Source of the DNA: Porticoccaceae bacterium
GTDB lineage: Bacteria > Pseudomonadota > Gammaproteobacteria > Pseudomonadales > Porticoccaceae
Length of the DNA stretch: 64,000 bases
Assembly (NCBI GenBank): GCA_902562425.1
Contig: CACETF010000003.1
Location: 62,001-126,000, forward strand
Direction: 5' to 3'
The translations under genes were made by a program, and so were the position numbers. Under the pieces are notes generated by a model, which searched no databases, was not told the DNA's origin, and worked only from the letters and a program-made list of their open reading frames with translations. Shown here in pieces: positions 1 through 64,000 of this stretch (the stretch's first letter is position 1; each line of letters starts with the position of its first letter).

Positions 1-134
1 TCTTATAAAAAAACTATGACCCATTTCTGACGGTTTCGAAGTGATGATCTTTAAATTTTAATCAACTCTGGCTATCAGAAAAGTTTTTACTCTTTGCATA
101 TTCACGGTTAGATAAAGATAAAAAGGTGGTTTTA

Positions 135-1517
135 ATGAGTACAAGCAATACTAGTTCTATTCTCCAATTTATCGGCGAAACCCCCGTCATTAAGATTAAC
201 TGTTTTGATACAGGTTCCTGTGAGTTATTTGTAAAATTGGAATCACAAAATCCTGGAGGCTCGATAAAAGACAGGATAGCCCTCACAATTGTTGAAGAAG
301 CGGAAAAAAGTGGAGCACTCAAGGTTGGAGGCACAATTATTGAGGCTACTGCAGGGAATACGGGGATTGCATTAGCACTTGTTGCCGCAATAAAAGGATA
401 TCGTATTATCCTTGTTATCCCGGATAAAATGAGTCGCGAAAAGATTCTTCATCTGGAAGGTCTGGGAGCGGAGGTGGTCTTAACTCGATCCGATGTTCCA
501 GAAGGACATCCAGACTATTACCATTCAGTCGCGCGGAGAATTGCGGCATCTATGCCTGGAAGTTTTTTAGCAAACCAGTTTTCTAATCCGGCGAATCCTC
601 TGGCTCATCGTTTAACCACAGCTCCTGAGATTTGGCGGCAGTTGGAAGAGCAAGTTGACGCTGTCGTGTGTGGTGTCGGTTCGGGTGGCACAGTCACTGG
701 AATGGCCCAATTTTTCAGGGAGAAACAACTCGACGTCAAGATGGTCGTTGCTGATCCTAAAGGTTCCATAGTAGCGGATGCTGTCACCACAGGTGATTTC
801 GTTTATGACGGCAGTTCATGGTTAGTCGAAGGGATTGGAGAGGATTTTATACCTGATAACTTAGACCTTTCTCTAGTAGATGATGCGGAAATCGTTTCTG
901 ATGAGGAGGCTTTTCAAACATTACAGGTGCTTTTGCGGGAAGAGGGGATCCTCGGAGGTTCCTCTAGTGGCACACTGGTGGCAGGGGCGGTCAAATGGTG
1001 TAAGAGACAGAAACAGGCAAAACGAGTCGTCACATTTATATGTGACACAGGTAATAAGTATTTATCTAAGGCGTTTAATAAAAGCTGGTTGCATGACAAT
1101 CAGTTACTCGAAAAATCATATGTCGGTAACCTAACAGATATGATAAGTCGCAGAGCAGACAGTGGTGATATGATTTCTGTTGCGCCCTTCGACACGCTGA
1201 ACACCGCATATAATCGTATGCGCTCCGCTGACGTGTCGCAGGTGCCCGTTTTGGATAAAGAGAAACTCGTTGGCATTTTAGATGAAGAAAATTTGCTCGA
1301 GGCTGTCAGTACCAACAGCTCAGCATTTGCTCAAACAACATCTGAATATATGTGCACCAATTTTGAAGTGCTTGAGAAGGACGCGAGTTTGCGGGTGTTG
1401 AGGACAGCTTTGACTTCGAATAAAGTGGCGATAATTTTTGACGGAAGTGTGTTTTTGGGTTTTATCACAAAAATTGATTTAATCAATTATGAGAGAAATC
1501 TTTTTTTCAATAATTAG
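135..1517 (+). CDS. Cystathionine beta-synthase with C-terminal CBS-domain pair
   Basis: PLP enzyme expected to condense homocysteine with serine to cystathionine. The catalytic half (about residues 5-320) has the PLP lysine in GGSIKDR (K45), a substrate loop EATAGNTG and the phosphate-binding loop GVGSGGTVTG. Residues about 335-455 form two CBS domains, absent from most cysteine synthases. I start at ATG 135 because AAAAGGTGG lies five bases upstream; a GTG at 126 lies inside that site. The next gene, nine bases on, is a cystathionine gamma-lyase, which favours reverse transsulfuration over cysteine synthesis from sulfide. A CysK-type O-acetylserine sulfhydrylase cannot be fully excluded. 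Confidence 0.88.
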   Translation: MSTSNTSSILQFIGETPVIKINCFDTGSCELFVKLESQNPGGSIKDRIALTIVEEAEKSGALKVGGTIIEATAGNTGIALALVAAIKGYRIILVIPDKMSREKILHLEGLGAEVVLTRSDVPEGHPDYYHSVARRIAASMPGSFLANQFSNPANPLAHRLTTAPEIWRQLEEQVDAVVCGVGSGGTVTGMAQFFREKQLDVKMVVADPKGSIVADAVTTGDFVYDGSSWLVEGIGEDFIPDNLDLSLVDDAEIVSDEEAFQTLQVLLREEGILGGSSSGTLVAGAVKWCKRQKQAKRVVTFICDTGNKYLSKAFNKSWLHDNQLLEKSYVGNLTDMISRRADSGDMISVAPFDTLNTAYNRMRSADVSQVPVLDKEKLVGILDEENLLEAVSTNSSAFAQTTSEYMCTNFEVLEKDASLRVLRTALTSNKVAIIFDGSVFLGFITKIDLINYERNLFFNN

Positions 1518-1525
1518 GGATAACT

Positions 1526-2698
1526 ATGAACAGAAAGAGTGATCAACTTGGCTTTGAGACACGAGCTATTCATGCTGGGCAGAGTCCCGACCCGTCGACC
1601 GGAGCAATAATGACTCCGATTTATGCCACTTCCACGTATGTTCAACAAAGTCCGGGTGTACACAAAGGGTATGAATATTCGCGTAGTCATAATCCCACGC
1701 GAAGAGCTTTGGAGGCATGCATAAGTAGCTTGGAGGGAGGATGCAAAGGATTCGCTTTTTCCTCGGGTATGTCGGCTACTGCTGTAGTAATGGAGATATT
1801 GAATTCAGGAGATCACATAATCGCTTCAGATGATCTTTATGGTGGTACCTTTAGGTTATTTGAGAACGTAAGAAAACGTTCATCAGGGTTGGAGTTTACG
1901 TTCGTTGATATGAGTGATCCCAAGCAGTTGGAGGTGGCTTTACGCAAAAATACTAAAATGATTTGGGTCGAGTCCCCAACCAACCCAATGCTAAAGCTCG
2001 TAGATCTGAAGGAGGTTACTACCTTTGCAAAACGCCATGCGTTGGTTTCTGTGTGTGATAACACCTTTTGTTCGCCAGCTATACAACGGCCGCTCGAATT
2101 TGGTTTTGATATGGTAGTGCACTCGGCCACTAAGTACCTTAATGGCCACTCTGATGTGATAGGAGGTATTGTCGTATGTGCTTTGCATCGAGAGGATTTA
2201 GCACAACAAATCAACTATGTATCGAATTCGGTTGGTGCAATTATGAGTCCCTTCGATAGCTTTTTGGTGTTACGCAGCTTGAAAACGCTGTCCATTCGGA
2301 TTAAAGAACACTGCAAAAACGCAAAAGCCATATCTGAATTTCTTGAAAAACATCCAATGATTGAACGCGTATACTACCCAGGACTTGTTAGTCATCCGCA
2401 ACATGAACTAGCCAAAATTCAGATGGAGGGTTACGGAGGCATGATAAGCGTTGTGCTGAAAGGCGGTCTGCAAAGTGCTAAAATTTTTCTGGAAAATACG
2501 CAAGTTTTTTCTCTTGCGGAGAGTCTTGGTGGAGTAGAAAGCCTCATCGAGCACCCCGCAATAATGACTCATGCCTCCGTGCCGGAATCTATTCGTAATT
2601 CATTGGGTATCGTTGATGGTTTGGTAAGGCTTTCAGTCGGTATCGAGAATTGTGAGGATCTCATTAGTGATTTAGAATTTGCCCTGCGCTGTATTTGA
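1526..2698 (+). CDS. Cystathionine gamma-lyase (Cys/Met PLP-dependent family)
   Basis: Fold type I PLP enzyme of 390 residues that should split cystathionine into cysteine, 2-oxobutyrate and ammonia. Visible marks are YSRSHNPTR near residue 51, the cofactor region AFSSGMSAT (77-85), VESPTNP (148-154) and the Schiff-base lysine in [11 protein letters not shown] (K203). AGGGA precedes the ATG and the gap to the upstream cystathionine beta-synthase is nine bases, so the two are probably co-transcribed as the reverse transsulfuration pathway. Cystathionine gamma-synthase (MetB) belongs to the same family; the neighbour favours the lyase. Confidence 0.87.
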
Positions 2699-2792
2699 GG
2701 GATAAACCGCAACGGAACCGTTATGCCTAGCCTGATCTTAGTACATTGTTTCGTTTGCCGTTCGACTGTTTTGAATTCGGAATTCCACAAGC

Positions 2793-3746
2793 TTAAGGTA
2801 TAGGTCTCTCATACTTTGTGATCTCTCTAAACTCATCCAAGTGGTAGAGATAATGAACTCTTTTTGGTAAATCTATCAAAGTGTTTTCGGTGATGCGTTG
2901 ATAATGCTCGATAAAGCGTTTGATTTCATTCGGTTGCATAATTTCAGCAGGCAAAGGTTTGCCTTCAGTAAGAATTTTTTTTATGAGCTTCTCCTCTTGA
3001 TGAAGTCGCCACCTGTAGACTGCACCAAATGATGGTGCGCGCAACATAATCCATTTATCGACTAATTGAAATAAGGATTGATAATTCGTTGCAAGTGCTT
3101 TGTTAACATACTCTCGCCAAGCTTGATTTGAATCATGATTTTTTTCGAATTCATTAACTGGCACTAAAAGGGAATCGGCTGGCTGCGGTTTTGCACCAAG
3201 GCACCATCCTTCGAGAAGGATGAGTTGGATTGGTAACTGCGCTATATCCCAATCCTCTTCTGAATGTCTGTCATCTCGTGACTTATCAAAGCGAGGGATC
3301 GCAACAGTTCCTGCTTTTTGAGAAAGTCGACTCAATGTGTTCATTGCAAGAGGTATATCATGTGTACCGGGAACTCCGCGCGTAGCTAATAGAGGATGGG
3401 TATCTTTGCTCAATTGAAATCTCTCTTCTCGCGTGAGATAGAAATCGTCCAACGATAAAGATACTGCTGAACGACCCTCAGCGCACACATAGCTTTTAAG
3501 ATAATCGGCAAGTGTCGATTTCCCAGATCCTTGCGCACCGTTGATTCCGATAATAAGCGGTTTGTTTAAGCGAGCTAAATTTACTTCTTCAGCTTGCAGA
3601 ATGGGATCGAATAGTCGCGCAGCTTTTTTTAAATAATCATCTTCCAGAACATTACGTTCTAAGAAATCAATTTGCCAAGAAGAAGTAGTGATTTTCAAAT
3701 TATTTTCTTCAGCGGACATTAAGTTGGGTTTCTCGAGAACTCTCAT
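2793..3746 (-). CDS. D-glycerate 3-kinase-like P-loop kinase
   Basis: A 317-residue kinase of the phosphoribulokinase/uridine kinase fold, closest in pattern to plant-type D-glycerate 3-kinase (GLYK) and its bacterial homologues, which phosphorylate glycerate in glycolate and serine breakdown. A Walker A GINGAQGSGKST lies at residues 68-79, followed by LSLDDFYL and ATRGVPGTHD, both typical of the family. The C-terminal segment ending in LPKRVHYLYHLD also matches. It converges on the cystathionine gamma-lyase gene and stands alone. A second ATG nine codons in (MSAEENN) could be the real start. Confidence 0.8.
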   Translation of the reverse strand: MRVLEKPNLMSAEENNLKITTSSWQIDFLERNVLEDDYLKKAARLFDPILQAEEVNLARLNKPLIIGINGAQGSGKSTLADYLKSYVCAEGRSAVSLSLDDFYLTREERFQLSKDTHPLLATRGVPGTHDIPLAMNTLSRLSQKAGTVAIPRFDKSRDDRHSEEDWDIAQLPIQLILLEGWCLGAKPQPADSLLVPVNEFEKNHDSNQAWREYVNKALATNYQSLFQLVDKWIMLRAPSFGAVYRWRLHQEEKLIKKILTEGKPLPAEIMQPNEIKRFIEHYQRITENTLIDLPKRVHYLYHLDEFREITKYERPIP

Positions 3747-3952
3747 ACTGAACTTTACAAAATGTGCGTCATATAGGAAAGATCTAATTAAGATATTTTA
3801 CCGGTATTTGATAGCCTTACTTGTAAAGGCTGAGATGTATCCGTCTTGCGTGTTGATCAATGACTCGTCATAGACACAATTTCGGATAATAACAAATTTA
3901 TATTCTTTAACACAATTTTCTACCCCATCTTGACAAGACTAATTAGCGATTA

Positions 3953-5660
3953 TGGATAAATTAATAATTTGGTCTTTTTAGATTTTAATTTTGACTGGAT
4001 GCAGCGCAAAAAAAATGCCCAAAATGTTGATAACGCGGTTAGCAACCTTGTTGTGGATGATGCATTTGAAGATATTCTCCGTAACGCTTGGCACCAAAAT
4101 GTTCAAGAGCAAATTGATAGGAGACTTGTTCTTTATCAGTCTTGAAAAATTAGGCATGAAGCCGCAAAAAACATAATCTTATTTGTCAGAGACGGCATGA
4201 GTGTCGGTAAGACAACTGCGTCTTGTATTTTAGTGGGTCAATTGGATAGGCACCCTAGGGAGGAAGGCTTTTTAAGCTTTGGTTACTTTCCATATGCGGC
4301 GTTCGTTAAAACATAGTATGTCGATGCTAAAGTTCCGGATTCGGCAGGCACTATGACAGCGATAATGAGCTGCGTGAAAACGAAATTTAGATTATTGGGT
4401 GTCGATGAGGAGGCGGTTCGTGGAGATTGTTCGAGTGAGCGTGACAATCGTTTGATCTCGGCTCCAGTTTTTGCTGACATGGCAGAGATGTCCACCGATA
4501 TTGTCTCTACCGCTCCCATTACGCATGCAACTCCTGCTGCGACCTACGCCAATAGTGTGGACCGTGGTTGGGAGGACATATTCCTTATACTCAGCGACGA
4601 TATAATGGATGGTTGCCAAGATATTGTACTTCAGGCGGTGAATTTCGGGGTTAATCGGAAAGAAAGGTGTATAGGGGTGCGTGCTAATGGCGGCGACGTG
4701 ATCAAGGGTGGTGGTCGCCAACATTTTTTCCCTTCAACTAGACGACCTAACACTTCGGGCGTTGCTGATAAGCATACTTCCGAGGATATTTCACCTAAGG
4801 CAGGCTCAGAGCTTTGAAGTGATGGACAAAATCTAGTTCAAGAGTGAGGTAAGAGGTATCCTAGCAGTTGTTATATTGATGATTTCAAATTTTCAACCGA
4901 GCACCTGGAGAGTGTGCAGGTCCTTCGCTTGGATTATTTAGTGATTCTGATATGGGTTATGAGGAGGAACGAAAGCGAAGAGCACTCTCCAAACGTCCTT
5001 ATCTAAGATGATCGGAGCGGCTATTGATAAGTTGTCAAATGGTCAAAAGTTTTCCTTCTGATGGTTGGGTCTGGTCGCATAAATGATGTTCATCATGCAA
5101 ATATTGCTTATTCTGCATTACACGCTATGACACGACATGATACGATCGAATTTTCTCCTGCGATAAAAGAAATAGTCAATTTGACAAATGTCGGGGATAC
5201 TTTGATTTTGGTCACTGCTGACCATGGACATGTGATGACTATCTCTGGCTACTTTAAACGGGGTAACCCCATTATAGTTGAAGTGATCTCTTTTCAAAGT
5301 AGAAAGCTGGTCCTTGATAAACAAGGCTTGCCATTTACAACCTTGGGTTATCAAAATGGCCGAGGATTTCATGATTTTAGTGGCGCTCCTAATGCAGATT
5401 ACGTGCATGAATTCCATACAAATGTAGGTCGATAGAATCTCAATACCATTGACACTGAAGGTAGACGATTTCATCAAGAAGCACTGACTGCCTCACACGC
5501 GGGAACTCATTCGGGAGAGGACTTGTCCCTTTATGCCCGGGGACCGGGGGCACATCTAGCGGTGGGGACTAAAGAGCAAAACGTCATCTTCCAAATTATG
5601 TATTATGCCGCAGACCCTCAGTCTAGAGCCAAGCACAATCTAAAGCACAAAATAAAATAA
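3953..5660 (+). pseudogene. Decayed alkaline phosphatase gene (PhoA-type lipoprotein)
   Basis: Pieces of one alkaline phosphatase can be read in order. A lipoprotein-like signal with lipobox LTGC starts at ATG 3953 but has an in-frame TAG at codon 10. After an A8 run the frame shifts. In frame come the metal motif FVRDGMSVGKTT, an in-frame TAG at 4314, the nucleophile motif PDSAGTMTA, THATPAATYA, and a TGA at 4815. After further shifts come GLFSDSDMGYEEER, VTADHGH (about 5215), a TAG at 5433, then THSGEDLSLYARGPGAH. With at least four in-frame stops and several frameshifts the gene cannot make enzyme, although the catalytic motifs remain recognisable. The reading frames inside it are not separate genes. 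Confidence 0.9.
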
Positions 5661-5781
5661 TGCTTCAGAGCTTTGGTAACCTTCTTAGAAAGCAACTTAT
5701 TCAGTTTGCTCGGCGTGAAAGAGTTCCTCGATATCTGATGCTCAGATTTTTAGAGTAAAAAATTTTTTTAAGATATTTAGT

Positions 5782-5858
5782 GTTTTGGTTCGAAGGGACC
5801 TGAGCTTGCGAGCAATCAATTTTGAATCGACTTCTCTAACCGGATAAGCCATGAAATC
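5782..5858 (-). pseudogene. Degenerate tRNA-Ile2(CAU) copy A
   Basis: This stretch aligns without gaps over 77 bases to the intact tRNA at 15238-15314 (constant offset 9456). Best conserved are the anticodon-arm and D-arm regions, for example TCTCTAACC and CAATC. Acceptor and T arms carry many substitutions, so the product should not fold. It lies 380 bases before a second dead copy and has the same orientation. Confidence 0.7.
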
Positions 5859-6161
5859 CTTTATTTTGCTTATATATAAAAATTATTAAAAGTAGATTAA
5901 TTATTTTTTGATAGCTCCGAATTAACGGTGATTACTCCTTTGCCAAGATACCTGTTACTTTTTTTTACCATTTTATTTTGTATTTTGAGGAAATAACGGG
6001 AGCTCGGGGAGGGTTTGTTGAAGTCTCCTTTTCGATCGGTCCTTATGCGCAAAATGTGAGGCAAGTTGACTGAGGGGGCTATTAAGTTATGCTTAATTTA
6101 AAAACTCAATTAAAATATAGCTTCATGAAAACAACGGTATCAAAACATATAGGATATAAAG

Positions 6162-6238
6162 TGGTGGGCTCTGTAGGACTTGACCCTACGACTAATCGAT
6201 AATGAGTCGACTGCTCTAACCAGCTGAGCTATGGTGTA
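6162..6238 (-). pseudogene. Degenerate tRNA-Ile2(CAU) copy B
   Basis: A 77-base copy of the tRNA at 15238-15314, with the D arm, CAT anticodon and encoded CCA preserved. The acceptor strands no longer pair: the 5' strand reads TACACCA while the 3' strand reads AGAGCCC. The T loop starts GTC instead of TTC. It should not be processed or charged. Because most of the molecule is intact, an automatic tRNA finder may call it as a second Ile or Met tRNA. Confidence 0.82.
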
Positions 6239-6377
6239 CTTTATTTACCCAAATAAAACAGTTACTTACAACTATATTTACGGTTTCCTGATGTGTCCAT
6301 ATTAAAGATAATTATTGCTGTGTCAAGACAGCTGTTACCTCTTTTGTACCTATCTTAGGTTGTTTTTGAGACTGTTT

Positions 6378-6630
6378 ATGGGGGCGGGGAGGGTTCCTCG
6401 ATATTATTATTTTAGATGTATCGGTTCAGATACATTAAATGATATTTTGTCTACTTTGAGGCGCTTTAAGTACCCCGGGCAGATGGCCAGACCCATCCAT
6501 ATTATATTGTTGAGACTTCATCCCCATCTCATCCGTTTTACCTTGGCAAGCAGCAGGTGGCGAAAGCAGAGGGCGAGTGGCTAACTTTAATAGACGATTT
6601 GGACACCTTCAATAAAGCAAGAAATAAACT
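6378..6630 (+). pseudogene. rpmE2: Decayed rpmE2: type B (zinc-independent) ribosomal protein L31
   Basis: A frame from ATG 6378 reads MGAGRVPRYYYFRCIGSDT, resembling the N-terminal part of type B L31. After a frameshift between about 6440 and 6479 the second half follows with [13 protein letters not shown] and, after an apparent insertion, FNKAR near 6608-6622. SSxSHPFYTGKQ is the hallmark of the L31 paralogue that lacks the zinc ribbon. Family knowledge: RpmE2 (YkgM) replaces zinc-bound L31 during zinc starvation and is commonly repressed by Zur. Here it lies just upstream of the znu/zur genes but is broken by the shift and the insertion. Confidence 0.72.
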
Positions 6631-6736
6631 TTATTTTCCTAGGTCGTCTTGCCGCTCACAACAAGGAATAAGCATTGGATAAAGACGCCACAAAATTAAA
6701 TACCGAGTTCTTTTTTTTTGATTTTCAATAGAAAAA

Positions 6737-7094
6737 ATGCCTGCAATCTTTGGCGGAATACTAATCTTTTGGGGTCTTGCACTGACATTTATTAATGGGA
6801 GCACGTCTGTAACAGCATATATTCCTAATATGTTCGGTTGGTTTATGCAATTTCTTGGTGTTATGGAATTAAAAGCACCTAAGTACAAAAAAAAAGTTAA
6901 TGCATATAGTCGTAATAATTGGATTATTAATATTCTGGGGAGGACAAGATGTGATCAGGAATGTTATGTCTGGAGCTCTTGGGGATAATCCGTGGGCGAA
7001 TACGTCAAAAACAATGCTTTTGGTGACCGGAGCTTATTTTTCTGTGCTCTCTGTAAAATCCTTCATCCATTCCAAAAAAATGCGATCTGAATAG
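6737..7094 (+). pseudogene. Small four-TM membrane protein, frameshifted at a poly-A run
   Basis: Two overlapping frames form one protein of about 120 residues. The first (from ATG 6737) holds two hydrophobic segments beginning MPAIFGGILIFWGLAL and reaches KYKKK at a run of nine A. The second, one frame over, continues with LMHIVVIIGLLIFWGG and ends near 7094 with LSVKSFIHSKKMRSE. Deleting one A joins them. I recall a widespread unnamed family of small membrane proteins with this order (PAIFGGIL, RKHxMHAA, VKSFI). It may be a pseudogene, a sequencing error or a slippage site. No function is known to me. Confidence 0.6.
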
Positions 7095-7152
7095 ATCGTC
7101 CCTCAAAACAGACTCGCTTTACAAATAAAATCTTCATTATAGAAGTGATTAA

Positions 7153-7169
7153 ATGATATGATGTATCAT
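7153..7169. promoter_or_regulatory. Predicted Zur operator upstream of the znuCBA operon
   Basis: The palindrome ATGATATGATGTATCAT has 6-base arms (ATGATA/TATCAT). It matches a second palindrome at 13223-13239, and both precede zinc genes with zur in the same block. The shape resembles the gammaproteobacterial Zur box (ATGTTATANTATAACAT). TATGAT inside it could be a -10 element, so binding would block transcription. It lies 92 bases before a 36-codon ORF and 207 bases before znuC. Confidence 0.7.
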
Positions 7170-7260
7170 CTCTATTGGCTATTTCGGATTTAGAGTCATA
7201 TTTGAAAAGACCTTGAGCTTTTTTTAGTTTCCAAATTTAGTCGGAAAATTTTAAAAACTT

Positions 7261-7371
7261 ATGAAAAAAGGTAGTAATAAATCCTTCCTGCATTGGAGCC
7301 TATCGAGCAGGATGTGGCTCGCATTGTCTCTAAGTTTTTCTATTTGGCTGTTGTTGTTTTTAATGGTCTGA
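7261..7371 (+). CDS. Putative 36-aa single-pass membrane peptide before znuC
   Basis: An ATG-to-TGA frame of 36 codons begins MKKGSNKSFLHW and ends in a hydrophobic stretch, ALSLSFSIWLLLFLMV, so it looks like a positive-inside single-pass peptide. It ends four bases before the znuC start and is the first frame after the predicted Zur operator. znuC itself has no clear ribosome site, so translation of this ORF could be coupled to znuC. The ORF has only a weak ribosome site and I recognise no family. It may be a leader peptide, an unannotated small protein or chance. Confidence 0.35.
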   Translation: MKKGSNKSFLHWSLSSRMWLALSLSFSIWLLLFLMV

Positions 7372-7375
7372 CCTT

Positions 7376-8098
7376 ATGAGTGTGCGCATAAACAACCTTA
7401 CAATTTCTTATGATCACCGTCCCGCAGTTCATCACTTAGATATGCTCATAAATCAAGGAGATTGGCTTGCGATAGTCGGTCCAAATGGTGCAGGTAAATC
7501 AACATTATTAAATGCATTAGCTGGTGTTGTAACTGAATATGAGGGAGATATAGAAGGGCTTTATCCTGAGTCAATTGCTTATCTTCCCCAACAAAGCCAG
7601 CTTGATAAAAGTTTCCCCATCACTGTTTATGATTTAGTTTCAACAGGATTATGGAATGAATTAGGATTTTCTCGAGGTCTTAATGCTAATCAGCATAATA
7701 AATGCGAGGAGGCATTGGAGGCAGTGGGTTTGCATGGTTTTGAAAATCGTTTGATTGGTTCGCTATCCAGTGGGCAGCTGCAGCGGAGTTTATTTGCCAG
7801 AGTCTTGATTCAAGATCAGCATATTATTCTTTTAGATGAACCGTTTAATGCTATCGATACAAAAACTTTGATTGATTTGACAAGTATCATCAAGAAATGG
7901 CACGAGAATAATCGCACTGTAATTATGGTGACACATGATCTTGATTATGTCAGGGAACATTGTCCAAAATCATTGCTTTTAGCCCGGGAGTGTATTGATT
8001 TTGGAGTTACAAAAAGCGTTTTAACAGAAAAAAACTTAAGACATGCTCGGGCCTTATCAGAGGCATTTGATACACACGCAGTTTGGTGTGCAGGTTAG
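7376..8098 (+). CDS. znuC: Zinc ABC transporter ATPase ZnuC
   Basis: ATP-binding subunit (240 residues) of the high-affinity zinc importer; two copies would power the ZnuB permease at the inner membrane. Walker A GPNGAGKST is at residues 35-43, the Q-loop is in YLPQQSQ, the ABC signature is LSSGQLQRS and Walker B is IILLDEPFNAID, with a switch histidine in MVTHDLD. znuB begins six bases after its stop and znuA follows. Manganese importers of this class look alike; Zur, two COG0523 genes and a dead rpmE2 nearby make zinc the likely substrate. Confidence 0.93.
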   Translation: MSVRINNLTISYDHRPAVHHLDMLINQGDWLAIVGPNGAGKSTLLNALAGVVTEYEGDIEGLYPESIAYLPQQSQLDKSFPITVYDLVSTGLWNELGFSRGLNANQHNKCEEALEAVGLHGFENRLIGSLSSGQLQRSLFARVLIQDQHIILLDEPFNAIDTKTLIDLTSIIKKWHENNRTVIMVTHDLDYVREHCPKSLLLARECIDFGVTKSVLTEKNLRHARALSEAFDTHAVWCAG

Positions 8099-8103
8099 TT
8101 TGA

Positions 8104-8970
8104 ATGTATGACTTTCTAATCAGTCCATTTATTGAATATGGCTTCATGAGAAGAGCATTGGTTGGTGGATTCGCAATGTGCCTTGGCGCTGTTCCCGTTG
8201 GAATATTTATGACTTTGCGAAGAATGAGCTTAACAGGAGATGCCATGGCGCATGCTATTTTACCTGGGGTGGCTATAGCTTACTTGATATCGGGCTTATC
8301 TTTGTTTGGACTCACTGTTGGTGGAGTTTTGGCTGGGCTTTTAGTTGTAGCCCTAGCTGGATGGGTTGCTCGTAGTTCGCATCTCAAAGAGGATACCAGT
8401 CTCGCAGCGTTTTATTTAATATCTCTTGCGCTGGGTGTACTAGTAATCTCATTGCAGCAAAGTAATGTTGACTTATTTCATGTTCTTTTTGGAAATATTC
8501 TCGCACTAAATAATGCTGCACTGAGTTTGCTCGCTTCAATAAGCACGATCAGTTTGATTGTAATGGCAGTTTTGTATCGACCTCTTGTAATTGAATGTGT
8601 TGATTCAACGTTTCTTCGACGTGCAGGAAAATCAAGCGCTATAGCTCATTATGGTTTTTTATTTTTAATGGTTATAAATTTAGTTTCAGGATTTCATGCA
8701 CTTGGGACACTTATGGCTATCGGAACCTTAGTGCTTCCTGCGACTGCTGCGAGATTCTGGGCACAATCATTAGATTTTATAATGTTTATTGCTTCAACTT
8801 TTGCAATTTTAGGATGTTATGTTGGCTTGCTTCTATCCTTTCATTTCGATTTGCCATCAGGCCCAGCTATTGTTATTTCAATGGGCATTATTTGCATATT
8901 ATCAATTTTGATTGGAGAAAATGGCGGTTTACTCCGAAATCGTTTTCAAAGTCGTCATCTAACTGGATAG
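8104..8970 (+). CDS. znuB: Zinc ABC transporter permease ZnuB
   Basis: Integral membrane subunit (288 residues) of the ABC-3 permease family with about eight hydrophobic segments. Conserved parts include LRRMSLTGDAMAHAILPG near residues 39-56, the cytoplasmic coupling region, and FHALGTLMAIGTLVLPAT near 197-214. It should form the channel that accepts zinc from ZnuA. It sits between znuC and znuA with gaps of five and seven bases, so the three genes are one operon under the upstream palindrome. Confidence 0.93.
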   Translation: MYDFLISPFIEYGFMRRALVGGFAMCLGAVPVGIFMTLRRMSLTGDAMAHAILPGVAIAYLISGLSLFGLTVGGVLAGLLVVALAGWVARSSHLKEDTSLAAFYLISLALGVLVISLQQSNVDLFHVLFGNILALNNAALSLLASISTISLIVMAVLYRPLVIECVDSTFLRRAGKSSAIAHYGFLFLMVINLVSGFHALGTLMAIGTLVLPATAARFWAQSLDFIMFIASTFAILGCYVGLLLSFHFDLPSGPAIVISMGIICILSILIGENGGLLRNRFQSRHLTG

Positions 8971-8977
8971 AACATCT

Positions 8978-9871
8978 ATGCAAAGAAAAATTCTCAATAT
9001 AGGCATTGTTATTTATTTAATCTTTCACCTACCCATCGCAAATGCGGACTTAGATAAGGCGCGTATTGTGACGAGCTTCACCATTTTAGAGGACCTAGTT
9101 AATGAACTCGGTGGAAAACATGTAAAGGTTATAAATTTAGTTCCACGAAATAGTGATGCGCATACATATCTACCCGTTCCCTCAGATTCAATTGCAATTT
9201 CAAATGCAGATTTAGTTATTTTTAATGGGTTAGGTTTTGAAGGCTGGATAACAAGATTATTAGATGAAGCGAAAAGTGAAACTGAATATGTCGTTGCTAC
9301 CGAGGGTGTAGAAGTTTTAAAAAGATTTGGTGAGACTGATCCTCATGCTTGGCAGAGTTTTAAGAATATTCGAATATATATCAATAATATTACGGATACA
9401 TTGATTAGTATGATGCCTCAGCACAGTCAATATTTTCTAGATCGAAGAGATATTTATTTACTATCCGTAATTGAACTTGAGGATGAGCTTACTGATCGTT
9501 TAAATGAAATTCCTCTCTCCAATCGAATCGTAGTTACGAGTCATGATGCTTTCGGCTATTTAGGTCGCGAATTTCAAATTGAATTTATGGCCCCCCGAGG
9601 TCTAAGTCTTGATGCTGAGGCCTCTGCAGCAGATGTTGCCTCTGTTATTGACCAAATTATAGAGCGTGATGTATCAGCCCTATTTTTAGAAAATATCAAT
9701 AATCCAAAATTATTACAAATGATTTCCTTGGAGTCAGGAGTTGAAATTGGAGGACGACTATACTCGGACGCATTAAGTGGGTTGGGGGGGCCTGCTGCTA
9801 CGTATTTGAATTTGATGCGACATAATATGGAGTCGCTGATTAATGCTTTTAATTTGGTGGTAGGAACGTGA
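8978..9871 (+). CDS. znuA: Periplasmic zinc-binding protein ZnuA
   Basis: Solute-binding protein (297 residues) of the cluster A-I metal receptor family. A signal peptide covers about residues 1-23 (ending PIANA). Likely zinc ligands are the histidines in NSDAHTYLP (H62), DPHAWQ (H123) and TSHDAFGYL (H189), with an acidic residue near YSDALSGLG. The histidine-rich acidic loop of E. coli ZnuA is missing, as in many shorter homologues. Its stop overlaps the start of the next gene (GTGATGA), so the DUF1636 protein is translationally coupled. Confidence 0.9.
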   Translation: MQRKILNIGIVIYLIFHLPIANADLDKARIVTSFTILEDLVNELGGKHVKVINLVPRNSDAHTYLPVPSDSIAISNADLVIFNGLGFEGWITRLLDEAKSETEYVVATEGVEVLKRFGETDPHAWQSFKNIRIYINNITDTLISMMPQHSQYFLDRRDIYLLSVIELEDELTDRLNEIPLSNRIVVTSHDAFGYLGREFQIEFMAPRGLSLDAEASAADVASVIDQIIERDVSALFLENINNPKLLQMISLESGVEIGGRLYSDALSGLGGPAATYLNLMRHNMESLINAFNLVVGT

Positions 9872-10338
9872 TGAAAAATACTGAATTCAATCGCGCAGAT
9901 TACCCGCCTAATCGCCAAGCTAATTCAAATAATGATAATCGTTTCGCCCTTCATGTGTGTGTTTCTTGTCGACCATCTGGATTTCCCAGAGAGGCTAAAG
10001 AAAACCGCCCTGGATTCTGTCTTTACAATCAACTTGATAAACTTTTAGAAGAGCAAAATTTAAAAGATAAGATCGACATTTTGCCAGCAGATTGTCTAAG
10101 TCTATGCTCCAGGCCATGCGGCATTGCACTGTCTTCACCCGGATCTTGGTCATATTTATTCGGCGATCAGGATGCTGATAGAACGGCAGAAGATATAGTC
10201 GAATGCGTCAACACTTATATTCAAAGTAATCACGGAGATATGCCACGAGGACAGCGTCCTCCAACACTGCGATCAAGTATTCTTGGACGTATTCCACCAA
10301 ATATACAAAATATTAAAATAGTTGGAGATAATTTATGA
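9868..10338 (+). CDS. DUF1636 cysteine-rich putative metal-binding protein
   Basis: A 156-residue protein with the DUF1636 (COG5469) pattern: CVSC at residues 31-34, then DCLSLCSRPC at 75-84. The spacing resembles thioredoxin-like ferredoxins, so a metal or iron-sulfur site is plausible; the ligand is not established. DUF1636 genes often sit beside CobW/COG0523 GTPases. Here the gene overlaps znuA by four bases and the following COG0523 gene by four bases, which fixes it in the zinc operon. A role in handing metal to the GTPase is inference. Confidence 0.8.
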   Translation: MMKNTEFNRADYPPNRQANSNNDNRFALHVCVSCRPSGFPREAKENRPGFCLYNQLDKLLEEQNLKDKIDILPADCLSLCSRPCGIALSSPGSWSYLFGDQDADRTAEDIVECVNTYIQSNHGDMPRGQRPPTLRSSILGRIPPNIQNIKIVGDNL

Positions 10339-11693
10339 ATTTTAATGAAAAAGTTCCTGTGACAATCCTCACTGGGTTCTTGGGTTCGGGGAAAACAACC
10401 CTACTTAATAGAATTCTTACAGAAGAGCATGGTAAACGAATTGCAGTAATTGAGAATGAATTCGGCGAGGTTGGAATTGATCAGGGTTTAGTGATCAATG
10501 CAGATGAAGAAGTATTCGAAATGTCTAATGGCTGCATATGTTGCACTGTTCGAGGAGATTTAATTCGTATCCTTGGCAATCTAATGAAGCGCCGAGACAA
10601 ATTTGATTATGTTTTAGTTGAAACAACAGGGCTTGCTGATCCAGGTCCAGTCGCTCAAACTTTCTTTATGGATGATGAGATTAGAGATGAATTCACTCTT
10701 GATGGAATTGTAACGCTTGTGGATGCCGGGCATATTGATCAACAACTTGGGAGAAGTGATGAAAGTTCTGAGCAAGTGGCCTTTGCAGATGTTTTGGTGT
10801 TAAACAAGACAGACTTATTATCCAATGAATCGCTCGATGAGCTTGAGTCCAGATTACGTGGCATGAATAAAATGGCCAGAGTGGTGCGGAGTCAACAAGC
10901 TAATGTGCCTGTAGATACAGTCCTTAACTTAGGTGCTTTTGATCTTGATCAGGTACTTGAGCGTCGACCTACTTTTCTTGAACCCGAGTATCCATTTGAA
11001 TGGACTGGAGTATACTTGGTTGAGGCGGGAACATATGCGCTCACCTTGGAGGAAGGTCCAGATCCGAATATGTCCATTGCGATAAGGTTAGAGCAGGGTA
11101 CAGATGACCCGTCTCTAAATGAAGGAGCAGAATGGTGTGTTCGAAGATATGCAGAAAGTCCTGAGGTTTTATCGCCAGGTTCTGTAATTCCTCCGGAGAG
11201 GCATATTGATCTTCAACTGCAGTCAGACGGTAGGAAGTCCTTTTGTATAGAGGTAGATAAGCCTACAAAGATTGGCTTATTCACTCAGCACACTGCTGAA
11301 GAGTTCGATATGAAATTATTTAAATCAGATTCTGATGCATCTTCCACTCAAATTCCTATCGAGGTTGAGCGAACATGGGTAGCTCAGCATGAGCATGACG
11401 ATGAAGTTGGTTCATTCGCGATTGAGCGAGATGGTGATGTTGACATAAAACTAATGAATGCGTGGTTAAGCAAGCTCCTGGCGGAGAAAGGCATTGATAT
11501 ATTTAGAATGAAAGGCTTCGTTAGTATTTTTGGTGAATCTCGTCGCTTTGTCTTTCAAGGAGTCCATATGCTTTTTGATGCGCAACCTGAAAAAGAGTGG
11601 GGCGATATGCCGCGTCAAAATCAACTTGTATTCATTGGGAGAAATTTGGATGAAGAAGAGATACGTGAGGGTTTTGATGGCTGTCTGATATGA
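10335..11693 (+). CDS. COG0523 (CobW-like) GTPase with an inserted beta-rich domain
   Basis: Metal-handling GTPase of 452 residues. The G domain has GFLGSGKTTLL at 14-24, the metal motif CICC at 67-70, ETTG near 107 and NKTD near 157. The CobW C-terminal domain (about 350-452) includes RMKGFVSI and ends QNQLVFIGRNLDEEE. Between them, about residues 215-345, lies an extra region with PFEWTGVYLVEAGTYALTL and repeated beta-strand-like sequence, absent from the second COG0523 protein at 13281. COG0523 proteins are zinc-responsive metallochaperones; the client here is unknown. Its stop overlaps the WD40 gene start by four bases. Confidence 0.88.
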   Translation: MNFNEKVPVTILTGFLGSGKTTLLNRILTEEHGKRIAVIENEFGEVGIDQGLVINADEEVFEMSNGCICCTVRGDLIRILGNLMKRRDKFDYVLVETTGLADPGPVAQTFFMDDEIRDEFTLDGIVTLVDAGHIDQQLGRSDESSEQVAFADVLVLNKTDLLSNESLDELESRLRGMNKMARVVRSQQANVPVDTVLNLGAFDLDQVLERRPTFLEPEYPFEWTGVYLVEAGTYALTLEEGPDPNMSIAIRLEQGTDDPSLNEGAEWCVRRYAESPEVLSPGSVIPPERHIDLQLQSDGRKSFCIEVDKPTKIGLFTQHTAEEFDMKLFKSDSDASSTQIPIEVERTWVAQHEHDDEVGSFAIERDGDVDIKLMNAWLSKLLAEKGIDIFRMKGFVSIFGESRRFVFQGVHMLFDAQPEKEWGDMPRQNQLVFIGRNLDEEEIREGFDGCLI

Positions 11694-12724
11694 AATCTTC
11701 CAGACGTGCCGGGATTTTGAGAGAGGGCTGGACAGCTCACGTAAATGACTATGCGATTGGTTGTGATTGGGGACTTAATGGTGACGTTCTAGTAGTTTGT
11801 GATGCTTTGGGCGATATCAAAGCCTTCAATGGTAAGTCAGGAAAGCTACTTTGGGAATTTACTGAAATTCATGATAATGGTCTACTTACAACTTCAGTGA
11901 ATCCTGAAGGAAGTTTAGTTGCAACAGCTGGACAGGATGGAAATGTTTTTATTTGGGATTTATCGAGTGGTATTTGTGCGACAAAATTTAAAATTGGCTC
12001 TGGATGGATAGAGCATCTGTCTTGGTCTCAAGATGGAAAATATCTTGCAGCGACCTGTTCTCGAAATGTGCATGTTATCAATGAAAAAGGTGAAGAGATT
12101 TGGAAATCAGAACCTCATCCCAGTACAGTAAGTGCAATTGAATGGTCCAAAAAAAATGAATTAGCAACCGCTTGCTACGGAAGGGTTGCATTTTATGATG
12201 TCAAATCATCTAAGCTAAGCCAAAAGCTAGAGTGGAAAGGATCTTTAGTGTCTATGGTATTAAGTCCTGATGGAGATATTGTTGCCTGTGGTAGTCAAGA
12301 TAACTCAGTACACTTTTGGCGTCGATCAACAGCGAGTGATTCAATGATGTCCGGTTATCCTGGCAAGCCAAGTAGTCTGGATTTTGATCATAGTGGAACA
12401 TTGCTTGCGACTGGAGGAGGAGAGATAGTTACGGTTTGGAGCTTTCAGAACAGTGGTCCCGAAGGCACTCGACCCGGGCAACTCGAGTTACAAAGTAAGC
12501 CAATCTCTTGTCTCTCGTTCGCACCTCGTGGAAAACAACTAGCGTCGGGCTCGCGGGATGGCACAGTTATCGTGTGGTCGTTAAAAAATGATGGTGATGG
12601 TAATGCGGTGGGTGCGGCTATGATGACAGATCAAGTAAGCGATATTTCATGGCGTCCAGATGGACGTGCTCTGGCAGCTACAGATGGGAAGGGCCAGGTG
12701 ACTACTTGGAGAATAAGTAAGTAA
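11690..12724 (+). CDS. WD40-repeat beta-propeller protein
   Basis: A 344-residue protein with about seven WD40 blades. Repeat ends are visible as NVFIWDLSSG, NSVHFWRRS, IVTVWSF, GTVIVWSLK and GQVTTWRIS. It has no signal peptide or TM segment, so it should be cytoplasmic. Such propellers usually scaffold protein contacts. The start codon overlaps the stop of the inserted-domain COG0523 GTPase, so the two are co-translated and may act together; I know of no experimental function for this pairing. Confidence 0.85.
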   Translation: MKSSRRAGILREGWTAHVNDYAIGCDWGLNGDVLVVCDALGDIKAFNGKSGKLLWEFTEIHDNGLLTTSVNPEGSLVATAGQDGNVFIWDLSSGICATKFKIGSGWIEHLSWSQDGKYLAATCSRNVHVINEKGEEIWKSEPHPSTVSAIEWSKKNELATACYGRVAFYDVKSSKLSQKLEWKGSLVSMVLSPDGDIVACGSQDNSVHFWRRSTASDSMMSGYPGKPSSLDFDHSGTLLATGGGEIVTVWSFQNSGPEGTRPGQLELQSKPISCLSFAPRGKQLASGSRDGTVIVWSLKNDGDGNAVGAAMMTDQVSDISWRPDGRALAATDGKGQVTTWRISK

Positions 12725-12771
12725 TCTCTGTAATAATAATTTTGGTATTGAAAGTTTGTTGAGTTATAAAG

Positions 12772-12954
12772 ATGAAGCGTCAGAAAAGTCCATGCATTGA
12801 TATCTGCCAGTTCTCAGGACCGAGGGGATGGTGCCTAGGTTGCGGCAGAACTCGCGATGAGTGCAAAAAATGGAAGACACTTAAACCGTATGCAGTACAG
12901 TCATTACGCAGAGAGCTGATTAATCGCTTGAACCTGATAAAAAGTTCGCGGTAA
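12772..12954 (+). CDS. DUF1289 small cysteine-rich protein
   Basis: A 60-residue protein with the DUF1289 pattern: SPCIDICQ, then GWCLGCGRTRDEC and a tryptophan. The five cysteines suggest a small zinc or iron-sulfur site. Members of this family are common in proteobacteria as single genes of unknown function. It lies 47 bases after the WD40 gene on the same strand and may be the last gene of the zinc operon or have its own promoter. A hairpin about 190 bases downstream may end the transcript. Confidence 0.78.
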   Translation: MKRQKSPCIDICQFSGPRGWCLGCGRTRDECKKWKTLKPYAVQSLRRELINRLNLIKSSR

Positions 12955-13141
12955 GTTTATTTAGGCTCATTAAGTAATACAGTCGACATAAATCGTTCAA
13001 CCTAATCAATTAAGATGTATTTTGTATTTGGGCACTTCTTTGTAAATGCCTCAAAGATTATGTCGGATGGCTAAAACTTAACGTTGAGTACTTTTGTCTT
13101 GACAGCTGCAACTAAAATCTTGTCTCTTGTATCTGATTTTG

Positions 13142-13164
13142 TCATGCGCCCTAGTTGCGCATGA
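13142..13164 (+). terminator. Candidate terminator hairpin downstream of DUF1289
   Basis: A perfect 8-base inverted repeat, TCATGCGC and GCGCATGA, encloses a 7-base loop and is followed by a T-rich but interrupted stretch (TGATTATTTATTTTAT). It lies between the znu operon and the second Zur site. The lack of a clean U run keeps confidence modest. Otherwise 12955-13222 holds no gene I can see. Confidence 0.4.
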
Positions 13165-13222
13165 TGATTATTTATTTTATAGCAAGAAAAAATGGAATTT
13201 TCTTATCGGGATACAAGTATGA

Positions 13223-13239
13223 ATGATATACTATATCAT
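13223..13239. promoter_or_regulatory. Predicted Zur operator upstream of COG0523-zur
   Basis: ATGATATACTATATCAT is a perfect palindrome with 8-base arms around a central C. It shares the outer ATGATAT/TATCAT with the site at 7153. It lies 41 bases before the start codon of the second COG0523 gene. TATACT inside it could serve as a -10 element. Its position implies that zur represses its own operon. Confidence 0.75.
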
Positions 13240-13280
13240 ACTTTTATATTAACAATGGATAGCATCACGGTTTTATAAGT

Positions 13281-14477
13281 ATGGACAAATTACCTGTTAC
13301 TGTAATATCCGGGTTCCTGGGAGCGGGGAAAACCACTCTTCTTAGTCACATATTAAATAATCGTCAAGGTCTTAAATTGGCCGTTATCGTTAATGATATG
13401 AGCGAAATAAATGTGGATGCGTCACTTGTAAAGAATGAAATCTCTTTAAGCCGGAGTGAAGAAAAGTTAGTTGAAATGAGTAATGGGTGCATTTGTTGTA
13501 CATTGAGAGAGGATTTATTGCAGGAGATAACAGCCCTGGCAAAAGAAAAACGTTTTGACTATTTAGTGATTGAATCAACAGGTATTTCAGAGCCACTTCC
13601 AGTTGCTGAAACTTTCACATTTGCTGATGAGGATGGGATTTCGCTATCAGATGTTGCTACCCTTGATACTATGGTGACAGTTGTTGATGCTGTTAATTTT
13701 CTGAAGGATTTTGATGAGGCAAAGTATCTACAGGAAACCGGGGAGTCTCTTGGTGACGAAGATGAGCGAACTGTTGCCGATTTGCTTGTTGATCAGGTGG
13801 AGTTTGCAGATATAATTCTAGTAAGCAAAACGGATATTGCTAGCTCGAGGGAAGTTGAGCGGCTCAAAGCGATAATTAAGACCTTAAACACCCATGCTAA
13901 GATTATTCCAATTGCTAAAGGTCAAATCGATATAAAAGAGGTTTTGGATACTGGTCTATTTGATTTTGCGCAAGCCCAGACCGCGCCTGGATGGCTCAAG
14001 GAAATGCGAGGAGAACACGTTCCAGAAACCGAAGAGTATGGTATTGGTAGTTTTAGCTATCAGGCTCGGCTACCATTTAATCCTGAAAAATTCCACAACT
14101 TATTGCACAGCTTAGATAAATATGGGAAGCTAATTCGCTCTAAGGGGTTCTTCTGGTTGGCCACACGACCTGAGTATGTGGGTCAATGGAGTCAAGCTGG
14201 AGGCATTGCCCATTATGGATTTGCGGGTATGTTTTGGAAGGCTATTCCCAAAAAAGATTGGCCCACCGATATTGACTATTTGGCCTCAATCAACAAAGTT
14301 TGGGCAGAACCTTTTGGTGATATGCGGCAGGAGTTAGTATTTATTGGTCAAAATATGGACGAGGCGGGTCTCAGTAAGGCACTTGACGAGTGTTTGTTAC
14401 CGATGAAAGATGTTCTCAAAGGTAAGGCGTATTGGGCAACATTTTATGACCCATTTCCAGAGTGGAAGGCGGCATAA
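13281..14477 (+). CDS. COG0523 zinc-regulated GTPase (ZigA/YciC type)
   Basis: A 398-residue metal-handling GTPase. [11 protein letters not shown] is at residues 11-21, CICC at 70-73, a switch-like [11 protein letters not shown] near 97-107, and the G4 motif is SKTD rather than NKTD. The CobW C-terminal domain includes [11 protein letters not shown] and ends with [12 protein letters not shown]. It resembles the ZigA/YciC branch that other bacteria induce under zinc limitation. It follows a predicted Zur site and is three bases from zur, so it is very likely zinc-repressed. It lacks the inserted domain of the protein at 10335. Confidence 0.9.
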
Positions 14478-14480
14478 ATC

Positions 14481-15005
14481 GTGGTGAGTCGGTTTCATTG
14501 CTTTGACTCCTTGCCGGAGAAAGTGTGTCAACAAGAAAAGATCAAAAAAACTATCTTAAAAGCCAAAGGTGTTTGTGATCGGGCCGGAACGCGGTTCACA
14601 AAGAAACGTGCGCGGATCTTTAAAATTATGTTGCAAGCAGATATACCTCTTTCAGCTTATGAAATAGCTAACCTTTACAATCAATCTTCCAATGAAAAAA
14701 TGCCTCCAATGTCCGTATACCGAATTCTCCAATTTTTTGTATCTCTTAATCTAGTGCACAAATTGAGCTTAAACAATAAATATGTGACGTGTTCTCACAT
14801 AAGTTGTGATCACACCCATGAGGCTCCTCAATTTTTATTATGTAACAACTGTGCAATTGCAACAGAAATATCGATGTCCTCTAAATTCTTGCGTGATTTA
14901 AAAAAACTAGTTAAAAACGCTGGTTTTGCTCTCATAAATCCTCAATTAGAGTTTCAGTGTCTTTGTGACACTTGCTATGCAAATTCAAAAATATCTTTAC
15001 GTTGA
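14481..15005 (+). CDS. zur: Fur-family zinc uptake regulator Zur
   Basis: A 174-residue Fur-family repressor. The winged helix spans about residues 30-100, with GTRFTKKRARI and PMSVYRILQF. Zinc-binding parts follow: CDHTHEAPQF (109-118), a CxxC at 121-124 and a second cysteine pair CDTC near 162-165, the structural zinc site. The start is GTG at 14481 or 14484, just after the COG0523 stop. Location in a zinc operon, the CxxC pairs and two nearby palindromes support Zur rather than Fur. With zinc bound it should repress both operons. Confidence 0.9.
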   Translation: MVSRFHCFDSLPEKVCQQEKIKKTILKAKGVCDRAGTRFTKKRARIFKIMLQADIPLSAYEIANLYNQSSNEKMPPMSVYRILQFFVSLNLVHKLSLNNKYVTCSHISCDHTHEAPQFLLCNNCAIATEISMSSKFLRDLKKLVKNAGFALINPQLEFQCLCDTCYANSKISLR

Positions 15006-15092
15006 CTTCGGTGAAATGTAAGCACTTAACTCATGTAAATTCGCATTATTTTTTCTTGATTACTATCGCTATATCCTCCAACTCTTGATCAA

Positions 15093-15147
15093 TAGTGGGT
15101 CCAAAAGGACTTGAAACTATGACCAATCGATTGTGACTCTACTGACG
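15093..15147 (-). pseudogene. Partial tRNA-Ile2(CAU) copy C
   Basis: About 55 bases match the intact tRNA 145 bases to the right: TAGTGGGTCC at the 3' end, then AGGACTTGAA and GACCAATCGATT. The similarity stops inside the anticodon arm; the D arm and 5' acceptor are gone. It is on the same strand as the intact gene. Confidence 0.75.
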
Positions 15148-15237
15148 GTATTTTGAGGGTCTTTTTCGGGCTTGATTCTTGCTGAATGACAATCGATTGA
15201 AAACTTATTTGTCGATTTACCTATTTGGTAGAAATAA

Positions 15238-15314
15238 TGGTGGGCCCAGTAGGACTTGAACCTACGACCAATCGATTATGAGTCGACTGCTCTAACCAGC
15301 TGAGCTATGGGCCC
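15238..15314 (-). tRNA. tRNA-Ile2 (CAU anticodon, lysidine type)
   Basis: The minus strand folds as a full cloverleaf with CCA encoded: acceptor GGGCCCA/TGGGCCC, D arm GCTC/GAGC, anticodon stem GTCGA/TCGAT with loop CTCATAA, and T arm GTAGG/CCTAC with loop TTCAAGT. The CAT anticodon could mean Met or Ile2. The body matches E. coli ileX (GACTCATAATCG, TTGGTCG), and its place next to rpoD also matches ileX, so I call Ile2, whose C34 is changed to lysidine by TilS to read AUA. It is 18 bases downstream of rpoD on the same strand. Confidence 0.93.
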
Positions 15315-15332
15315 CTCAATCCTTCAGACGTA

Positions 15333-17174
15333 TCATTCATCAATAAAGCTGCGTAGGTGCTCCGATCGTGTCGGATGACGTAATTTTCGGAGGGCTTTTG
15401 CCTCAATTTGTCGGATGCGCTCTCGAGTAACGTCAAACTGTTTCCCAACTTCCTCAAGTGTGTGGTCGGTATTCATATCTATTCCAAATCTCATGCGAAG
15501 TACTTTGGCTTCACGCGCAGTAAGACTGCTCAACACGCCTCTGGTGGATTCTGTAAGGTTATTCTTTGTTGCTTCCTCGACAGGTAAGGCTATGGTTATA
15601 TCCTCAATGAGGTCACCAATACTGGCGTCTTCATCCTCTCCGATCGGAGTCTCCATGGATATAGGCTCTTTCGCAATTTTTAAAACCTTTCTTATCTTGT
15701 CTTCGGGCATCTCCATCCGGTCTGCGAGCTCCTCCGGAGATGGTTCACGCCCCATTTCTTGCAGCATTTGGCGTGATATTCTATTAAGTTTGTTAATGGT
15801 CTCTATCATATGAACAGGAATACGTATAGTGCGCGCCTGATCAGCAATAGAACGGGTGATTGCCTGTCTTATCCACCATGTCGCATAGGTAGAGAATTTA
15901 TAGCCCCGTCTGTATTCAAATTTATCCACGGCTTTCATCAAGCCTATATTTCCTTCTTGAATTAAATCTAAAAATTGAAGGCCCCTGTTGGTATACTTTT
16001 TCGCAATCGATATTACTAGTCTTAAATTGGCTTCCACCATTTCTTTTTTTGCGCGTCGAGACATCGCCTCTCCAATTGTTAAGCGACGATTAATATCCTT
16101 GATCTGGACGATACTAAATCCGGTCTCCGATTCTATTTTCCCTAATTTCTTCTGAGATCTTTGGATTTCAGCCAGTTCATTTTTGATATTTTCAGCCCAT
16201 GAAGAGCCGGGCATAGCGAGTGTTTGCGACCATTCATGGTTGCTTTCGTTTCCGGGAAAGTTCTGAATAAATAATTTTCTTGGCATTTTAGCACGTCGTA
16301 CGCAGAGCTCCTGAATGTGCCTCTCTTCGCGACGGACACCGTCTATAGAGGTTTTAATGGTAGTGACAAGAGGATCAAATTGTCTGGGTGTCAATTTGAA
16401 AAATTTGAACAGATTAGCTAATTCATGCATATTTTTTATAGCGCTTTTAGACATCCGACCATATCGAGAAATTGACCTAGTTGTTTTAGTGAATTGCTTC
16501 TTTAATTCTGTGAAGCGTTCTGCTGCTTCTTCTGGATCAAGGCCGCCTTCGTGCTCCTCTTCAGAAGTAGGATCTTCTCCATCGTCCACATCATTTTCGG
16601 TTTTCATGGCCTCGGCTGCTTGTTGCTGGGCCAAGGCAGACGGTACATGATCCATGGGATTGAGGTACCCACATATGATATCAGTGAGGCGTCGTTCTCC
16701 GGAGGGAATCTTGTCATATTCTGAAATAATTTTTTCCACTGAATTTGGCCACTCTGCGATGGCGGCCATTAACTCTCTCGTTCCTTCTTCAATTCGTTTT
16801 GCTATTTCTATTTCGCCCTCTCGGGTCAGTAATTCAACGGATCCCATCTCCCTCATGTACATCCGAACAGGATCGGTAGTTCTGTGTTGCTCTGATTCGA
16901 CGGATGCCAACGTTGCTGCTGCTTCTGCCGCGGCAACTTCATCAGGAGTATTGTCCCCTGCCAGCATCAAAAGTGTCTCAGCGTCTGGAGCTATTTCAAA
17001 CACTGTAATACCCATATCGTTGATCATTTGTATTATATCTTCAACTTGCTCTGGATCTGCGATATGTTCAGGTAGGTGGTCGTTCACTTCAGCATAAGTG
17101 AGATAACCCTGTTCGCGGCCTTTGGCAATGAGGTCTTTGATTCCGGATTGTTGCTTGTGATTATTGTCAGACAT
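15333..17174 (-). CDS. rpoD: RNA polymerase primary sigma factor RpoD (sigma-70)
   Basis: Housekeeping sigma factor of 613 residues. Region 1.1 is at the N-terminus ([19 protein letters not shown]), region 1.2 contains [11 protein letters not shown], then comes a long acidic non-conserved region. Region 2 has [19 protein letters not shown] and [14 protein letters not shown], and region 4 ends with [19 protein letters not shown]. It is the last protein gene of the rpsU-dnaG-rpoD order and is followed at once by tRNA-Ile2. Its length is the same as E. coli sigma-70. Confidence 0.98.
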
Positions 17175-17236
17175 ATGAGTAATGAAACTAAATATCGGCG
17201 CGACAGTATAGCTGAATTGTTACTAAGTGTCTCAGA

Positions 17237-19192
17237 CTATTTTGTCTTGTTGCCCATTTTTTTGGTACTTAAAAGCTTATGTTTTATATCTTTTTTTATG
17301 TCTTTTTCGGGATACTCGTCGGACAGTTCGAAAAGTATTTTATACAACTGTTTTACATCTCCTTCTCCAAGGGGCTCTCGGTTTAGAATAACTTTCGCCT
17401 GCTGAACACGGGGCAGAGCAGAAAAAAGTTCCTTAGAAACGTGGTCAAATGCATCGCAGAATTCATCCGAATTCCGTCTTTTTGTATCGTAGGGTGCACT
17501 GTACATGTCATCAAGTGTAAAACTAGTCAAGTAATCGACATCTTTTTTGAGTTCGAGATCACTTGTCCAATAAGCCAAAATTTGGCAGGTGCTATAGTCG
17601 GGATGTTTTCTAATAAAATTTAGTAACCGCACGAATATATCAATTTCGTTGTTTTCGGATTGTTGAAGTATTGACATGTCGTGGATATGTTGTGAGAGAG
17701 TTGGGTAATTGATCAGTAATCCCGTGAGGTAATGAATTGGCGATAATCTCAGTTTTCTCTTTGGTTTTTGATTAGGTGCTTCTAATTGTGTTGTTTCATA
17801 TATTGTCTTTGTGCTGTTGTTCACGAATGTTCCTGTTGATGGTGGATCCATTGAGCCTCCAATTGCACTGACGTATTCGGAATTATTTCTGTTGTTCTCA
17901 GATATCAAATACTTCAAGTTGTCCTTTGGTACTCCTGTTCTTTGAGAAAGCTCTTCGAGCATGAGATGTTTAAAGACACCATGCGGGATTTTATTGATAT
18001 GTGGAGCACATATTTTACTGAATTTTGCTTTTCCATCAGCCGAGTTGAGGTCTATCCCATTCATCATTTGAGTGAAAAAGAATTCAGATAGCGGCAGAGA
18101 TGACTCAATTAAATTCATAAAAAATTTTTTTCCGCGGTCACGAATTAAGCTATCAGGGTCATGACCCCCGGGCAAGAAAAGAAAGCGAGCAGTTAAACCG
18201 TCATGAAGTTCTGTTAAGGTGGTATTTAGAGCGCGAACGGCAGCAGCGCGTCCGGCGATATCTCCATCAAAACAGAATACTATTTCCGAAGTGTTACGAA
18301 AAATCTTTTCAAGATGGTGCTTGCTAATAGATGTCCCTAAAGTAGCTACAGCGTTGTGTATACCATGTTGGGCGAGAGCTATTACATCAAAATACCCCTC
18401 TACTAAGAGTAGTTTGGCCATGTTTCTTAATTCTCTTCGAGCCTCGTATAGTCCATATAGTTCTCGACCTTTTACGAATATGGGTGTTTCTGGGGAATTT
18501 ATATACTTAGGTTTGCTGCCATCCATTACGCGCGCGCCAAAACCAATGGTGCGTCCTCGATTATCACGAATTGGAAAAATGATGCGATTACGAAAACGAT
18601 CATACAGCTTACTCTCATCCTTCTTTTTGACAATCATCCCAGATTCATTTAGGAGACCTTTTGTTTGTGTGTCCAATCCCACATTTAGAAGAAGATTATC
18701 CCAGCCGGGAGGGGCAAAACCGATACCGTATTTTGCTGCAATTTGACCGCTTAAACCACGCCGTTTTAAGTAGCTCGTTGCTTTAGCTGAATATTTATGG
18801 GTTCGTAACTGAAGCCGATAAAAATTGTCACATTGCTTGAGAGTGGAGTATAAGCTTTTTCGTTTTTCGTCCTCGTTTTTTAGACTAAGTTTTGCTGATG
18901 GCGCTTGAATTCCGGCGATTGCAGATAGCACCTCTATCGCGGCTACGAAATCGATTTTGTCAAATTCCATTATGAAGTTTAGTGCACTGCCTCCCTTGCT
19001 ACATCCGAAACAGTAATAAAATTGCTTATCCTGTGCTACTGAAAAAGAAGGTGTTTTTTCATCGTGAAAAGGACAACATGCTGTGTAATTCTTACCTGTT
19101 TTTTTAAGTTTTAATCTTGTTCCGATAACATCAACGATATCAATGCGAGATAGAAGATCGTCGATGAAATGCTGTGGTATAAGTCCGGACAT
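17237..19192 (-). CDS. dnaG: DNA primase DnaG
   Basis: Primase of 651 residues that makes RNA primers at the replication fork. The N-terminal zinc-binding domain has CPFHDEKTPSFSV and YYCFGCSKGG (CHC2 type, about residues 40-65). The TOPRIM core shows LLVEGYFDVIAL and CFDGDIAGRAAA. A longer, poorly conserved C-terminal region should bind DnaB helicase. It lies between rpsU and rpoD, the classic order. Confidence 0.97.
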   Translation of the reverse strand: MSGLIPQHFIDDLLSRIDIVDVIGTRLKLKKTGKNYTACCPFHDEKTPSFSVAQDKQFYYCFGCSKGGSALNFIMEFDKIDFVAAIEVLSAIAGIQAPSAKLSLKNEDEKRKSLYSTLKQCDNFYRLQLRTHKYSAKATSYLKRRGLSGQIAAKYGIGFAPPGWDNLLLNVGLDTQTKGLLNESGMIVKKKDESKLYDRFRNRIIFPIRDNRGRTIGFGARVMDGSKPKYINSPETPIFVKGRELYGLYEARRELRNMAKLLLVEGYFDVIALAQHGIHNAVATLGTSISKHHLEKIFRNTSEIVFCFDGDIAGRAAAVRALNTTLTELHDGLTARFLFLPGGHDPDSLIRDRGKKFFMNLIESSLPLSEFFFTQMMNGIDLNSADGKAKFSKICAPHINKIPHGVFKHLMLEELSQRTGVPKDNLKYLISENNRNNSEYVSAIGGSMDPPSTGTFVNNSTKTIYETTQLEAPNQKPKRKLRLSPIHYLTGLLINYPTLSQHIHDMSILQQSENNEIDIFVRLLNFIRKHPDYSTCQILAYWTSDLELKKDVDYLTSFTLDDMYSAPYDTKRRNSDEFCDAFDHVSKELFSALPRVQQAKVILNREPLGEGDVKQLYKILFELSDEYPEKDIKKDIKHKLLSTKKMGNKTK

Positions 19193-19317
19193 TTAGTTGA
19201 CACACATATTACAACTTGGTTGAACATAGTGTACTCGGTGGCAGGAAAAAGTTGAAATGGTTACACGGCGCCTGTACTTCAAATTCAACTAGCTAACGTA
19301 ATGCAGTGTCCCTACAT

Positions 19318-19533
19318 TTAATAAAGTCTTGTGAATTTTCGGGATTCTCTGGAGACCTTTTTTTGATTCCTTTTTACCGCCGCAGCTGCCTTTCGTTTTC
19401 GTTCCCATGTAGGTTTCTCATAAAATTCGCAACTCCTTACTTTTGCAAGTATCCCCGCTTTTTCACATGACCTTTTGAACCTGCGAAGCGCTATGTCAAA
19501 GGGCTCATTTTCTTTTATTCGCACGCTTGGCAT
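19318..19533 (-). CDS. rpsU: 30S ribosomal protein S21
   Basis: A 71-residue basic protein starting [19 protein letters not shown] and ending SRKFTRLY, the full length of S21. I choose the ATG at 19533 because AGGAAGA lies upstream and the N-terminus then matches the family; a longer frame to 19578 adds unrelated sequence. First gene of rpsU-dnaG-rpoD, divergent from tsaD. The 125 bases between rpsU and dnaG show no clear terminator. Confidence 0.97.
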
Positions 19534-19769
19534 TGAATTGTCTTCCTGTCTGTCAACCATTTCATATGGAAATGTCACTTTAAATTAAAATAGTCGGCGA
19601 TTATAACGAGTATTTTTTATCATGCAAAGATCCCAACGCTTAAGTTTGTGAGATAATAAAAGGTAATATAGACAACTTAGTTGCTCAATAAGCTTAGTTG
19701 CAAAATTTGAACAGTAATTTATTGAGTGTGAGTGTCACAAATTAACAGTTATTGGCGGAAATCACAGAA

Positions 19770-20804
19770 ATGCGCGTTTTAGGAATTGAAACCTCGTGTG
19801 ATGAGACGGGCATTGCGCTTTACGATAGTAAAGCTGGATTATTAGCAAACCGTGTTTACTCTCAGGCACCTATTCACTCTGAGTTTGGTGGAGTTGTTCC
19901 AGAGCTTGCTTCGCGCGATCACGTAAAAAAAATATTGCCTTTAATATCTTTAGTTTTAAAAGATGCTGCTCTTGAAAAGACTGATTTGAATGCAATTTCG
20001 TACACGAGAGGTCCAGGATTAGCTGGCGCTCTAATGGTTGGAGCTGGGGTGGCATCATCGTTGGCCTTTGCATTGAAAATTCCAGTATTGGGCATACACC
20101 ATATGGAAGGCCATTTATTGGCGCCAATGTTGGAGGAACACCCTCCAAAGTTTCCGTTCATAACACTCCTCGTTTCAGGAGGGCATACCCAACTGGTGCT
20201 CGCAGAGGCTATTGGAAAATATAAAATTATGGGAGAGTCTAGAGACGACGCAGCGGGGGAGGCATTCGATAAAATAGCTCAGTTATTGGGCTTAGGTTAT
20301 CCCGGAGGTGCCGAAATTTCGAGAATGGCTAGATTTGGGGATGTGACTCGATTTAATTTTCCGCGTCCAATGACCGACCGTCCAGGACTTGATTTTAGCT
20401 TTTCTGGGTTAAAAACTCATACAAAAAATTTAGTCTTAAATAATTGTGGATCGGAAGGCTTACCTCACCCTGACACAATCGCGGATATTTGTGCGGGACT
20501 TCAAGAAGCGATAGTCGATACATTGGTCGTGAAAAGCCTGAGGGCGCTCCAATCAGAGGGGTTATCGAAGTTAGTTATTGCTGGCGGCGTGGCTTCTAAC
20601 ACTAGATTACGAGAAAAACTCAGTAAGGTAATGTTAGACATTGGAGCGTCAGTTTTTTATGCAAGGCCTGAATTTTGCACCGACAATGGAGCAATGATTG
20701 CTTATGCTGGCTGCCAGCGTTTACTCGCGGGAGAATCCAGTAGCCTATCTATCTCCATAAAGCCGCGATGGCCAATTTCCCAGTTGTCTCTTTTAGGAGC
20801 TTAA
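19770..20804 (+). CDS. tsaD: tRNA N6-adenosine threonylcarbamoyltransferase TsaD
   Basis: Catalytic subunit (344 residues) that transfers the threonylcarbamoyl group to A37 of tRNAs reading ANN codons, working with TsaB and TsaE. Motifs are [10 protein letters not shown] near residues 4-13, the metal-binding HHMEGH, the nucleotide-binding SGGHTQLV and [11 protein letters not shown]. The ATG at 19770 fits the family N-terminus; a TTG 18 bases upstream adds six residues. It is divergent from rpsU, as in many gammaproteobacteria. Confidence 0.97.
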
Positions 20805-20810
20805 CAATCA

Positions 20811-21176
20811 ATGGACATAGTTTACATATCAGATCTTCAAATAGAGACTGTGATTGGCATATTTGATTGGGAGAGGGAAGTGAAGCAAGTTGTGAGTCTT
20901 GATATCGAAATGGCAACAGATATTCGCAAAGCTGCGGAGACTGACGATATTCAATTTGCGATCAACTACAAGGCTATTGCAAAAAAAGTGATTAAGTTTA
21001 TACAGGAAAGTGAATTTTTTTTGGTTGAGCGGATGGCTGAGGAGGTCGCAAAGCTCATCCTAGCAGAGTTTTCAGTAACTTGGCTAAGATTGCGGGTCAG
21101 CAAACCCGGTGCCCTTAGGGGGTCAAAGGACGTGGGTATAATTATAGAGCGTGGAGAAAAAAATTTTTGTCCCTAA
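20811..21176 (+). CDS. folB: Dihydroneopterin aldolase FolB
   Basis: A 121-residue enzyme of folate synthesis that splits dihydroneopterin to hydroxymethyl-dihydropterin and glycolaldehyde. Family marks are IETVIGIFDWERE, the INYKAI segment, FFLVERMAEEVA and the lysine in RVSKPGALRGSKDVGI. It follows tsaD by six bases and overlaps folK, which uses its product. Confidence 0.94.
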   Translation: MDIVYISDLQIETVIGIFDWEREVKQVVSLDIEMATDIRKAAETDDIQFAINYKAIAKKVIKFIQESEFFLVERMAEEVAKLILAEFSVTWLRLRVSKPGALRGSKDVGIIIERGEKNFCP

Positions 21177-21679
21177 TTTATTTGAGTCTTGGAAGCAACA
21201 TTGATGCCCCAAAAAATATACGTGCTGCTTTGGATGCCTTGGAGCAGCAGTTTGGATTATGTCGTATTTCTTCAGTGTATGAGAGTAAATCTTTAGGTTT
21301 CCAGGGGAAAAATTTTCTCAATATAGCGGTGACTATTCATTCTCATCTTCCGATAAATGAGCTTTTGAAGGTCTTTAAAATAATTGAGGACGTACTTAAT
21401 AGAGATAGGAGCGCACCAAAATTCTCAGATCGGACAATGGATATAGATATCTTATGCGTTGATGACCGCTGGGGTGATGTTGATGGCATCAGGCTTCCTC
21501 GCGCGGAGATTCTTGAGAATGCATTTGTATTATTACCACTGGCCGAGATTGCTCCAGATTGTATACATCCCTGTACCGGATTAACTTATGCCAATCATTG
21601 GAAAATCTTCGATAAGGACAGTCAGGACCTTCGGAGGGTGAACTTTAGCTGGCGAGGAAGACAAATCAGTTTTAGTTAA
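21167..21679 (+). CDS. folK: HPPK, 6-hydroxymethyl-7,8-dihydropterin pyrophosphokinase
   Basis: A 170-residue kinase that moves pyrophosphate from ATP to hydroxymethyl-dihydropterin. It shows IYLSLGSNIDAPKNI at the start, FSDRTMDIDILCVDD (magnesium-binding DxD) and LPRAEILENAFVLLPLAEI. The start is TTG at 21167, inside the end of folB, with GGAG upstream at usable distance; no ATG fits. Translational coupling with folB is likely. Confidence 0.93.
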   Translation: MSLIYLSLGSNIDAPKNIRAALDALEQQFGLCRISSVYESKSLGFQGKNFLNIAVTIHSHLPINELLKVFKIIEDVLNRDRSAPKFSDRTMDIDILCVDDRWGDVDGIRLPRAEILENAFVLLPLAEIAPDCIHPCTGLTYANHWKIFDKDSQDLRRVNFSWRGRQISFS

Positions 21680-21718
21680 CTTGTTTAAGCTTTTTTTCAA
21701 ATGTTTGATGAAGAAGGA

Positions 21719-22468
21719 TTAAAGAAGGCTACCTGAGGCGCCTCCATCAACCGTGATCGTCTGCCCCGTAACGTATGTCGCGACATTTGACAAAAAAAAC
21801 GTTGTCTCTGCAATATCAGACTCTGCACCAAGTCGGCCAATTGGAATAGACGCAAGAATTTTGTCATGCTTGAGCTTGTGATCTTTCTCGTGTGCTGGCC
21901 ATAAAATTGCCCCCGGAGCTACACTGTTTACTCGCACCTCAGGTGCAAGTTCAAGGGCTAAGGACTTGGTCATTGCAATGTTGCCGGCTTTGGCAATTGT
22001 GTATATGGAATGTTCTTTAAGCGTCTGTCTAGCATGCATATCAGAAATATTTACTATAGAACCATTACTTTTTCGCAGTAAAGGCGCCAGTTCCTTGCTT
22101 AAAAAGAAGGGGCCTTTGAGGTTGGAGTTGATCAGATCATTCCAATGACTTTCATTTGCGTTCTCTAGTGCAGTTGGATAAAAACTGGAGGCGTTATTTA
22201 CGAGAACATCAATGCGTCCGACTGACTCAACCAGACTAATAATTCTTTTAACGCAGATAAGTTCATTCAAATCGCCTTGCACCAACAGAGCACTTTTTCT
22301 GCGTTTTGAATTTAAGTTATCACGGAGACGGTTGGCCTCAGCCGCAGACTTATTGTAATGGATAATTACGTTAAAATTTCTTGCATGGAACAACTTTATT
22401 ATCTCAGAACCAATACGTTTAGCGGCGCCGGTTACGAGAATAATTTGATTATTTTTTGATTCAAACAT
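21719..22468 (-). CDS. Short-chain reductase, pteridine reductase/FolM type
   Basis: NAD(P)-dependent short-chain dehydrogenase of 249 residues. The cofactor loop is TGAAKRIG near residues 14-21, NNAS follows near 90 and the catalytic YxxxK is in YTIAKAG. The arginine-containing TGAAKRIG form is typical of pteridine reductases such as FolM, which reduces dihydromonapterin or dihydrobiopterin. Convergence with folB-folK supports a pterin substrate. Other SDR roles cannot be excluded. Confidence 0.72.
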   Translation of the reverse strand: MFESKNNQIILVTGAAKRIGSEIIKLFHARNFNVIIHYNKSAAEANRLRDNLNSKRRKSALLVQGDLNELICVKRIISLVESVGRIDVLVNNASSFYPTALENANESHWNDLINSNLKGPFFLSKELAPLLRKSNGSIVNISDMHARQTLKEHSIYTIAKAGNIAMTKSLALELAPEVRVNSVAPGAILWPAHEKDHKLKHDKILASIPIGRLGAESDIAETTFFLSNVATYVTGQTITVDGGASGSLL

Positions 22469-22493
22469 TAAGAGTGATTTCTCATTTAACTAG

Positions 22494-23705
22494 TCAAAAA
22501 TGAAAAGTTAATTTGCATTGCTCAATGGCTTGGAGACGTTTGTTTCTTATTAAATCTCCAATTTCATCACCTTTCAAATCGAGCTTAATTATATCTGATA
22601 CGTCAAGATTGGCTACTATTTTTTGCGTTGCTCTTAAGAAGGACGACGCCTGAGAAGGATAACCCGATTTTGTTATAGCGTCTAAGCAAATCAGTAAGTT
22701 CTCTAAATCGTCGTTTGATTGAGTTGCATTTACACTGAGTAAAATCTTCAGTATTCCCTCTGAACTAATTTCATGGATTGTTTGAGGTAATTTTTGATTC
22801 CGGTGTGCAATTAACGCAAGTCTCCTAAATTTACTGGGAACTTTTAATCGATCACATACATCCGCCAGTTGTGACTCCAATGCTTTCTCCTCGGTTAAAC
22901 TCAGTTGAGCGTCACATTCTTCAGTTCTTTGGTAAATCTGGGCAAAAGTGGCTGCGAATCGAATAACTATTTTTTCGGATAATTGAGCTGCGTTCATCAG
23001 CGAGTCTAAAGGATTTTGAATAAATGAATTTATCTTGTTGCAGCCGGAATCTTCTGATAATTCTATTATAGAGTTCAATTCCGGAAAAAGAGGTTTCAAC
23101 GCTCCGCACTTACGTAAAATTTTAAAGTAGATATGGGGATTTTTTTCTCCTAAGGCCTTTTCCGTCTCCCTCCAAACGCGCTCAGCAACCAAAAAGCTGA
23201 GTTCTCCGCTTGATACTATCTCATGCATGATTTCAATTGTGGGTTTGGCAACACGAAAACCCAGATGATAATATCGTGCCGCAAAACGCGCTGTACGGAG
23301 GACTCTGACAGGATCTTCACGAAATGCTCTCGACACATGCCTTATTTTTTTTTTAATGATGTCCTTTTGACCATGAAATGGATCTATGAGGCACCCCTCC
23401 GAAGTCTCCGCGATTGCATTTATGGTGAGGTCTCTGCGCCTCAGATCGTCTTCCAGTGTTACCTCGGCAGACGAATAAAAAGTGAAGCCGTGGTAGCCTG
23501 CACCTGTCTTTTTTTCAGTTCGTGCAAGCGCATATTCTTCCTTGCTAGTTGGGTGTAAAAATACAGGGAAATCTTTTCCGACTGGACGGAAGCCAAGTTC
23601 AATCATTTTTTTTGGAGAGCCACCCACAACGACCCAATCACTTTCATTACTCGGGAAATTTATCAATTTGTCTCTTACAGCGCCGCCGACACGATAAAAT
23701 TTCAC
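22494..23705 (-). CDS. cca: CCA-adding tRNA nucleotidyltransferase with altered catalytic motifs
   Basis: Adds or repairs the 3' CCA of tRNAs (403 residues; E. coli 412). YRVGGAVRD, RRDLTINAIAE and DPVRVLRTARFAARY follow the E. coli type closely. Two differences stand out. The catalytic DxD (E. coli DRDW) reads ESDW, replacing the first aspartate by glutamate. The HD-domain HDLGKG is replaced by AQIYQR, so the phosphohydrolase activities of the E. coli enzyme are probably lost. The start is GTG, with AAGGA 9 bases upstream. Encoded CCA on the tRNA here would leave it a repair role for that tRNA. Confidence 0.92.
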   Translation of the reverse strand: MKFYRVGGAVRDKLINFPSNESDWVVVGGSPKKMIELGFRPVGKDFPVFLHPTSKEEYALARTEKKTGAGYHGFTFYSSAEVTLEDDLRRRDLTINAIAETSEGCLIDPFHGQKDIIKKKIRHVSRAFREDPVRVLRTARFAARYYHLGFRVAKPTIEIMHEIVSSGELSFLVAERVWRETEKALGEKNPHIYFKILRKCGALKPLFPELNSIIELSEDSGCNKINSFIQNPLDSLMNAAQLSEKIVIRFAATFAQIYQRTEECDAQLSLTEEKALESQLADVCDRLKVPSKFRRLALIAHRNQKLPQTIHEISSEGILKILLSVNATQSNDDLENLLICLDAITKSGYPSQASSFLRATQKIVANLDVSDIIKLDLKGDEIGDLIRNKRLQAIEQCKLTFHF

Positions 23706-23709
23706 TACA

Positions 23710-23823
23710 CTATTTCCTTAATGGTTGCACAGGGCCATCTGGGCAAGCCCAATAATTTGGGCACATGCTCCCTGTCTTATACTTGACTGCGCTCGCCTCA
23801 AGGTCCCAATAGTAGAGGCACAT
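23710..23823 (-). CDS. Putative 37-aa cysteine-containing peptide upstream of cca
   Basis: An ATG-to-TAG frame of 37 codons contains KYKTGSMCPNYWACPDGP, with cysteine and proline spacing like a small metal or redox motif. It ends four bases before the cca start, and its last codons contain the cca ribosome site. I know no family for it, and its upstream site is weak. It could be a small protein of the cca operon or chance. Confidence 0.25.
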   Translation of the reverse strand: MCLYYWDLEASAVKYKTGSMCPNYWACPDGPVQPLRK

Positions 23824-23939
23824 GTTTATGTAGTAAACTCTGAGGCCGAAATTTTGGAATTTTTATGAAAGAATTTTTATACATATTTTTGCTAACATGA
23901 TACGCGTTGATTAATTTTTTTACATCGCCTTTTCGTTTA

Positions 23940-24587
23940 ATGAGCATACTGGGTTTGACGAAATCTAACGATAAAGTTTTACAAGCAGAGAACCTCGCAT
24001 TCGAGAGAAATGGATGCACCATTTTTAGTGGGGTGAATTTTTATGTGAGTGAGGGTGAACTACTTTTGCTACAGGGCAGGAATGGTTGTGGGAAAAGCAC
24101 ACTACTACGTATTTTAACCTCTCTAATTAAACCTCAACAAGGTTTTGTCAGCACTTATGGTGAAAATATCTATGCTGATAGGCATAAATACCTAAGTAAT
24201 ATAATTTTTATTGGACACCAATTGGCCTTGAAATTAGCTTTAAGCCCTTTGGATAATCTTTACTGGACGGCTTCCTCAACAAGAGGAAGACAGCATATCT
24301 TTGAGGCTATGGATGAAATGGGTCTGAGCTCTGTCAGCGGTTTACCTTGTTATCGTTTATCAGCGGGGCAACTTAAAAGAGTGGCTTTAACTAGACTAAT
24401 TTTGAGTGATGCAAAGTTGTGGCTTTTGGATGAGCCATTTGCTTCGCTGGATCTTTCTGGGGTGTCGATCATAGAAAAATTAATTGAGAGGCATTTGAAG
24501 CAGAATGGAAGTGTTTTGATGACTAGTCATCAAGATCTGAGGTTATCAAACATTCGTAAGATTGACATGTCAGTTTGGTGTCATTGA
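23940..24587 (+). CDS. ccmA: Heme exporter ATPase CcmA
   Basis: ABC ATPase (215 residues) of the CcmABCD complex, which releases holo-CcmE during cytochrome c maturation. Walker A is GRNGCGKSTLL, the signature region YRLSAGQLKRV and Walker B LWLLDEPFASLD. The start is uncertain: ATG 23940 lacks a good ribosome site and a TTG at 23907 is also in frame. First gene of a complete ccmABCDEFGHI order; the next gene begins one base after its stop. Confidence 0.93.
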   Translation: MSILGLTKSNDKVLQAENLAFERNGCTIFSGVNFYVSEGELLLLQGRNGCGKSTLLRILTSLIKPQQGFVSTYGENIYADRHKYLSNIIFIGHQLALKLALSPLDNLYWTASSTRGRQHIFEAMDEMGLSSVSGLPCYRLSAGQLKRVALTRLILSDAKLWLLDEPFASLDLSGVSIIEKLIERHLKQNGSVLMTSHQDLRLSNIRKIDMSVWCH

Positions 24588-24588
24588 T

Positions 24589-25281
24589 ATGCAGAGTTCG
24601 CAGACACGGCACGATATTGGTTTTTTCGCGTATTTCCTCCGAGAGCTTTCTATGGCAAGGTCTACGTTCGAGGCCACGATCGCTCCTTTAGTATTTATGT
24701 GTATGGGGGTATCGCTTATTCCACTGGCGCTGCCTCCGGGTGCAGCCTCTCATGGCAGTATCGCACCCGGAATCGTGTGGATCATGGTCCTGCTTGCTTC
24801 TTTGATGTCGCTGGAGAGGATTTTTACGTTCGATTATGAAGATGGGTCCTTGGAGCAATTGCTTATATCGCCACAACTTTTGACCCAGCCCATATTTGGG
24901 AAGCTTGTAGCACATTGGGTCATGACTGGAGTGCCTATGGCACTTGCTTCACCGATTATGGCTTTCGTTTTATCGCTTCCAGCTGACGGATATATACCTA
25001 TGATTTTAAGCATCGTAATTGGCAGTGCTTATTTAAGTTTAGCTGGCTCAGTTTGTGCATCGTTGACTGTGTCGCTGGGGAGAGGAAGTTTTTTGTTGCC
25101 GATCACAGTGATTCCACTGTATATGCCGATAATAATTTTTGGCACTGCAACAATTGACTTCGCAATCAGTGGAATGGATTGGTTATTCCCTCTTGCAGTA
25201 ATGGGCACTTTTTTATGTCTAGCGACCGCGATCTGTCCAATTGCTGTTGCTGCGATTTTTCGTTATACAATTCTATTTTGA
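24589..25281 (+). CDS. ccmB: Heme exporter membrane protein CcmB
   Basis: A 230-residue inner-membrane protein with six hydrophobic segments, the permease partner of CcmA. Family marks are FAYFLRELSMARST near the N-terminus, LERIFTFDYEDGSLEQLLIS and PITVIPLYMPIIIFG. The ATG at 24589 follows the ccmA stop directly; an upstream in-frame start would overlap ccmA. Confidence 0.93.
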   Translation: MQSSQTRHDIGFFAYFLRELSMARSTFEATIAPLVFMCMGVSLIPLALPPGAASHGSIAPGIVWIMVLLASLMSLERIFTFDYEDGSLEQLLISPQLLTQPIFGKLVAHWVMTGVPMALASPIMAFVLSLPADGYIPMILSIVIGSAYLSLAGSVCASLTVSLGRGSFLLPITVIPLYMPIIIFGTATIDFAISGMDWLFPLAVMGTFLCLATAICPIAVAAIFRYTILF

Positions 25282-25292
25282 GGGTGGTTTTT

Positions 25293-26063
25293 TTGATTCG
25301 ATCTTTTTTTAGTTTGAAGTGGCTGTATAGGCTCAGTTCGCCGAAATTGTTTTACAGCATCAGTGGTAAGGCAATTCCTTGGCTTCTTTCGGTCTCAGTG
25401 GCACTCTTAACGCTAGGATTGTTTTGGGGTCTTTTGGTAGCGCCTCCTGATGCTCGTCAGGGCGATAGTTTTCGAATTATATATATTCACGTGCCATCTT
25501 CGTTCCTTGCATTAGCAGGCTATTATTTCATGGCAGTTGCTGGTGCAGTCGGACTGGTATGGAGAACAAAATTATCATTTTGGTTTATGAAATCCGCTGC
25601 ATCAATCGGAGCATCTATGACTTTCTTGGCATTATTTACCGGAGCGATTTGGGGAAGACCGTCGTGGGGCACCTATTGGGTTTGGGATGCTCGCGTGACA
25701 TCAATGTTAATTTTACTATTTCTCTACCTTGGCGTAATGGCAATGATAAGGGCTTTCGATAACAAAGAATATGGCCAAAAGAATGGTGCAATTCTCGCTT
25801 TAGTAGGGACCGTTAATGTGCCGATCATATATAAGTCCGTTGATTGGTGGCACACATTACATCAACCCGCCACCTTGAAACTTACATCGGAATCCACAAT
25901 CCACATCGATATGTTACAGCCGCTTTTGGTCATGATTTTAGGCTTTTATTTATTCTATGCGCTTACTATTTGTCTGTTTTTGAGAGCTGAAATCCTGTAC
26001 CACGAACAAGCTACCAGCTGGGTAAAAGACCTTTGTGCGCGAAGACAGGAAAAGTCGGGGTGA
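25293..26063 (+). CDS. ccmC: Heme-handling protein CcmC
   Basis: Integral membrane protein of about 256 residues with six TM helices that loads heme onto CcmE. The tryptophan-rich heme-binding motif is WGRPSWGTYWVWDAR, and histidines lie in IYIHVPSSFLAL and WWHTLHQPA. I choose TTG 25293 because AGGGTGG lies five bases upstream; longer frames run back into ccmB. Confidence 0.93.
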   Translation: MIRSFFSLKWLYRLSSPKLFYSISGKAIPWLLSVSVALLTLGLFWGLLVAPPDARQGDSFRIIYIHVPSSFLALAGYYFMAVAGAVGLVWRTKLSFWFMKSAASIGASMTFLALFTGAIWGRPSWGTYWVWDARVTSMLILLFLYLGVMAMIRAFDNKEYGQKNGAILALVGTVNVPIIYKSVDWWHTLHQPATLKLTSESTIHIDMLQPLLVMILGFYLFYALTICLFLRAEILYHEQATSWVKDLCARRQEKSG

Positions 26064-26067
26064 TGTA

Positions 26068-26274
26068 ATGAGAATGCAGTTTGCCTCGTTGTATGAATTA
26101 ATTGACATGGACGGACATGGAGTATTCGTTTGGACTGCTGTCTCGGTTTCGCTTCTAATCTTCTTAATTCTGGTTCTACTTCCTATTTTGTCGCACAGTC
26201 GGATTTTAAGAAATATAGAACTCGCTATGGAAACTGAGGCAAGATCATTGCGGAATGCGGATGTAAAAAAATGA
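26068..26274 (+). CDS. ccmD: CcmD, small accessory membrane protein
   Basis: A 68-residue protein with one TM segment (about 20-43) and a charged tail, the normal build of CcmD. It should hold CcmE to CcmABC. MDMDGHG-like sequence (IDMDGHGVFVW) before the TM is typical. The ATG at 26068 follows the ccmC stop by four bases; its stop overlaps the ccmE start (ATGA). Confidence 0.85.
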   Translation: MRMQFASLYELIDMDGHGVFVWTAVSVSLLIFLILVLLPILSHSRILRNIELAMETEARSLRNADVKK

Positions 26275-26702
26275 TTCATCCGCTACGAAAACAGCGAATG
26301 CAGTGGATCTGTCTCATTCTAATTTCCGCTTCAGTAGCCACTGCTCTTATTGCATATATGCTTCGACAAAATGCTAATTTTTTTTATACACCGTCTCAAA
26401 TTGTAATCGGACAAGCTCCATTAGGTGTCTCGTTGCGCGCCGGTGGTGAGGTGGTTGTAGGAAGTCTAAAACGTGCTCAACAATCCCTGGCGATTGAATT
26501 TCTCGTTTCGGACGGCTCGCATAGCGTCAAAGTAAAATATGAAGGAATTCTTCCTGATTTATTTAGCGAAGGTCAGAGCACAGTCGTTACCGGCAAGATT
26601 GATGACCAAAACACACTCCATGCCGTTCAAGTTTTGGCCAAACATGATGAAAATTATACCCCTCCAGAAATAGCTGAAATGTATGAAAACCAAGGAATAT
26701 AG
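26271..26702 (+). CDS. ccmE: Heme chaperone CcmE
   Basis: Periplasmic heme chaperone of 143 residues, anchored by an N-terminal TM (about 11-31). The heme-binding histidine is H125 in VLAKHDENYTPPE, with the conserved tyrosine four residues later. An OB-fold domain spans about 35-120. It receives heme through CcmC and passes it to CcmF. Confidence 0.95.
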   Translation: MIHPLRKQRMQWICLILISASVATALIAYMLRQNANFFYTPSQIVIGQAPLGVSLRAGGEVVVGSLKRAQQSLAIEFLVSDGSHSVKVKYEGILPDLFSEGQSTVVTGKIDDQNTLHAVQVLAKHDENYTPPEIAEMYENQGI

Positions 26703-26714
26703 GTAAATTTAAAC

Positions 26715-28712
26715 ATGAGTGTTTTCCTTAGCCCTGATCTGGGCCACATAGCTCTCATTATCGGGTCCTGTCTCGCATTTGTCCAAGCTCTTATTCCACT
26801 TGCAGGGTCATACACCGGTACAGTTAGGTGGATGCAAATGGGACGCTCATTAGCTTGCGGAAATCTGTTTTTTGTTTTTCTTGCATTTTTGTGTTTATTA
26901 AATGCATTTTTGAGCGACGACTTTACGGTTCGATACGTAGCCCAGAATTCCAATACCTTACTGCCAACATACTTCAAATTTAGCGCGGTGTGGTCTGCAC
27001 ACGAGGGTTCATTGTTGCTTTGGGTGCTAATTTTATCCATGTGGACTGCCGCTGTGGCTCTTTTAGGCAGTCGGCTTCCGTTACAATTTTTATCCCGAAC
27101 TCTTGCAATTTTGGGGCTAATCTCAGTAGGGTTTGGGTTTTTTCTGTTACTTACATCTAATCCGTTTGAACGGACCTTTCCATTGCCGCCAATTGATGGT
27201 CAAGATTTGAATCCTCTTTTACAAGATATTGCATTAATTCTGCATCCACCACTCTTATACTTAGGGTATGTTGGGCTAGCGGTTCCCTTCGCTTTCGCTA
27301 TATCAGCGTTATTGGAATCAAGGTTTGATAGTGCTTGGGCAAATTGGAGTCGTCCTTGGACCATTGCATCTTGGTGTTTTTTAACTGTAGGAATATTTTT
27401 GGGAAGCTGGTGGGCCTATTACGAACTGGGATGGGGAGGCTGGTGGTTTTGGGATCCAGTAGAAAATGCTAGCCTGATGCCTTGGTTGGTTACCACTGCA
27501 TTAGTACATAGCCTTATTGCCTCTGAACAGAGGGGTGTTTTTCGTGGTTGGACCGTTTTACTAGCAATTTTTGCCTTTTCACTGAGCTTATTGGGAACAT
27601 TTTTAGTTCGGTCCGGAGTCTTGACATCAGTTCATGCTTTTGCAAGTGATCCTGAGAGGGGTATATATATTTTGCTTTTTTTATCAATAGTTGTTGGCAG
27701 TACGCTGGCGTTGTTTGCGATTCGTGGACCAGTTTTGATGTCTTCATCATCATACTCGGGCACATCAAGAGAGACATTCCTTTTAATTAATAATCTTATC
27801 CTCACAGTTGCAGTTGCAGTTGTTCTTCTGGGAACTTTGTATCCATTGATATCTGATGCTTTTGGACTCGGTAAAATTTCTGTGGGTCCTCCTTACTTCA
27901 ATTTCTTTTTTGTGCCATTAACTTTCGTCTTGTTGATCTTTATACCCCTAGCCATGCGCTCATCCTGGGGAAATGTATCGACTAAGGCTTTGTCAAGCTG
28001 GTTAATGCAACCGCTTTTATTGAGTCTGCTTTTGGGCCTCATTGGGTCGACAACGCTAGCCTATTGGGTGGGTGAAAAGGAAAACTCACTTTTAGCGATA
28101 GTCACATTGACATGTGTATCTTGGGTTTCTGTGATGATTTTTAAAGATTTAAGAGACAAAATCAAGTCGTCAAGTTTTACGCTCTTACCTGTCCGCTACT
28201 ATGGGATGGTTCTGGCTCATTTGGGAGTTGCAGTAACTGTTTTGGGAGCTGGTTTATATGCTGCATCGGGAATTCAGCGAGATGTCAAGATGGGTATAGG
28301 CGATTCCGCCGTCCTCGGAGGGTACACATTTTATTTATCTGATATAAAGCGTGATCGAAGATCCAACTTTTCATTTACTCAAGCGGAGATTATTGTTTCA
28401 AAGGAAGGCCGAGAAGTAGTGACCCTTAATCCAGAAAAACGTCATTATTTCTCTAATCCGCAGACCATGACGGAGGCCGCAATCGACCCAGGGCTACTGA
28501 GAGATTTATATGTTTCGCTGGGAGAGCCATTGGATGATGATCATTGGGCAATCAGACTCCATGTAAAGCCATTTGTAAGGTGTATATGGTTGGGGGGGGC
28601 AATGATCTCATTGGGCGGATTACTTGCTGTCCTAGATAAGCGCTATCGAAGACGTAAAATTTGCTCGCGAGATCGTGCGAACTTACCAGTACAATCTGCT
28701 TCAGAGCTGTGA
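26715..28712 (+). CDS. ccmF: Cytochrome c heme lyase subunit CcmF
   Basis: A 665-residue membrane protein with many TM helices that attaches heme to apocytochrome c with CcmH and CcmI. The tryptophan-rich motif WGGWWFWDPVENAS is near residue 235, and conserved histidines are in the early SAHEGSLLLW and later loops. It follows ccmE by 12 bases, and its stop overlaps the GTG of the next gene. Confidence 0.95.
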   Translation: MSVFLSPDLGHIALIIGSCLAFVQALIPLAGSYTGTVRWMQMGRSLACGNLFFVFLAFLCLLNAFLSDDFTVRYVAQNSNTLLPTYFKFSAVWSAHEGSLLLWVLILSMWTAAVALLGSRLPLQFLSRTLAILGLISVGFGFFLLLTSNPFERTFPLPPIDGQDLNPLLQDIALILHPPLLYLGYVGLAVPFAFAISALLESRFDSAWANWSRPWTIASWCFLTVGIFLGSWWAYYELGWGGWWFWDPVENASLMPWLVTTALVHSLIASEQRGVFRGWTVLLAIFAFSLSLLGTFLVRSGVLTSVHAFASDPERGIYILLFLSIVVGSTLALFAIRGPVLMSSSSYSGTSRETFLLINNLILTVAVAVVLLGTLYPLISDAFGLGKISVGPPYFNFFFVPLTFVLLIFIPLAMRSSWGNVSTKALSSWLMQPLLLSLLLGLIGSTTLAYWVGEKENSLLAIVTLTCVSWVSVMIFKDLRDKIKSSSFTLLPVRYYGMVLAHLGVAVTVLGAGLYAASGIQRDVKMGIGDSAVLGGYTFYLSDIKRDRRSNFSFTQAEIIVSKEGREVVTLNPEKRHYFSNPQTMTEAAIDPGLLRDLYVSLGEPLDDDHWAIRLHVKPFVRCIWLGGAMISLGGLLAVLDKRYRRRKICSRDRANLPVQSASEL

Positions 28713-29242
28713 CTTCGGTGCGAATCATTCTTTTTGCTCCGCTGATGGTCTTCTTCGCTATTACAATCTTGTTGTGGTCCGCTCTTGAGCGAGAACCCGG
28801 AAAGTTACCCTCTGCACTCATAGGAAAGCCATTCCCTGAATTTTCTTTGACAAAATTAAGCGCACATAATCAATATTTGTCTGCTGAGGATTTGAGCGGA
28901 GCTTTGGCTCTTGTCAACGTTTGGGCCACATGGTGTTATGCCTGCAAATTGGAACATCCTTATCTACAAAAGCTAGCTTCAAACGGCGTCAAAATTATTG
29001 GCATAAACTATAAAGATAACCGTAAGGCGGCGATTACTTGGCTTGAAAAGCTGGGAAACCCTTATTCGGTAATTATTTTTGATAAAGAGGGTTCATTGGG
29101 ACTGGATATTGGTGTTTCTGGTGCTCCTGAGACTTTTTTAATTGATAAGCAAGGAATAATCTTGCACCGGCGAGTTGGCATATTAGACCAAAAGGTGTGG
29201 GAAAAAGAGTTCTCTCATTATTATTTAGATTCTGAGGAGTAA
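28709..29242 (+). CDS. ccmG: Thiol:disulfide interchange protein CcmG (DsbE)
   Basis: Membrane-anchored periplasmic thioredoxin of about 177 residues that reduces the apocytochrome CxxCH or CcmH. A TM is at about 5-24 and the active site WCYAC carries C76 and C79. GAPETFLID is the family cis-proline loop. The start is taken as GTG 28709, overlapping the ccmF stop; GTG 28718 is also possible. Confidence 0.92.
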   Translation: MTSVRIILFAPLMVFFAITILLWSALEREPGKLPSALIGKPFPEFSLTKLSAHNQYLSAEDLSGALALVNVWATWCYACKLEHPYLQKLASNGVKIIGINYKDNRKAAITWLEKLGNPYSVIIFDKEGSLGLDIGVSGAPETFLIDKQGIILHRRVGILDQKVWEKEFSHYYLDSEE

Positions 29243-29246
29243 AATC

Positions 29247-29765
29247 ATGCCCGATATAAAAGGTCGTGTGTTTTTTTATCTTTTGGCGTGCAAGTATGCT
29301 GTTTTGAGTTGCATTTTTTTTCATGTTGATTTTGTTTCGGCGCAAACGAACTCTCCTGATTTCACTGATGTTGCGCTTGAAAGGAGATACGTCACTTTAA
29401 TCCAGGAGCTTAGGTGTCCGAAATGTCAAAATCAAAATTTACAAGATTCTCACTCGACCGTATCACTTGATTTAAAAAATCAAATTCAGCGACTATTGAA
29501 GACAGGTAAGAGTGATGAAGAGATTAAATCTTATCTTACTGAGCGATACACGGAGTATATCCTTTACCGACCTGTGGTCGGCTATCACACCTTTTTGCTG
29601 TGGGTCGGACCTTTGTTTTTTATGTTGATTGCGATTAGTGTGCTTTTATTTGTTCAACGACTAAATAGTAGCTCGCTCACGAGTGATAAGCATTTGGTGG
29701 GAGATCAGCCTCATCTTCATCAATCAGGATCGGGTATAGTTTCAGAAACCTTTAAGAGAGAATAG
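29247..29765 (+). CDS. ccmH: Cytochrome c maturation protein CcmH
   Basis: A 172-residue periplasmic thiol protein with signal peptide (about 1-32), the redox motif LRCPKCQNQ (C57, C60) and a C-terminal TM (about 116-135). It corresponds to the N-terminal half of E. coli CcmH; the TPR half is the separate next gene, as in Pseudomonas. Confidence 0.94.
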   Translation: MPDIKGRVFFYLLACKYAVLSCIFFHVDFVSAQTNSPDFTDVALERRYVTLIQELRCPKCQNQNLQDSHSTVSLDLKNQIQRLLKTGKSDEEIKSYLTERYTEYILYRPVVGYHTFLLWVGPLFFMLIAISVLLFVQRLNSSSLTSDKHLVGDQPHLHQSGSGIVSETFKRE

Positions 29766-29777
29766 GCAGAGGTCGAC

Positions 29778-31043
29778 TTGGATTCATTATATTTGTTGTT
29801 GTTGTTGTCCATCCCATTTATCGTTTTTCCGTGGTTAGCTGGACGCCATACCCCAGAAAATATCAATAACGCAGAAAGGGAAGAGACGAACAACAGGTTG
29901 TATGAGAGTCAGTGTCGTTATTTTGTAAACCAATTTCAGATCGGCGCAATATCTGAAAGTCAGTTTTCAGGACTCATATTGGATGCGCGTCGGATATTGT
30001 TAAATCAGACTGAGGATATTGTTGTGACAAATCGTCATAGCAATAGTCTTAGGATAATCCCTCTGGTCATCGTAGCATTATTTACTTCAGTTTATCTTAT
30101 GTATTCATATCTTGGCAGTGAGAGAGATCAGAGGATTTTTAATATCCTTTCTCGCTATTCGATAGGAGATGAGACTGATATTGCTTACGGCGATGATATT
30201 GATGTTCTTGTATCCCTTATAGAGGAAAGGATCAAGGAGCGGCCGAAAAATATACATTACTGGATGTTGTTAGCAAAATTTGCTCAGCGCAATTTAGAAT
30301 ATCGAGATGCAGTTGATTACTATGCTTCCGCATTAGCTTTGGATCCCAATAATAGCTTTATATTAGCAAATTATGCCGAAGTATTATTCCTTGCTGATGG
30401 TAGCCTTTTGACCGATAGAGTAATCGAAGCGATCCAAGCTGCATTTATCTCAGATCCAGAGTCCTCAAGAGTTTTAGGACTTAAGGGTATAGAGGCCTTC
30501 ACGGAAAAAAGGTTTTTGGACGCAATAAGGTTCTGGCAACAGGCGAAAATAGGTTTGGATGAAAATAGTGAAGATGTGATTGCAATGCAAAAAGGTATCG
30601 AGAGAGCAACAAGAGCCTTGAGTGTCCCAGTTGAAAGTTACTCGACCGAGGATTCCAAAGATGATGCGCCTTTCGGTGTTAAGGAGAGCCAAGCTAATGA
30701 CGCTAGCGCAATCGATTTTAGATTGGGAAATATTTCTGTGCGTTCTTCTAGCGATACGTTATTTTTGTTAATATTTGAAGCTGGAGCATCGGATGTGCCG
30801 TTGATGGCTAAAAGTATGCGATTGACATCCTTGCCTGCTTATGTTGAGTTTTCAAATCTAGATTTGTTGGATCCATCGCAATTGGCATCAGATCTCAGAC
30901 ATCTGGAGGTGGTCGCCCGAATCTATGGTCAGGGGCGAGGTTCTCTCGTAGAAAAAAAATTAGAGCTTAGGTCTCGTTCCATAGATCTCATAAATGAACC
31001 GCTGCCGATTAGGGTAACAATTAATCTGCAAAGCCGTGATTAG
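29778..31043 (+). CDS. ccmI: Cytochrome c maturation protein CcmI (TPR)
   Basis: A 421-residue protein with TM segments near residues 2-17 and about 91-108, then TPR-like repeats (about 150-270) in which NIHYWMLLAKFAQR and DAVDYYASALALDPNN are visible. It should hold apocytochrome c for CcmFH. The start is TTG at 29778. It closes the ccm operon; 132 bases separate it from smc. Confidence 0.88.
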   Translation: MDSLYLLLLLSIPFIVFPWLAGRHTPENINNAEREETNNRLYESQCRYFVNQFQIGAISESQFSGLILDARRILLNQTEDIVVTNRHSNSLRIIPLVIVALFTSVYLMYSYLGSERDQRIFNILSRYSIGDETDIAYGDDIDVLVSLIEERIKERPKNIHYWMLLAKFAQRNLEYRDAVDYYASALALDPNNSFILANYAEVLFLADGSLLTDRVIEAIQAAFISDPESSRVLGLKGIEAFTEKRFLDAIRFWQQAKIGLDENSEDVIAMQKGIERATRALSVPVESYSTEDSKDDAPFGVKESQANDASAIDFRLGNISVRSSSDTLFLLIFEAGASDVPLMAKSMRLTSLPAYVEFSNLDLLDPSQLASDLRHLEVVARIYGQGRGSLVEKKLELRSRSIDLINEPLPIRVTINLQSRD

Positions 31044-31175
31044 AGTCAGACGGCCTAAAATGGGTAAGCCCCTCAATAGCTGATGCTTTTTAACTGTGAT
31101 AACGGATCATGATATCGATTTCTGAAAGCCCGGCGATTAGGGAAAAGAAGAACTGAAGGAAAAAAAAGAGTACTG

Positions 31176-34100
31176 ATGCGATTAAAACTAATCAAAGTTT
31201 CAGGGTTCAAATCTTTCGTAGATCCAACGAAGATTTACTTTCCTAGTGAAATCTGCGCCATAGTCGGCCCAAATGGATGTGGAAAATCAAATGTGATTGA
31301 TGCTGCAAGGTGGGTGCTAGGGGAGTCATCAGCACGAAACTTGCGTGGTGATTCCATGGTAGATGTAATATTTAATGGTTCTGGAGCAAGAAAGCCGGTG
31401 GGTCAAGCATCAGTAGAATTGGTGTTCGATAATTCTGAGGGGCATTTGAAAGGAGAACTTTCTGCATACAGTGAAATTGTCGTACGTCGCACTCTAAATC
31501 GTGATGGGCAATCGGAATATTTCTTAAACTCAAAGATTTGTCGGCGCAAGGACATTACTGATTTATTTTTGGGGACTGGTTTGGGGCCGAAGAGCTATGC
31601 GATCATAGAGCAAGGCACTATAACTCGGTTAATTGATGCAAAACCACATGAATTACGTTTTTTTCTAGAGGAAGCTGCTGGTATTTCTAAATATAAAGAC
31701 CGACGGAGAGAGACTGAAAATCGAATAGCGCGTACGCATGCCAACTTGGAGCGCCTCTCCGATCTTCGGGAAGAATTGCATCGACAGTTAATGAGATTAG
31801 AACGACAATCCAAGTCGGCGCACAAATATACTGAGTTGAGAGAAAAAGAGCGTTACAAACAAACTCAGATAAAAGTGCTTAGATGGCGTTCTCTTGACGA
31901 AGATATTAAAAACAATTCTCGTAAAATCAATAATCTGGAGTTAGAAAAATCTAGACTCATAGCTAACCAAAGAGAGTTAGATTCGAGGATTGAGCGCTTT
32001 CGACTTGAGCTTTTGGACCACTCTGATGAAGTTGAAAAAAAACAAATTTATTTCTTTCAAACTAATAGTGAAGTTACTCGGATAGAGCAAGAAATTCAAC
32101 ATCAGTTACAACGAGAAAAAGAGTTAAAACGAGAACTTCATTTGATAACAGGGAGTGTTGATGAATCTCAGCAGCACCTTATTAAAGATAGACAACGAGC
32201 TGAAGAATTACATTCAGAGTATGCCGAGGTGTTGCCAAATTTGAAAGTAGTTGAAGAGTACGAGAAATCGATTTCTATGAGGATTGAGTCGGTGCAGGCT
32301 GCCATAAAAGAGTGGCAAGAGCGTGCAGACGTTTTTCATCGACGCCGAGCTGAGCCCCTACAACAACTCAAGGTTCAGCAATCCCGTATTTATGACTTGG
32401 AGAAAAGAATCGCTGACCTTTTTCAACGACAGAGCCAACTGCGAAAGGAAATTAGCAGCTTTCAGCTGGATTTTCAGGAAAATGAATTGCAAACACTAAG
32501 AACGAAGCTCTGCGAGCAAACCGCTGCGCAGAGAGGTAATGAGGATAAAAGAGCTCAGCTTGCGAATGATATTGCAGAAAAAAGGTGTTTACAGTATCAA
32601 TTAGAAGAAGAATTGAATGGGTTGAGAGAGAGCTATCAGGTATTGATTGGACGCAGCACAGCTCTTGAAGCATTGCAAAGTTCACTCGACAATAACGAAC
32701 AAAAGCAAGAATGGTTACTTCAATCTGAGTGGAATTACTCACATCTCGCTGATTCACTTGAAGTTTCAGAAGGTTGGGAAGAGGCTGTAGAGATAGTATT
32801 AGGAGGTTATTTGAAGGGGCTTGTTGTATCTAATTTTGAGGGTAAAGTCGACCAGTTGAGAAAATTTGATGCGGGTGACATAAGTATAATCGACTCTAGT
32901 ATCCGAATTGAGGAGCAAGATAATCTGAAAATTAACCTCCCAAGGTTGAGCGAAGTCATTCAGTGTGATTATTCCTTATCAGTAGCCGCAAATGTTTTCA
33001 AGGCAGAGCACTTGGAGGAAGCACTATCCTTTCAATCAGATCTTCGGTCATATGAATCAATTGTAACCAAAGATGGAATCTGGCTCGGATCTAATTGGGT
33101 TCGAGTTGCAAGAAATATCAATAAAACTCATGGCTTCCTCAAAAGAAAGATTGAATTAGAAGAGATTGGTAATCAGGTTGAGGAGCTGGATATTCGAATA
33201 AAGTCACTATCGGTAAAACGTCACAATTTACTGAAAGCAATTGAAATTGCGGAAAGAAATCAAAAGAAAAACCTTTCTGCAATAAAGTTGCAGCAGGAGA
33301 AAAGCTCGGAGACGCGAGCTAAACTGAGCGCTTTTGAGGTAAAACTTGATCAATACGCCGCCAGAGGAAAGCGGGCAGAGGAGGAATTGTCTGAGGTGGA
33401 AGTTTTTCTAGCCGAGGACCAAAAGGCGTTAGAAAATGCGAGAGATGCGTTGGCAATTGCAGGCGATCGAGCGAGGCTGGATGAAAAAGAAGGTTATGAA
33501 TTTAAGGAGGAGAAGGACCGCCTTCAAACTGAATATAGTGGTTACCAAAAAGAATTAGGAGAGAAACAATTATTGCTTACAGAATTAAAATTGAAGATTA
33601 AAGCATTGGAAATTAAACGAAATACCATTGAGGAACTTATTACGCGTTTGGAGTCGCAGATAAAACGATTAAAGACTCGAAAGGCTGAAATAGAGAACAC
33701 AACTACGAATGATCCCTCGGTGCCTCTGATGCACGAAGAACTACAGCAAATGTTAAAGAATCGAGTTTTAGCGGAGCAGGATTACAAAGATGCTAAATCT
33801 GCTATGTTGTCATTAGAGCAAAAGCGCCGTGAAGTAGAAGAGATGCGAGTCACACTGAACTCGGAGATAAACTCATCAAGAGAACATTTGGAGGATGCGC
33901 GTCTTTCGAGACGTGAATCGATGACGTTGCAACGCACTTTGGGAGAACAAATTACATCCGATCCATCTAAGTTACTTGAGTTAGTTGAAAATATTGACGA
34001 TGGCATCGACATTACTTCCTTGATGACTGAGCTGGACGTAATAGAGGCAAAAATCGGCAAGTTGGGACCAATTAACTTGGCGGCCGTTGAAGAATATAAA

Positions 34101-34673
34101 ATTGAGTCTGAGCGAAAGGATTATCTAGATCGCCAGAATGATGAGCTTGTATCCGCACTTGAAACTCTCAATGAAGCTATAAAAAAAATAAATCGAGCTA
34201 CCAAAGCTAGGTTCAAAGAAACCTTCGATTCAATAAATGACTATATTAGAGAATTATTTCCAAAGTTGTTTGGTGGTGGTGAGGCTTACATGCAGCTCTC
34301 TGGGAATGACCTTTTGGAGGCAGGTGTTGTTTTAATGGCGAAACCGCCGGGGAAGCAAAATAGCTCTATTCAAGCTCTCTCGGGAGGAGAGAAAGCTCTC
34401 GCGGCACTCACCATGGTGTTTGCTATTTTTAAGCTTAACCCATCACCATTCTGTATTTTAGACGAAGTTGATGCACCGCTGGATGATATGAATGTCAGTC
34501 GATATCTTGGCTTGGTTAAAGAAATGTCATCAAAAGTACAGTTTATTATGGTTACACACAATAAGATTTCGATGCAAGCAGCCGATACCTTACTAGGAGT
34601 TACAATGTCTGAAGCTGGAGTGTCAAGAGTAGTGTCTGTAGGAGTTAATCAAGTATCTAATTTGGTTGGCTAA
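31176..34673 (+). CDS. smc: Chromosome partition protein SMC
   Basis: Condensin ATPase of 1165 residues. Walker A is in GPNGCGKSNVIDA at the N-terminus; two long coiled coils flank a hinge (about residues 510-665); the C-terminal head has ALSGGEKALAALTM and Walker B FCILDEVDAPLDD. With ScpA and ScpB (44267-45654) it should form the SMC complex that compacts and separates chromosomes. Enterobacterales use MukBEF instead, so this gene is informative on lineage. Confidence 0.97.
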   Translation: MRLKLIKVSGFKSFVDPTKIYFPSEICAIVGPNGCGKSNVIDAARWVLGESSARNLRGDSMVDVIFNGSGARKPVGQASVELVFDNSEGHLKGELSAYSEIVVRRTLNRDGQSEYFLNSKICRRKDITDLFLGTGLGPKSYAIIEQGTITRLIDAKPHELRFFLEEAAGISKYKDRRRETENRIARTHANLERLSDLREELHRQLMRLERQSKSAHKYTELREKERYKQTQIKVLRWRSLDEDIKNNSRKINNLELEKSRLIANQRELDSRIERFRLELLDHSDEVEKKQIYFFQTNSEVTRIEQEIQHQLQREKELKRELHLITGSVDESQQHLIKDRQRAEELHSEYAEVLPNLKVVEEYEKSISMRIESVQAAIKEWQERADVFHRRRAEPLQQLKVQQSRIYDLEKRIADLFQRQSQLRKEISSFQLDFQENELQTLRTKLCEQTAAQRGNEDKRAQLANDIAEKRCLQYQLEEELNGLRESYQVLIGRSTALEALQSSLDNNEQKQEWLLQSEWNYSHLADSLEVSEGWEEAVEIVLGGYLKGLVVSNFEGKVDQLRKFDAGDISIIDSSIRIEEQDNLKINLPRLSEVIQCDYSLSVAANVFKAEHLEEALSFQSDLRSYESIVTKDGIWLGSNWVRVARNINKTHGFLKRKIELEEIGNQVEELDIRIKSLSVKRHNLLKAIEIAERNQKKNLSAIKLQQEKSSETRAKLSAFEVKLDQYAARGKRAEEELSEVEVFLAEDQKALENARDALAIAGDRARLDEKEGYEFKEEKDRLQTEYSGYQKELGEKQLLLTELKLKIKALEIKRNTIEELITRLESQIKRLKTRKAEIENTTTNDPSVPLMHEELQQMLKNRVLAEQDYKDAKSAMLSLEQKRREVEEMRVTLNSEINSSREHLEDARLSRRESMTLQRTLGEQITSDPSKLLELVENIDDGIDITSLMTELDVIEAKIGKLGPINLAAVEEYKIESERKDYLDRQNDELVSALETLNEAIKKINRATKARFKETFDSINDYIRELFPKLFGGGEAYMQLSGNDLLEAGVVLMAKPPGKQNSSIQALSGGEKALAALTMVFAIFKLNPSPFCILDEVDAPLDDMNVSRYLGLVKEMSSKVQFIMVTHNKISMQAADTLLGVTMSEAGVSRVVSVGVNQVSNLVG

Positions 34674-34762
34674 GCTAACAATTTTTTTAAAAACACTTTT
34701 GTTTTTTAAAAGGCCAATTACAATAACGACTATCTTTTAGTGATCGGGACTAATTAACAGAC

Positions 34763-37635
<2,873 letters not shown>

Positions 37636-37674
37636 ACATAACACCTTTAAACATTTCTTGACTGGGGCTTTTTT

Positions 37675-37794
37675 ATGCAGAATCGCCATGCGGACTACTT
37701 TTGTCGTCTCTCTCTAGCTGATTTAAAGCTACTGCAAGTTTCGTTACTTTATGAAATTACAGATACACATGCTCATCCAACGTGGTCGTTTTAA
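37675..37794 (+). CDS. Unrecognised 39-aa ORF between ligA and MFS gene
   Basis: An ATG-to-TAA frame of 39 codons with GGGG eight bases upstream. It reads MQNRHADYFCRLSLADLKLL and continues without low-complexity sequence. I recognise no family. It may be chance. Confidence 0.2.
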   Translation: MQNRHADYFCRLSLADLKLLQVSLLYEITDTHAHPTWSF

Positions 37795-37869
37795 CTTGTC
37801 GAATAGGAAGTTAATCGTTTTGTATTTTTTATCTAGATTTGGGGTTTAAGAAACGGTTGAGAGTAACTA

Positions 37870-39084
37870 ATGAATAGTCCCACGTTCTCGATTCAATATT
37901 ATTTAAGAGCAATCGGAGCAAATAGCATAGCCACGGGTATTCATTCCGTTTTATTCCCTTGGTTGGTAATTGGTGTTGTTGGGGCATCAGCGAGTGAATT
38001 AGGATTAGCACAGATGGCTATCCTGCTTCCGAATACCATTTTCCTTCTGTTCGGCGGAGTAATTTCAGACCGAATTCACCGTGGGGCATGGCTATCTCTC
38101 TTGTATATGCTCTATGTCATGCCCTTGTCAATGCTCTGGTGGTTTTACGCATTCAATACTTTGACGTTCCAATTATTGATTGTAAGTGGAGTTATGTTTG
38201 GATTTCTGAATGCCTTTGTGCAACCTGCTCGTGAAAGTTTATTAGTTTATACGCCATCACATTTAATGCACCAGTCCGTAGCTAAATCCATAGTTGTCAA
38301 ATTTATTGCACAAGGAGTAGGTTTTGGGTTAGCCGGGTTGTTAGGTTACATAGAGCTGTCTGTTCTGTTGGGCATTCAAATTTTTATGTTCGGATTATCA
38401 TCATTGTTGATTTCCCGGGCTCACCGAGTAAATAAAAATTTGTCCCGACAAACAATAGTCAGTAAACCTTCATGGAAAGATCTGGTAAATGCTCTAACAT
38501 TGTTTGTCAACAACAAGAGCTTTTTGCATCTTCTTTTTCTTGTTTTTGCAACTGGATTATTACCTTTTGGGGTTTATTTAGTCGGGATGCCAGTTCTTGT
38601 GCAACAAGTTTATGATGGTGGAGCTATGCTTTTGTCGGTGCTTCAATTGCTTTTTACTTGTGGAGTTATTTCAGCCAATGTTGCAGTTGCAAGAAGGGCA
38701 ACAAATTTCGTCAATCCAGGCAAACTAATGGTTATAACTTTTTTATGGCGTGGTACGTTATTTGTTTTTGCCGCACTCTCGCCTCCTCTTTGGATTTTAT
38801 TTCCCATTGTTTTTTTGTGGGGGCTCTCTACAGGATTGTCGATGGCTGTGGGTCGAACCATTCTTCATAACAACATTACTGAATCTTATCGCGCTAGAGC
38901 TTTGTCTATTTATCAGATAAGTTTAGTCGGAGGCACGCCTTTGGGGGCTTGGTTATGTGGTGTTCTGATAAATAATTTGGGAATAAGCATTGCTTTTACG
39001 TTAATTGCTTTACCTAGTATAATAATAGCAATATTACTTTCTTTATTTTCTCCACTTTGGAATCTTCGGACAACCAATCCCTAA
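37870..39084 (+). CDS. MFS transporter
   Basis: A 404-residue inner-membrane protein with 11-12 hydrophobic segments of the major facilitator fold. A motif A-like GGVISDRIHRGAWL lies between TM2 and TM3. The sequence is like exporters of the EntS/drug type, but the substrate cannot be told. It is alone, convergent with the RNA methyltransferase gene. Confidence 0.82.
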   Translation: MNSPTFSIQYYLRAIGANSIATGIHSVLFPWLVIGVVGASASELGLAQMAILLPNTIFLLFGGVISDRIHRGAWLSLLYMLYVMPLSMLWWFYAFNTLTFQLLIVSGVMFGFLNAFVQPARESLLVYTPSHLMHQSVAKSIVVKFIAQGVGFGLAGLLGYIELSVLLGIQIFMFGLSSLLISRAHRVNKNLSRQTIVSKPSWKDLVNALTLFVNNKSFLHLLFLVFATGLLPFGVYLVGMPVLVQQVYDGGAMLLSVLQLLFTCGVISANVAVARRATNFVNPGKLMVITFLWRGTLFVFAALSPPLWILFPIVFLWGLSTGLSMAVGRTILHNNITESYRARALSIYQISLVGGTPLGAWLCGVLINNLGISIAFTLIALPSIIIAILLSLFSPLWNLRTTNP

Positions 39085-39104
39085 GGCAAGGTGCGGGTCT
39101 TCAA

Positions 39105-39887
39105 TTATTCTAGAAAAACTAGGATTGCAGCCGCAGCGGCAACATTTAGAGATTCGACACCTCTCCGCATGGGTATTCTGAGCGCATGATTGGAAACTTG
39201 TTTTATGGCCGCACTTATGCCATCGCTTTCGCCTCCAAGAATATGAATTATTGGAGAGGAGGGAGCAAAATCATAAATTGTATTGGGAGCACTCGGATCT
39301 AAAATCGTTACTTGAAATCCTCTTTGCTGAAAGTCAGTAAGTGCCGTAACAAGCTCTTCGCAACGAAGAATGTTGCATTTAAAAGCAGTTCCGGCACTGG
39401 CTTTTATCGCTAAAGGTGAAAGGACTGGCTTTCCTCTTGATGGAAGTAAAATACCGAATGCGGAACTTGCGGTCACACTTCGGATAATCATGCCCAGGTT
39501 GATTGGGTTGGTAATCCCGTCGAGAGCAATTAGTTTAGTGGTCTGACTGAGAGGCATGCAATCTATGATTTCCTTGTAATGTCGATATCCCGGGCATTGG
39601 ATATCACAAGCTACACCTTGATCCTGTTTGCCATTTCGTGAAATCCTTGCGAGCTGGGTTTTACTATGCCAACGAATACTTACTTTGCGGCTATCAGCAA
39701 GTGCCACTAGCCTTTTAAGTGTTTTGTTGTATTTATTTGTGTTTGCTAAATGAAGTCGATATATGTTCAATTTCTCGTCACATAGAGCCTCCAGGCATGT
39801 ATTGCGGCCATACACTGTGATCACATGCTTCAGAGATTCTTTTCTAGTTATAAAACGCGGGCTATCGATTTTGTCATTCATATACAT
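39105..39887 (-). CDS. SpoU-family RNA 2'-O-methyltransferase (TrmH/RlmB type)
   Basis: A 260-residue SPOUT methyltransferase. Motif 1 is LDGITNPINLGMIIRS, motif 2 HILGGESDGIS and motif 3 RIPMRRGVESLNVAAA. An N-terminal substrate-binding domain (about 25-115) resembles RlmB (23S G2251), so rRNA is the likely target; tRNA is possible. Start codons at 39887 and 39881 both have AGGA upstream. Confidence 0.82.
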   Translation of the reverse strand: MYMNDKIDSPRFITRKESLKHVITVYGRNTCLEALCDEKLNIYRLHLANTNKYNKTLKRLVALADSRKVSIRWHSKTQLARISRNGKQDQGVACDIQCPGYRHYKEIIDCMPLSQTTKLIALDGITNPINLGMIIRSVTASSAFGILLPSRGKPVLSPLAIKASAGTAFKCNILRCEELVTALTDFQQRGFQVTILDPSAPNTIYDFAPSSPIIHILGGESDGISAAIKQVSNHALRIPMRRGVESLNVAAAAAILVFLE

Positions 39888-39990
39888 GAATCCTAATTTT
39901 GGCTTGACTCAATCGTTTAAAGAGGTTTTTAAACGCTGCGTAAGTTGATCGTTATTCTGGAAATTGAGAAATTGATAAAAGGCAGATTAA

Positions 39991-40737
39991 TCAATTCAAT
40001 GCTGAGCGAAAGGCATGAATTGCCTCTTCTAATCCTCGATTGAGTGCCTCAACAATGAGCGCATGACCTATAGAAACCTCAGCAAGCTCAGGTATTGATG
40101 CAAATTGCTTTAAATTTGCTAGGTTTAGATCATGACCGGCGTTGACCCTCATTCCCAGATCTGCCGCAAGCTTTGAGGCGGTCAGGTGTTGAGAAAATAT
40201 TTTTTCTACATGTTTGGTCCCCCAAGCTTGGGCGAAAGGGCCGGTGTATAGTTCAATGCAGTCGGCACCTAATTCAGCGGCTCTCCTGACTTGTTCCAGA
40301 TCCGGATCTATAAAAATACTAGTGCGAATCCCTAAGGATTTTATTTGATCTATTATTGGCGCAAGTAGGTTTCCGTAGTCCTGTAAATTAAAACCGTGAT
40401 CAGAAGTTAACTGTTCGTTGGTATCCGGAACCAGCGTGCATTGGTCCGGCTTTGAGTGCTCTATTAAAGCTAGGAATCCGGGATATTTTTCAGTCGGCAT
40501 GCAGAAGGGATTCCCTTCAATATTTAGCTCAATTTTTTTCAACGGGCTTATGAGATTGGAAAGTTGTTTCACATCTCTAGGTTGAATGTGGCGGCCATCC
40601 GGCCTCGGATGCACGGTTATACCATGTGCCCCAAGGTTGATACAACTCTCGGCGAAAGTGAGCACGCAAGGAAAGTTTCCCGGCCTAGAATTTCTAAGTA
40701 GTGCAATTTTATTAACATTTACGCTGAGGGCAATCAA
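39991..40737 (-). CDS. pdxJ: Pyridoxine 5'-phosphate synthase PdxJ
   Basis: A 248-residue TIM barrel that joins deoxyxylulose 5-phosphate and aminoacetone phosphate to pyridoxine 5'-phosphate. Family marks are VNVNKIALLRNSR at the start, GITVHPRPDGRHIQ and AGHDLNLAN. The start reads TTG with GGATGG upstream. The enzymes at 135 and 1526 use its final product, PLP. Confidence 0.93.
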   Translation of the reverse strand: MIALSVNVNKIALLRNSRPGNFPCVLTFAESCINLGAHGITVHPRPDGRHIQPRDVKQLSNLISPLKKIELNIEGNPFCMPTEKYPGFLALIEHSKPDQCTLVPDTNEQLTSDHGFNLQDYGNLLAPIIDQIKSLGIRTSIFIDPDLEQVRRAAELGADCIELYTGPFAQAWGTKHVEKIFSQHLTASKLAADLGMRVNAGHDLNLANLKQFASIPELAEVSIGHALIVEALNRGLEEAIHAFRSALN

Positions 40738-40780
40738 TTTCCATCCAAACCTATATTTTAGTTGTGTTCACGACCGGCGT

Positions 40781-41368
40781 CTAACATAGACTTTCTTGTA
40801 TTTCTCTTGCTCTAATAATCCTTATTGGTTGGATTGGGACATCCCTAAACATTCCATAGTTATGAGTTTTTTTAGCGGCAATAGCATCGACAGTAGACAT
40901 TCCATCGACAACTTTGCCAAATACTGCGTAACCGTAATGGCTCGCAGTTGAATCAAGCGACGGATTGTCCGTCATATTTATGAAAAACTGTGATTGAGCA
41001 CTATGCGGATCTGAAGTCCTCGCCATGGCGACACTTCCTCGGACATTTTTTAATTGATTATTTCCCTCATTTGGCACGGGAGGGGTTTGGTTGTGACGGA
41101 GTGTAAAATCGAAGGTATACCCCCCTGTTTGGACAATAAATTGGGGTATAACCCGATGGAAGATTAATCCGTCATAATGAAATTCATTAATTAATTTGAT
41201 GAAGTTTGAGGATGTAAGCGGGGCATGATTGGGATAGATTTCGATGATAAATCTTCCAGAATCTGTTACAAATTCAACTTTGTTACATTTGCATACGGCC
41301 AGTTGGGAGAAGGTCATGCAGCAAATGATGAGAATGATATTGGTTGGAAGACTTATATTTTTTTTCAA
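40781..41368 (-). CDS. Exported cyclophilin-type peptidyl-prolyl isomerase
   Basis: Cyclophilin of about 195 residues that speeds proline isomerisation. An N-terminal signal (LPTNIILIICCMTFSQLA) suggests the periplasm, possibly as a lipoprotein (LAVC). FHRVIPQFIVQTGG, MARTSDPHSAQSQFFIN and YAVFGKVVDGM are the active-site motifs. I choose TTG 41368 (MKKNISLP); TTG 41389 is the alternative and would overlap the upstream SH3 gene. Confidence 0.88.
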   Translation of the reverse strand: MKKNISLPTNIILIICCMTFSQLAVCKCNKVEFVTDSGRFIIEIYPNHAPLTSSNFIKLINEFHYDGLIFHRVIPQFIVQTGGYTFDFTLRHNQTPPVPNEGNNQLKNVRGSVAMARTSDPHSAQSQFFINMTDNPSLDSTASHYGYAVFGKVVDGMSTVDAIAAKKTHNYGMFRDVPIQPIRIIRAREIQESLC

Positions 41369-41379
41369 AATGACATCTC

Positions 41380-42237
41380 TTATTTCCAAGTTGATAAGCG
41401 CTTTCTTCCTCGAATCTTCGGAATTAATGCCGTTAGTAGTGCGCCTAAGAAAACTGATATCGCACCGTACAAGAAGAACTGTTGTCCCTCATTTTGTTGT
41501 GATACCTGCAATTGCGCCGTCAACACGTCATTTTCTTGAATCAGCAAATGATTTCTTTTAACTAATTGTTCAATATTTCCATCAATTACCGGTTTGGGGA
41601 TGTTATTACTATTCCCAGACATTATTTTTTTTTCATTTCCGTGACTTATAACTAAAGAATTATATTCATTATTTTTTTGTGCGAGCGCATTTTTTAACTT
41701 CCTCGAAATGATTTGCTCTTCTTTCAACATTTGCTCCAGAGCTTTTTTTGCCTCTCTCTCCTCGATTAGCAATGTGCGCGAAATTGGACTCTCTGATATG
41801 AATCGTTTTTCAATCCAACCCTGTTGACCAAAGTCAGTCAGAATTTTTTTCCATTGCCCATCGCTATCAATAATTGTTAATGGAGTACCGCTCTTAAGCC
41901 CGTTGTGGGTAACTTTTCCATTTTGATTGGGTACACTCCTGACAGGAACATAATACTCATCGCTTATGTAACTGCGCTTCTCATGCACAGTGTCTGCAGG
42001 GATAGACGATTGACTAAAATTATTGGTTGATTGAGCTTGAAAATTAGTTAGTTCATCAGACACTCTGGGGTCGATGTCTTCAATCGCCTCATTTTCAGGA
42101 TTGGGATCAATATTGTTGCGTTCAATAATGATTGTTTCGGTAGGATTATTATCAGATTCTTGAAGCTCTTGGGAGACGATAGGCTGGGTGAAGCTGCCAA
42201 ACGCAAGAAGTGGCCCATAAAGCATCAGTTTTAGCAT
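41380..42237 (-). CDS. SH3 and anchor domain protein (YgiM/TIGR04211 type)
   Basis: A 285-residue envelope protein with signal peptide (MLKLMLYGPLLAFG), an acidic linker, a bacterial SH3 domain (YVPVRSVPNQNG through QGWIEKRF), a coiled coil rich in Glu and Lys, and a C-terminal TM with basic tail (about 255-285). E. coli YgiM has the same plan. Its role is unsettled. The longer frame to 42324 overlaps YciI and spoils the signal peptide. Confidence 0.8.
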   Translation of the reverse strand: MLKLMLYGPLLAFGSFTQPIVSQELQESDNNPTETIIIERNNIDPNPENEAIEDIDPRVSDELTNFQAQSTNNFSQSSIPADTVHEKRSYISDEYYVPVRSVPNQNGKVTHNGLKSGTPLTIIDSDGQWKKILTDFGQQGWIEKRFISESPISRTLLIEEREAKKALEQMLKEEQIISRKLKNALAQKNNEYNSLVISHGNEKKIMSGNSNNIPKPVIDGNIEQLVKRNHLLIQENDVLTAQLQVSQQNEGQQFFLYGAISVFLGALLTALIPKIRGRKRLSTWK

Positions 42238-42310
42238 AAATGTTCTCTTTTGGTTTGCGAGGATATTACGCGGTTTCTTAGCACGAGAATTCAAAATCTT
42301 ATTAACAAAA

Positions 42311-42610
42311 CTACGGTAGTACATATTTAAAAGGATTCACTTCTATTTTTTTGTAAACGCCTATTTTTAAGTAGGCATCTTCGCTTGCCCAAGCCTCTGC
42401 CTCTTGGAGTGAATTGAAATCCGCAATTATCAAGCTACCTTTAAAACCATGTTCTCCGGGATTTGTATTATCGATTTTAGGATATGGTCCTGCTACCAAT
42501 AGGCGTCCTTGGTCTTTGAGTCGCTGCAATCGGTCTAAATGTTCCACTCTTGCCGAAGATCTTAAATCGGCGGTGTCTGGATAATCTTCACAGTTAATTA
42601 CATACCACAT
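42311..42610 (-). CDS. YciI-like protein
   Basis: A 99-residue dimeric ferredoxin-like fold protein of the YciI family: MWYVINCEDYPD, RVEHLDRLQRLKDQGRLLVAGP and AEAWASEDAYLKIGVY. The conserved histidine and aspartate are present. The biochemical role is unknown. It lies three bases from the VC0807-like gene. Confidence 0.88.
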   Translation of the reverse strand: MWYVINCEDYPDTADLRSSARVEHLDRLQRLKDQGRLLVAGPYPKIDNTNPGEHGFKGSLIIADFNSLQEAEAWASEDAYLKIGVYKKIEVNPFKYVLP

Positions 42611-42613
42611 ACG

Positions 42614-43357
42614 TCAGTTTGTCATTTTTTTCTTGAGCAGATCTTCAAGGGGAATGCCTGTAATACGCTTGATACTTGTCAGGAGATAATAGAGGTTTGC
42701 GAACAAAATTAGCGTTACTGGTAACGCTATCACAGGAAAGCTGAGAGCCCACATCGCGCCAAGTTGCTCGTTAAATTCCACAGTTCCTGGTGTAGCGGTT
42801 AAAATGATAGTTGCGAGCATATAATTTAGGACGGCTGAGATTAAAAAACCGCCCGCGAGAATCCAAGAGCCGCTAACTAAAAGGGTTTCAAATTCTGTGG
42901 CACGACCATTTTTCTTTAGTGCCTCACTTATTAATTCTATTTCGAAAACAAATTCGACAAATATACGAATCACCGGCTTTGATGATTTGAGAGAAATGAG
43001 GGTAGCAAGTGCAAGAAGGGAGGGTATAGAAGCTTCTTTAATGGCAATATAGGAAGCATTCAGCTCCATCAAGCTGATACCCCCTGTCAACAAAATACTT
43101 ATCACTCCAAGGGCAGAAAACAAGTTTAAATTTTTTCTTACTATGAAATCCCGAATGCCGTAGATCAAAGGGAACAGGAGAGCAGTTATAATGGCAAGCT
43201 TTATTCCTAAATAATTCTCTTCGCTAAGCTTCATGAAGGTGAAGGAGGGAATTATTAAGTTACAGGCAATATTAAGGAGCAAGTTCTCCTGATGAGAGTT
43301 TTTTTTGTTTACATCGTCACCAACATCTTGGGCCTTGGGTCTTTTAAAATAACTCAT
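42614..43357 (-). CDS. VC0807-like multi-pass membrane protein
   Basis: A 247-residue inner-membrane protein with about six hydrophobic segments and a hydrophilic N-terminus. IKLAIITALLFPLIYGIRDF and TPGTVEFNEQLGAMWALSFP look like the VC0807 family, often found beside yciI. Function unknown. Confidence 0.65.
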   Translation of the reverse strand: MSYFKRPKAQDVGDDVNKKNSHQENLLLNIACNLIIPSFTFMKLSEENYLGIKLAIITALLFPLIYGIRDFIVRKNLNLFSALGVISILLTGGISLMELNASYIAIKEASIPSLLALATLISLKSSKPVIRIFVEFVFEIELISEALKKNGRATEFETLLVSGSWILAGGFLISAVLNYMLATIILTATPGTVEFNEQLGAMWALSFPVIALPVTLILFANLYYLLTSIKRITGIPLEDLLKKKMTN

Positions 43358-43547
43358 CTTTAGTTTATAGCTCTAATTCTCTCCATACGCTCATAGCACA
43401 TCTATCCATTTCTTGGTAAAGATCATAAAATGATACCATTTATAAGTTAATGGCCAGTTTGCTAGATACAAAACCTGGAACCTCTATTATGCTGAAAAAT
43501 TATAATTAAGTAAAAGCAATATCAGCCATTTCACACCGGAATTACCT

Positions 43548-44168
43548 ATGAGCTTGTTTTTGACAATTCATCCCAAAAACCCACAAATTCGTTTGATCCA
43601 GAAAATCACGGATATACTTAATTCAGGCGGCGTAATTATTTATCCGACTGATTCTGTTTATGCGATAGGATGTAAGATTGGCGAGAAGCGTTCTGTTGAT
43701 CGGATTCGCATGATCCGTGGGATTGGAAGAGATCAAGATTTCTCGCTTTTATGTCGAGATATCTCTGAGGTTGCAAAGTTTGCCAAAGTAAGTGACAGTA
43801 ATTATCGTATTTTGAGGGCAAAGACCCCAGGGCCTTTCACTTTTTTATTGCCAGCCTCCTCCTCTTTACCTAATCGATTGTTTCATCCCAAAAGAAAGGT
43901 GGTGGGAATAAGAATACCGCAAAATAATATTGTTCTGGCATTGTTAACCGCTCTTGGAGAGCCTTTAATGAGTCTCACCTTAGCAGTACAGAATGACCCA
44001 TATGGTGTAGCTGACCCTGAAGAAATTAGACAACGTTTTGAGAGCATTGTTGATGGCATCGTTGATGGAGGATATTGTGGTGTTGAGTCTACATCAGTGG
44101 TTGATTTAACGGGAGAGGTGCCGAAACTTGTGCGCTTGGGATTAGGCGATATGGCCTCAATAATGTAA
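43548..44168 (+). CDS. YciO-family protein (Sua5/YrdC-like)
   Basis: A 206-residue protein of the Sua5/YciO/YrdC family. GGVIIYPTDSVYAIGC, MIRGIGRDQDFSLLCRD, the KTPGPFTFLL segment and GYCGVESTSVVDLTG all match. YciO differs from TsaC in the KxR residues and may not make threonylcarbamoyl-AMP efficiently. It precedes scpA by about 100 bases. Confidence 0.88.
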   Translation: MSLFLTIHPKNPQIRLIQKITDILNSGGVIIYPTDSVYAIGCKIGEKRSVDRIRMIRGIGRDQDFSLLCRDISEVAKFAKVSDSNYRILRAKTPGPFTFLLPASSSLPNRLFHPKRKVVGIRIPQNNIVLALLTALGEPLMSLTLAVQNDPYGVADPEEIRQRFESIVDGIVDGGYCGVESTSVVDLTGEVPKLVRLGLGDMASIM

Positions 44169-44266
44169 GCTTAACTCAGTCTCTAAAGACTGCTTAATCT
44201 GAGATGCAATACCGATTGTTGAAGCAACCTTTAGTTTATAGAAAAATTTGTTAAAAAAGGATTTCT

Positions 44267-45094
44267 TTGTCCCCCATATTTCCCAAAAATAATCAAAAGA
44301 ATGCCTTTCCACGGCAAGTGGAGATGCCTTTCGCAGTAGTGCAGGGGCAAAAGCTGTCGGTATTTCCTGATGACCTTTATATCCCCCCAGATGCGTTGGA
44401 GATAATCCTTGAGGCGTTTGAGGGCCCTCTAGATTTGCTGCTATATCTAATAAAACGACAGAATTTGGATATTCTGGATATTGACGTGTCCGAGATTACT
44501 CGGCAGTACACTGACTATATTAGGATTATGCAAGATCTAAAGTTTGAGCTAGCGTCGGACTATTTAGTTATGGCTGCTATGCTAGCAGAAATTAAATCGC
44601 AAATGCTTCTTCCCCGCGTCTCTGAAGTGATTGAAGAGGCAATGGATCCCCGTGCGGAATTGATTCGCAGGCTGCAAGAATATGAGGTATTTAAAAATGC
44701 GGCCAAGAATATAGATAAGCTAACTCGACTTGACCGCGATATTTTTATTGCTCGAGCAGAATTTAGTGGCCCTGATCCCGTTATCCTCCGACCAACTGTC
44801 ACTTTGCAAGATTTAAAAAAGGCTTTGGAATCGGTAGATGAACGTTCTCGTTTGTCGAAGCATCATGAAATTTCGGAGGAATTTATCTCTACTCGCGAGC
44901 GTATGGCGGAAATTTTAAGTCGTTTAAACAAGCGAACGTTTGTTACTTTTGGCAGTTTATTTGACCCGGTAGAGGGAAAGTTAGGGGTAATTGTCACATT
45001 TTTGGCCGTGATGGAATTGATGAAAGAAAGGTTAGTTGACATCGTTCAAACCGATTCTTTTGGGATGATCTATGTCAGGGCGCAAGAGTTATGA
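44267..45094 (+). CDS. scpA: Segregation and condensation protein ScpA
   Basis: Kleisin subunit (275 residues) of the SMC complex. LEAFEGPLDLLLYLIKRQNLDILDIDVSEIT is split by no gaps relative to the family, and DYLVMAAMLAEIKSQMLLPR follows. The start is TTG 44267, with AAGGA five bases upstream. Overlaps scpB (ATGA). Confidence 0.94.
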   Translation: MSPIFPKNNQKNAFPRQVEMPFAVVQGQKLSVFPDDLYIPPDALEIILEAFEGPLDLLLYLIKRQNLDILDIDVSEITRQYTDYIRIMQDLKFELASDYLVMAAMLAEIKSQMLLPRVSEVIEEAMDPRAELIRRLQEYEVFKNAAKNIDKLTRLDRDIFIARAEFSGPDPVILRPTVTLQDLKKALESVDERSRLSKHHEISEEFISTRERMAEILSRLNKRTFVTFGSLFDPVEGKLGVIVTFLAVMELMKERLVDIVQTDSFGMIYVRAQEL

Positions 45095-45654
45095 AATCAT
45101 TGTTGTTGCGTCAAATTATTGAAGGTGCGTTACTTTTGTCTCCAACGCCCCTAGCGATTGCAGAATTAGAAAAATTATTTTCCGATTCGGAAAGACCCGA
45201 GAGAGATCAAATACTCGCAACTGTGGAGGATATTCAGTTAGATTGCCGAGATAGGGGTTATGAACTGGTGGAAGTAGCTAGCGGTTTTAGGTTTCAAATA
45301 AGAGAGCAATTAGCGAGTTGGATGCATCGACTTTGGGAAGAAAAGCCGAAGAGGTATTCTAATGCTATGCTCGAAACCCTTGCACTTATTGCATACCGGC
45401 AACCGCTTACTCGAGGAGATATTGAGTTGGTGCGTGGGGTGGCGGTAAGTTCTGATATGATAAGAACTTTACTAGAACGAGAGTGGATAAAAATTGTGGG
45501 ACATCGTGATGTGCCGGGTAAGCCAGCGCTTTATGCGACCACCAAAGAGTTTTTAAATTATTTTAATTTGAGTGATCTTGAGCAGTTGCCAAAATTGAAA
45601 GTCGTTGAAAATTTGGAGGCTAGTGTTATCCAACCAACGCTAAGTACATTGTAG
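45091..45654 (+). CDS. scpB: Segregation and condensation protein ScpB
   Basis: A 187-residue winged-helix dimer that binds ScpA. LETLALIAYRQPLTRGDIE and RGVAVSSDMIRTLLEREWIK are family hallmarks. ATG overlaps the scpA stop, so the pair is co-translated. Confidence 0.95.
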   Translation: MKSLLLRQIIEGALLLSPTPLAIAELEKLFSDSERPERDQILATVEDIQLDCRDRGYELVEVASGFRFQIREQLASWMHRLWEEKPKRYSNAMLETLALIAYRQPLTRGDIELVRGVAVSSDMIRTLLEREWIKIVGHRDVPGKPALYATTKEFLNYFNLSDLEQLPKLKVVENLEASVIQPTLSTL

Positions 45655-45757
45655 GGCGCAAGCAGTCAAATTACTAAGAACTAGAACCGTAAAATTAGTT
45701 TAAGATACACCACTTTTCATTAGTACTCCTGTCAACTTCAATAAATCGGATAAATTA

Positions 45758-46618
45758 ATGTCTGAAAAAATTCACAAAGTACTTGCTGCGGCCGGTCTAG
45801 GTTCTCGCCGAGAGGCTGAGCGTTGGATCTCCGAGGGAAGAGTATCTGTGAACGGTAGTATTTCCAAGGTAGGCGACCGAGCAGGTTCTTCGGACAAAAT
45901 TATGCTGGATGGGAAAGTGGTACCATGTATTTATCAAGGGTACCCAAGAGTTTTGATGTACAACAAACCAGAGGGAGAAATCTGCAGTACTGTTGATGAA
46001 AAAGGTCGTCCGACAGTTTATGAGCAATTACCCCGTCTTCCAAGGGGGCGTTGGATATCTGTAGGTCGGTTAGATATCAATACTAGTGGCTTACTTTTGT
46101 TTACCGATAATGGAGAGATAGCCAATCGCCTTATGCACCCTCGATATGAAATTTCTCGACAATATTTAGTAAGAGTTTACGGAGCTGTTAACCTGTCAAT
46201 CATTCATCGTTTAACTGAAGGCGTCGTCTTGAGTGATGGTTTTAGTAGATTTGACACCGTAAAACCCAATCTTCATCCTCGCTCAGATTATAAAACAATT
46301 TCATCTAACAAATGGTATCGTATCTCGATTTCAGAGGGTCGAAATCGAGAAGTGCGACGCCTTTGGAAATCGCAAGGCATTGAAGTTAATCGTCTGAAGC
46401 GAATAAGTTTTGGACCAATTGAACTTCCTTCTATTGTCCGGAGAGGCGAATTCATGTACTTGGACGAATTGCAAACTAGATCTTTATTAGATGTTGTCCG
46501 GCTTGACTTGACTCACTATTCGGAAAAGGAAATTGATAAAGATACGCGTAGGCGCAATGAAAAAAAATTACGGGCGAGAGGTAATACTAACATACATTCA
46601 AGACAAAGAACCTCATAA
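45758..46618 (+). CDS. rluB: 23S rRNA pseudouridine 2605 synthase RluB
   Basis: RsuA-family synthase of 286 residues. An S4 domain leads (KVLAAAGLGSRREAERW); the catalytic aspartate is in VGRLDINTSGLLLFTDNG. The basic C-terminal tail is typical of RluB. The order scpA-scpB-rluB is common. Confidence 0.92.
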   Translation: MSEKIHKVLAAAGLGSRREAERWISEGRVSVNGSISKVGDRAGSSDKIMLDGKVVPCIYQGYPRVLMYNKPEGEICSTVDEKGRPTVYEQLPRLPRGRWISVGRLDINTSGLLLFTDNGEIANRLMHPRYEISRQYLVRVYGAVNLSIIHRLTEGVVLSDGFSRFDTVKPNLHPRSDYKTISSNKWYRISISEGRNREVRRLWKSQGIEVNRLKRISFGPIELPSIVRRGEFMYLDELQTRSLLDVVRLDLTHYSEKEIDKDTRRRNEKKLRARGNTNIHSRQRTS

Positions 46619-46694
46619 AGGGTAGGAAAGAATTCTTATAAACATTTCCGGAGGTGCCTTAAAAGAATCTGAAGGAGATTCTAAGCAACTCATT

Positions 46695-47456
46695 TCACTG
46701 TTGGGCGTGAATTGTTTTTCCATTTACGCCAAGACTGTCATTACCAAGCAAATAAAGGTATGCCCAAATGATTTGATCGGCGGTTTTCAAGTCACTTGGA
46801 TTTTCTGCCGGGTAAGCTTTTGCACGCATTGCCGTGCGAGTAGCTCCGGGATTAATCGCATTAATCCTGAGCTCCCCTAAATTTTCTTGTTCTGCGGCCC
46901 AGCCTCGCATGAGTGCTTCTACTGCGCACTTAGAAACGGCATATGCACCCCAGAATGCGCGGCTCGATTGCCCCGCTCCAGAGGTAGTAAAGATTATAGA
47001 TCCGCCATAAGTAGATTGTTCAAGGAGAGGCATCAGTGAGCGGGTGAGCTGAAATTGAGCGGTTACATTAGTCCGAAGTACTTTCTCCCAAAGTTCTGAC
47101 CTATATTGATTGAGCGGCATTCTATCCCCTAAAATCGCTGCGTTATTAACTAATCCATCCAAAGTTCCGAATTCGACCTCAATTCGATTTTTTAATTCTA
47201 AGTAGTCAGCATCTTTTGCGTGCTCCAAATCGAGGGGGCAAATTACCGCTTTGGAGCCCCTGTCGCGCACTACTTGGTCGTATGTGGCCTCAAGGGAATT
47301 AATATTTCGACCCGTGAGAATTGCAGTTGCGCCATACCGAGCAACTGCGATTGCTACAGCTCTGCCGATGCCATTACCTGCACCAGTTATCAAAATAACG
47401 CGTCCACTCAATAAATCACTCGATGCTGTATATGAGGAGACTGAGAACTTTTTCAA
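46695..47456 (-). CDS. yciK: YciK-family short-chain oxidoreductase
   Basis: SDR enzyme of 253 residues: cofactor loop TGAGNGIG, NNAAILGDRMPL, catalytic GAYAVSKCAVE. The start is TTG overlapping the mupP stop. The ubiG-mupP-yciK order matches Pseudomonas. Substrate unknown. Confidence 0.88.
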   Translation of the reverse strand: MKKFSVSSYTASSDLLSGRVILITGAGNGIGRAVAIAVARYGATAILTGRNINSLEATYDQVVRDRGSKAVICPLDLEHAKDADYLELKNRIEVEFGTLDGLVNNAAILGDRMPLNQYRSELWEKVLRTNVTAQFQLTRSLMPLLEQSTYGGSIIFTTSGAGQSSRAFWGAYAVSKCAVEALMRGWAAEQENLGELRINAINPGATRTAMRAKAYPAENPSDLKTADQIIWAYLYLLGNDSLGVNGKTIHAQQ

Positions 47457-48124
47457 TTTTCTAGCTCTTTAAAAAGAAGGTCAAAGAGTTTTTTTGGGGT
47501 GAGCGCGATCCAATCGGCATCCCAACAAGAGATATCCTCATGTTTGTTTATGTATCCCCAAGCAGCCACGATCGAACGCATTTTAGCATTTTTGGCAGCC
47601 AATATATCTCGTGAATGATCACCTATATATATACACTCATCAATTTTTATATTGAGGTGCATACTGCCAAGTTGAAGTGACTCTGGATGTGGCTTAGGCT
47701 TTTTAACATGATCAGAGCATATCACGCAGCGGGCGCGATTAATTAGATTTAATCTCTTCAGTAAACGTTCTGTATACATCCAAGGTTTATTTGTAACAAC
47801 GCCCCATGGTAACGCCCGCTGGTCGCATTCAGTTAGTATTTGGTTTATATGTGGGAAAATTTTAGTCTTGTCTCCAAGATGTTTAAGGTACAGAGTCAAC
47901 AATTCGTTTTGCAAGGTATCGAAGTTTAGGTCGATGGGTGTAACGTTAAACGCAAGTTCAAGTAAACTAGCCGACCCATCACTTACTCGGTTTCGAATAA
48001 GATCAAAATCAAGATGGGCACGTTTATACCTATCCAAGAGGGAGTTTATAGACGTCACAAAGTCAGGAGCTGTATCAAGGAGTGTTCCATCTAAATCGAA
48101 GAGAAGGCCGCTAAAAGCAATCAT
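47453..48124 (-). CDS. mupP: HAD phosphatase MupP (MurNAc 6-phosphate phosphatase)
   Basis: HAD hydrolase of 223 residues with nucleophile motif FDLDGTLLDTAPD, VVTNKPWMYTERLL and IGDHSRDILAAKNA. Pseudomonas MupP in the same position removes phosphate from N-acetylmuramic acid 6-phosphate in peptidoglycan recycling; phosphoglycolate phosphatase is the alternative. ATG 48124 has AGGA upstream; the TTG at 48139 does not. Confidence 0.85.
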   Translation of the reverse strand: MIAFSGLLFDLDGTLLDTAPDFVTSINSLLDRYKRAHLDFDLIRNRVSDGSASLLELAFNVTPIDLNFDTLQNELLTLYLKHLGDKTKIFPHINQILTECDQRALPWGVVTNKPWMYTERLLKRLNLINRARCVICSDHVKKPKPHPESLQLGSMHLNIKIDECIYIGDHSRDILAAKNAKMRSIVAAWGYINKHEDISCWDADWIALTPKKLFDLLFKELEN

Positions 48125-48148
48125 TACACTTCCTATCAAAGAGGTTCG

Positions 48149-48850
48149 TTAGGTTCGTTTTTTTGCGTGAATCATGTAATTAACATCGACTTGACTTGAT
48201 TCAAGACGGAAGTTTTTTGTGAAAGGATTGAGGGATAATCCAGTCATGTCCTCTATCTTTAGTTCATATCCTCTAGCCCAACCGGCTAGCTCCGATGGTC
48301 GAATAAAATTCTTATATTGGTGAGTTCCGATGGGCAGTAAACGTAAAAGGTATTCGGCTCCAAAGATGGCAAACAACGCCGATTTTATATTTCTATTTAT
48401 TGTGGAGAAATATACGCTACCACCAGGTTTTAATAGTGTGGCGCAGGCCCCAACTACTAAATCCGGCTGTGGGACGTGTTCTAGAACCTCTAAGCATGTT
48501 ATTATTTCGAATCTCTCAGAGCATTCGGATGCTAAGTTTTCTGCTGTTGAGAACTCATAATTTATTTTTAGCCCCGATACAAGGCTATGTCTCTTAGCGG
48601 CATCCAAGGCGGCTGTTGCAACATCAATACCAGTGACATCACCACCGCGTCTTGCAAGAGCTTCTGACAGGATTCCTCCTCCGCACCCCACATCCAAAAC
48701 GTGACAGCCTACTACTGGAGAGATTTGGTCAATCCAGTTTGCACGAAGTGGATTGATTTTATGCAGAGTCTTATACTCTCCGTTATAATCCCACCAATCA
48801 CGTGCAGTGGAGTTAAACTTGTTCACTTCGGATAAAGCGATGTTATTCAT
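48149..48850 (-). CDS. ubiG: Ubiquinone O-methyltransferase UbiG
   Basis: SAM-dependent methyltransferase of 233 residues. FNSTARDWWDYNGEYKTLH, HVLDVGCGGGILSEALA and EVLEHVPQPD are diagnostic. It performs both O-methylations in ubiquinone synthesis. It lies upstream of mupP by 24 bases and downstream of the amidohydrolase-like gene. Confidence 0.95.
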   Translation of the reverse strand: MNNIALSEVNKFNSTARDWWDYNGEYKTLHKINPLRANWIDQISPVVGCHVLDVGCGGGILSEALARRGGDVTGIDVATAALDAAKRHSLVSGLKINYEFSTAENLASECSERFEIITCLEVLEHVPQPDLVVGACATLLKPGGSVYFSTINRNIKSALFAIFGAEYLLRLLPIGTHQYKNFIRPSELAGWARGYELKIEDMTGLSLNPFTKNFRLESSQVDVNYMIHAKKRT

Positions 48851-48880
48851 AGATCTCCCAATCTGTAGGCCAAAGTTTTA

Positions 48881-50200
48881 CTAATAGTCAACTTGAACCA
48901 TCTTTGTGACCCAATCTTTACGTTTGCGATGTAAAAGCTCTTCATTTAATGTCTCAAGATTGCCATTTATCATTAGCGGCAGTCCTCCCACAAAACTGTG
49001 ACTGATCTTATGGTTGTAACTTTTATAAACGACTCCAGCGGCGATGTTGTTTATAGTTTGTTCATCGCTATATTTAATCTCAATCGCAATTAAATCAGCG
49101 AGTTTGTTGATTTCAAGAGTACCAATTTCCTCCTGCCAACCTAACGCTGTTGCTCCATCTAAGGTAGCCATGCGAAGTGATTGAAGAGGTGATAGTGCCC
49201 CATCATCTTTATCTAGAGCTTTGCTGAGAAAGGATGCGAATTGCAAATCGTTTAGCAAATCGAAGGAGAGGTCTCGCGAGAACCCACCAGATCCAAGAGC
49301 CACATTGATATTCATCTTTTTCAGTTCTCCAACTGGACAGAATTCGCTGACACTTATGAGGTTGAATCGGGGACAGTAAACAATGTGACTATTAAACTCT
49401 TGTAAGAGCAATAAGTCCCTTTGTTTTAGCTGGGTCATATGGATTAGTTGACTTTGAGGAGTGAGCAGACCACATGCTGCCAATCTTTCTAATGGTCTTG
49501 CTTTGAACTTTCTTGATGAAACTGAAATTTCCTCGAGCCAATTCCGCTCGCAGATCTGCAAAGGAAGTTCTATTTCATGAACATAGGTGGCAAGATCAGT
49601 TAGCTTGTTATTATCTAATGACGAGATTGATTGTGGTGCGCAAGCTACTCTTATGTGGGCGCTGTTCTTATAGTCATCAAAAAGCCGAAGGCCAACATTT
49701 AATTGGGCTTCCCAACTTTTATCCATGAGTTTTGAAGACTTAGTCAAGGGGAAACTAATTTGACTCCTGATGCCACATTCTCTGGCAACATTTGCGGCAA
49801 TATTTGGAAATAGAGCTACGTCTGCAAAGCATGTTGTGCCAGTCTTTATCATTTCGGCGACAGCAATTTGTGTTGCATCATAAATCAATTCAGAGTTAAC
49901 GGAATATTCAGCAAGAACGTGAGGTAACGTACCTAACCAGCTTTGGTTGGATTGCTCAAAAATAATTTTCGCTAATACATTTAAGGATGCGTAAGTGTGG
50001 CTATTAATAAGCCCAGGCAAAACTAAGTGTCGGTCTAGGGCATAAGTGACAGATGGTTCAAACCTTTGTGAGGCCTCCGATTGTTCGCAAATTGCGATTA
50101 TCCTTTTATTATGAATCGCAATCGAAACCCTTTCAAATATACAATTTTGTGGGATTATTGGTATTACCCATCTGCAGTTTAGTAATGTATCAATGAACAT
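48881..50200 (-). CDS. Amidohydrolase-like protein (MtaD/TRZ family) lacking metal ligands
   Basis: A full-length 439-residue protein of the MtaD family, which deaminates methylthioadenosine or S-adenosylhomocysteine. In Pseudomonas mtaD sits here beside ubiG. The fold is kept (LPGLINSH, FADVALFP, IHMTQL, RMATLDGATALG). Judged against TM0936/MtaD ligands, H68 of HxH is kept but the second is Y70; the barrel histidine is Q215 (LPLQICE); the aspartate of GTDG is G305 (GSGG). E218 and H254 remain. Three of four metal ligands are thus lost, so deamination is unlikely. No stop or shift interrupts it. Confidence 0.85.
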   Translation of the reverse strand: MFIDTLLNCRWVIPIIPQNCIFERVSIAIHNKRIIAICEQSEASQRFEPSVTYALDRHLVLPGLINSHTYASLNVLAKIIFEQSNQSWLGTLPHVLAEYSVNSELIYDATQIAVAEMIKTGTTCFADVALFPNIAANVARECGIRSQISFPLTKSSKLMDKSWEAQLNVGLRLFDDYKNSAHIRVACAPQSISSLDNNKLTDLATYVHEIELPLQICERNWLEEISVSSRKFKARPLERLAACGLLTPQSQLIHMTQLKQRDLLLLQEFNSHIVYCPRFNLISVSEFCPVGELKKMNINVALGSGGFSRDLSFDLLNDLQFASFLSKALDKDDGALSPLQSLRMATLDGATALGWQEEIGTLEINKLADLIAIEIKYSDEQTINNIAAGVVYKSYNHKISHSFVGGLPLMINGNLETLNEELLHRKRKDWVTKMVQVDY

Positions 50201-50306
50201 TGAAGTCTCTTAAAGCAAAGTATCAAGCCCGGCCGAATCCACTTGTTTTAGAGTGATCCACGGGGAATTTCTGAAATTTCTTATTCATCTCTCGCAAATA
50301 TAATTA

Positions 50307-50321
50307 CGCCGCAAAGCGGCG
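50307..50321. other. Perfect hairpin upstream of gyrA
   Basis: CGCCGC-AAA-GCGGCG forms a perfect 6-base stem in the 228-base region between the divergent amidohydrolase-like gene and gyrA. No T run follows, so it is not a standard terminator. TATTAT just downstream could be a gyrA -10 element. The role is unknown. Confidence 0.45.
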
Positions 50322-50428
50322 AAATGTGATATTATTATATACAGATTAGTGGTCATTTTAACGAATGTTTTTATAAAAAAAATCTAAGTAACAAATATGC
50401 TTATAGTCTGAGATGTGCACGGAGAAAT

Positions 50429-52993
50429 ATGAGTAATCTGGCAAAAGATATCGTACCCGTCAAGATTGAAGAAGAACTAAAACAATCTTATCTTGATTAC
50501 GCTATGAGCGTCATAGTCGGAAGAGCATTACCTGATGTTAGAGATGGCCTAAAGCCGGTGCATCGACGAGTTCTTTTTGCGATGCACCAGTTGAATAATG
50601 ACTGGAACAAGCCATACAAAAAGTCTGCTCGAATCGTCGGTGATGTTATTGGTAAGTATCATCCTCATGGTGACAGTGCTGTCTACGACACCATTGTTCG
50701 GATGGCACAATCATTCTCGTTACGACACATGTTAGTAGATGGACAAGGTAATTTTGGTTCAATCGATGGTGATTCCGCTGCCGCAATGAGGTATACCGAG
50801 ATTCGAATGACGAGGATAGCGCACGCGTTGCTCGAGGATTTAGAGAAAGATACAGTCAATTATCAACCAAATTATGATGAATCCGAGTCAATACCGGTAG
50901 TTATGCCGACTCGTATTCCAAACTTATTGGTAAATGGTTCGTCCGGAATTGCTGTAGGTATGGCAACTAACATACCTCCTCACAATCTCACTGATATCAT
51001 TTCAGGTTGTCTCGCTATGATTGATAATAGTGACATCACCATAGATCAGTTAATGCAATATATCCCTGGCCCAGATTTTCCAACTGGAGCCATAATTAAT
51101 GGAAAAGCTGGCATTATTGAAGCGTATAAGACAGGACGAGGACGGATATACGTGCGCGCGTCAGCCCATGTTGAGGTTAACGACAAAAGCGGTCGAGAGA
51201 CAATTATTGTCAAAGAGATTCCATATCAGTTGAACAAAGCACGCTTAATCGAACGTATTGCAGAATTGGTCAAAGAAAAAAAGATTGAAGGAATTTCTGA
51301 ATTGCGAGACGAGTCGGACAAAGATGGATTACGAGTCGTTATCGAAATTAAGCGAGGAGAGATTGGCGAAGTCGTACTTAATAATTTATATGCACAGACT
51401 CAGTTACAGACTGTGTTTGGAATAAATATTGTTGCATTAGTGGATGGTCAACCGAAGATTTTAAATCTTAAAGAATTACTAGAGGCTTTTATTTCCCACA
51501 GGCGCGAAGTAGTTACTAGGCGTTGTATTTTCTTGTTAAAGAAAGCACGTGCGCGAGCACACACATTAACGGGTTATGCAGTAGCGTTGATGAATATTAA
51601 TCCAATAATAGCTGTAATAAAAAATGCCGAAAATCCGACTGCAGCAAGGGCTGCGCTTCTTGGTAGAGCATGGAATCCAGGCTCAGCGGAATCGCTATTG
51701 GAACGCGTTGATGCTGAGCCTTCTGTTGTCTTTCCGAGTGAAGATGGATATGGATTAATAAATGGACAATATTACTTATCCCCAAGTCAAGCGCGAGACA
51801 TACTTGATTTAAGACTGCACCGTCTCACAGGTTTGGAGCAGCAGAAAATATTAGATGAGGCAACGCTTAAATTTGATGAGATATCTGAGTACCAAAACAT
51901 TCTGTCAGATACTCACAGACTGATGGCTGTAATTAAGGATGAATTGGAGAGCGTTGTAAGGGAATTCAGTGATCCCAGGAGGACTCAAATAGTAGAATCA
52001 CAGCACGACCTAACTGTTGAGGATCTTATTGCTGAGGAAGAGCGGGTGGTCACCATTTCTCATGGGGGATATGCTAAGACGCAGCCCCTCTCTGATTACC
52101 AATCACAAAGACGAGGTGGGATGGGGAAATCTGCTACCGCCGTCAAAGATGCAGACTTCATTGAACACTTATTAATTGCTAGCACACATGCCACTATTCT
52201 ATGCTTTACAAATGCTGGAAAAGTTTATTGGTTAAAGGTGTATCAGATACCTTTAGCCGGTCGTAATTCCAGAGGCAGACCGATAATAAATTTACTTCCT
52301 TTGGATGATGGAGAAAGGATAAACTCTATATTACCAGTAGATGGATACAGCAGTGACCAATACGTCATAATGGCAACAGCTAACGGAACCGTAAAGAAGA
52401 CGCAGTTGTCTCAATATTCAAATCCACGCAAAGCAGGACTGCGTGCGATTGAGCTTGTTGCGGGAGATGTGCTGGTTGGAACTGCTATAATCAACGATGG
52501 GAACGATATTATGTTGTTTAGCAGTGAAGGCAAAGCCGTTCGTTTTCAGAGCACGGATGTGCGGTCAATGGGTCGCGTGTCAAAGGGTGTCAGAGGTATG
52601 CGTCTAAAAAACAGAGGCAGAGTAATATCAATGGTTATTCCAGAGGACAACGGGTATCTATTGACAGTCTGTGATAATGGCTTTGGTAAACGAACTGAAT
52701 GTTCGGAGTTTCCCACTAAAGGTCGAGGAGGAAAAGGCATGATTGCAATACAGGCAAGTGACCGCAACGGTCCGCTTGTTGGTGCCGCTCAATTATTTAC
52801 AGGGGATGAAATAATGTTGATTTCAGATCAGGGAACTATGGTGAGAACGCGTTCTGAAGAGGTGTCAGTAGTCGGAAGAAATACGCAAGGCGTAAGAGTA
52901 ATTCGTTTAAAACGGAATGAGCGTTTGGTTAGTCTAGCCCGAATTGCTGAGGCTGAAGGAATAAATTTAATTGGAAGATCTGATGAAACCTAA
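50429..52993 (+). CDS. gyrA: DNA gyrase subunit A
   Basis: Topoisomerase II subunit of 854 residues. The catalytic tyrosine is in [12 protein letters not shown]. The quinolone region reads [17 protein letters not shown], with the sensitive-type Ser and Asp. The GyrA box is QRRGGMG in the C-terminal wrapping domain, which shows repeated propeller blades. It heads the gyrA-pheA-tyrA/aroA-cmk-rpsA series. Confidence 0.98.
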
Positions 52994-53016
52994 TTTAGGT
53001 GAGATAGATTTTTAAT

Positions 53017-54102
53017 ATGAAAGACAAGGACCCTCTTTCCGTCATTCGCTCTGAAATTGACACTATAGACAATCAAATTTGTCAAGCAATAAACAATCGT
53101 GCGAGATGTGCTCAACGAGTTGGAGAGTTAAAACAAAAACAGGGAGATAGGAGCTTTTATCGACCAGAGCGCGAGGCGCAAATTTTAAGACGTGTAATGG
53201 AAGCAAATACTGGTCCTGTAACTAACGAAGCCATGGCGCTGGTGTTCAGACAAATAATGTCTATGTGTCTTTCGATGGAGAGGCCATTAAAAGTTGCATT
53301 CCTGGGGCCGGAGGGAACATTTACCCATGAGGCGGCTTTGAAGCATTTTGGAAAATCCGTCATAAACGCTCCCCAATTAGCTATTGAAGACGTTTTTAGA
53401 GAAGTAGTGTCGGGAGAGTGTGACTTCGGTGTGGTTCCCGTTGAGAATTCAACTGAGGGTATGGTAAATCAGACATTAGATAATTTTGTAGATACGACGC
53501 TTTCAATTATTGGAGAAGTTGAACTGCAGGTACATCATCATCTTCTCATAGGTCCAAATTCGGATGCGAGAAAAATTACTCGGGTATATTCTCATTCACA
53601 ATCTTTAGCACAGTGTAGGAAATGGTTAGATTCTAATTATCCAAAAATAGAACAAATTCCCGTGAGCAGTAATGCTGTCGCTGCGAAGCTCGCGCTAGGG
53701 GAATGGAATTCTGCAGCAATCGCCGGCCTTTCGTCGTGTGACTTATATGGGCTTAAACAATTAGAAAGTAAAATCGAGGATCAGCCAGACAATGCCACGA
53801 GATTTTTGATTATCGGTAGAGAAAAAGTATCGGCAAGTGGGCACGACAAAACTTCAATTGTAGTTTCAATGCACAACAAACCAGGATCGTTATATAGTCT
53901 ATTGAAGATCTTTTATGGTGCCGGTATAGATTTGACTAGAGTTGAAAGTCGGCCCGCTAAAGGAAGCAAGTGGTCTTATGTCTTTTTCATTGATTTTGTG
54001 GGCCATAGTGATGAACCGAGAATTGAGCAGTTGTTGAAAGAACTGAAAAGTGAAAGTATATACACAAAGCTTCTTGGTTCTTATCCTCAATCAGTTCTGT
54101 AG
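53017..54102 (+). CDS. pheA: Chorismate mutase/prephenate dehydratase (P-protein)
   Basis: Bifunctional enzyme of 361 residues for phenylalanine synthesis. The AroQ mutase is at about 1-85, the dehydratase at about 92-270 (VAFLGPEGTFTHEAA, GVVPVENSTEG) and the ACT domain at about 280-355 (MHNKPGSLYSLL; LTRVESRP, the Phe-binding motif). Pseudomonas has serC between gyrA and pheA; here the gap is only 23 bases. Confidence 0.96.
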   Translation: MKDKDPLSVIRSEIDTIDNQICQAINNRARCAQRVGELKQKQGDRSFYRPEREAQILRRVMEANTGPVTNEAMALVFRQIMSMCLSMERPLKVAFLGPEGTFTHEAALKHFGKSVINAPQLAIEDVFREVVSGECDFGVVPVENSTEGMVNQTLDNFVDTTLSIIGEVELQVHHHLLIGPNSDARKITRVYSHSQSLAQCRKWLDSNYPKIEQIPVSSNAVAAKLALGEWNSAAIAGLSSCDLYGLKQLESKIEDQPDNATRFLIIGREKVSASGHDKTSIVVSMHNKPGSLYSLLKIFYGAGIDLTRVESRPAKGSKWSYVFFIDFVGHSDEPRIEQLLKELKSESIYTKLLGSYPQSVL

Positions 54103-54153
54103 GCACACAAAAATAAGTTTCTATCAATCCTGCTAAATATCTACAAGCTGAGT

Positions 54154-56418
54154 ATGCATATGAGCTATGAATTGTCAGTAGAAAACGTTCTTTTTAACCG
54201 TATTGTCATAATCGGATTAGGATTGATTGGTGCAAGCATTGCTCTTGCAGCAAAAAAGAGAAAGTTATGTCAAGAGGTCATTGGATTAAATCGACAATTA
54301 TCCACCCTCATGTCAGCAAAAGAGACCGGTGTGATTGACACAGCAATCGAAGATCTATCCGAAATCTCATCAGATCTAAATGAGAACGATTTGATACTTA
54401 TTTGCGTGCCGACGCTAGAATTTGAAAGTGTCTTGCGTGAGTGCCGGAGATTACTGCGAGACTGTGTAACCATTACTGACGTGTGTAGTGTGAAGGGTTA
54501 TACAGTCGAGACTGCGAGAGCAGTTTATGGCTTTGAGCCAGTCCAATATGTTCCGGGTCATCCCATAGCTGGGTCTGAAAAAAGTGGAATGGTAGCAGCG
54601 GCTCCGGGGTTATTTGCAAATCACCTCGTTATTTTGACTCCTACTTTGAAAACGGGTCAGAAAAACCTTCAGCATGTGAAATCCCTATGGGAGAGATTTG
54701 GAGCTTCCGTATGCTATATGGATACCTCACGACATGACAAAATCCTTGCATCAACCAGTCATCTTCCTCATATGCTCGCCTACTCTCTTGTCGCAACCTT
54801 AGCATCTAGAGCGGATTATCAAGACATTTTTCGTTTTGCCGCCGGCGGTTTTCGAGACTTTACTCGGATTGCTGCCAGTGATCCGACAATGTGGAGAGAT
54901 ATTGCACTTACTAACAGACGGGCCATAGTGAAATCTTTGGACTGTTCATTAGCGGATCTTCAAATTTTGCGAAATGCCGTCGATTCATGTGATTCAAATA
55001 CGTTAATGGAAGTTTTCACCAAGGCTCAAAACGCGCGGAAGTACTTCAGTCAAATCAATCTCAATAGAACAGAGAACGAAAGCAATTCTATTCATGTAAA
55101 GGGCTCTGAAGAAATTAAATACCGAATTAAGCCAGGAGGACATTGTTGTGCCGATCTGAGAATTCCCGGCGATAAGTCAATTTCACACAGATCCCTCATG
55201 TTTGGTGCTTTAGCTGAAGGATTAACCAGTATTACTGGTTTCTTGGAGGGCGAGGATACGTTAGCGACTTTACAGGCATTACGGGATATGGGAGTGGGAA
55301 TAGAGGGCCCCTCTGACGGAAGGTTAATAATTCATGGTGTGGGGCTACATGGTCTGAAAAAGCCCAAAAAGCCTCTTTATTTAGGGAATTCTGGAACATC
55401 CATGCGACTTCTGACCGGTATCTTAGTTTGCCAAAATTTTGACGTTGAATTGGAAGGAGACACTTCGCTTTCAAAGCGTCCAATGAATCGAATTGCAATC
55501 CCTTTGAAGCGAATGGGTGCAATCATAGAGACTTCTGAGGAAGGATTTCCACCCATAAAAATCAAGGGCAATCGACAACTTAAGAATATAGCCTATGAAA
55601 TGCCGATCGCAAGTGCGCAAGTTAAGTCGTGCATTCTTCTGGCAAGTCTATATGTCGATGGAGAATCTTCCGTCGCTGAACCTGCTCCGACTAGAGATCA
55701 TACAGAGCGTATGCTAAAGGAGTTTGGAGGTGACGTAAGAACCATTAATTCTAAGATAATTATTCGGGGTGGTGCGCCTCTAATGGGGAAGAGCATTGAG
55801 ATTCCCTCCGATATTTCCTCAGCAGCATTTTTTATGGTCGCTGCAGCCATAACTCCAGGTTCTTCACTACTATTAAGGAATATAGGCGTCAATCCTACAC
55901 GCATCGGTGTTGTTAACATCCTTAAAATGATGGGAGCAGATATTGAGTTTTTGCAGACTTTCAATCAAGGGGAAGAACCCGTAGCGGACATTCAAATACG
56001 ATATAGACCTTTAGTTGGAATTGATATTCCAAAAGACCAAGTAGCTTTGGCAATCGATGAATTTCCAGCAATCTTTGTGGCGGCAGCATGTGCTTCTGGC
56101 GCAACTCGCTTGTCAGGTGCAGCCGAGCTTCGTGTTAAGGAAAGTGATCGAATAAAAGCAATGTCTGATGGCTTAAAGTTGTTGGGAATCGAGGTAATTC
56201 CGGCGGTTGACGGTTTAACCGTGGTCGGCGGAGTAATTGGCGGCGGTGAAGTGGACAGTTTGGGTGATCATCGTATTGCAATGGCGTTTAGTATTGCCGC
56301 ATTAAGGGCTACATCTGAGATTTGTATTTTAAATTGTAAAAATGTTGCAACTTCTTTTCCTACGTTCGTTCAACTATCTGGTGAAGCAGGACTCGATGTG
56401 GTTGTGGAGACTCAATGA
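54154..56418 (+). CDS. Fused prephenate dehydrogenase and EPSP synthase (TyrA-AroA)
   Basis: A 754-residue two-domain enzyme. Residues about 1-300 are the NAD-dependent TyrA domain (IVIIGLGLIGASIAL, VPGHPIAGSEKSG) that makes tyrosine precursor; about 325-750 is AroA (PGDKSISHRSLMFGALAEG, LGNSGTSMRLLTG, RVKESDRIKAMS), which joins PEP to shikimate 3-phosphate. The same fusion is known in Pseudomonas and relatives. No hisC lies before it. Its stop overlaps the cmk start. Confidence 0.95.
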   Translation: MHMSYELSVENVLFNRIVIIGLGLIGASIALAAKKRKLCQEVIGLNRQLSTLMSAKETGVIDTAIEDLSEISSDLNENDLILICVPTLEFESVLRECRRLLRDCVTITDVCSVKGYTVETARAVYGFEPVQYVPGHPIAGSEKSGMVAAAPGLFANHLVILTPTLKTGQKNLQHVKSLWERFGASVCYMDTSRHDKILASTSHLPHMLAYSLVATLASRADYQDIFRFAAGGFRDFTRIAASDPTMWRDIALTNRRAIVKSLDCSLADLQILRNAVDSCDSNTLMEVFTKAQNARKYFSQINLNRTENESNSIHVKGSEEIKYRIKPGGHCCADLRIPGDKSISHRSLMFGALAEGLTSITGFLEGEDTLATLQALRDMGVGIEGPSDGRLIIHGVGLHGLKKPKKPLYLGNSGTSMRLLTGILVCQNFDVELEGDTSLSKRPMNRIAIPLKRMGAIIETSEEGFPPIKIKGNRQLKNIAYEMPIASAQVKSCILLASLYVDGESSVAEPAPTRDHTERMLKEFGGDVRTINSKIIIRGGAPLMGKSIEIPSDISSAAFFMVAAAITPGSSLLLRNIGVNPTRIGVVNILKMMGADIEFLQTFNQGEEPVADIQIRYRPLVGIDIPKDQVALAIDEFPAIFVAAACASGATRLSGAAELRVKESDRIKAMSDGLKLLGIEVIPAVDGLTVVGGVIGGGEVDSLGDHRIAMAFSIAALRATSEICILNCKNVATSFPTFVQLSGEAGLDVVVETQ

Positions 56419-57104
56419 TTGTGGGTACTGTGAATGTTGTGACGTTAGACGGACCGAGTGGGGCGGGCAAGGGCACCGTTGGAGTGAGCATTGCGAAGAA
56501 GTTGTCATACAATTATTTAGATAGCGGTGCACTGTATAGAGCGTTAGCGGTGGCAGTAGAGCGGCACAATGTTGACTTAAATGATAAAAAACTCCTTAAA
56601 AAGCTTGCAATTAATTTGGATATATCTTTTCAAGCTGAGACTGGGTCGGGTATGACAGTTTTTTTGGAGGGCGAGGATATATCGGGGGATATTGCGCTTG
56701 AGCGCACGGCGGCAAGGGCTTCAGTATTGGCCTTATACTCGGAAGTAAGAACGGCATTAACCGAGCGTCAGCGCCTTTTTGCTATTTCACCTGGATTGGT
56801 TGCTGATGGACGTGACATGGGAACTGTGGTATTTCCGGATGCCGTATTGAAATTATTTTTAACCGCAACCATAGAGACGCGAGCTAAACGGCGTTATAAA
56901 CAGTTGCTCCTGAGGGGGGATAATGTTAGTCTGCCCGCCGTTTGGCGCCAGCTTCAGAAACGAGACCAAAGAGACTCTGAGAGAAGTGTTTCTCCTCTAG
57001 TACCTGCGACTGACGCCATTAAGCTTGATAGTACTAATATGTCAGCAGAGGAGGTAGTTGATGCCCTCATGGACATGATTGTGGCTCGCGGCATTTGTAA
57101 GTAA
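56415..57104 (+). CDS. cmk: Cytidylate kinase
   Basis: A 229-residue kinase that phosphorylates CMP and dCMP. P-loop DGPSGAGKGTV, YLDSGALYRALA and VADGRDMGTVVFPDA are diagnostic. ATG overlaps the tyrA-aroA stop (ATGA). rpsA follows after 147 bases with its own leader. Confidence 0.96.
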   Translation: MIVGTVNVVTLDGPSGAGKGTVGVSIAKKLSYNYLDSGALYRALAVAVERHNVDLNDKKLLKKLAINLDISFQAETGSGMTVFLEGEDISGDIALERTAARASVLALYSEVRTALTERQRLFAISPGLVADGRDMGTVVFPDAVLKLFLTATIETRAKRRYKQLLLRGDNVSLPAVWRQLQKRDQRDSERSVSPLVPATDAIKLDSTNMSAEEVVDALMDMIVARGICK

Positions 57105-57251
57105 GCCTGCAATTCGGGCCTTGCCAGTCATTGGGCTTCGGTTGCAACGAAATTAATAACGTCGTACTAACTGGTAGTGCGAAGCATTGAAGTTTGGATA
57201 TAACTGAGGTTTGTTCAGCAACTTCATAATTGTAGTGTAAAGGTAGAACTA

Positions 57252-58928
57252 ATGAGTGAAAATTTTCAAGAATTGTTCGAAGAGAGTCTCAAAACCGTCG
57301 AAATGAACCCTGGTGCAATAATAACGGGAGTGATTATAGACATTGATAAAGATTGGGTTACCGTGCATGCAGGCCTGAAGTCCGAGGGGGTCATACCTGT
57401 AGACCAGTTTTTTAATGACAGAGGTGCCGTCGAAGTTGTGGTCGGGGATGAAGTCCAAGTGGCTCTGGAGGCTGTTGAGGATGGCTTCGGTGCCACGCGA
57501 TTGTCAAGGGAAAAGGCTCGTCGAGCTGAGTCTTGGCTTGACTTGGAAGCCGCGCACAAGTCGGATGAAACCGTCATTGGAATTATCAGTGGTAAAGTAA
57601 AAGGTGGATTTACTGTTGATGTTAGGGGATTGCGTGCATTTTTGCCGGGTTCGTTGGTTGATGTTCGTCCTTTGCGAGAAATTACACATTTAGAGGGCAA
57701 AGATTTAGAGTTCAAAGTTATAAAGTTGGATCCAAAGCGCAATAATGTGGTTGTCAGTCGGCGTGCGGTGATGGAGAGTGCGAATTCTGCAGAACGCGAC
57801 GCATTACTTCAAAATTTGGAAGAGGGTGTATCCATTAAAGGTGTAATTAAAAACCTTACTGATTACGGAGCATTTGTAGATCTGGGAGGTATTGATGGAT
57901 TACTGCATATTACAGACATGTCTTGGAAACGGATAAAGCATCCGTCTGAAATGATTAATGTGGGTGACGAAATTGATGTCAAAGTACTGAAATTCGATCG
58001 AGAGCGTAACCGAGTTTCCCTTGGAATGAAGCAAATGGGAGAGGATCCTTGGGGAGACATAAAAGGTCGTTATCCAGAGGGAGCAAGGGCCACGGCAAAA
58101 ATTACTAATTTGACCGACTATGGGTGCTTTGCTGAGTTGGAGGATGGAGTAGAGGGTTTGGTTCACGTTTCTGAAATGGACTGGACTAACAAAAACGTAC
58201 ATCCATCTAAAATCGTACAGTTAGGGGATGAAGTAGAGGTTATGGTGCTCGACATTGATGAAGAGAGAAGGCGTATCTCACTTGGTATCAAGCAGTGTTA
58301 TCCAAATCCATGGGATGAGTTTGCCAGTAGTATGGAGAAAGGCAAGAAAATCTCAGGAAAGATTAAGTCTATCACTGACTTCGGAATATTCATTGGTCTG
58401 GATGGTGGAATTGATGGGCTTGTGCATCTTTCAGATATTTCATGGACTGATTCTGGAGAAGAAGCTGTTCGTAATTTTAAAAAGGGTGAGGAGGTGGACA
58501 CCGTTGTCCTTAGTATAGACGCCGAAAGAGAGCGTATTTCCCTCGGTATAAAGCAACTTTTGGATGATCCATTTAGCGGTTATGTCGAGAGTAACGATAA
58601 AGGTACGGTGGTTGTGGGAACGGTGAAAGAAGTTGATCAAAAAGGAGTTACGCTTCAACTGGCGGAGCATGTTTTAGGTTTTATGAAAGTAGCAGAAATG
58701 TCCCGAGATCGTGTGGATGATGCTCGACTTTTGACGGCTATTGGTGAAGAGATTGAGGCTAAAATAATTTTGATTGATCATAAAAATCGAACGATAAATT
58801 TATCGATTAAAGCCAAGGATATGTCAGAAGAAAAAGCTGCAATAAGAGCCCATCGTAAGAGTGAGCCAGAGGTTTCGAATGCGCCAACTACTATTGGAGA
58901 CTTAATAAAAGCTCAGATGGACAAGTAA
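57252..58928 (+). CDS. rpsA: 30S ribosomal protein S1
   Basis: A 558-residue RNA-binding protein with six S1 domains; domain ends are visible as [49 protein letters not shown] and [21 protein letters not shown]. It brings mRNA to the ribosome. A candidate terminator lies right after its stop. Confidence 0.98.
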
Positions 58929-58932
58929 CATA

Positions 58933-58973
58933 CTCCTCCGCACTGTGTGTGACAGAGGAGCAGGTGGTTTTTT
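58933..58973 (+). terminator. Candidate terminator after rpsA
   Basis: CTCCTC (58933-58938) pairs with GAGGAG (58955-58960) and, after seven bases, a run of six T follows. The stem is short and the loop long (16 bases), so this is moderate evidence only. Confidence 0.4.
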
Positions 58974-59087
58974 AATCAATAAAGATTTGCTTTATTGTGT
59001 CTATCTATTATCATAATTATTAGAGAAGTGGACGATTTATATCGAAACATTTGAACATGGCCTCGGCCATTGACATGCAACGGCAAA

Positions 59088-59378
59088 ATGACGAAATCAG
59101 AACTAATTGAAAAAATCTCTGCGAGCCAAGATCATCTGTCACCAAGAGACGTAGAGTTAGCGGTAAGAATGATATTGGAGAGGATGACTACCTCGCTTGC
59201 GAGCAACCGCAGGATAGAGGTGCGAGGTTTTGGAAGCTTCTCTTTACATTACAGAGCTCCAAGGTTGGGTCGTAACCCAAAAACTGGAACTTCTGTAAAA
59301 TTAAACGGTAAATATGTTCCGTACTTCAAGCCTGGTAAGGAGTTGCGTGATCGTGTAAATAATTTACGCAAGAGCTAA
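59088..59378 (+). CDS. ihfB: Integration host factor subunit beta
   Basis: A 96-residue HU/IHF-family DNA-bending protein. TKSELIEKI starts it; [21 protein letters not shown] and [13 protein letters not shown] follow. ATG 59088 gives the usual length; an upstream TTG adds six residues. The order rpsA-ihfB is conserved in gammaproteobacteria. Confidence 0.95.
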
Positions 59379-59431
59379 GTCACCAAATTTTAAAACCTAC
59401 GTAACGAGTTGACTATAATAGGTGGCTGGGT

Positions 59432-59447
59432 AAACCTTGGGGTTTTT
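59432..59447 (+). terminator. Weak hairpin after ihfB
   Basis: AAACC-TTGG-GGTTT followed by TT is a short 5-base stem that could end ihfB transcription. It is weak. The rest of 59379-59638 shows no gene. Confidence 0.22.
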
Positions 59448-59638
59448 ATACCGTTTATACTTTAAGTTTTGTGATTTTTGAAAGTAGCAGAAATAAATCT
59501 TTCATGATGATTTCCCTGCGCGAATAAAATTGTCAACCAGCTTTACTAGCTTTGCCTTGGTTGTGACCTTGTTTCTTTGTGAGCGCAGTGATCACAAAAA
59601 ACGTTTGATATTTTGTCTTCAATATATCTTGTTACTAT

Positions 59639-59682
59639 TTATTTTCCAATGATCGGTGGGTTATTTTCCAATGATCGGTGGG
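59639..59682. repeat. Perfect 22-base tandem repeat after valS
   Basis: Two adjacent identical 22-base units (TTATTTTCCAATGATCGGTG plus two more G) lie at 59639-59660 and 59661-59682, just beyond the valS stop on its strand. Each contains an imperfect dyad, CCAATGATCGG. It looks like a recent slippage duplication. Confidence 0.9.
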
Positions 59683-59684
59683 GT

Positions 59685-62537
59685 TTATATTGACCTTATC
59701 TTGGATTTGCGCAAACTCAATCTAGCATGATTTGTTCTGTACTCTTGAAGCCTTTTTCTATCTTTTTCAACCACTTCCTTAGGGGCTTTATTAGAAAAAT
59801 CAGGGTTACTCAGTTTTACCTCTAGCACGCGGCATTGAGCATCAATTTTTCTCATTTCTTTTTCTAAACGATTTAGCTCATCAGTCATGTTGGCATGACT
59901 TTCCATTAGGACTAATATCTCAAGCCCTCCAGCTAATACCGCGATCGCCGGGGGAATTCCAACTCTTTGATCAACCCATTTTATAGTCTTCAAGCGCCCT
60001 AGTTTTATAAGTAACTGATAAGTGTCCTCTAATAATTTGTAATCTCCATCAGAGCCTTTGTCCAGCATGACATTGAGATGTGTCCCAGGCGGAATACCCA
60101 TCTCTGCTCTTACAGTCCTAATCGCAGTCACTAAAGATTTAACCCAATTAATTTTTGTTTCAGCCTCAGCATCCATGAATTTTGAGCTTGATTGTGGGTA
60201 TGGCTGAAGCATAATTGTATTACCGTGAATATCAGCAATAGGAGATATATATTGCCAAATTTCTTCAGTTATATAGGGAATCATAGGATGAGCCAATCGC
60301 AAAGTAGTTTCTAGCGTAAGAGTAAGTGTCCGTCTTGTGCAGATTTTCTTAACGTCCGAACTTTCTGGGTCCCATAGAATTGGTTTTGACAACTCTATGA
60401 ACCAATCACAGTACTCGTTCCAAACAAAGTCGTAAATTGATTGTGCTGCTAAATCAAACCTATATTGTTGTAAGTATCTTAAAACGTCGTTAATTGTCGT
60501 TTGAAGTCTAGATCTAATCCACCGGTCTGCCAGACTTAATTGGTCGTCGTACTGGTTATTGCCAAGATCTTGGTCTTTTGTGTTAAGAAGTACAAATCGA
60601 GACGCATTCCAAAGTTTGTTGCAAAAATTCCTGTAGCCGCTAAGTCGCCTCATGTCCCAATTTATATCGCGTCCCTGGGATGCAAGTGCGCAAAGGGTGA
60701 ATCTCAATGCATCTGTACCATGATTGGGAATTCCATTTGGAAATTGTTTTGCAGTACGGTTTGCGATTTCCTCCGCTAACTTTGCTTGCATCATATTTGA
60801 AGTACGCTTCTTTTGTAGGTCCTCTTTACTTATTCCATCTACCATATCTAAAGGGTCTAAAACATTTCCCTTCGACTTTGACATTTTTTGTCCTTGTTCA
60901 TCGCGAATGAGACCATGCACATATACAGTTTTGAAAGGTATTTGAGGTATTTTATTTTCGTCCCGTAAAAGTTGCATGGACAACATAATCATGCGCGCTA
61001 CCCAGAAAAAAATGATATCGAATCCAGTAACAAGAACAGAAGTTGGGTGAAATGTTGATAGACGTGAGTTAGCTTCAGGCCACCCTAAAGTGGAAAAGCT
61101 CCAAAGTGCAGAGGAAAACCATGTGTCTAAAACATCGGGATCTCGACGTAAAATAGTGTCTCCAAGCCGATATTTTTTTCGGATTTCATCATCGGACGTT
61201 CCTACATAAACAATACCATTTTCGTCGTACCAAGCGGGAATACGGTGTCCCCACCAAAGCTGTCGGGATATGCACCAATCTTGAATATCTTTTAGCCATG
61301 AGTAATACATATTTTTATACTGTTCTGGCACAAATTTTATTCTTCCTGTTTCAACAGCATTGAGAGCGGGACCTGCAAGCTCACGCGCGTTTACAAACCA
61401 TTGGTTTGTTAGCATGGGTTCAATTATTACTCCACTGCGGTCGCCATAGGGTACAGTCATATCATTGAGGTGAACGGAATCTAAAAGTCCTAATTCTTTC
61501 AAGTCGGAAATTATTTGGGTTCGTGCCTCGAACCGATCCAAATTAACATATTTTTCAGGTAATTTAGCTTTGATGGTGTCGTTATCACTTCCATCTGCAT
61601 TCAGGCACTCAGCCTTTCGCATAATTTTGGCATCCTCATCCAGCACTCTTATTATGGGTAGGCGGTGACGTTGTCCAACTTCATAATCATTAAAGTCATG
61701 AGCCGGCGTTATTTTAACGCAGCCGGTTCCCTTGTCTATTTGTGCATGTTCGTCTGCAATGATTGGGATACTTCGTCCTACTAGGGGAAGCTCGGCGGAT
61801 AAACCGATTAGATCTGCAAATCTCGGATCTTTTGGGTTAACGGCTACAGCGCTATCACCAAGCAGAGTTTCGGGTCGCGTGGTAGCGATCACAACAAAGT
61901 TGTTACCATCTTGCGAGACGGCACCTGACGAGAGTGGATAACGAATATGCCATGTATTTCCTTTTTTATCTCGATTTTCTACCTCAAGATCCGATATTGC
62001 AGTGTGTAGTTTCGGATCCCAGTTGACTAATCGTTTGCCTCGATAAATCAATCCCTCACTAAAAAGGCGGATGAATGCCTCAGTTACACTTTCAGAGAAT
62101 TGCTTATCCAGAGTGAACCGCTCTGTTTCCCAGTCAACTGAGTTGCCGAGTCTTCTCATTTGTTGGGTTATTGTATTACCTGATTCTTCTTTCCATTCCC
62201 AAACTTTTTCGATGAAATTTTCACGCCCCATTTGTAATCTGTTCGGTTGTCCTTGCTGGGCTAAATTGCGTTCTACCACCATTTGAGTCGCTATTCCCGC
62301 GTGGTCTGTTCCGACTTGCCACAAAGTTTTATGGCCTTGCATACGCTTGTAACGGACTAGTGTATCCATAATCGCGTATTGCAAAGCGTGCCCCATGTGC
62401 AGGCTACCGGTGACGTTTGGTGGAGGAATGAGAATTGAAAATGGCTCACCGTTCCCTTTTGGGGAGAAATAACCTTTTTTTTCCCACTCTTCTGACCAAA
62501 ATTTTTCAATGATATGCGGTTCAAATACACTCTTCAT
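59685..62537 (-). CDS. valS: Valyl-tRNA synthetase
   Basis: Class I synthetase of 950 residues. The HIGH-like motif is in NVTGSLHMGHALQ, KMSKS is in QKMSKSKGNVLDP, an editing domain lies between, and a C-terminal coiled coil (NMTDELNRLEKEMRKIDAQ) binds tRNA. The order pepA-holC-valS is conserved. Confidence 0.98.
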   Translation of the reverse strand: MKSVFEPHIIEKFWSEEWEKKGYFSPKGNGEPFSILIPPPNVTGSLHMGHALQYAIMDTLVRYKRMQGHKTLWQVGTDHAGIATQMVVERNLAQQGQPNRLQMGRENFIEKVWEWKEESGNTITQQMRRLGNSVDWETERFTLDKQFSESVTEAFIRLFSEGLIYRGKRLVNWDPKLHTAISDLEVENRDKKGNTWHIRYPLSSGAVSQDGNNFVVIATTRPETLLGDSAVAVNPKDPRFADLIGLSAELPLVGRSIPIIADEHAQIDKGTGCVKITPAHDFNDYEVGQRHRLPIIRVLDEDAKIMRKAECLNADGSDNDTIKAKLPEKYVNLDRFEARTQIISDLKELGLLDSVHLNDMTVPYGDRSGVIIEPMLTNQWFVNARELAGPALNAVETGRIKFVPEQYKNMYYSWLKDIQDWCISRQLWWGHRIPAWYDENGIVYVGTSDDEIRKKYRLGDTILRRDPDVLDTWFSSALWSFSTLGWPEANSRLSTFHPTSVLVTGFDIIFFWVARMIMLSMQLLRDENKIPQIPFKTVYVHGLIRDEQGQKMSKSKGNVLDPLDMVDGISKEDLQKKRTSNMMQAKLAEEIANRTAKQFPNGIPNHGTDALRFTLCALASQGRDINWDMRRLSGYRNFCNKLWNASRFVLLNTKDQDLGNNQYDDQLSLADRWIRSRLQTTINDVLRYLQQYRFDLAAQSIYDFVWNEYCDWFIELSKPILWDPESSDVKKICTRRTLTLTLETTLRLAHPMIPYITEEIWQYISPIADIHGNTIMLQPYPQSSSKFMDAEAETKINWVKSLVTAIRTVRAEMGIPPGTHLNVMLDKGSDGDYKLLEDTYQLLIKLGRLKTIKWVDQRVGIPPAIAVLAGGLEILVLMESHANMTDELNRLEKEMRKIDAQCRVLEVKLSNPDFSNKAPKEVVEKDRKRLQEYRTNHARLSLRKSKIRSI

Positions 62538-62706
62538 AAATGCCTTAAAATAGCTTATTTCGTCCCTTCCTAAATGATTAATTATATTTTGATATGTGCC
62601 TCATTTCCAAGCTCGTTTTAACAAGGCCGCATGAACTAATCGAGACACTAATCCTGAACATGTGTTAACGTCCACCGAAGAAAGAAGGAGTATTTTTTTA
62701 AGTTCT

Positions 62707-63156
62707 TCAGATGGAGCATTTTTTTATTCGGGTAAACTTTTCGTTACTTAAGTCAATATAATCGGTCTCATAACCTCGATCTTTGAAGAAACGAAAGTGT
62801 TGTCTTTTTAACTCCATGTCCGTGTGATCTTCATATATAAATTCTATGAGCCGCTCAAAGCGGCTAAACCATGCTGGTATATCTTTTTGAAAATTCATCA
62901 AAACCTCGTGGTGAATTCCAGGAGTTGATTCTTTGCTTATACCTACAGGGCCTGACAGAGGACCAGTACCATGAGGAAGAAAAGATGTATGTGAGTAGCC
63001 CCAAAGCATTTGGTCTACGTGCTTTACAAACTTTTCATCTGACACTTGCCACAATACATTACACTTTTCTTCAATTGATTTTTCGGTAAGTTTCGCAGCT
63101 AAGTTAATGGCTGAGGCAACTCCTCCTGACACCTTATAAAACGAGATTTTTGTCAT
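62707..63156 (-). CDS. holC: DNA polymerase III subunit chi
   Basis: A 149-residue protein of the clamp loader that contacts SSB. ISFYKVSGGVASAINLAAKL at the start and VLWQVSDEKFVKHVDQMLW follow HolC. It sits between pepA and valS as expected. The 169 bases to valS show nothing else clear. Confidence 0.88.
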   Translation of the reverse strand: MTKISFYKVSGGVASAINLAAKLTEKSIEEKCNVLWQVSDEKFVKHVDQMLWGYSHTSFLPHGTGPLSGPVGISKESTPGIHHEVLMNFQKDIPAWFSRFERLIEFIYEDHTDMELKRQHFRFFKDRGYETDYIDLSNEKFTRIKKCSI

Positions 63157-63180
63157 GACTTTTCTGCTACATTTCTTTGA

Positions 63181-64000
<820 letters not shown>

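Follow-up and report, generated by a model that had tools for sequence, protein, structure and literature searches.

A putative MtaD-lineage pseudoenzyme with recurrent loss of metal-site residues at the gyrA-ubiG locus

The MtaD protein of Pseudomonas (PRK09045/NF006549) is a 5'-methylthioadenosine (MTA) deaminase (Guan et al. 2012, as cited in PMC6302742). The P. aeruginosa pathway converts MTA by deamination to methylthioinosine, and a phosphorylase then cleaves this product (PMC6302742). Inactive chains are also found in the amidohydrolase superfamily, since the aspartate transcarbamoylase of P. aeruginosa needs an inactive dihydroorotase-like chain for its activity (PMC7053772). In addition, the fungal Ssd1/Dis3L2 pseudonucleases have lost their catalytic residues in at least four independent events without loss of the protein, from which the authors inferred an older, nuclease-independent function (PMC8097288).

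The present study concerns an amidohydrolase gene with a degenerate active site, found in a stretch of 64,000 nucleotides (hereafter the window) on contig C3 of a 2.24-Mb Porticoccaceae assembly. For the evolutionary pattern of repeated loss, Ssd1/Dis3L2 (PMC8097288) is the closest precedent, although it is a eukaryotic RNase whose RNA-binding role has been identified, whereas a second role of MtaD is one that we infer. The pseudo-dihydroorotase (PMC7053772) is the best precedent for the mode of action, because it too is an inactive amidohydrolase-superfamily chain, retained for the sake of a partner enzyme; however, it belongs to another subfamily and has another, known partner, whereas UbiG is only a candidate for the window protein. 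We found no description of a degenerate MtaD in the open-licence literature, and a recurrent conversion of MtaD to a pseudoenzyme is without a report in that searchable literature. Our main reading, to which we assign a probability of about 50%, is that an MtaD-lineage amidohydrolase has turned pseudoenzyme: its pathway decayed, its active site eroded, and the protein was kept for a non-catalytic role.

Locus and active-site residues

An earlier note, made from the window sequence, had described the gene as full length, with an intact frame, in its usual place beside ubiG. Both observations hold, as the open reading frame (Table 1) begins with ATG and has no internal stops, and the adjoining gene is called as ubiG with 255 bits against a TIGR01983 cut-off of 103. 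The gene heads a same-strand run (AH-ubiG-mupP-yciK, where AH is the amidohydrolase gene) that diverges from gyrA. Close named relatives are a Porticoccaceae MAG (94% identical protein) and Cellvibrionales bacterium UBA1854 (91%).

Table 1. Coordinates of genes and active-site codons in the window
Feature	Position	Strand	Remarks
Pseudo-MtaD gene	48881..50200	-	439 aa; amidohydrolase fold, degenerate active site; PRK09045, PF01979, best PDB 4dyk
ubiG	48149..48850	-	30 bases downstream of the pseudo-MtaD gene; TIGR01983
mupP/gph-like HAD phosphatase	47453..48139	-	
yciK-family short-chain dehydrogenase	46695..47456	-	
gyrA	50429..52993	+	divergent from the pseudo-MtaD gene; conserved-locus marker
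H68-T-Y70	49991..49999	-	degenerate HxH metal motif, Tyr for the second His
Q190	49631..49633	-	for invariant His; codon position calculated from the confirmed frame
C217	49550..49552	-	for the invariant third metal ligand His
N220	49541..49543	-	for the invariant Glu of the HxxE motif
H254	49439..49441	-	kept; codon position by arithmetic
G305	49286..49288	-	for the catalytic/metal Asp; GTDGAASNN motif replaced by GSGGFSRDL

The window protein belongs to the amidohydrolase family PF01979 (104 bits, cut-off 25). The equivalog model PRK09045 (NF006549) has a cut-off of 540 bits, which is exceeded by G001, an active member of the genus (606 bits), but not reached by the window protein (352), G002 (353), or G003 (496). 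Orthology with MtaD/PRK09045 is instead given by the gyrA / AH-ubiG-mupP-yciK locus and by vertical descent with active orthologues; the frame encodes an amidohydrolase of the MtaD/PRK09045 type, at the conserved gyrA / mtaD-ubiG-mupP-yciK locus. Among solved structures, 4dyk and 4gbd match the protein best, with TM0936 lower in the ranking. The 4dyk structure is that of the P. aeruginosa PA3170 protein, whose gene adjoins ubiG.

The 82 active orthologues that served as a reference for the site columns agree without exception at seven of them (68 H, 70 H, 190 H, 217 H, 220 E, 254 H, and 305 D). At these columns, the window protein reads HYQCNHG against HHHHEHD in the active orthologues. The metal ligands H-x-H, H, D are therefore absent as a set, having become H-x-Y, C217, and G305, such that three of the four are replaced (H70Y, H217C, and D305G). 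The earlier note had listed H70Y, H215Q, and D305G; its count of three lost ligands and the first and last of these changes stand, but the middle position does not. Column 215 varies among the 82 active orthologues (H in 54, Q in 26, and M in 2) and so holds no metal ligand; the ligand column is 217, which is H in all 82 and lost in all eight degenerate lineages.

In addition to the ligand losses, H190 has become Q and E220 has become N, so that the Glu of HxxE and one of the additional conserved His residues of MtaD are missing, while H68 and H254 remain. The W94 substrate loop is also gone. By motif, we take H190, E220, and H254 to correspond to H173, E203, and H228 of TM0936. The window protein thus shares with Pseudomonas MtaD its best PDB match, its best NCBIfam model, and the locus seen in active family members, but it differs in its PRK09045 score and in the loss of three ligands out of the four, together with the conserved Glu and one further His. 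With TM0936 (PDB 1p1m/2plm), an MTA/SAH deaminase, it shares a recognisable amidohydrolase fold and motif order (E 4e-19); the TM0936 structure retains H-x-H, H, D, unlike the window protein.

The same core losses (H190, H217, E220, and D305) are common to the window protein and all five of its nearest relatives, sister species that are 74-94% identical and together with it form clade A. H70Y is found in only three of these proteins, that of the window and the two nearest to it, and since H70 is kept in G002, G009, and G012, its loss is the most recent. A sequencing or assembly error is ruled out, as the core changes occur in six genomes and the degenerate state in 25. The alignment with MtaD homologues also rules out that the ligands have moved to adjacent positions. 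Within the six clade A sequences, column 217 is C/C/C/C/D/D and column 220 is N throughout, columns 218-219 vary freely (EGAAAT and RRQHHH), and no conserved H/D/E/C set was found in the clade A alignment that replaces the lost metal site. The protein is, in short, a homologue that lacks conserved catalytic residues, and its hydrolase reaction has very probably been lost, judging from these substitutions.

Distribution and number of origins

Within the genus, an mtaD orthologue was found in 14 of 14 genomes, every time at the same locus. Only three are canonical (G001, G007, and G013), whereas the other 11 are degenerate in three patterns. Clade A, with six members including the window, has lost H190, H217, E220, and D305 in every member and H70 in three of them. 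Clade B (four genomes; QCDREHE) has lost all four metal ligands. G003 (HHSNEHD) has lost H190 and H217. The GC content of the mtaD gene is 40-44% in clades A and B and 51-56% in the three active genus members.

Across the family, all seven residues were found in 80 of 103 sequences, and 20 are degenerate; the remaining 3 are partial, ambiguous, or frame-broken. The degenerate members outside the genus number nine, namely seven from genus g10 and two from genus g13, all with a full-length gene at the gyrA-ubiG locus. The degenerate g10 lineages have small genomes (1.2-1.7 Mb). In other families of the order, degenerate orthologues occur at the gyrA-ubiG locus in four genomes from family f13 (HFYYQQD-like; L171, L172, L174, and L175) and in one from family f15 (HQHRQHA; L176); this count is a lower bound, as it comes from an order search followed by a sample of 15 genomes, mainly ones with low scores. 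In the f13 group, the second His of HxH and the His at columns 217 and 254 are lost, and the catalytic Asp persists. Collectively, 25 genomes carry a degenerate orthologue (11 from the genus, 9 from the family, and 5 from two other families); all 25 genes are full length with an open frame, and the gyrA-AH-ubiG context was present wherever flanks were examined. Ligand loss seems tied to streamlined, AT-rich lineages, with G003 (53% GC) as an exception.

We did not detect mtaD in 9 of 112 family genomes at E 1e-25 (G016, G035, G070, G074, G076, G095, G098, G102, and G117), some of which are nearly complete and one of which is rated 100% complete, so that the gene can evidently disappear altogether. 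Since some family genomes have no detectable copy, the role of the gene is not essential everywhere. A lone frame-broken copy was seen in the family survey (L120, in G108); it is of the canonical type, its two frames meet near residue 274, and it reflects either a sequencing error or a fresh loss.

These patterns bear on whether some degenerate members still catalyse a new or altered reaction, with a single metal or metal-free. One-metal amidohydrolases such as NagA exist, and two or three ligands survive in certain members (H-x-H, N, D in G003; H68 and D305 in f13). However, the catalytic Asp is Gly throughout clade A with no substitute ligand set, and clade B is left with no ligand at all. 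We thus regard altered catalysis as highly improbable and favour a protein that has turned pseudoenzyme.

We then considered how often the change occurred. The first gene tree of the genus agrees with the flank genes, and descent is therefore vertical. Under an LG+C20 mixture, the trees built for 51 taxa from the gene itself and from UbiG+GyrA each require five changes between the canonical and degenerate states, at least four of which are forced by well-supported branches. A precise regain of several ligands is implausible, and the changes are therefore read as losses. On these trees, the catalytic residues were lost independently at least four to five times at the same chromosomal place. The alternative is that a single ancient pseudoenzyme, either a paralogue or a transferred copy, took the place of the active gene in several lineages. 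FastTree did unite all degenerate family sequences, joining those of genera g1, g10, and g13, and branching among the g10+g13 lineages and among those of g1 is only partly resolved. Because the degenerate sequences have long branches, we judge the FastTree grouping to be a long-branch artefact; the site-mixture gene tree, like the flank-gene tree, places the degenerate groups apart. Moreover, different residues were lost in each lineage, and two of the lineages lie in other families. A single origin is thus very unlikely, and recurrent erosion of a vertically inherited gene is preferred.

Selection on the gene

Pairwise dN/dS was estimated by the simple Nei-Gojobori method, without a codon-usage model, and with bootstrap intervals. 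Ratios for degenerate pairs were 0.13-0.28 (upper bootstrap limits at most 0.43) against 0.03-0.09 for active pairs, that is, below 1 but 3-8 times those of active orthologues. In the small-genome g10 lineages, the degenerate gene showed 0.15-0.24 versus 0.00-0.03 for the neighbouring ubiG. Constraint is therefore clearly reduced. Within the window clade, the pseudo-MtaD gene evolves at about the rate of mupP and rluB and at ~3 times that of gyrA, near the ratio seen for active orthologues.

The absence of stop codons was assessed by neutral simulation of the window gene, which gave 4.8 expected stops at dS 0.1 and 8.0 at dS 0.19, with probabilities of zero stops of 0.0075 and 0.001, respectively. 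No stop codon was found among the 25 degenerate genomes. The earlier note had offered two options, a non-catalytic role under selection and very early decay. The second fails, as drift predicts ~5-8 stops between the closest pairs where none exist, and recent decay is ruled out by the selection estimates and the simulation together. The first gains support from the shared substitutions, the 25 intact frames, and the dN/dS range, all of which suggest that purifying selection maintains the protein; that the gene is kept in this way is highly likely. The contrary pattern, with every ligand present in close relatives and relaxed selection on this gene, was not observed, as the nearest relatives are themselves without the ligands. 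By every sequence criterion, then, the window protein is a pseudoenzyme.

Slow decay is a separate matter. The gene may have stayed open by chance, because misfolded products are selected against, or because the promoter or translation start region of ubiG lies within its DNA. The raised dN/dS and the absence of the gene from some streamlined genomes would agree with this. However, all 25 genes are intact at pairwise dS of up to ~1.5-1.7, over which drift predicts many stops; promoter-like sites are no commoner than in shuffles; and a role at the DNA level would not hold the protein dN/dS near 0.2. We consider slow decay quite improbable compared with retention of the pseudoenzyme for its protein.

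Constraint is not evenly distributed along the protein. The seven active-site columns are kept in 16 of 56 lineage-by-column cells, as against 356 of 560 for other active-invariant columns (Fisher p 5e-7). H217 is kept in none of the eight degenerate lineages, and H70 and H190 in one each, whereas 14 scaffold columns (P62, G63, N66, G121, D175, E209, Q251, P277, T346, A350, G360, A368, A372, and G406) persist in every one of the eight. We also compared divergence in pocket segments, picked by the analyst from motif positions, with that in the rest of the protein. The pocket/rest ratio was 0.22-0.54 in active clades, meaning that the pocket is ~2-5 times better conserved than the rest, which does not hold for A, D, E, F, and f13 among the degenerate clades; it was 0.90-1.57 in five of six degenerate clades. 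Degenerate lineages have thus lost the special constraint on the pocket and retained constraint on the scaffold.

This distribution also informs the idea that the pocket has been re-used, so that the protein would serve as a sensor, carrier, or buffer by binding, but not hydrolysing, a small molecule such as a nucleoside, a SAM-derived product, or a quinone precursor. H68 and H254 are kept, all six members of clade A share a fixed, rebuilt GSGGF(S/T)RDLSFD loop, and the intermediate ratio of clade B (0.59), whose pocket diverges less than the rest, would fit ligand binding. Nevertheless, the clade A pocket diverges like the rest (0.94), C217/D217 and columns 218-219 vary within that clade, and the pocket residues of different degenerate lineages are unrelated. 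Re-use of the pocket is accordingly unlikely. That the protein instead has an ancestral role in scaffolding or regulation, and not a newly gained one in ligand binding, comes a little short of an even chance.

Metabolic context and a retained role

Under our main reading, the metal site for hydrolysis of MTA, SAH, or 5'-deoxyadenosine is gone, and a folded protein would still be made and selected. As a first step, this part of the family may have lost methylthioinosine phosphorylase, in which case MTA deamination would lead nowhere. A full-length PF01048 phosphorylase (methylthioinosine phosphorylase) is present in 0 of 25 degenerate versus 20 of 38 residue-checked active genomes, with each genome counted separately, related ones included; the correlation is seen in these counts, and the order of events is our reconstruction. 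Since active MtaD persists in some genomes without the phosphorylase, its loss looks permissive rather than sufficient. Stepwise and independent erosion of the catalytic residues would have followed in the four to five or more lineages indicated by the sequences.

A short MTA-nucleosidase-like protein occurs in 4 of 25 degenerate genomes (G003, G008, G011, and G226), in 3 genomes where MtaD was undetected (G095, G050, and G167), and in 0 of 38 active genomes, again with related genomes counted separately. It was called by direct homology in the genus and G095 and by a split PF01048 signal in the f15 genomes (G226, G050, and G167). The loci encode ~184-190 aa (L058/L160 in G003, L161 in G011, L162 in G008, and L163 in G095). 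The G003 protein (184 aa) is PRK05634-like, with 117 bits against a cut-off of 129, and its best PDB match is an MTA/SAH nucleosidase. This short protein may provide a replacement route for MTA removal. SAH can be cleared without MtaD, since each of the 14 genus members has AhcY. Spermidine synthase was considered as a driver and proved uninformative, as within the genus it occurs only in G003.

As a last step, the protein would have been kept for a role that does not depend on catalysis and that its active ancestor would already have had, which is the simplest account of several independent losses in which the gene was always kept. That role would most likely be structural or regulatory, involving either a partner from the same operon, with UbiG as the first candidate, or the protein's own oligomer. 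UbiG is put forward because of gene order only, and we consider it distinctly unlikely to be the partner. It is likewise rather doubtful, though less so, that all MtaD proteins of the gyrA-ubiG locus in the order have a hidden catalysis-independent function, such as contact with UbiG or another operon product. From the sequence comparisons, the window protein is thus predicted to hydrolyse nothing, bind no metal, and retain a non-catalytic role.

That a metal site was lost repeatedly at one conserved locus, each time with the frame preserved, provides a natural experiment and points to a second function. The MtaD family carries only a hydrolase annotation in databases, and the matched active and inactive orthologues offer a way to that function. 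Our data also suggest that many genomes that would receive an MTA/SAH deaminase annotation at the gyrA-ubiG locus cannot perform that step; if it is missing, reconstructions of methionine salvage in these gammaproteobacteria would change.

A second active MtaD copy in the window's genome was sought and rejected by sequence. The other six PF01979 proteins resemble urease alpha, dihydroorotase- and allantoinase-like proteins, and deaminases at most ~30% identical to MtaD. At L001 (G000 C3:5006-5995) and L002-L005 (G000 C11), this genome encodes the alpha subunit of a urease together with clustered nucleobase-type amidohydrolases (guanine deaminase-like and allantoinase-like), which suggests the use of purine nitrogen.
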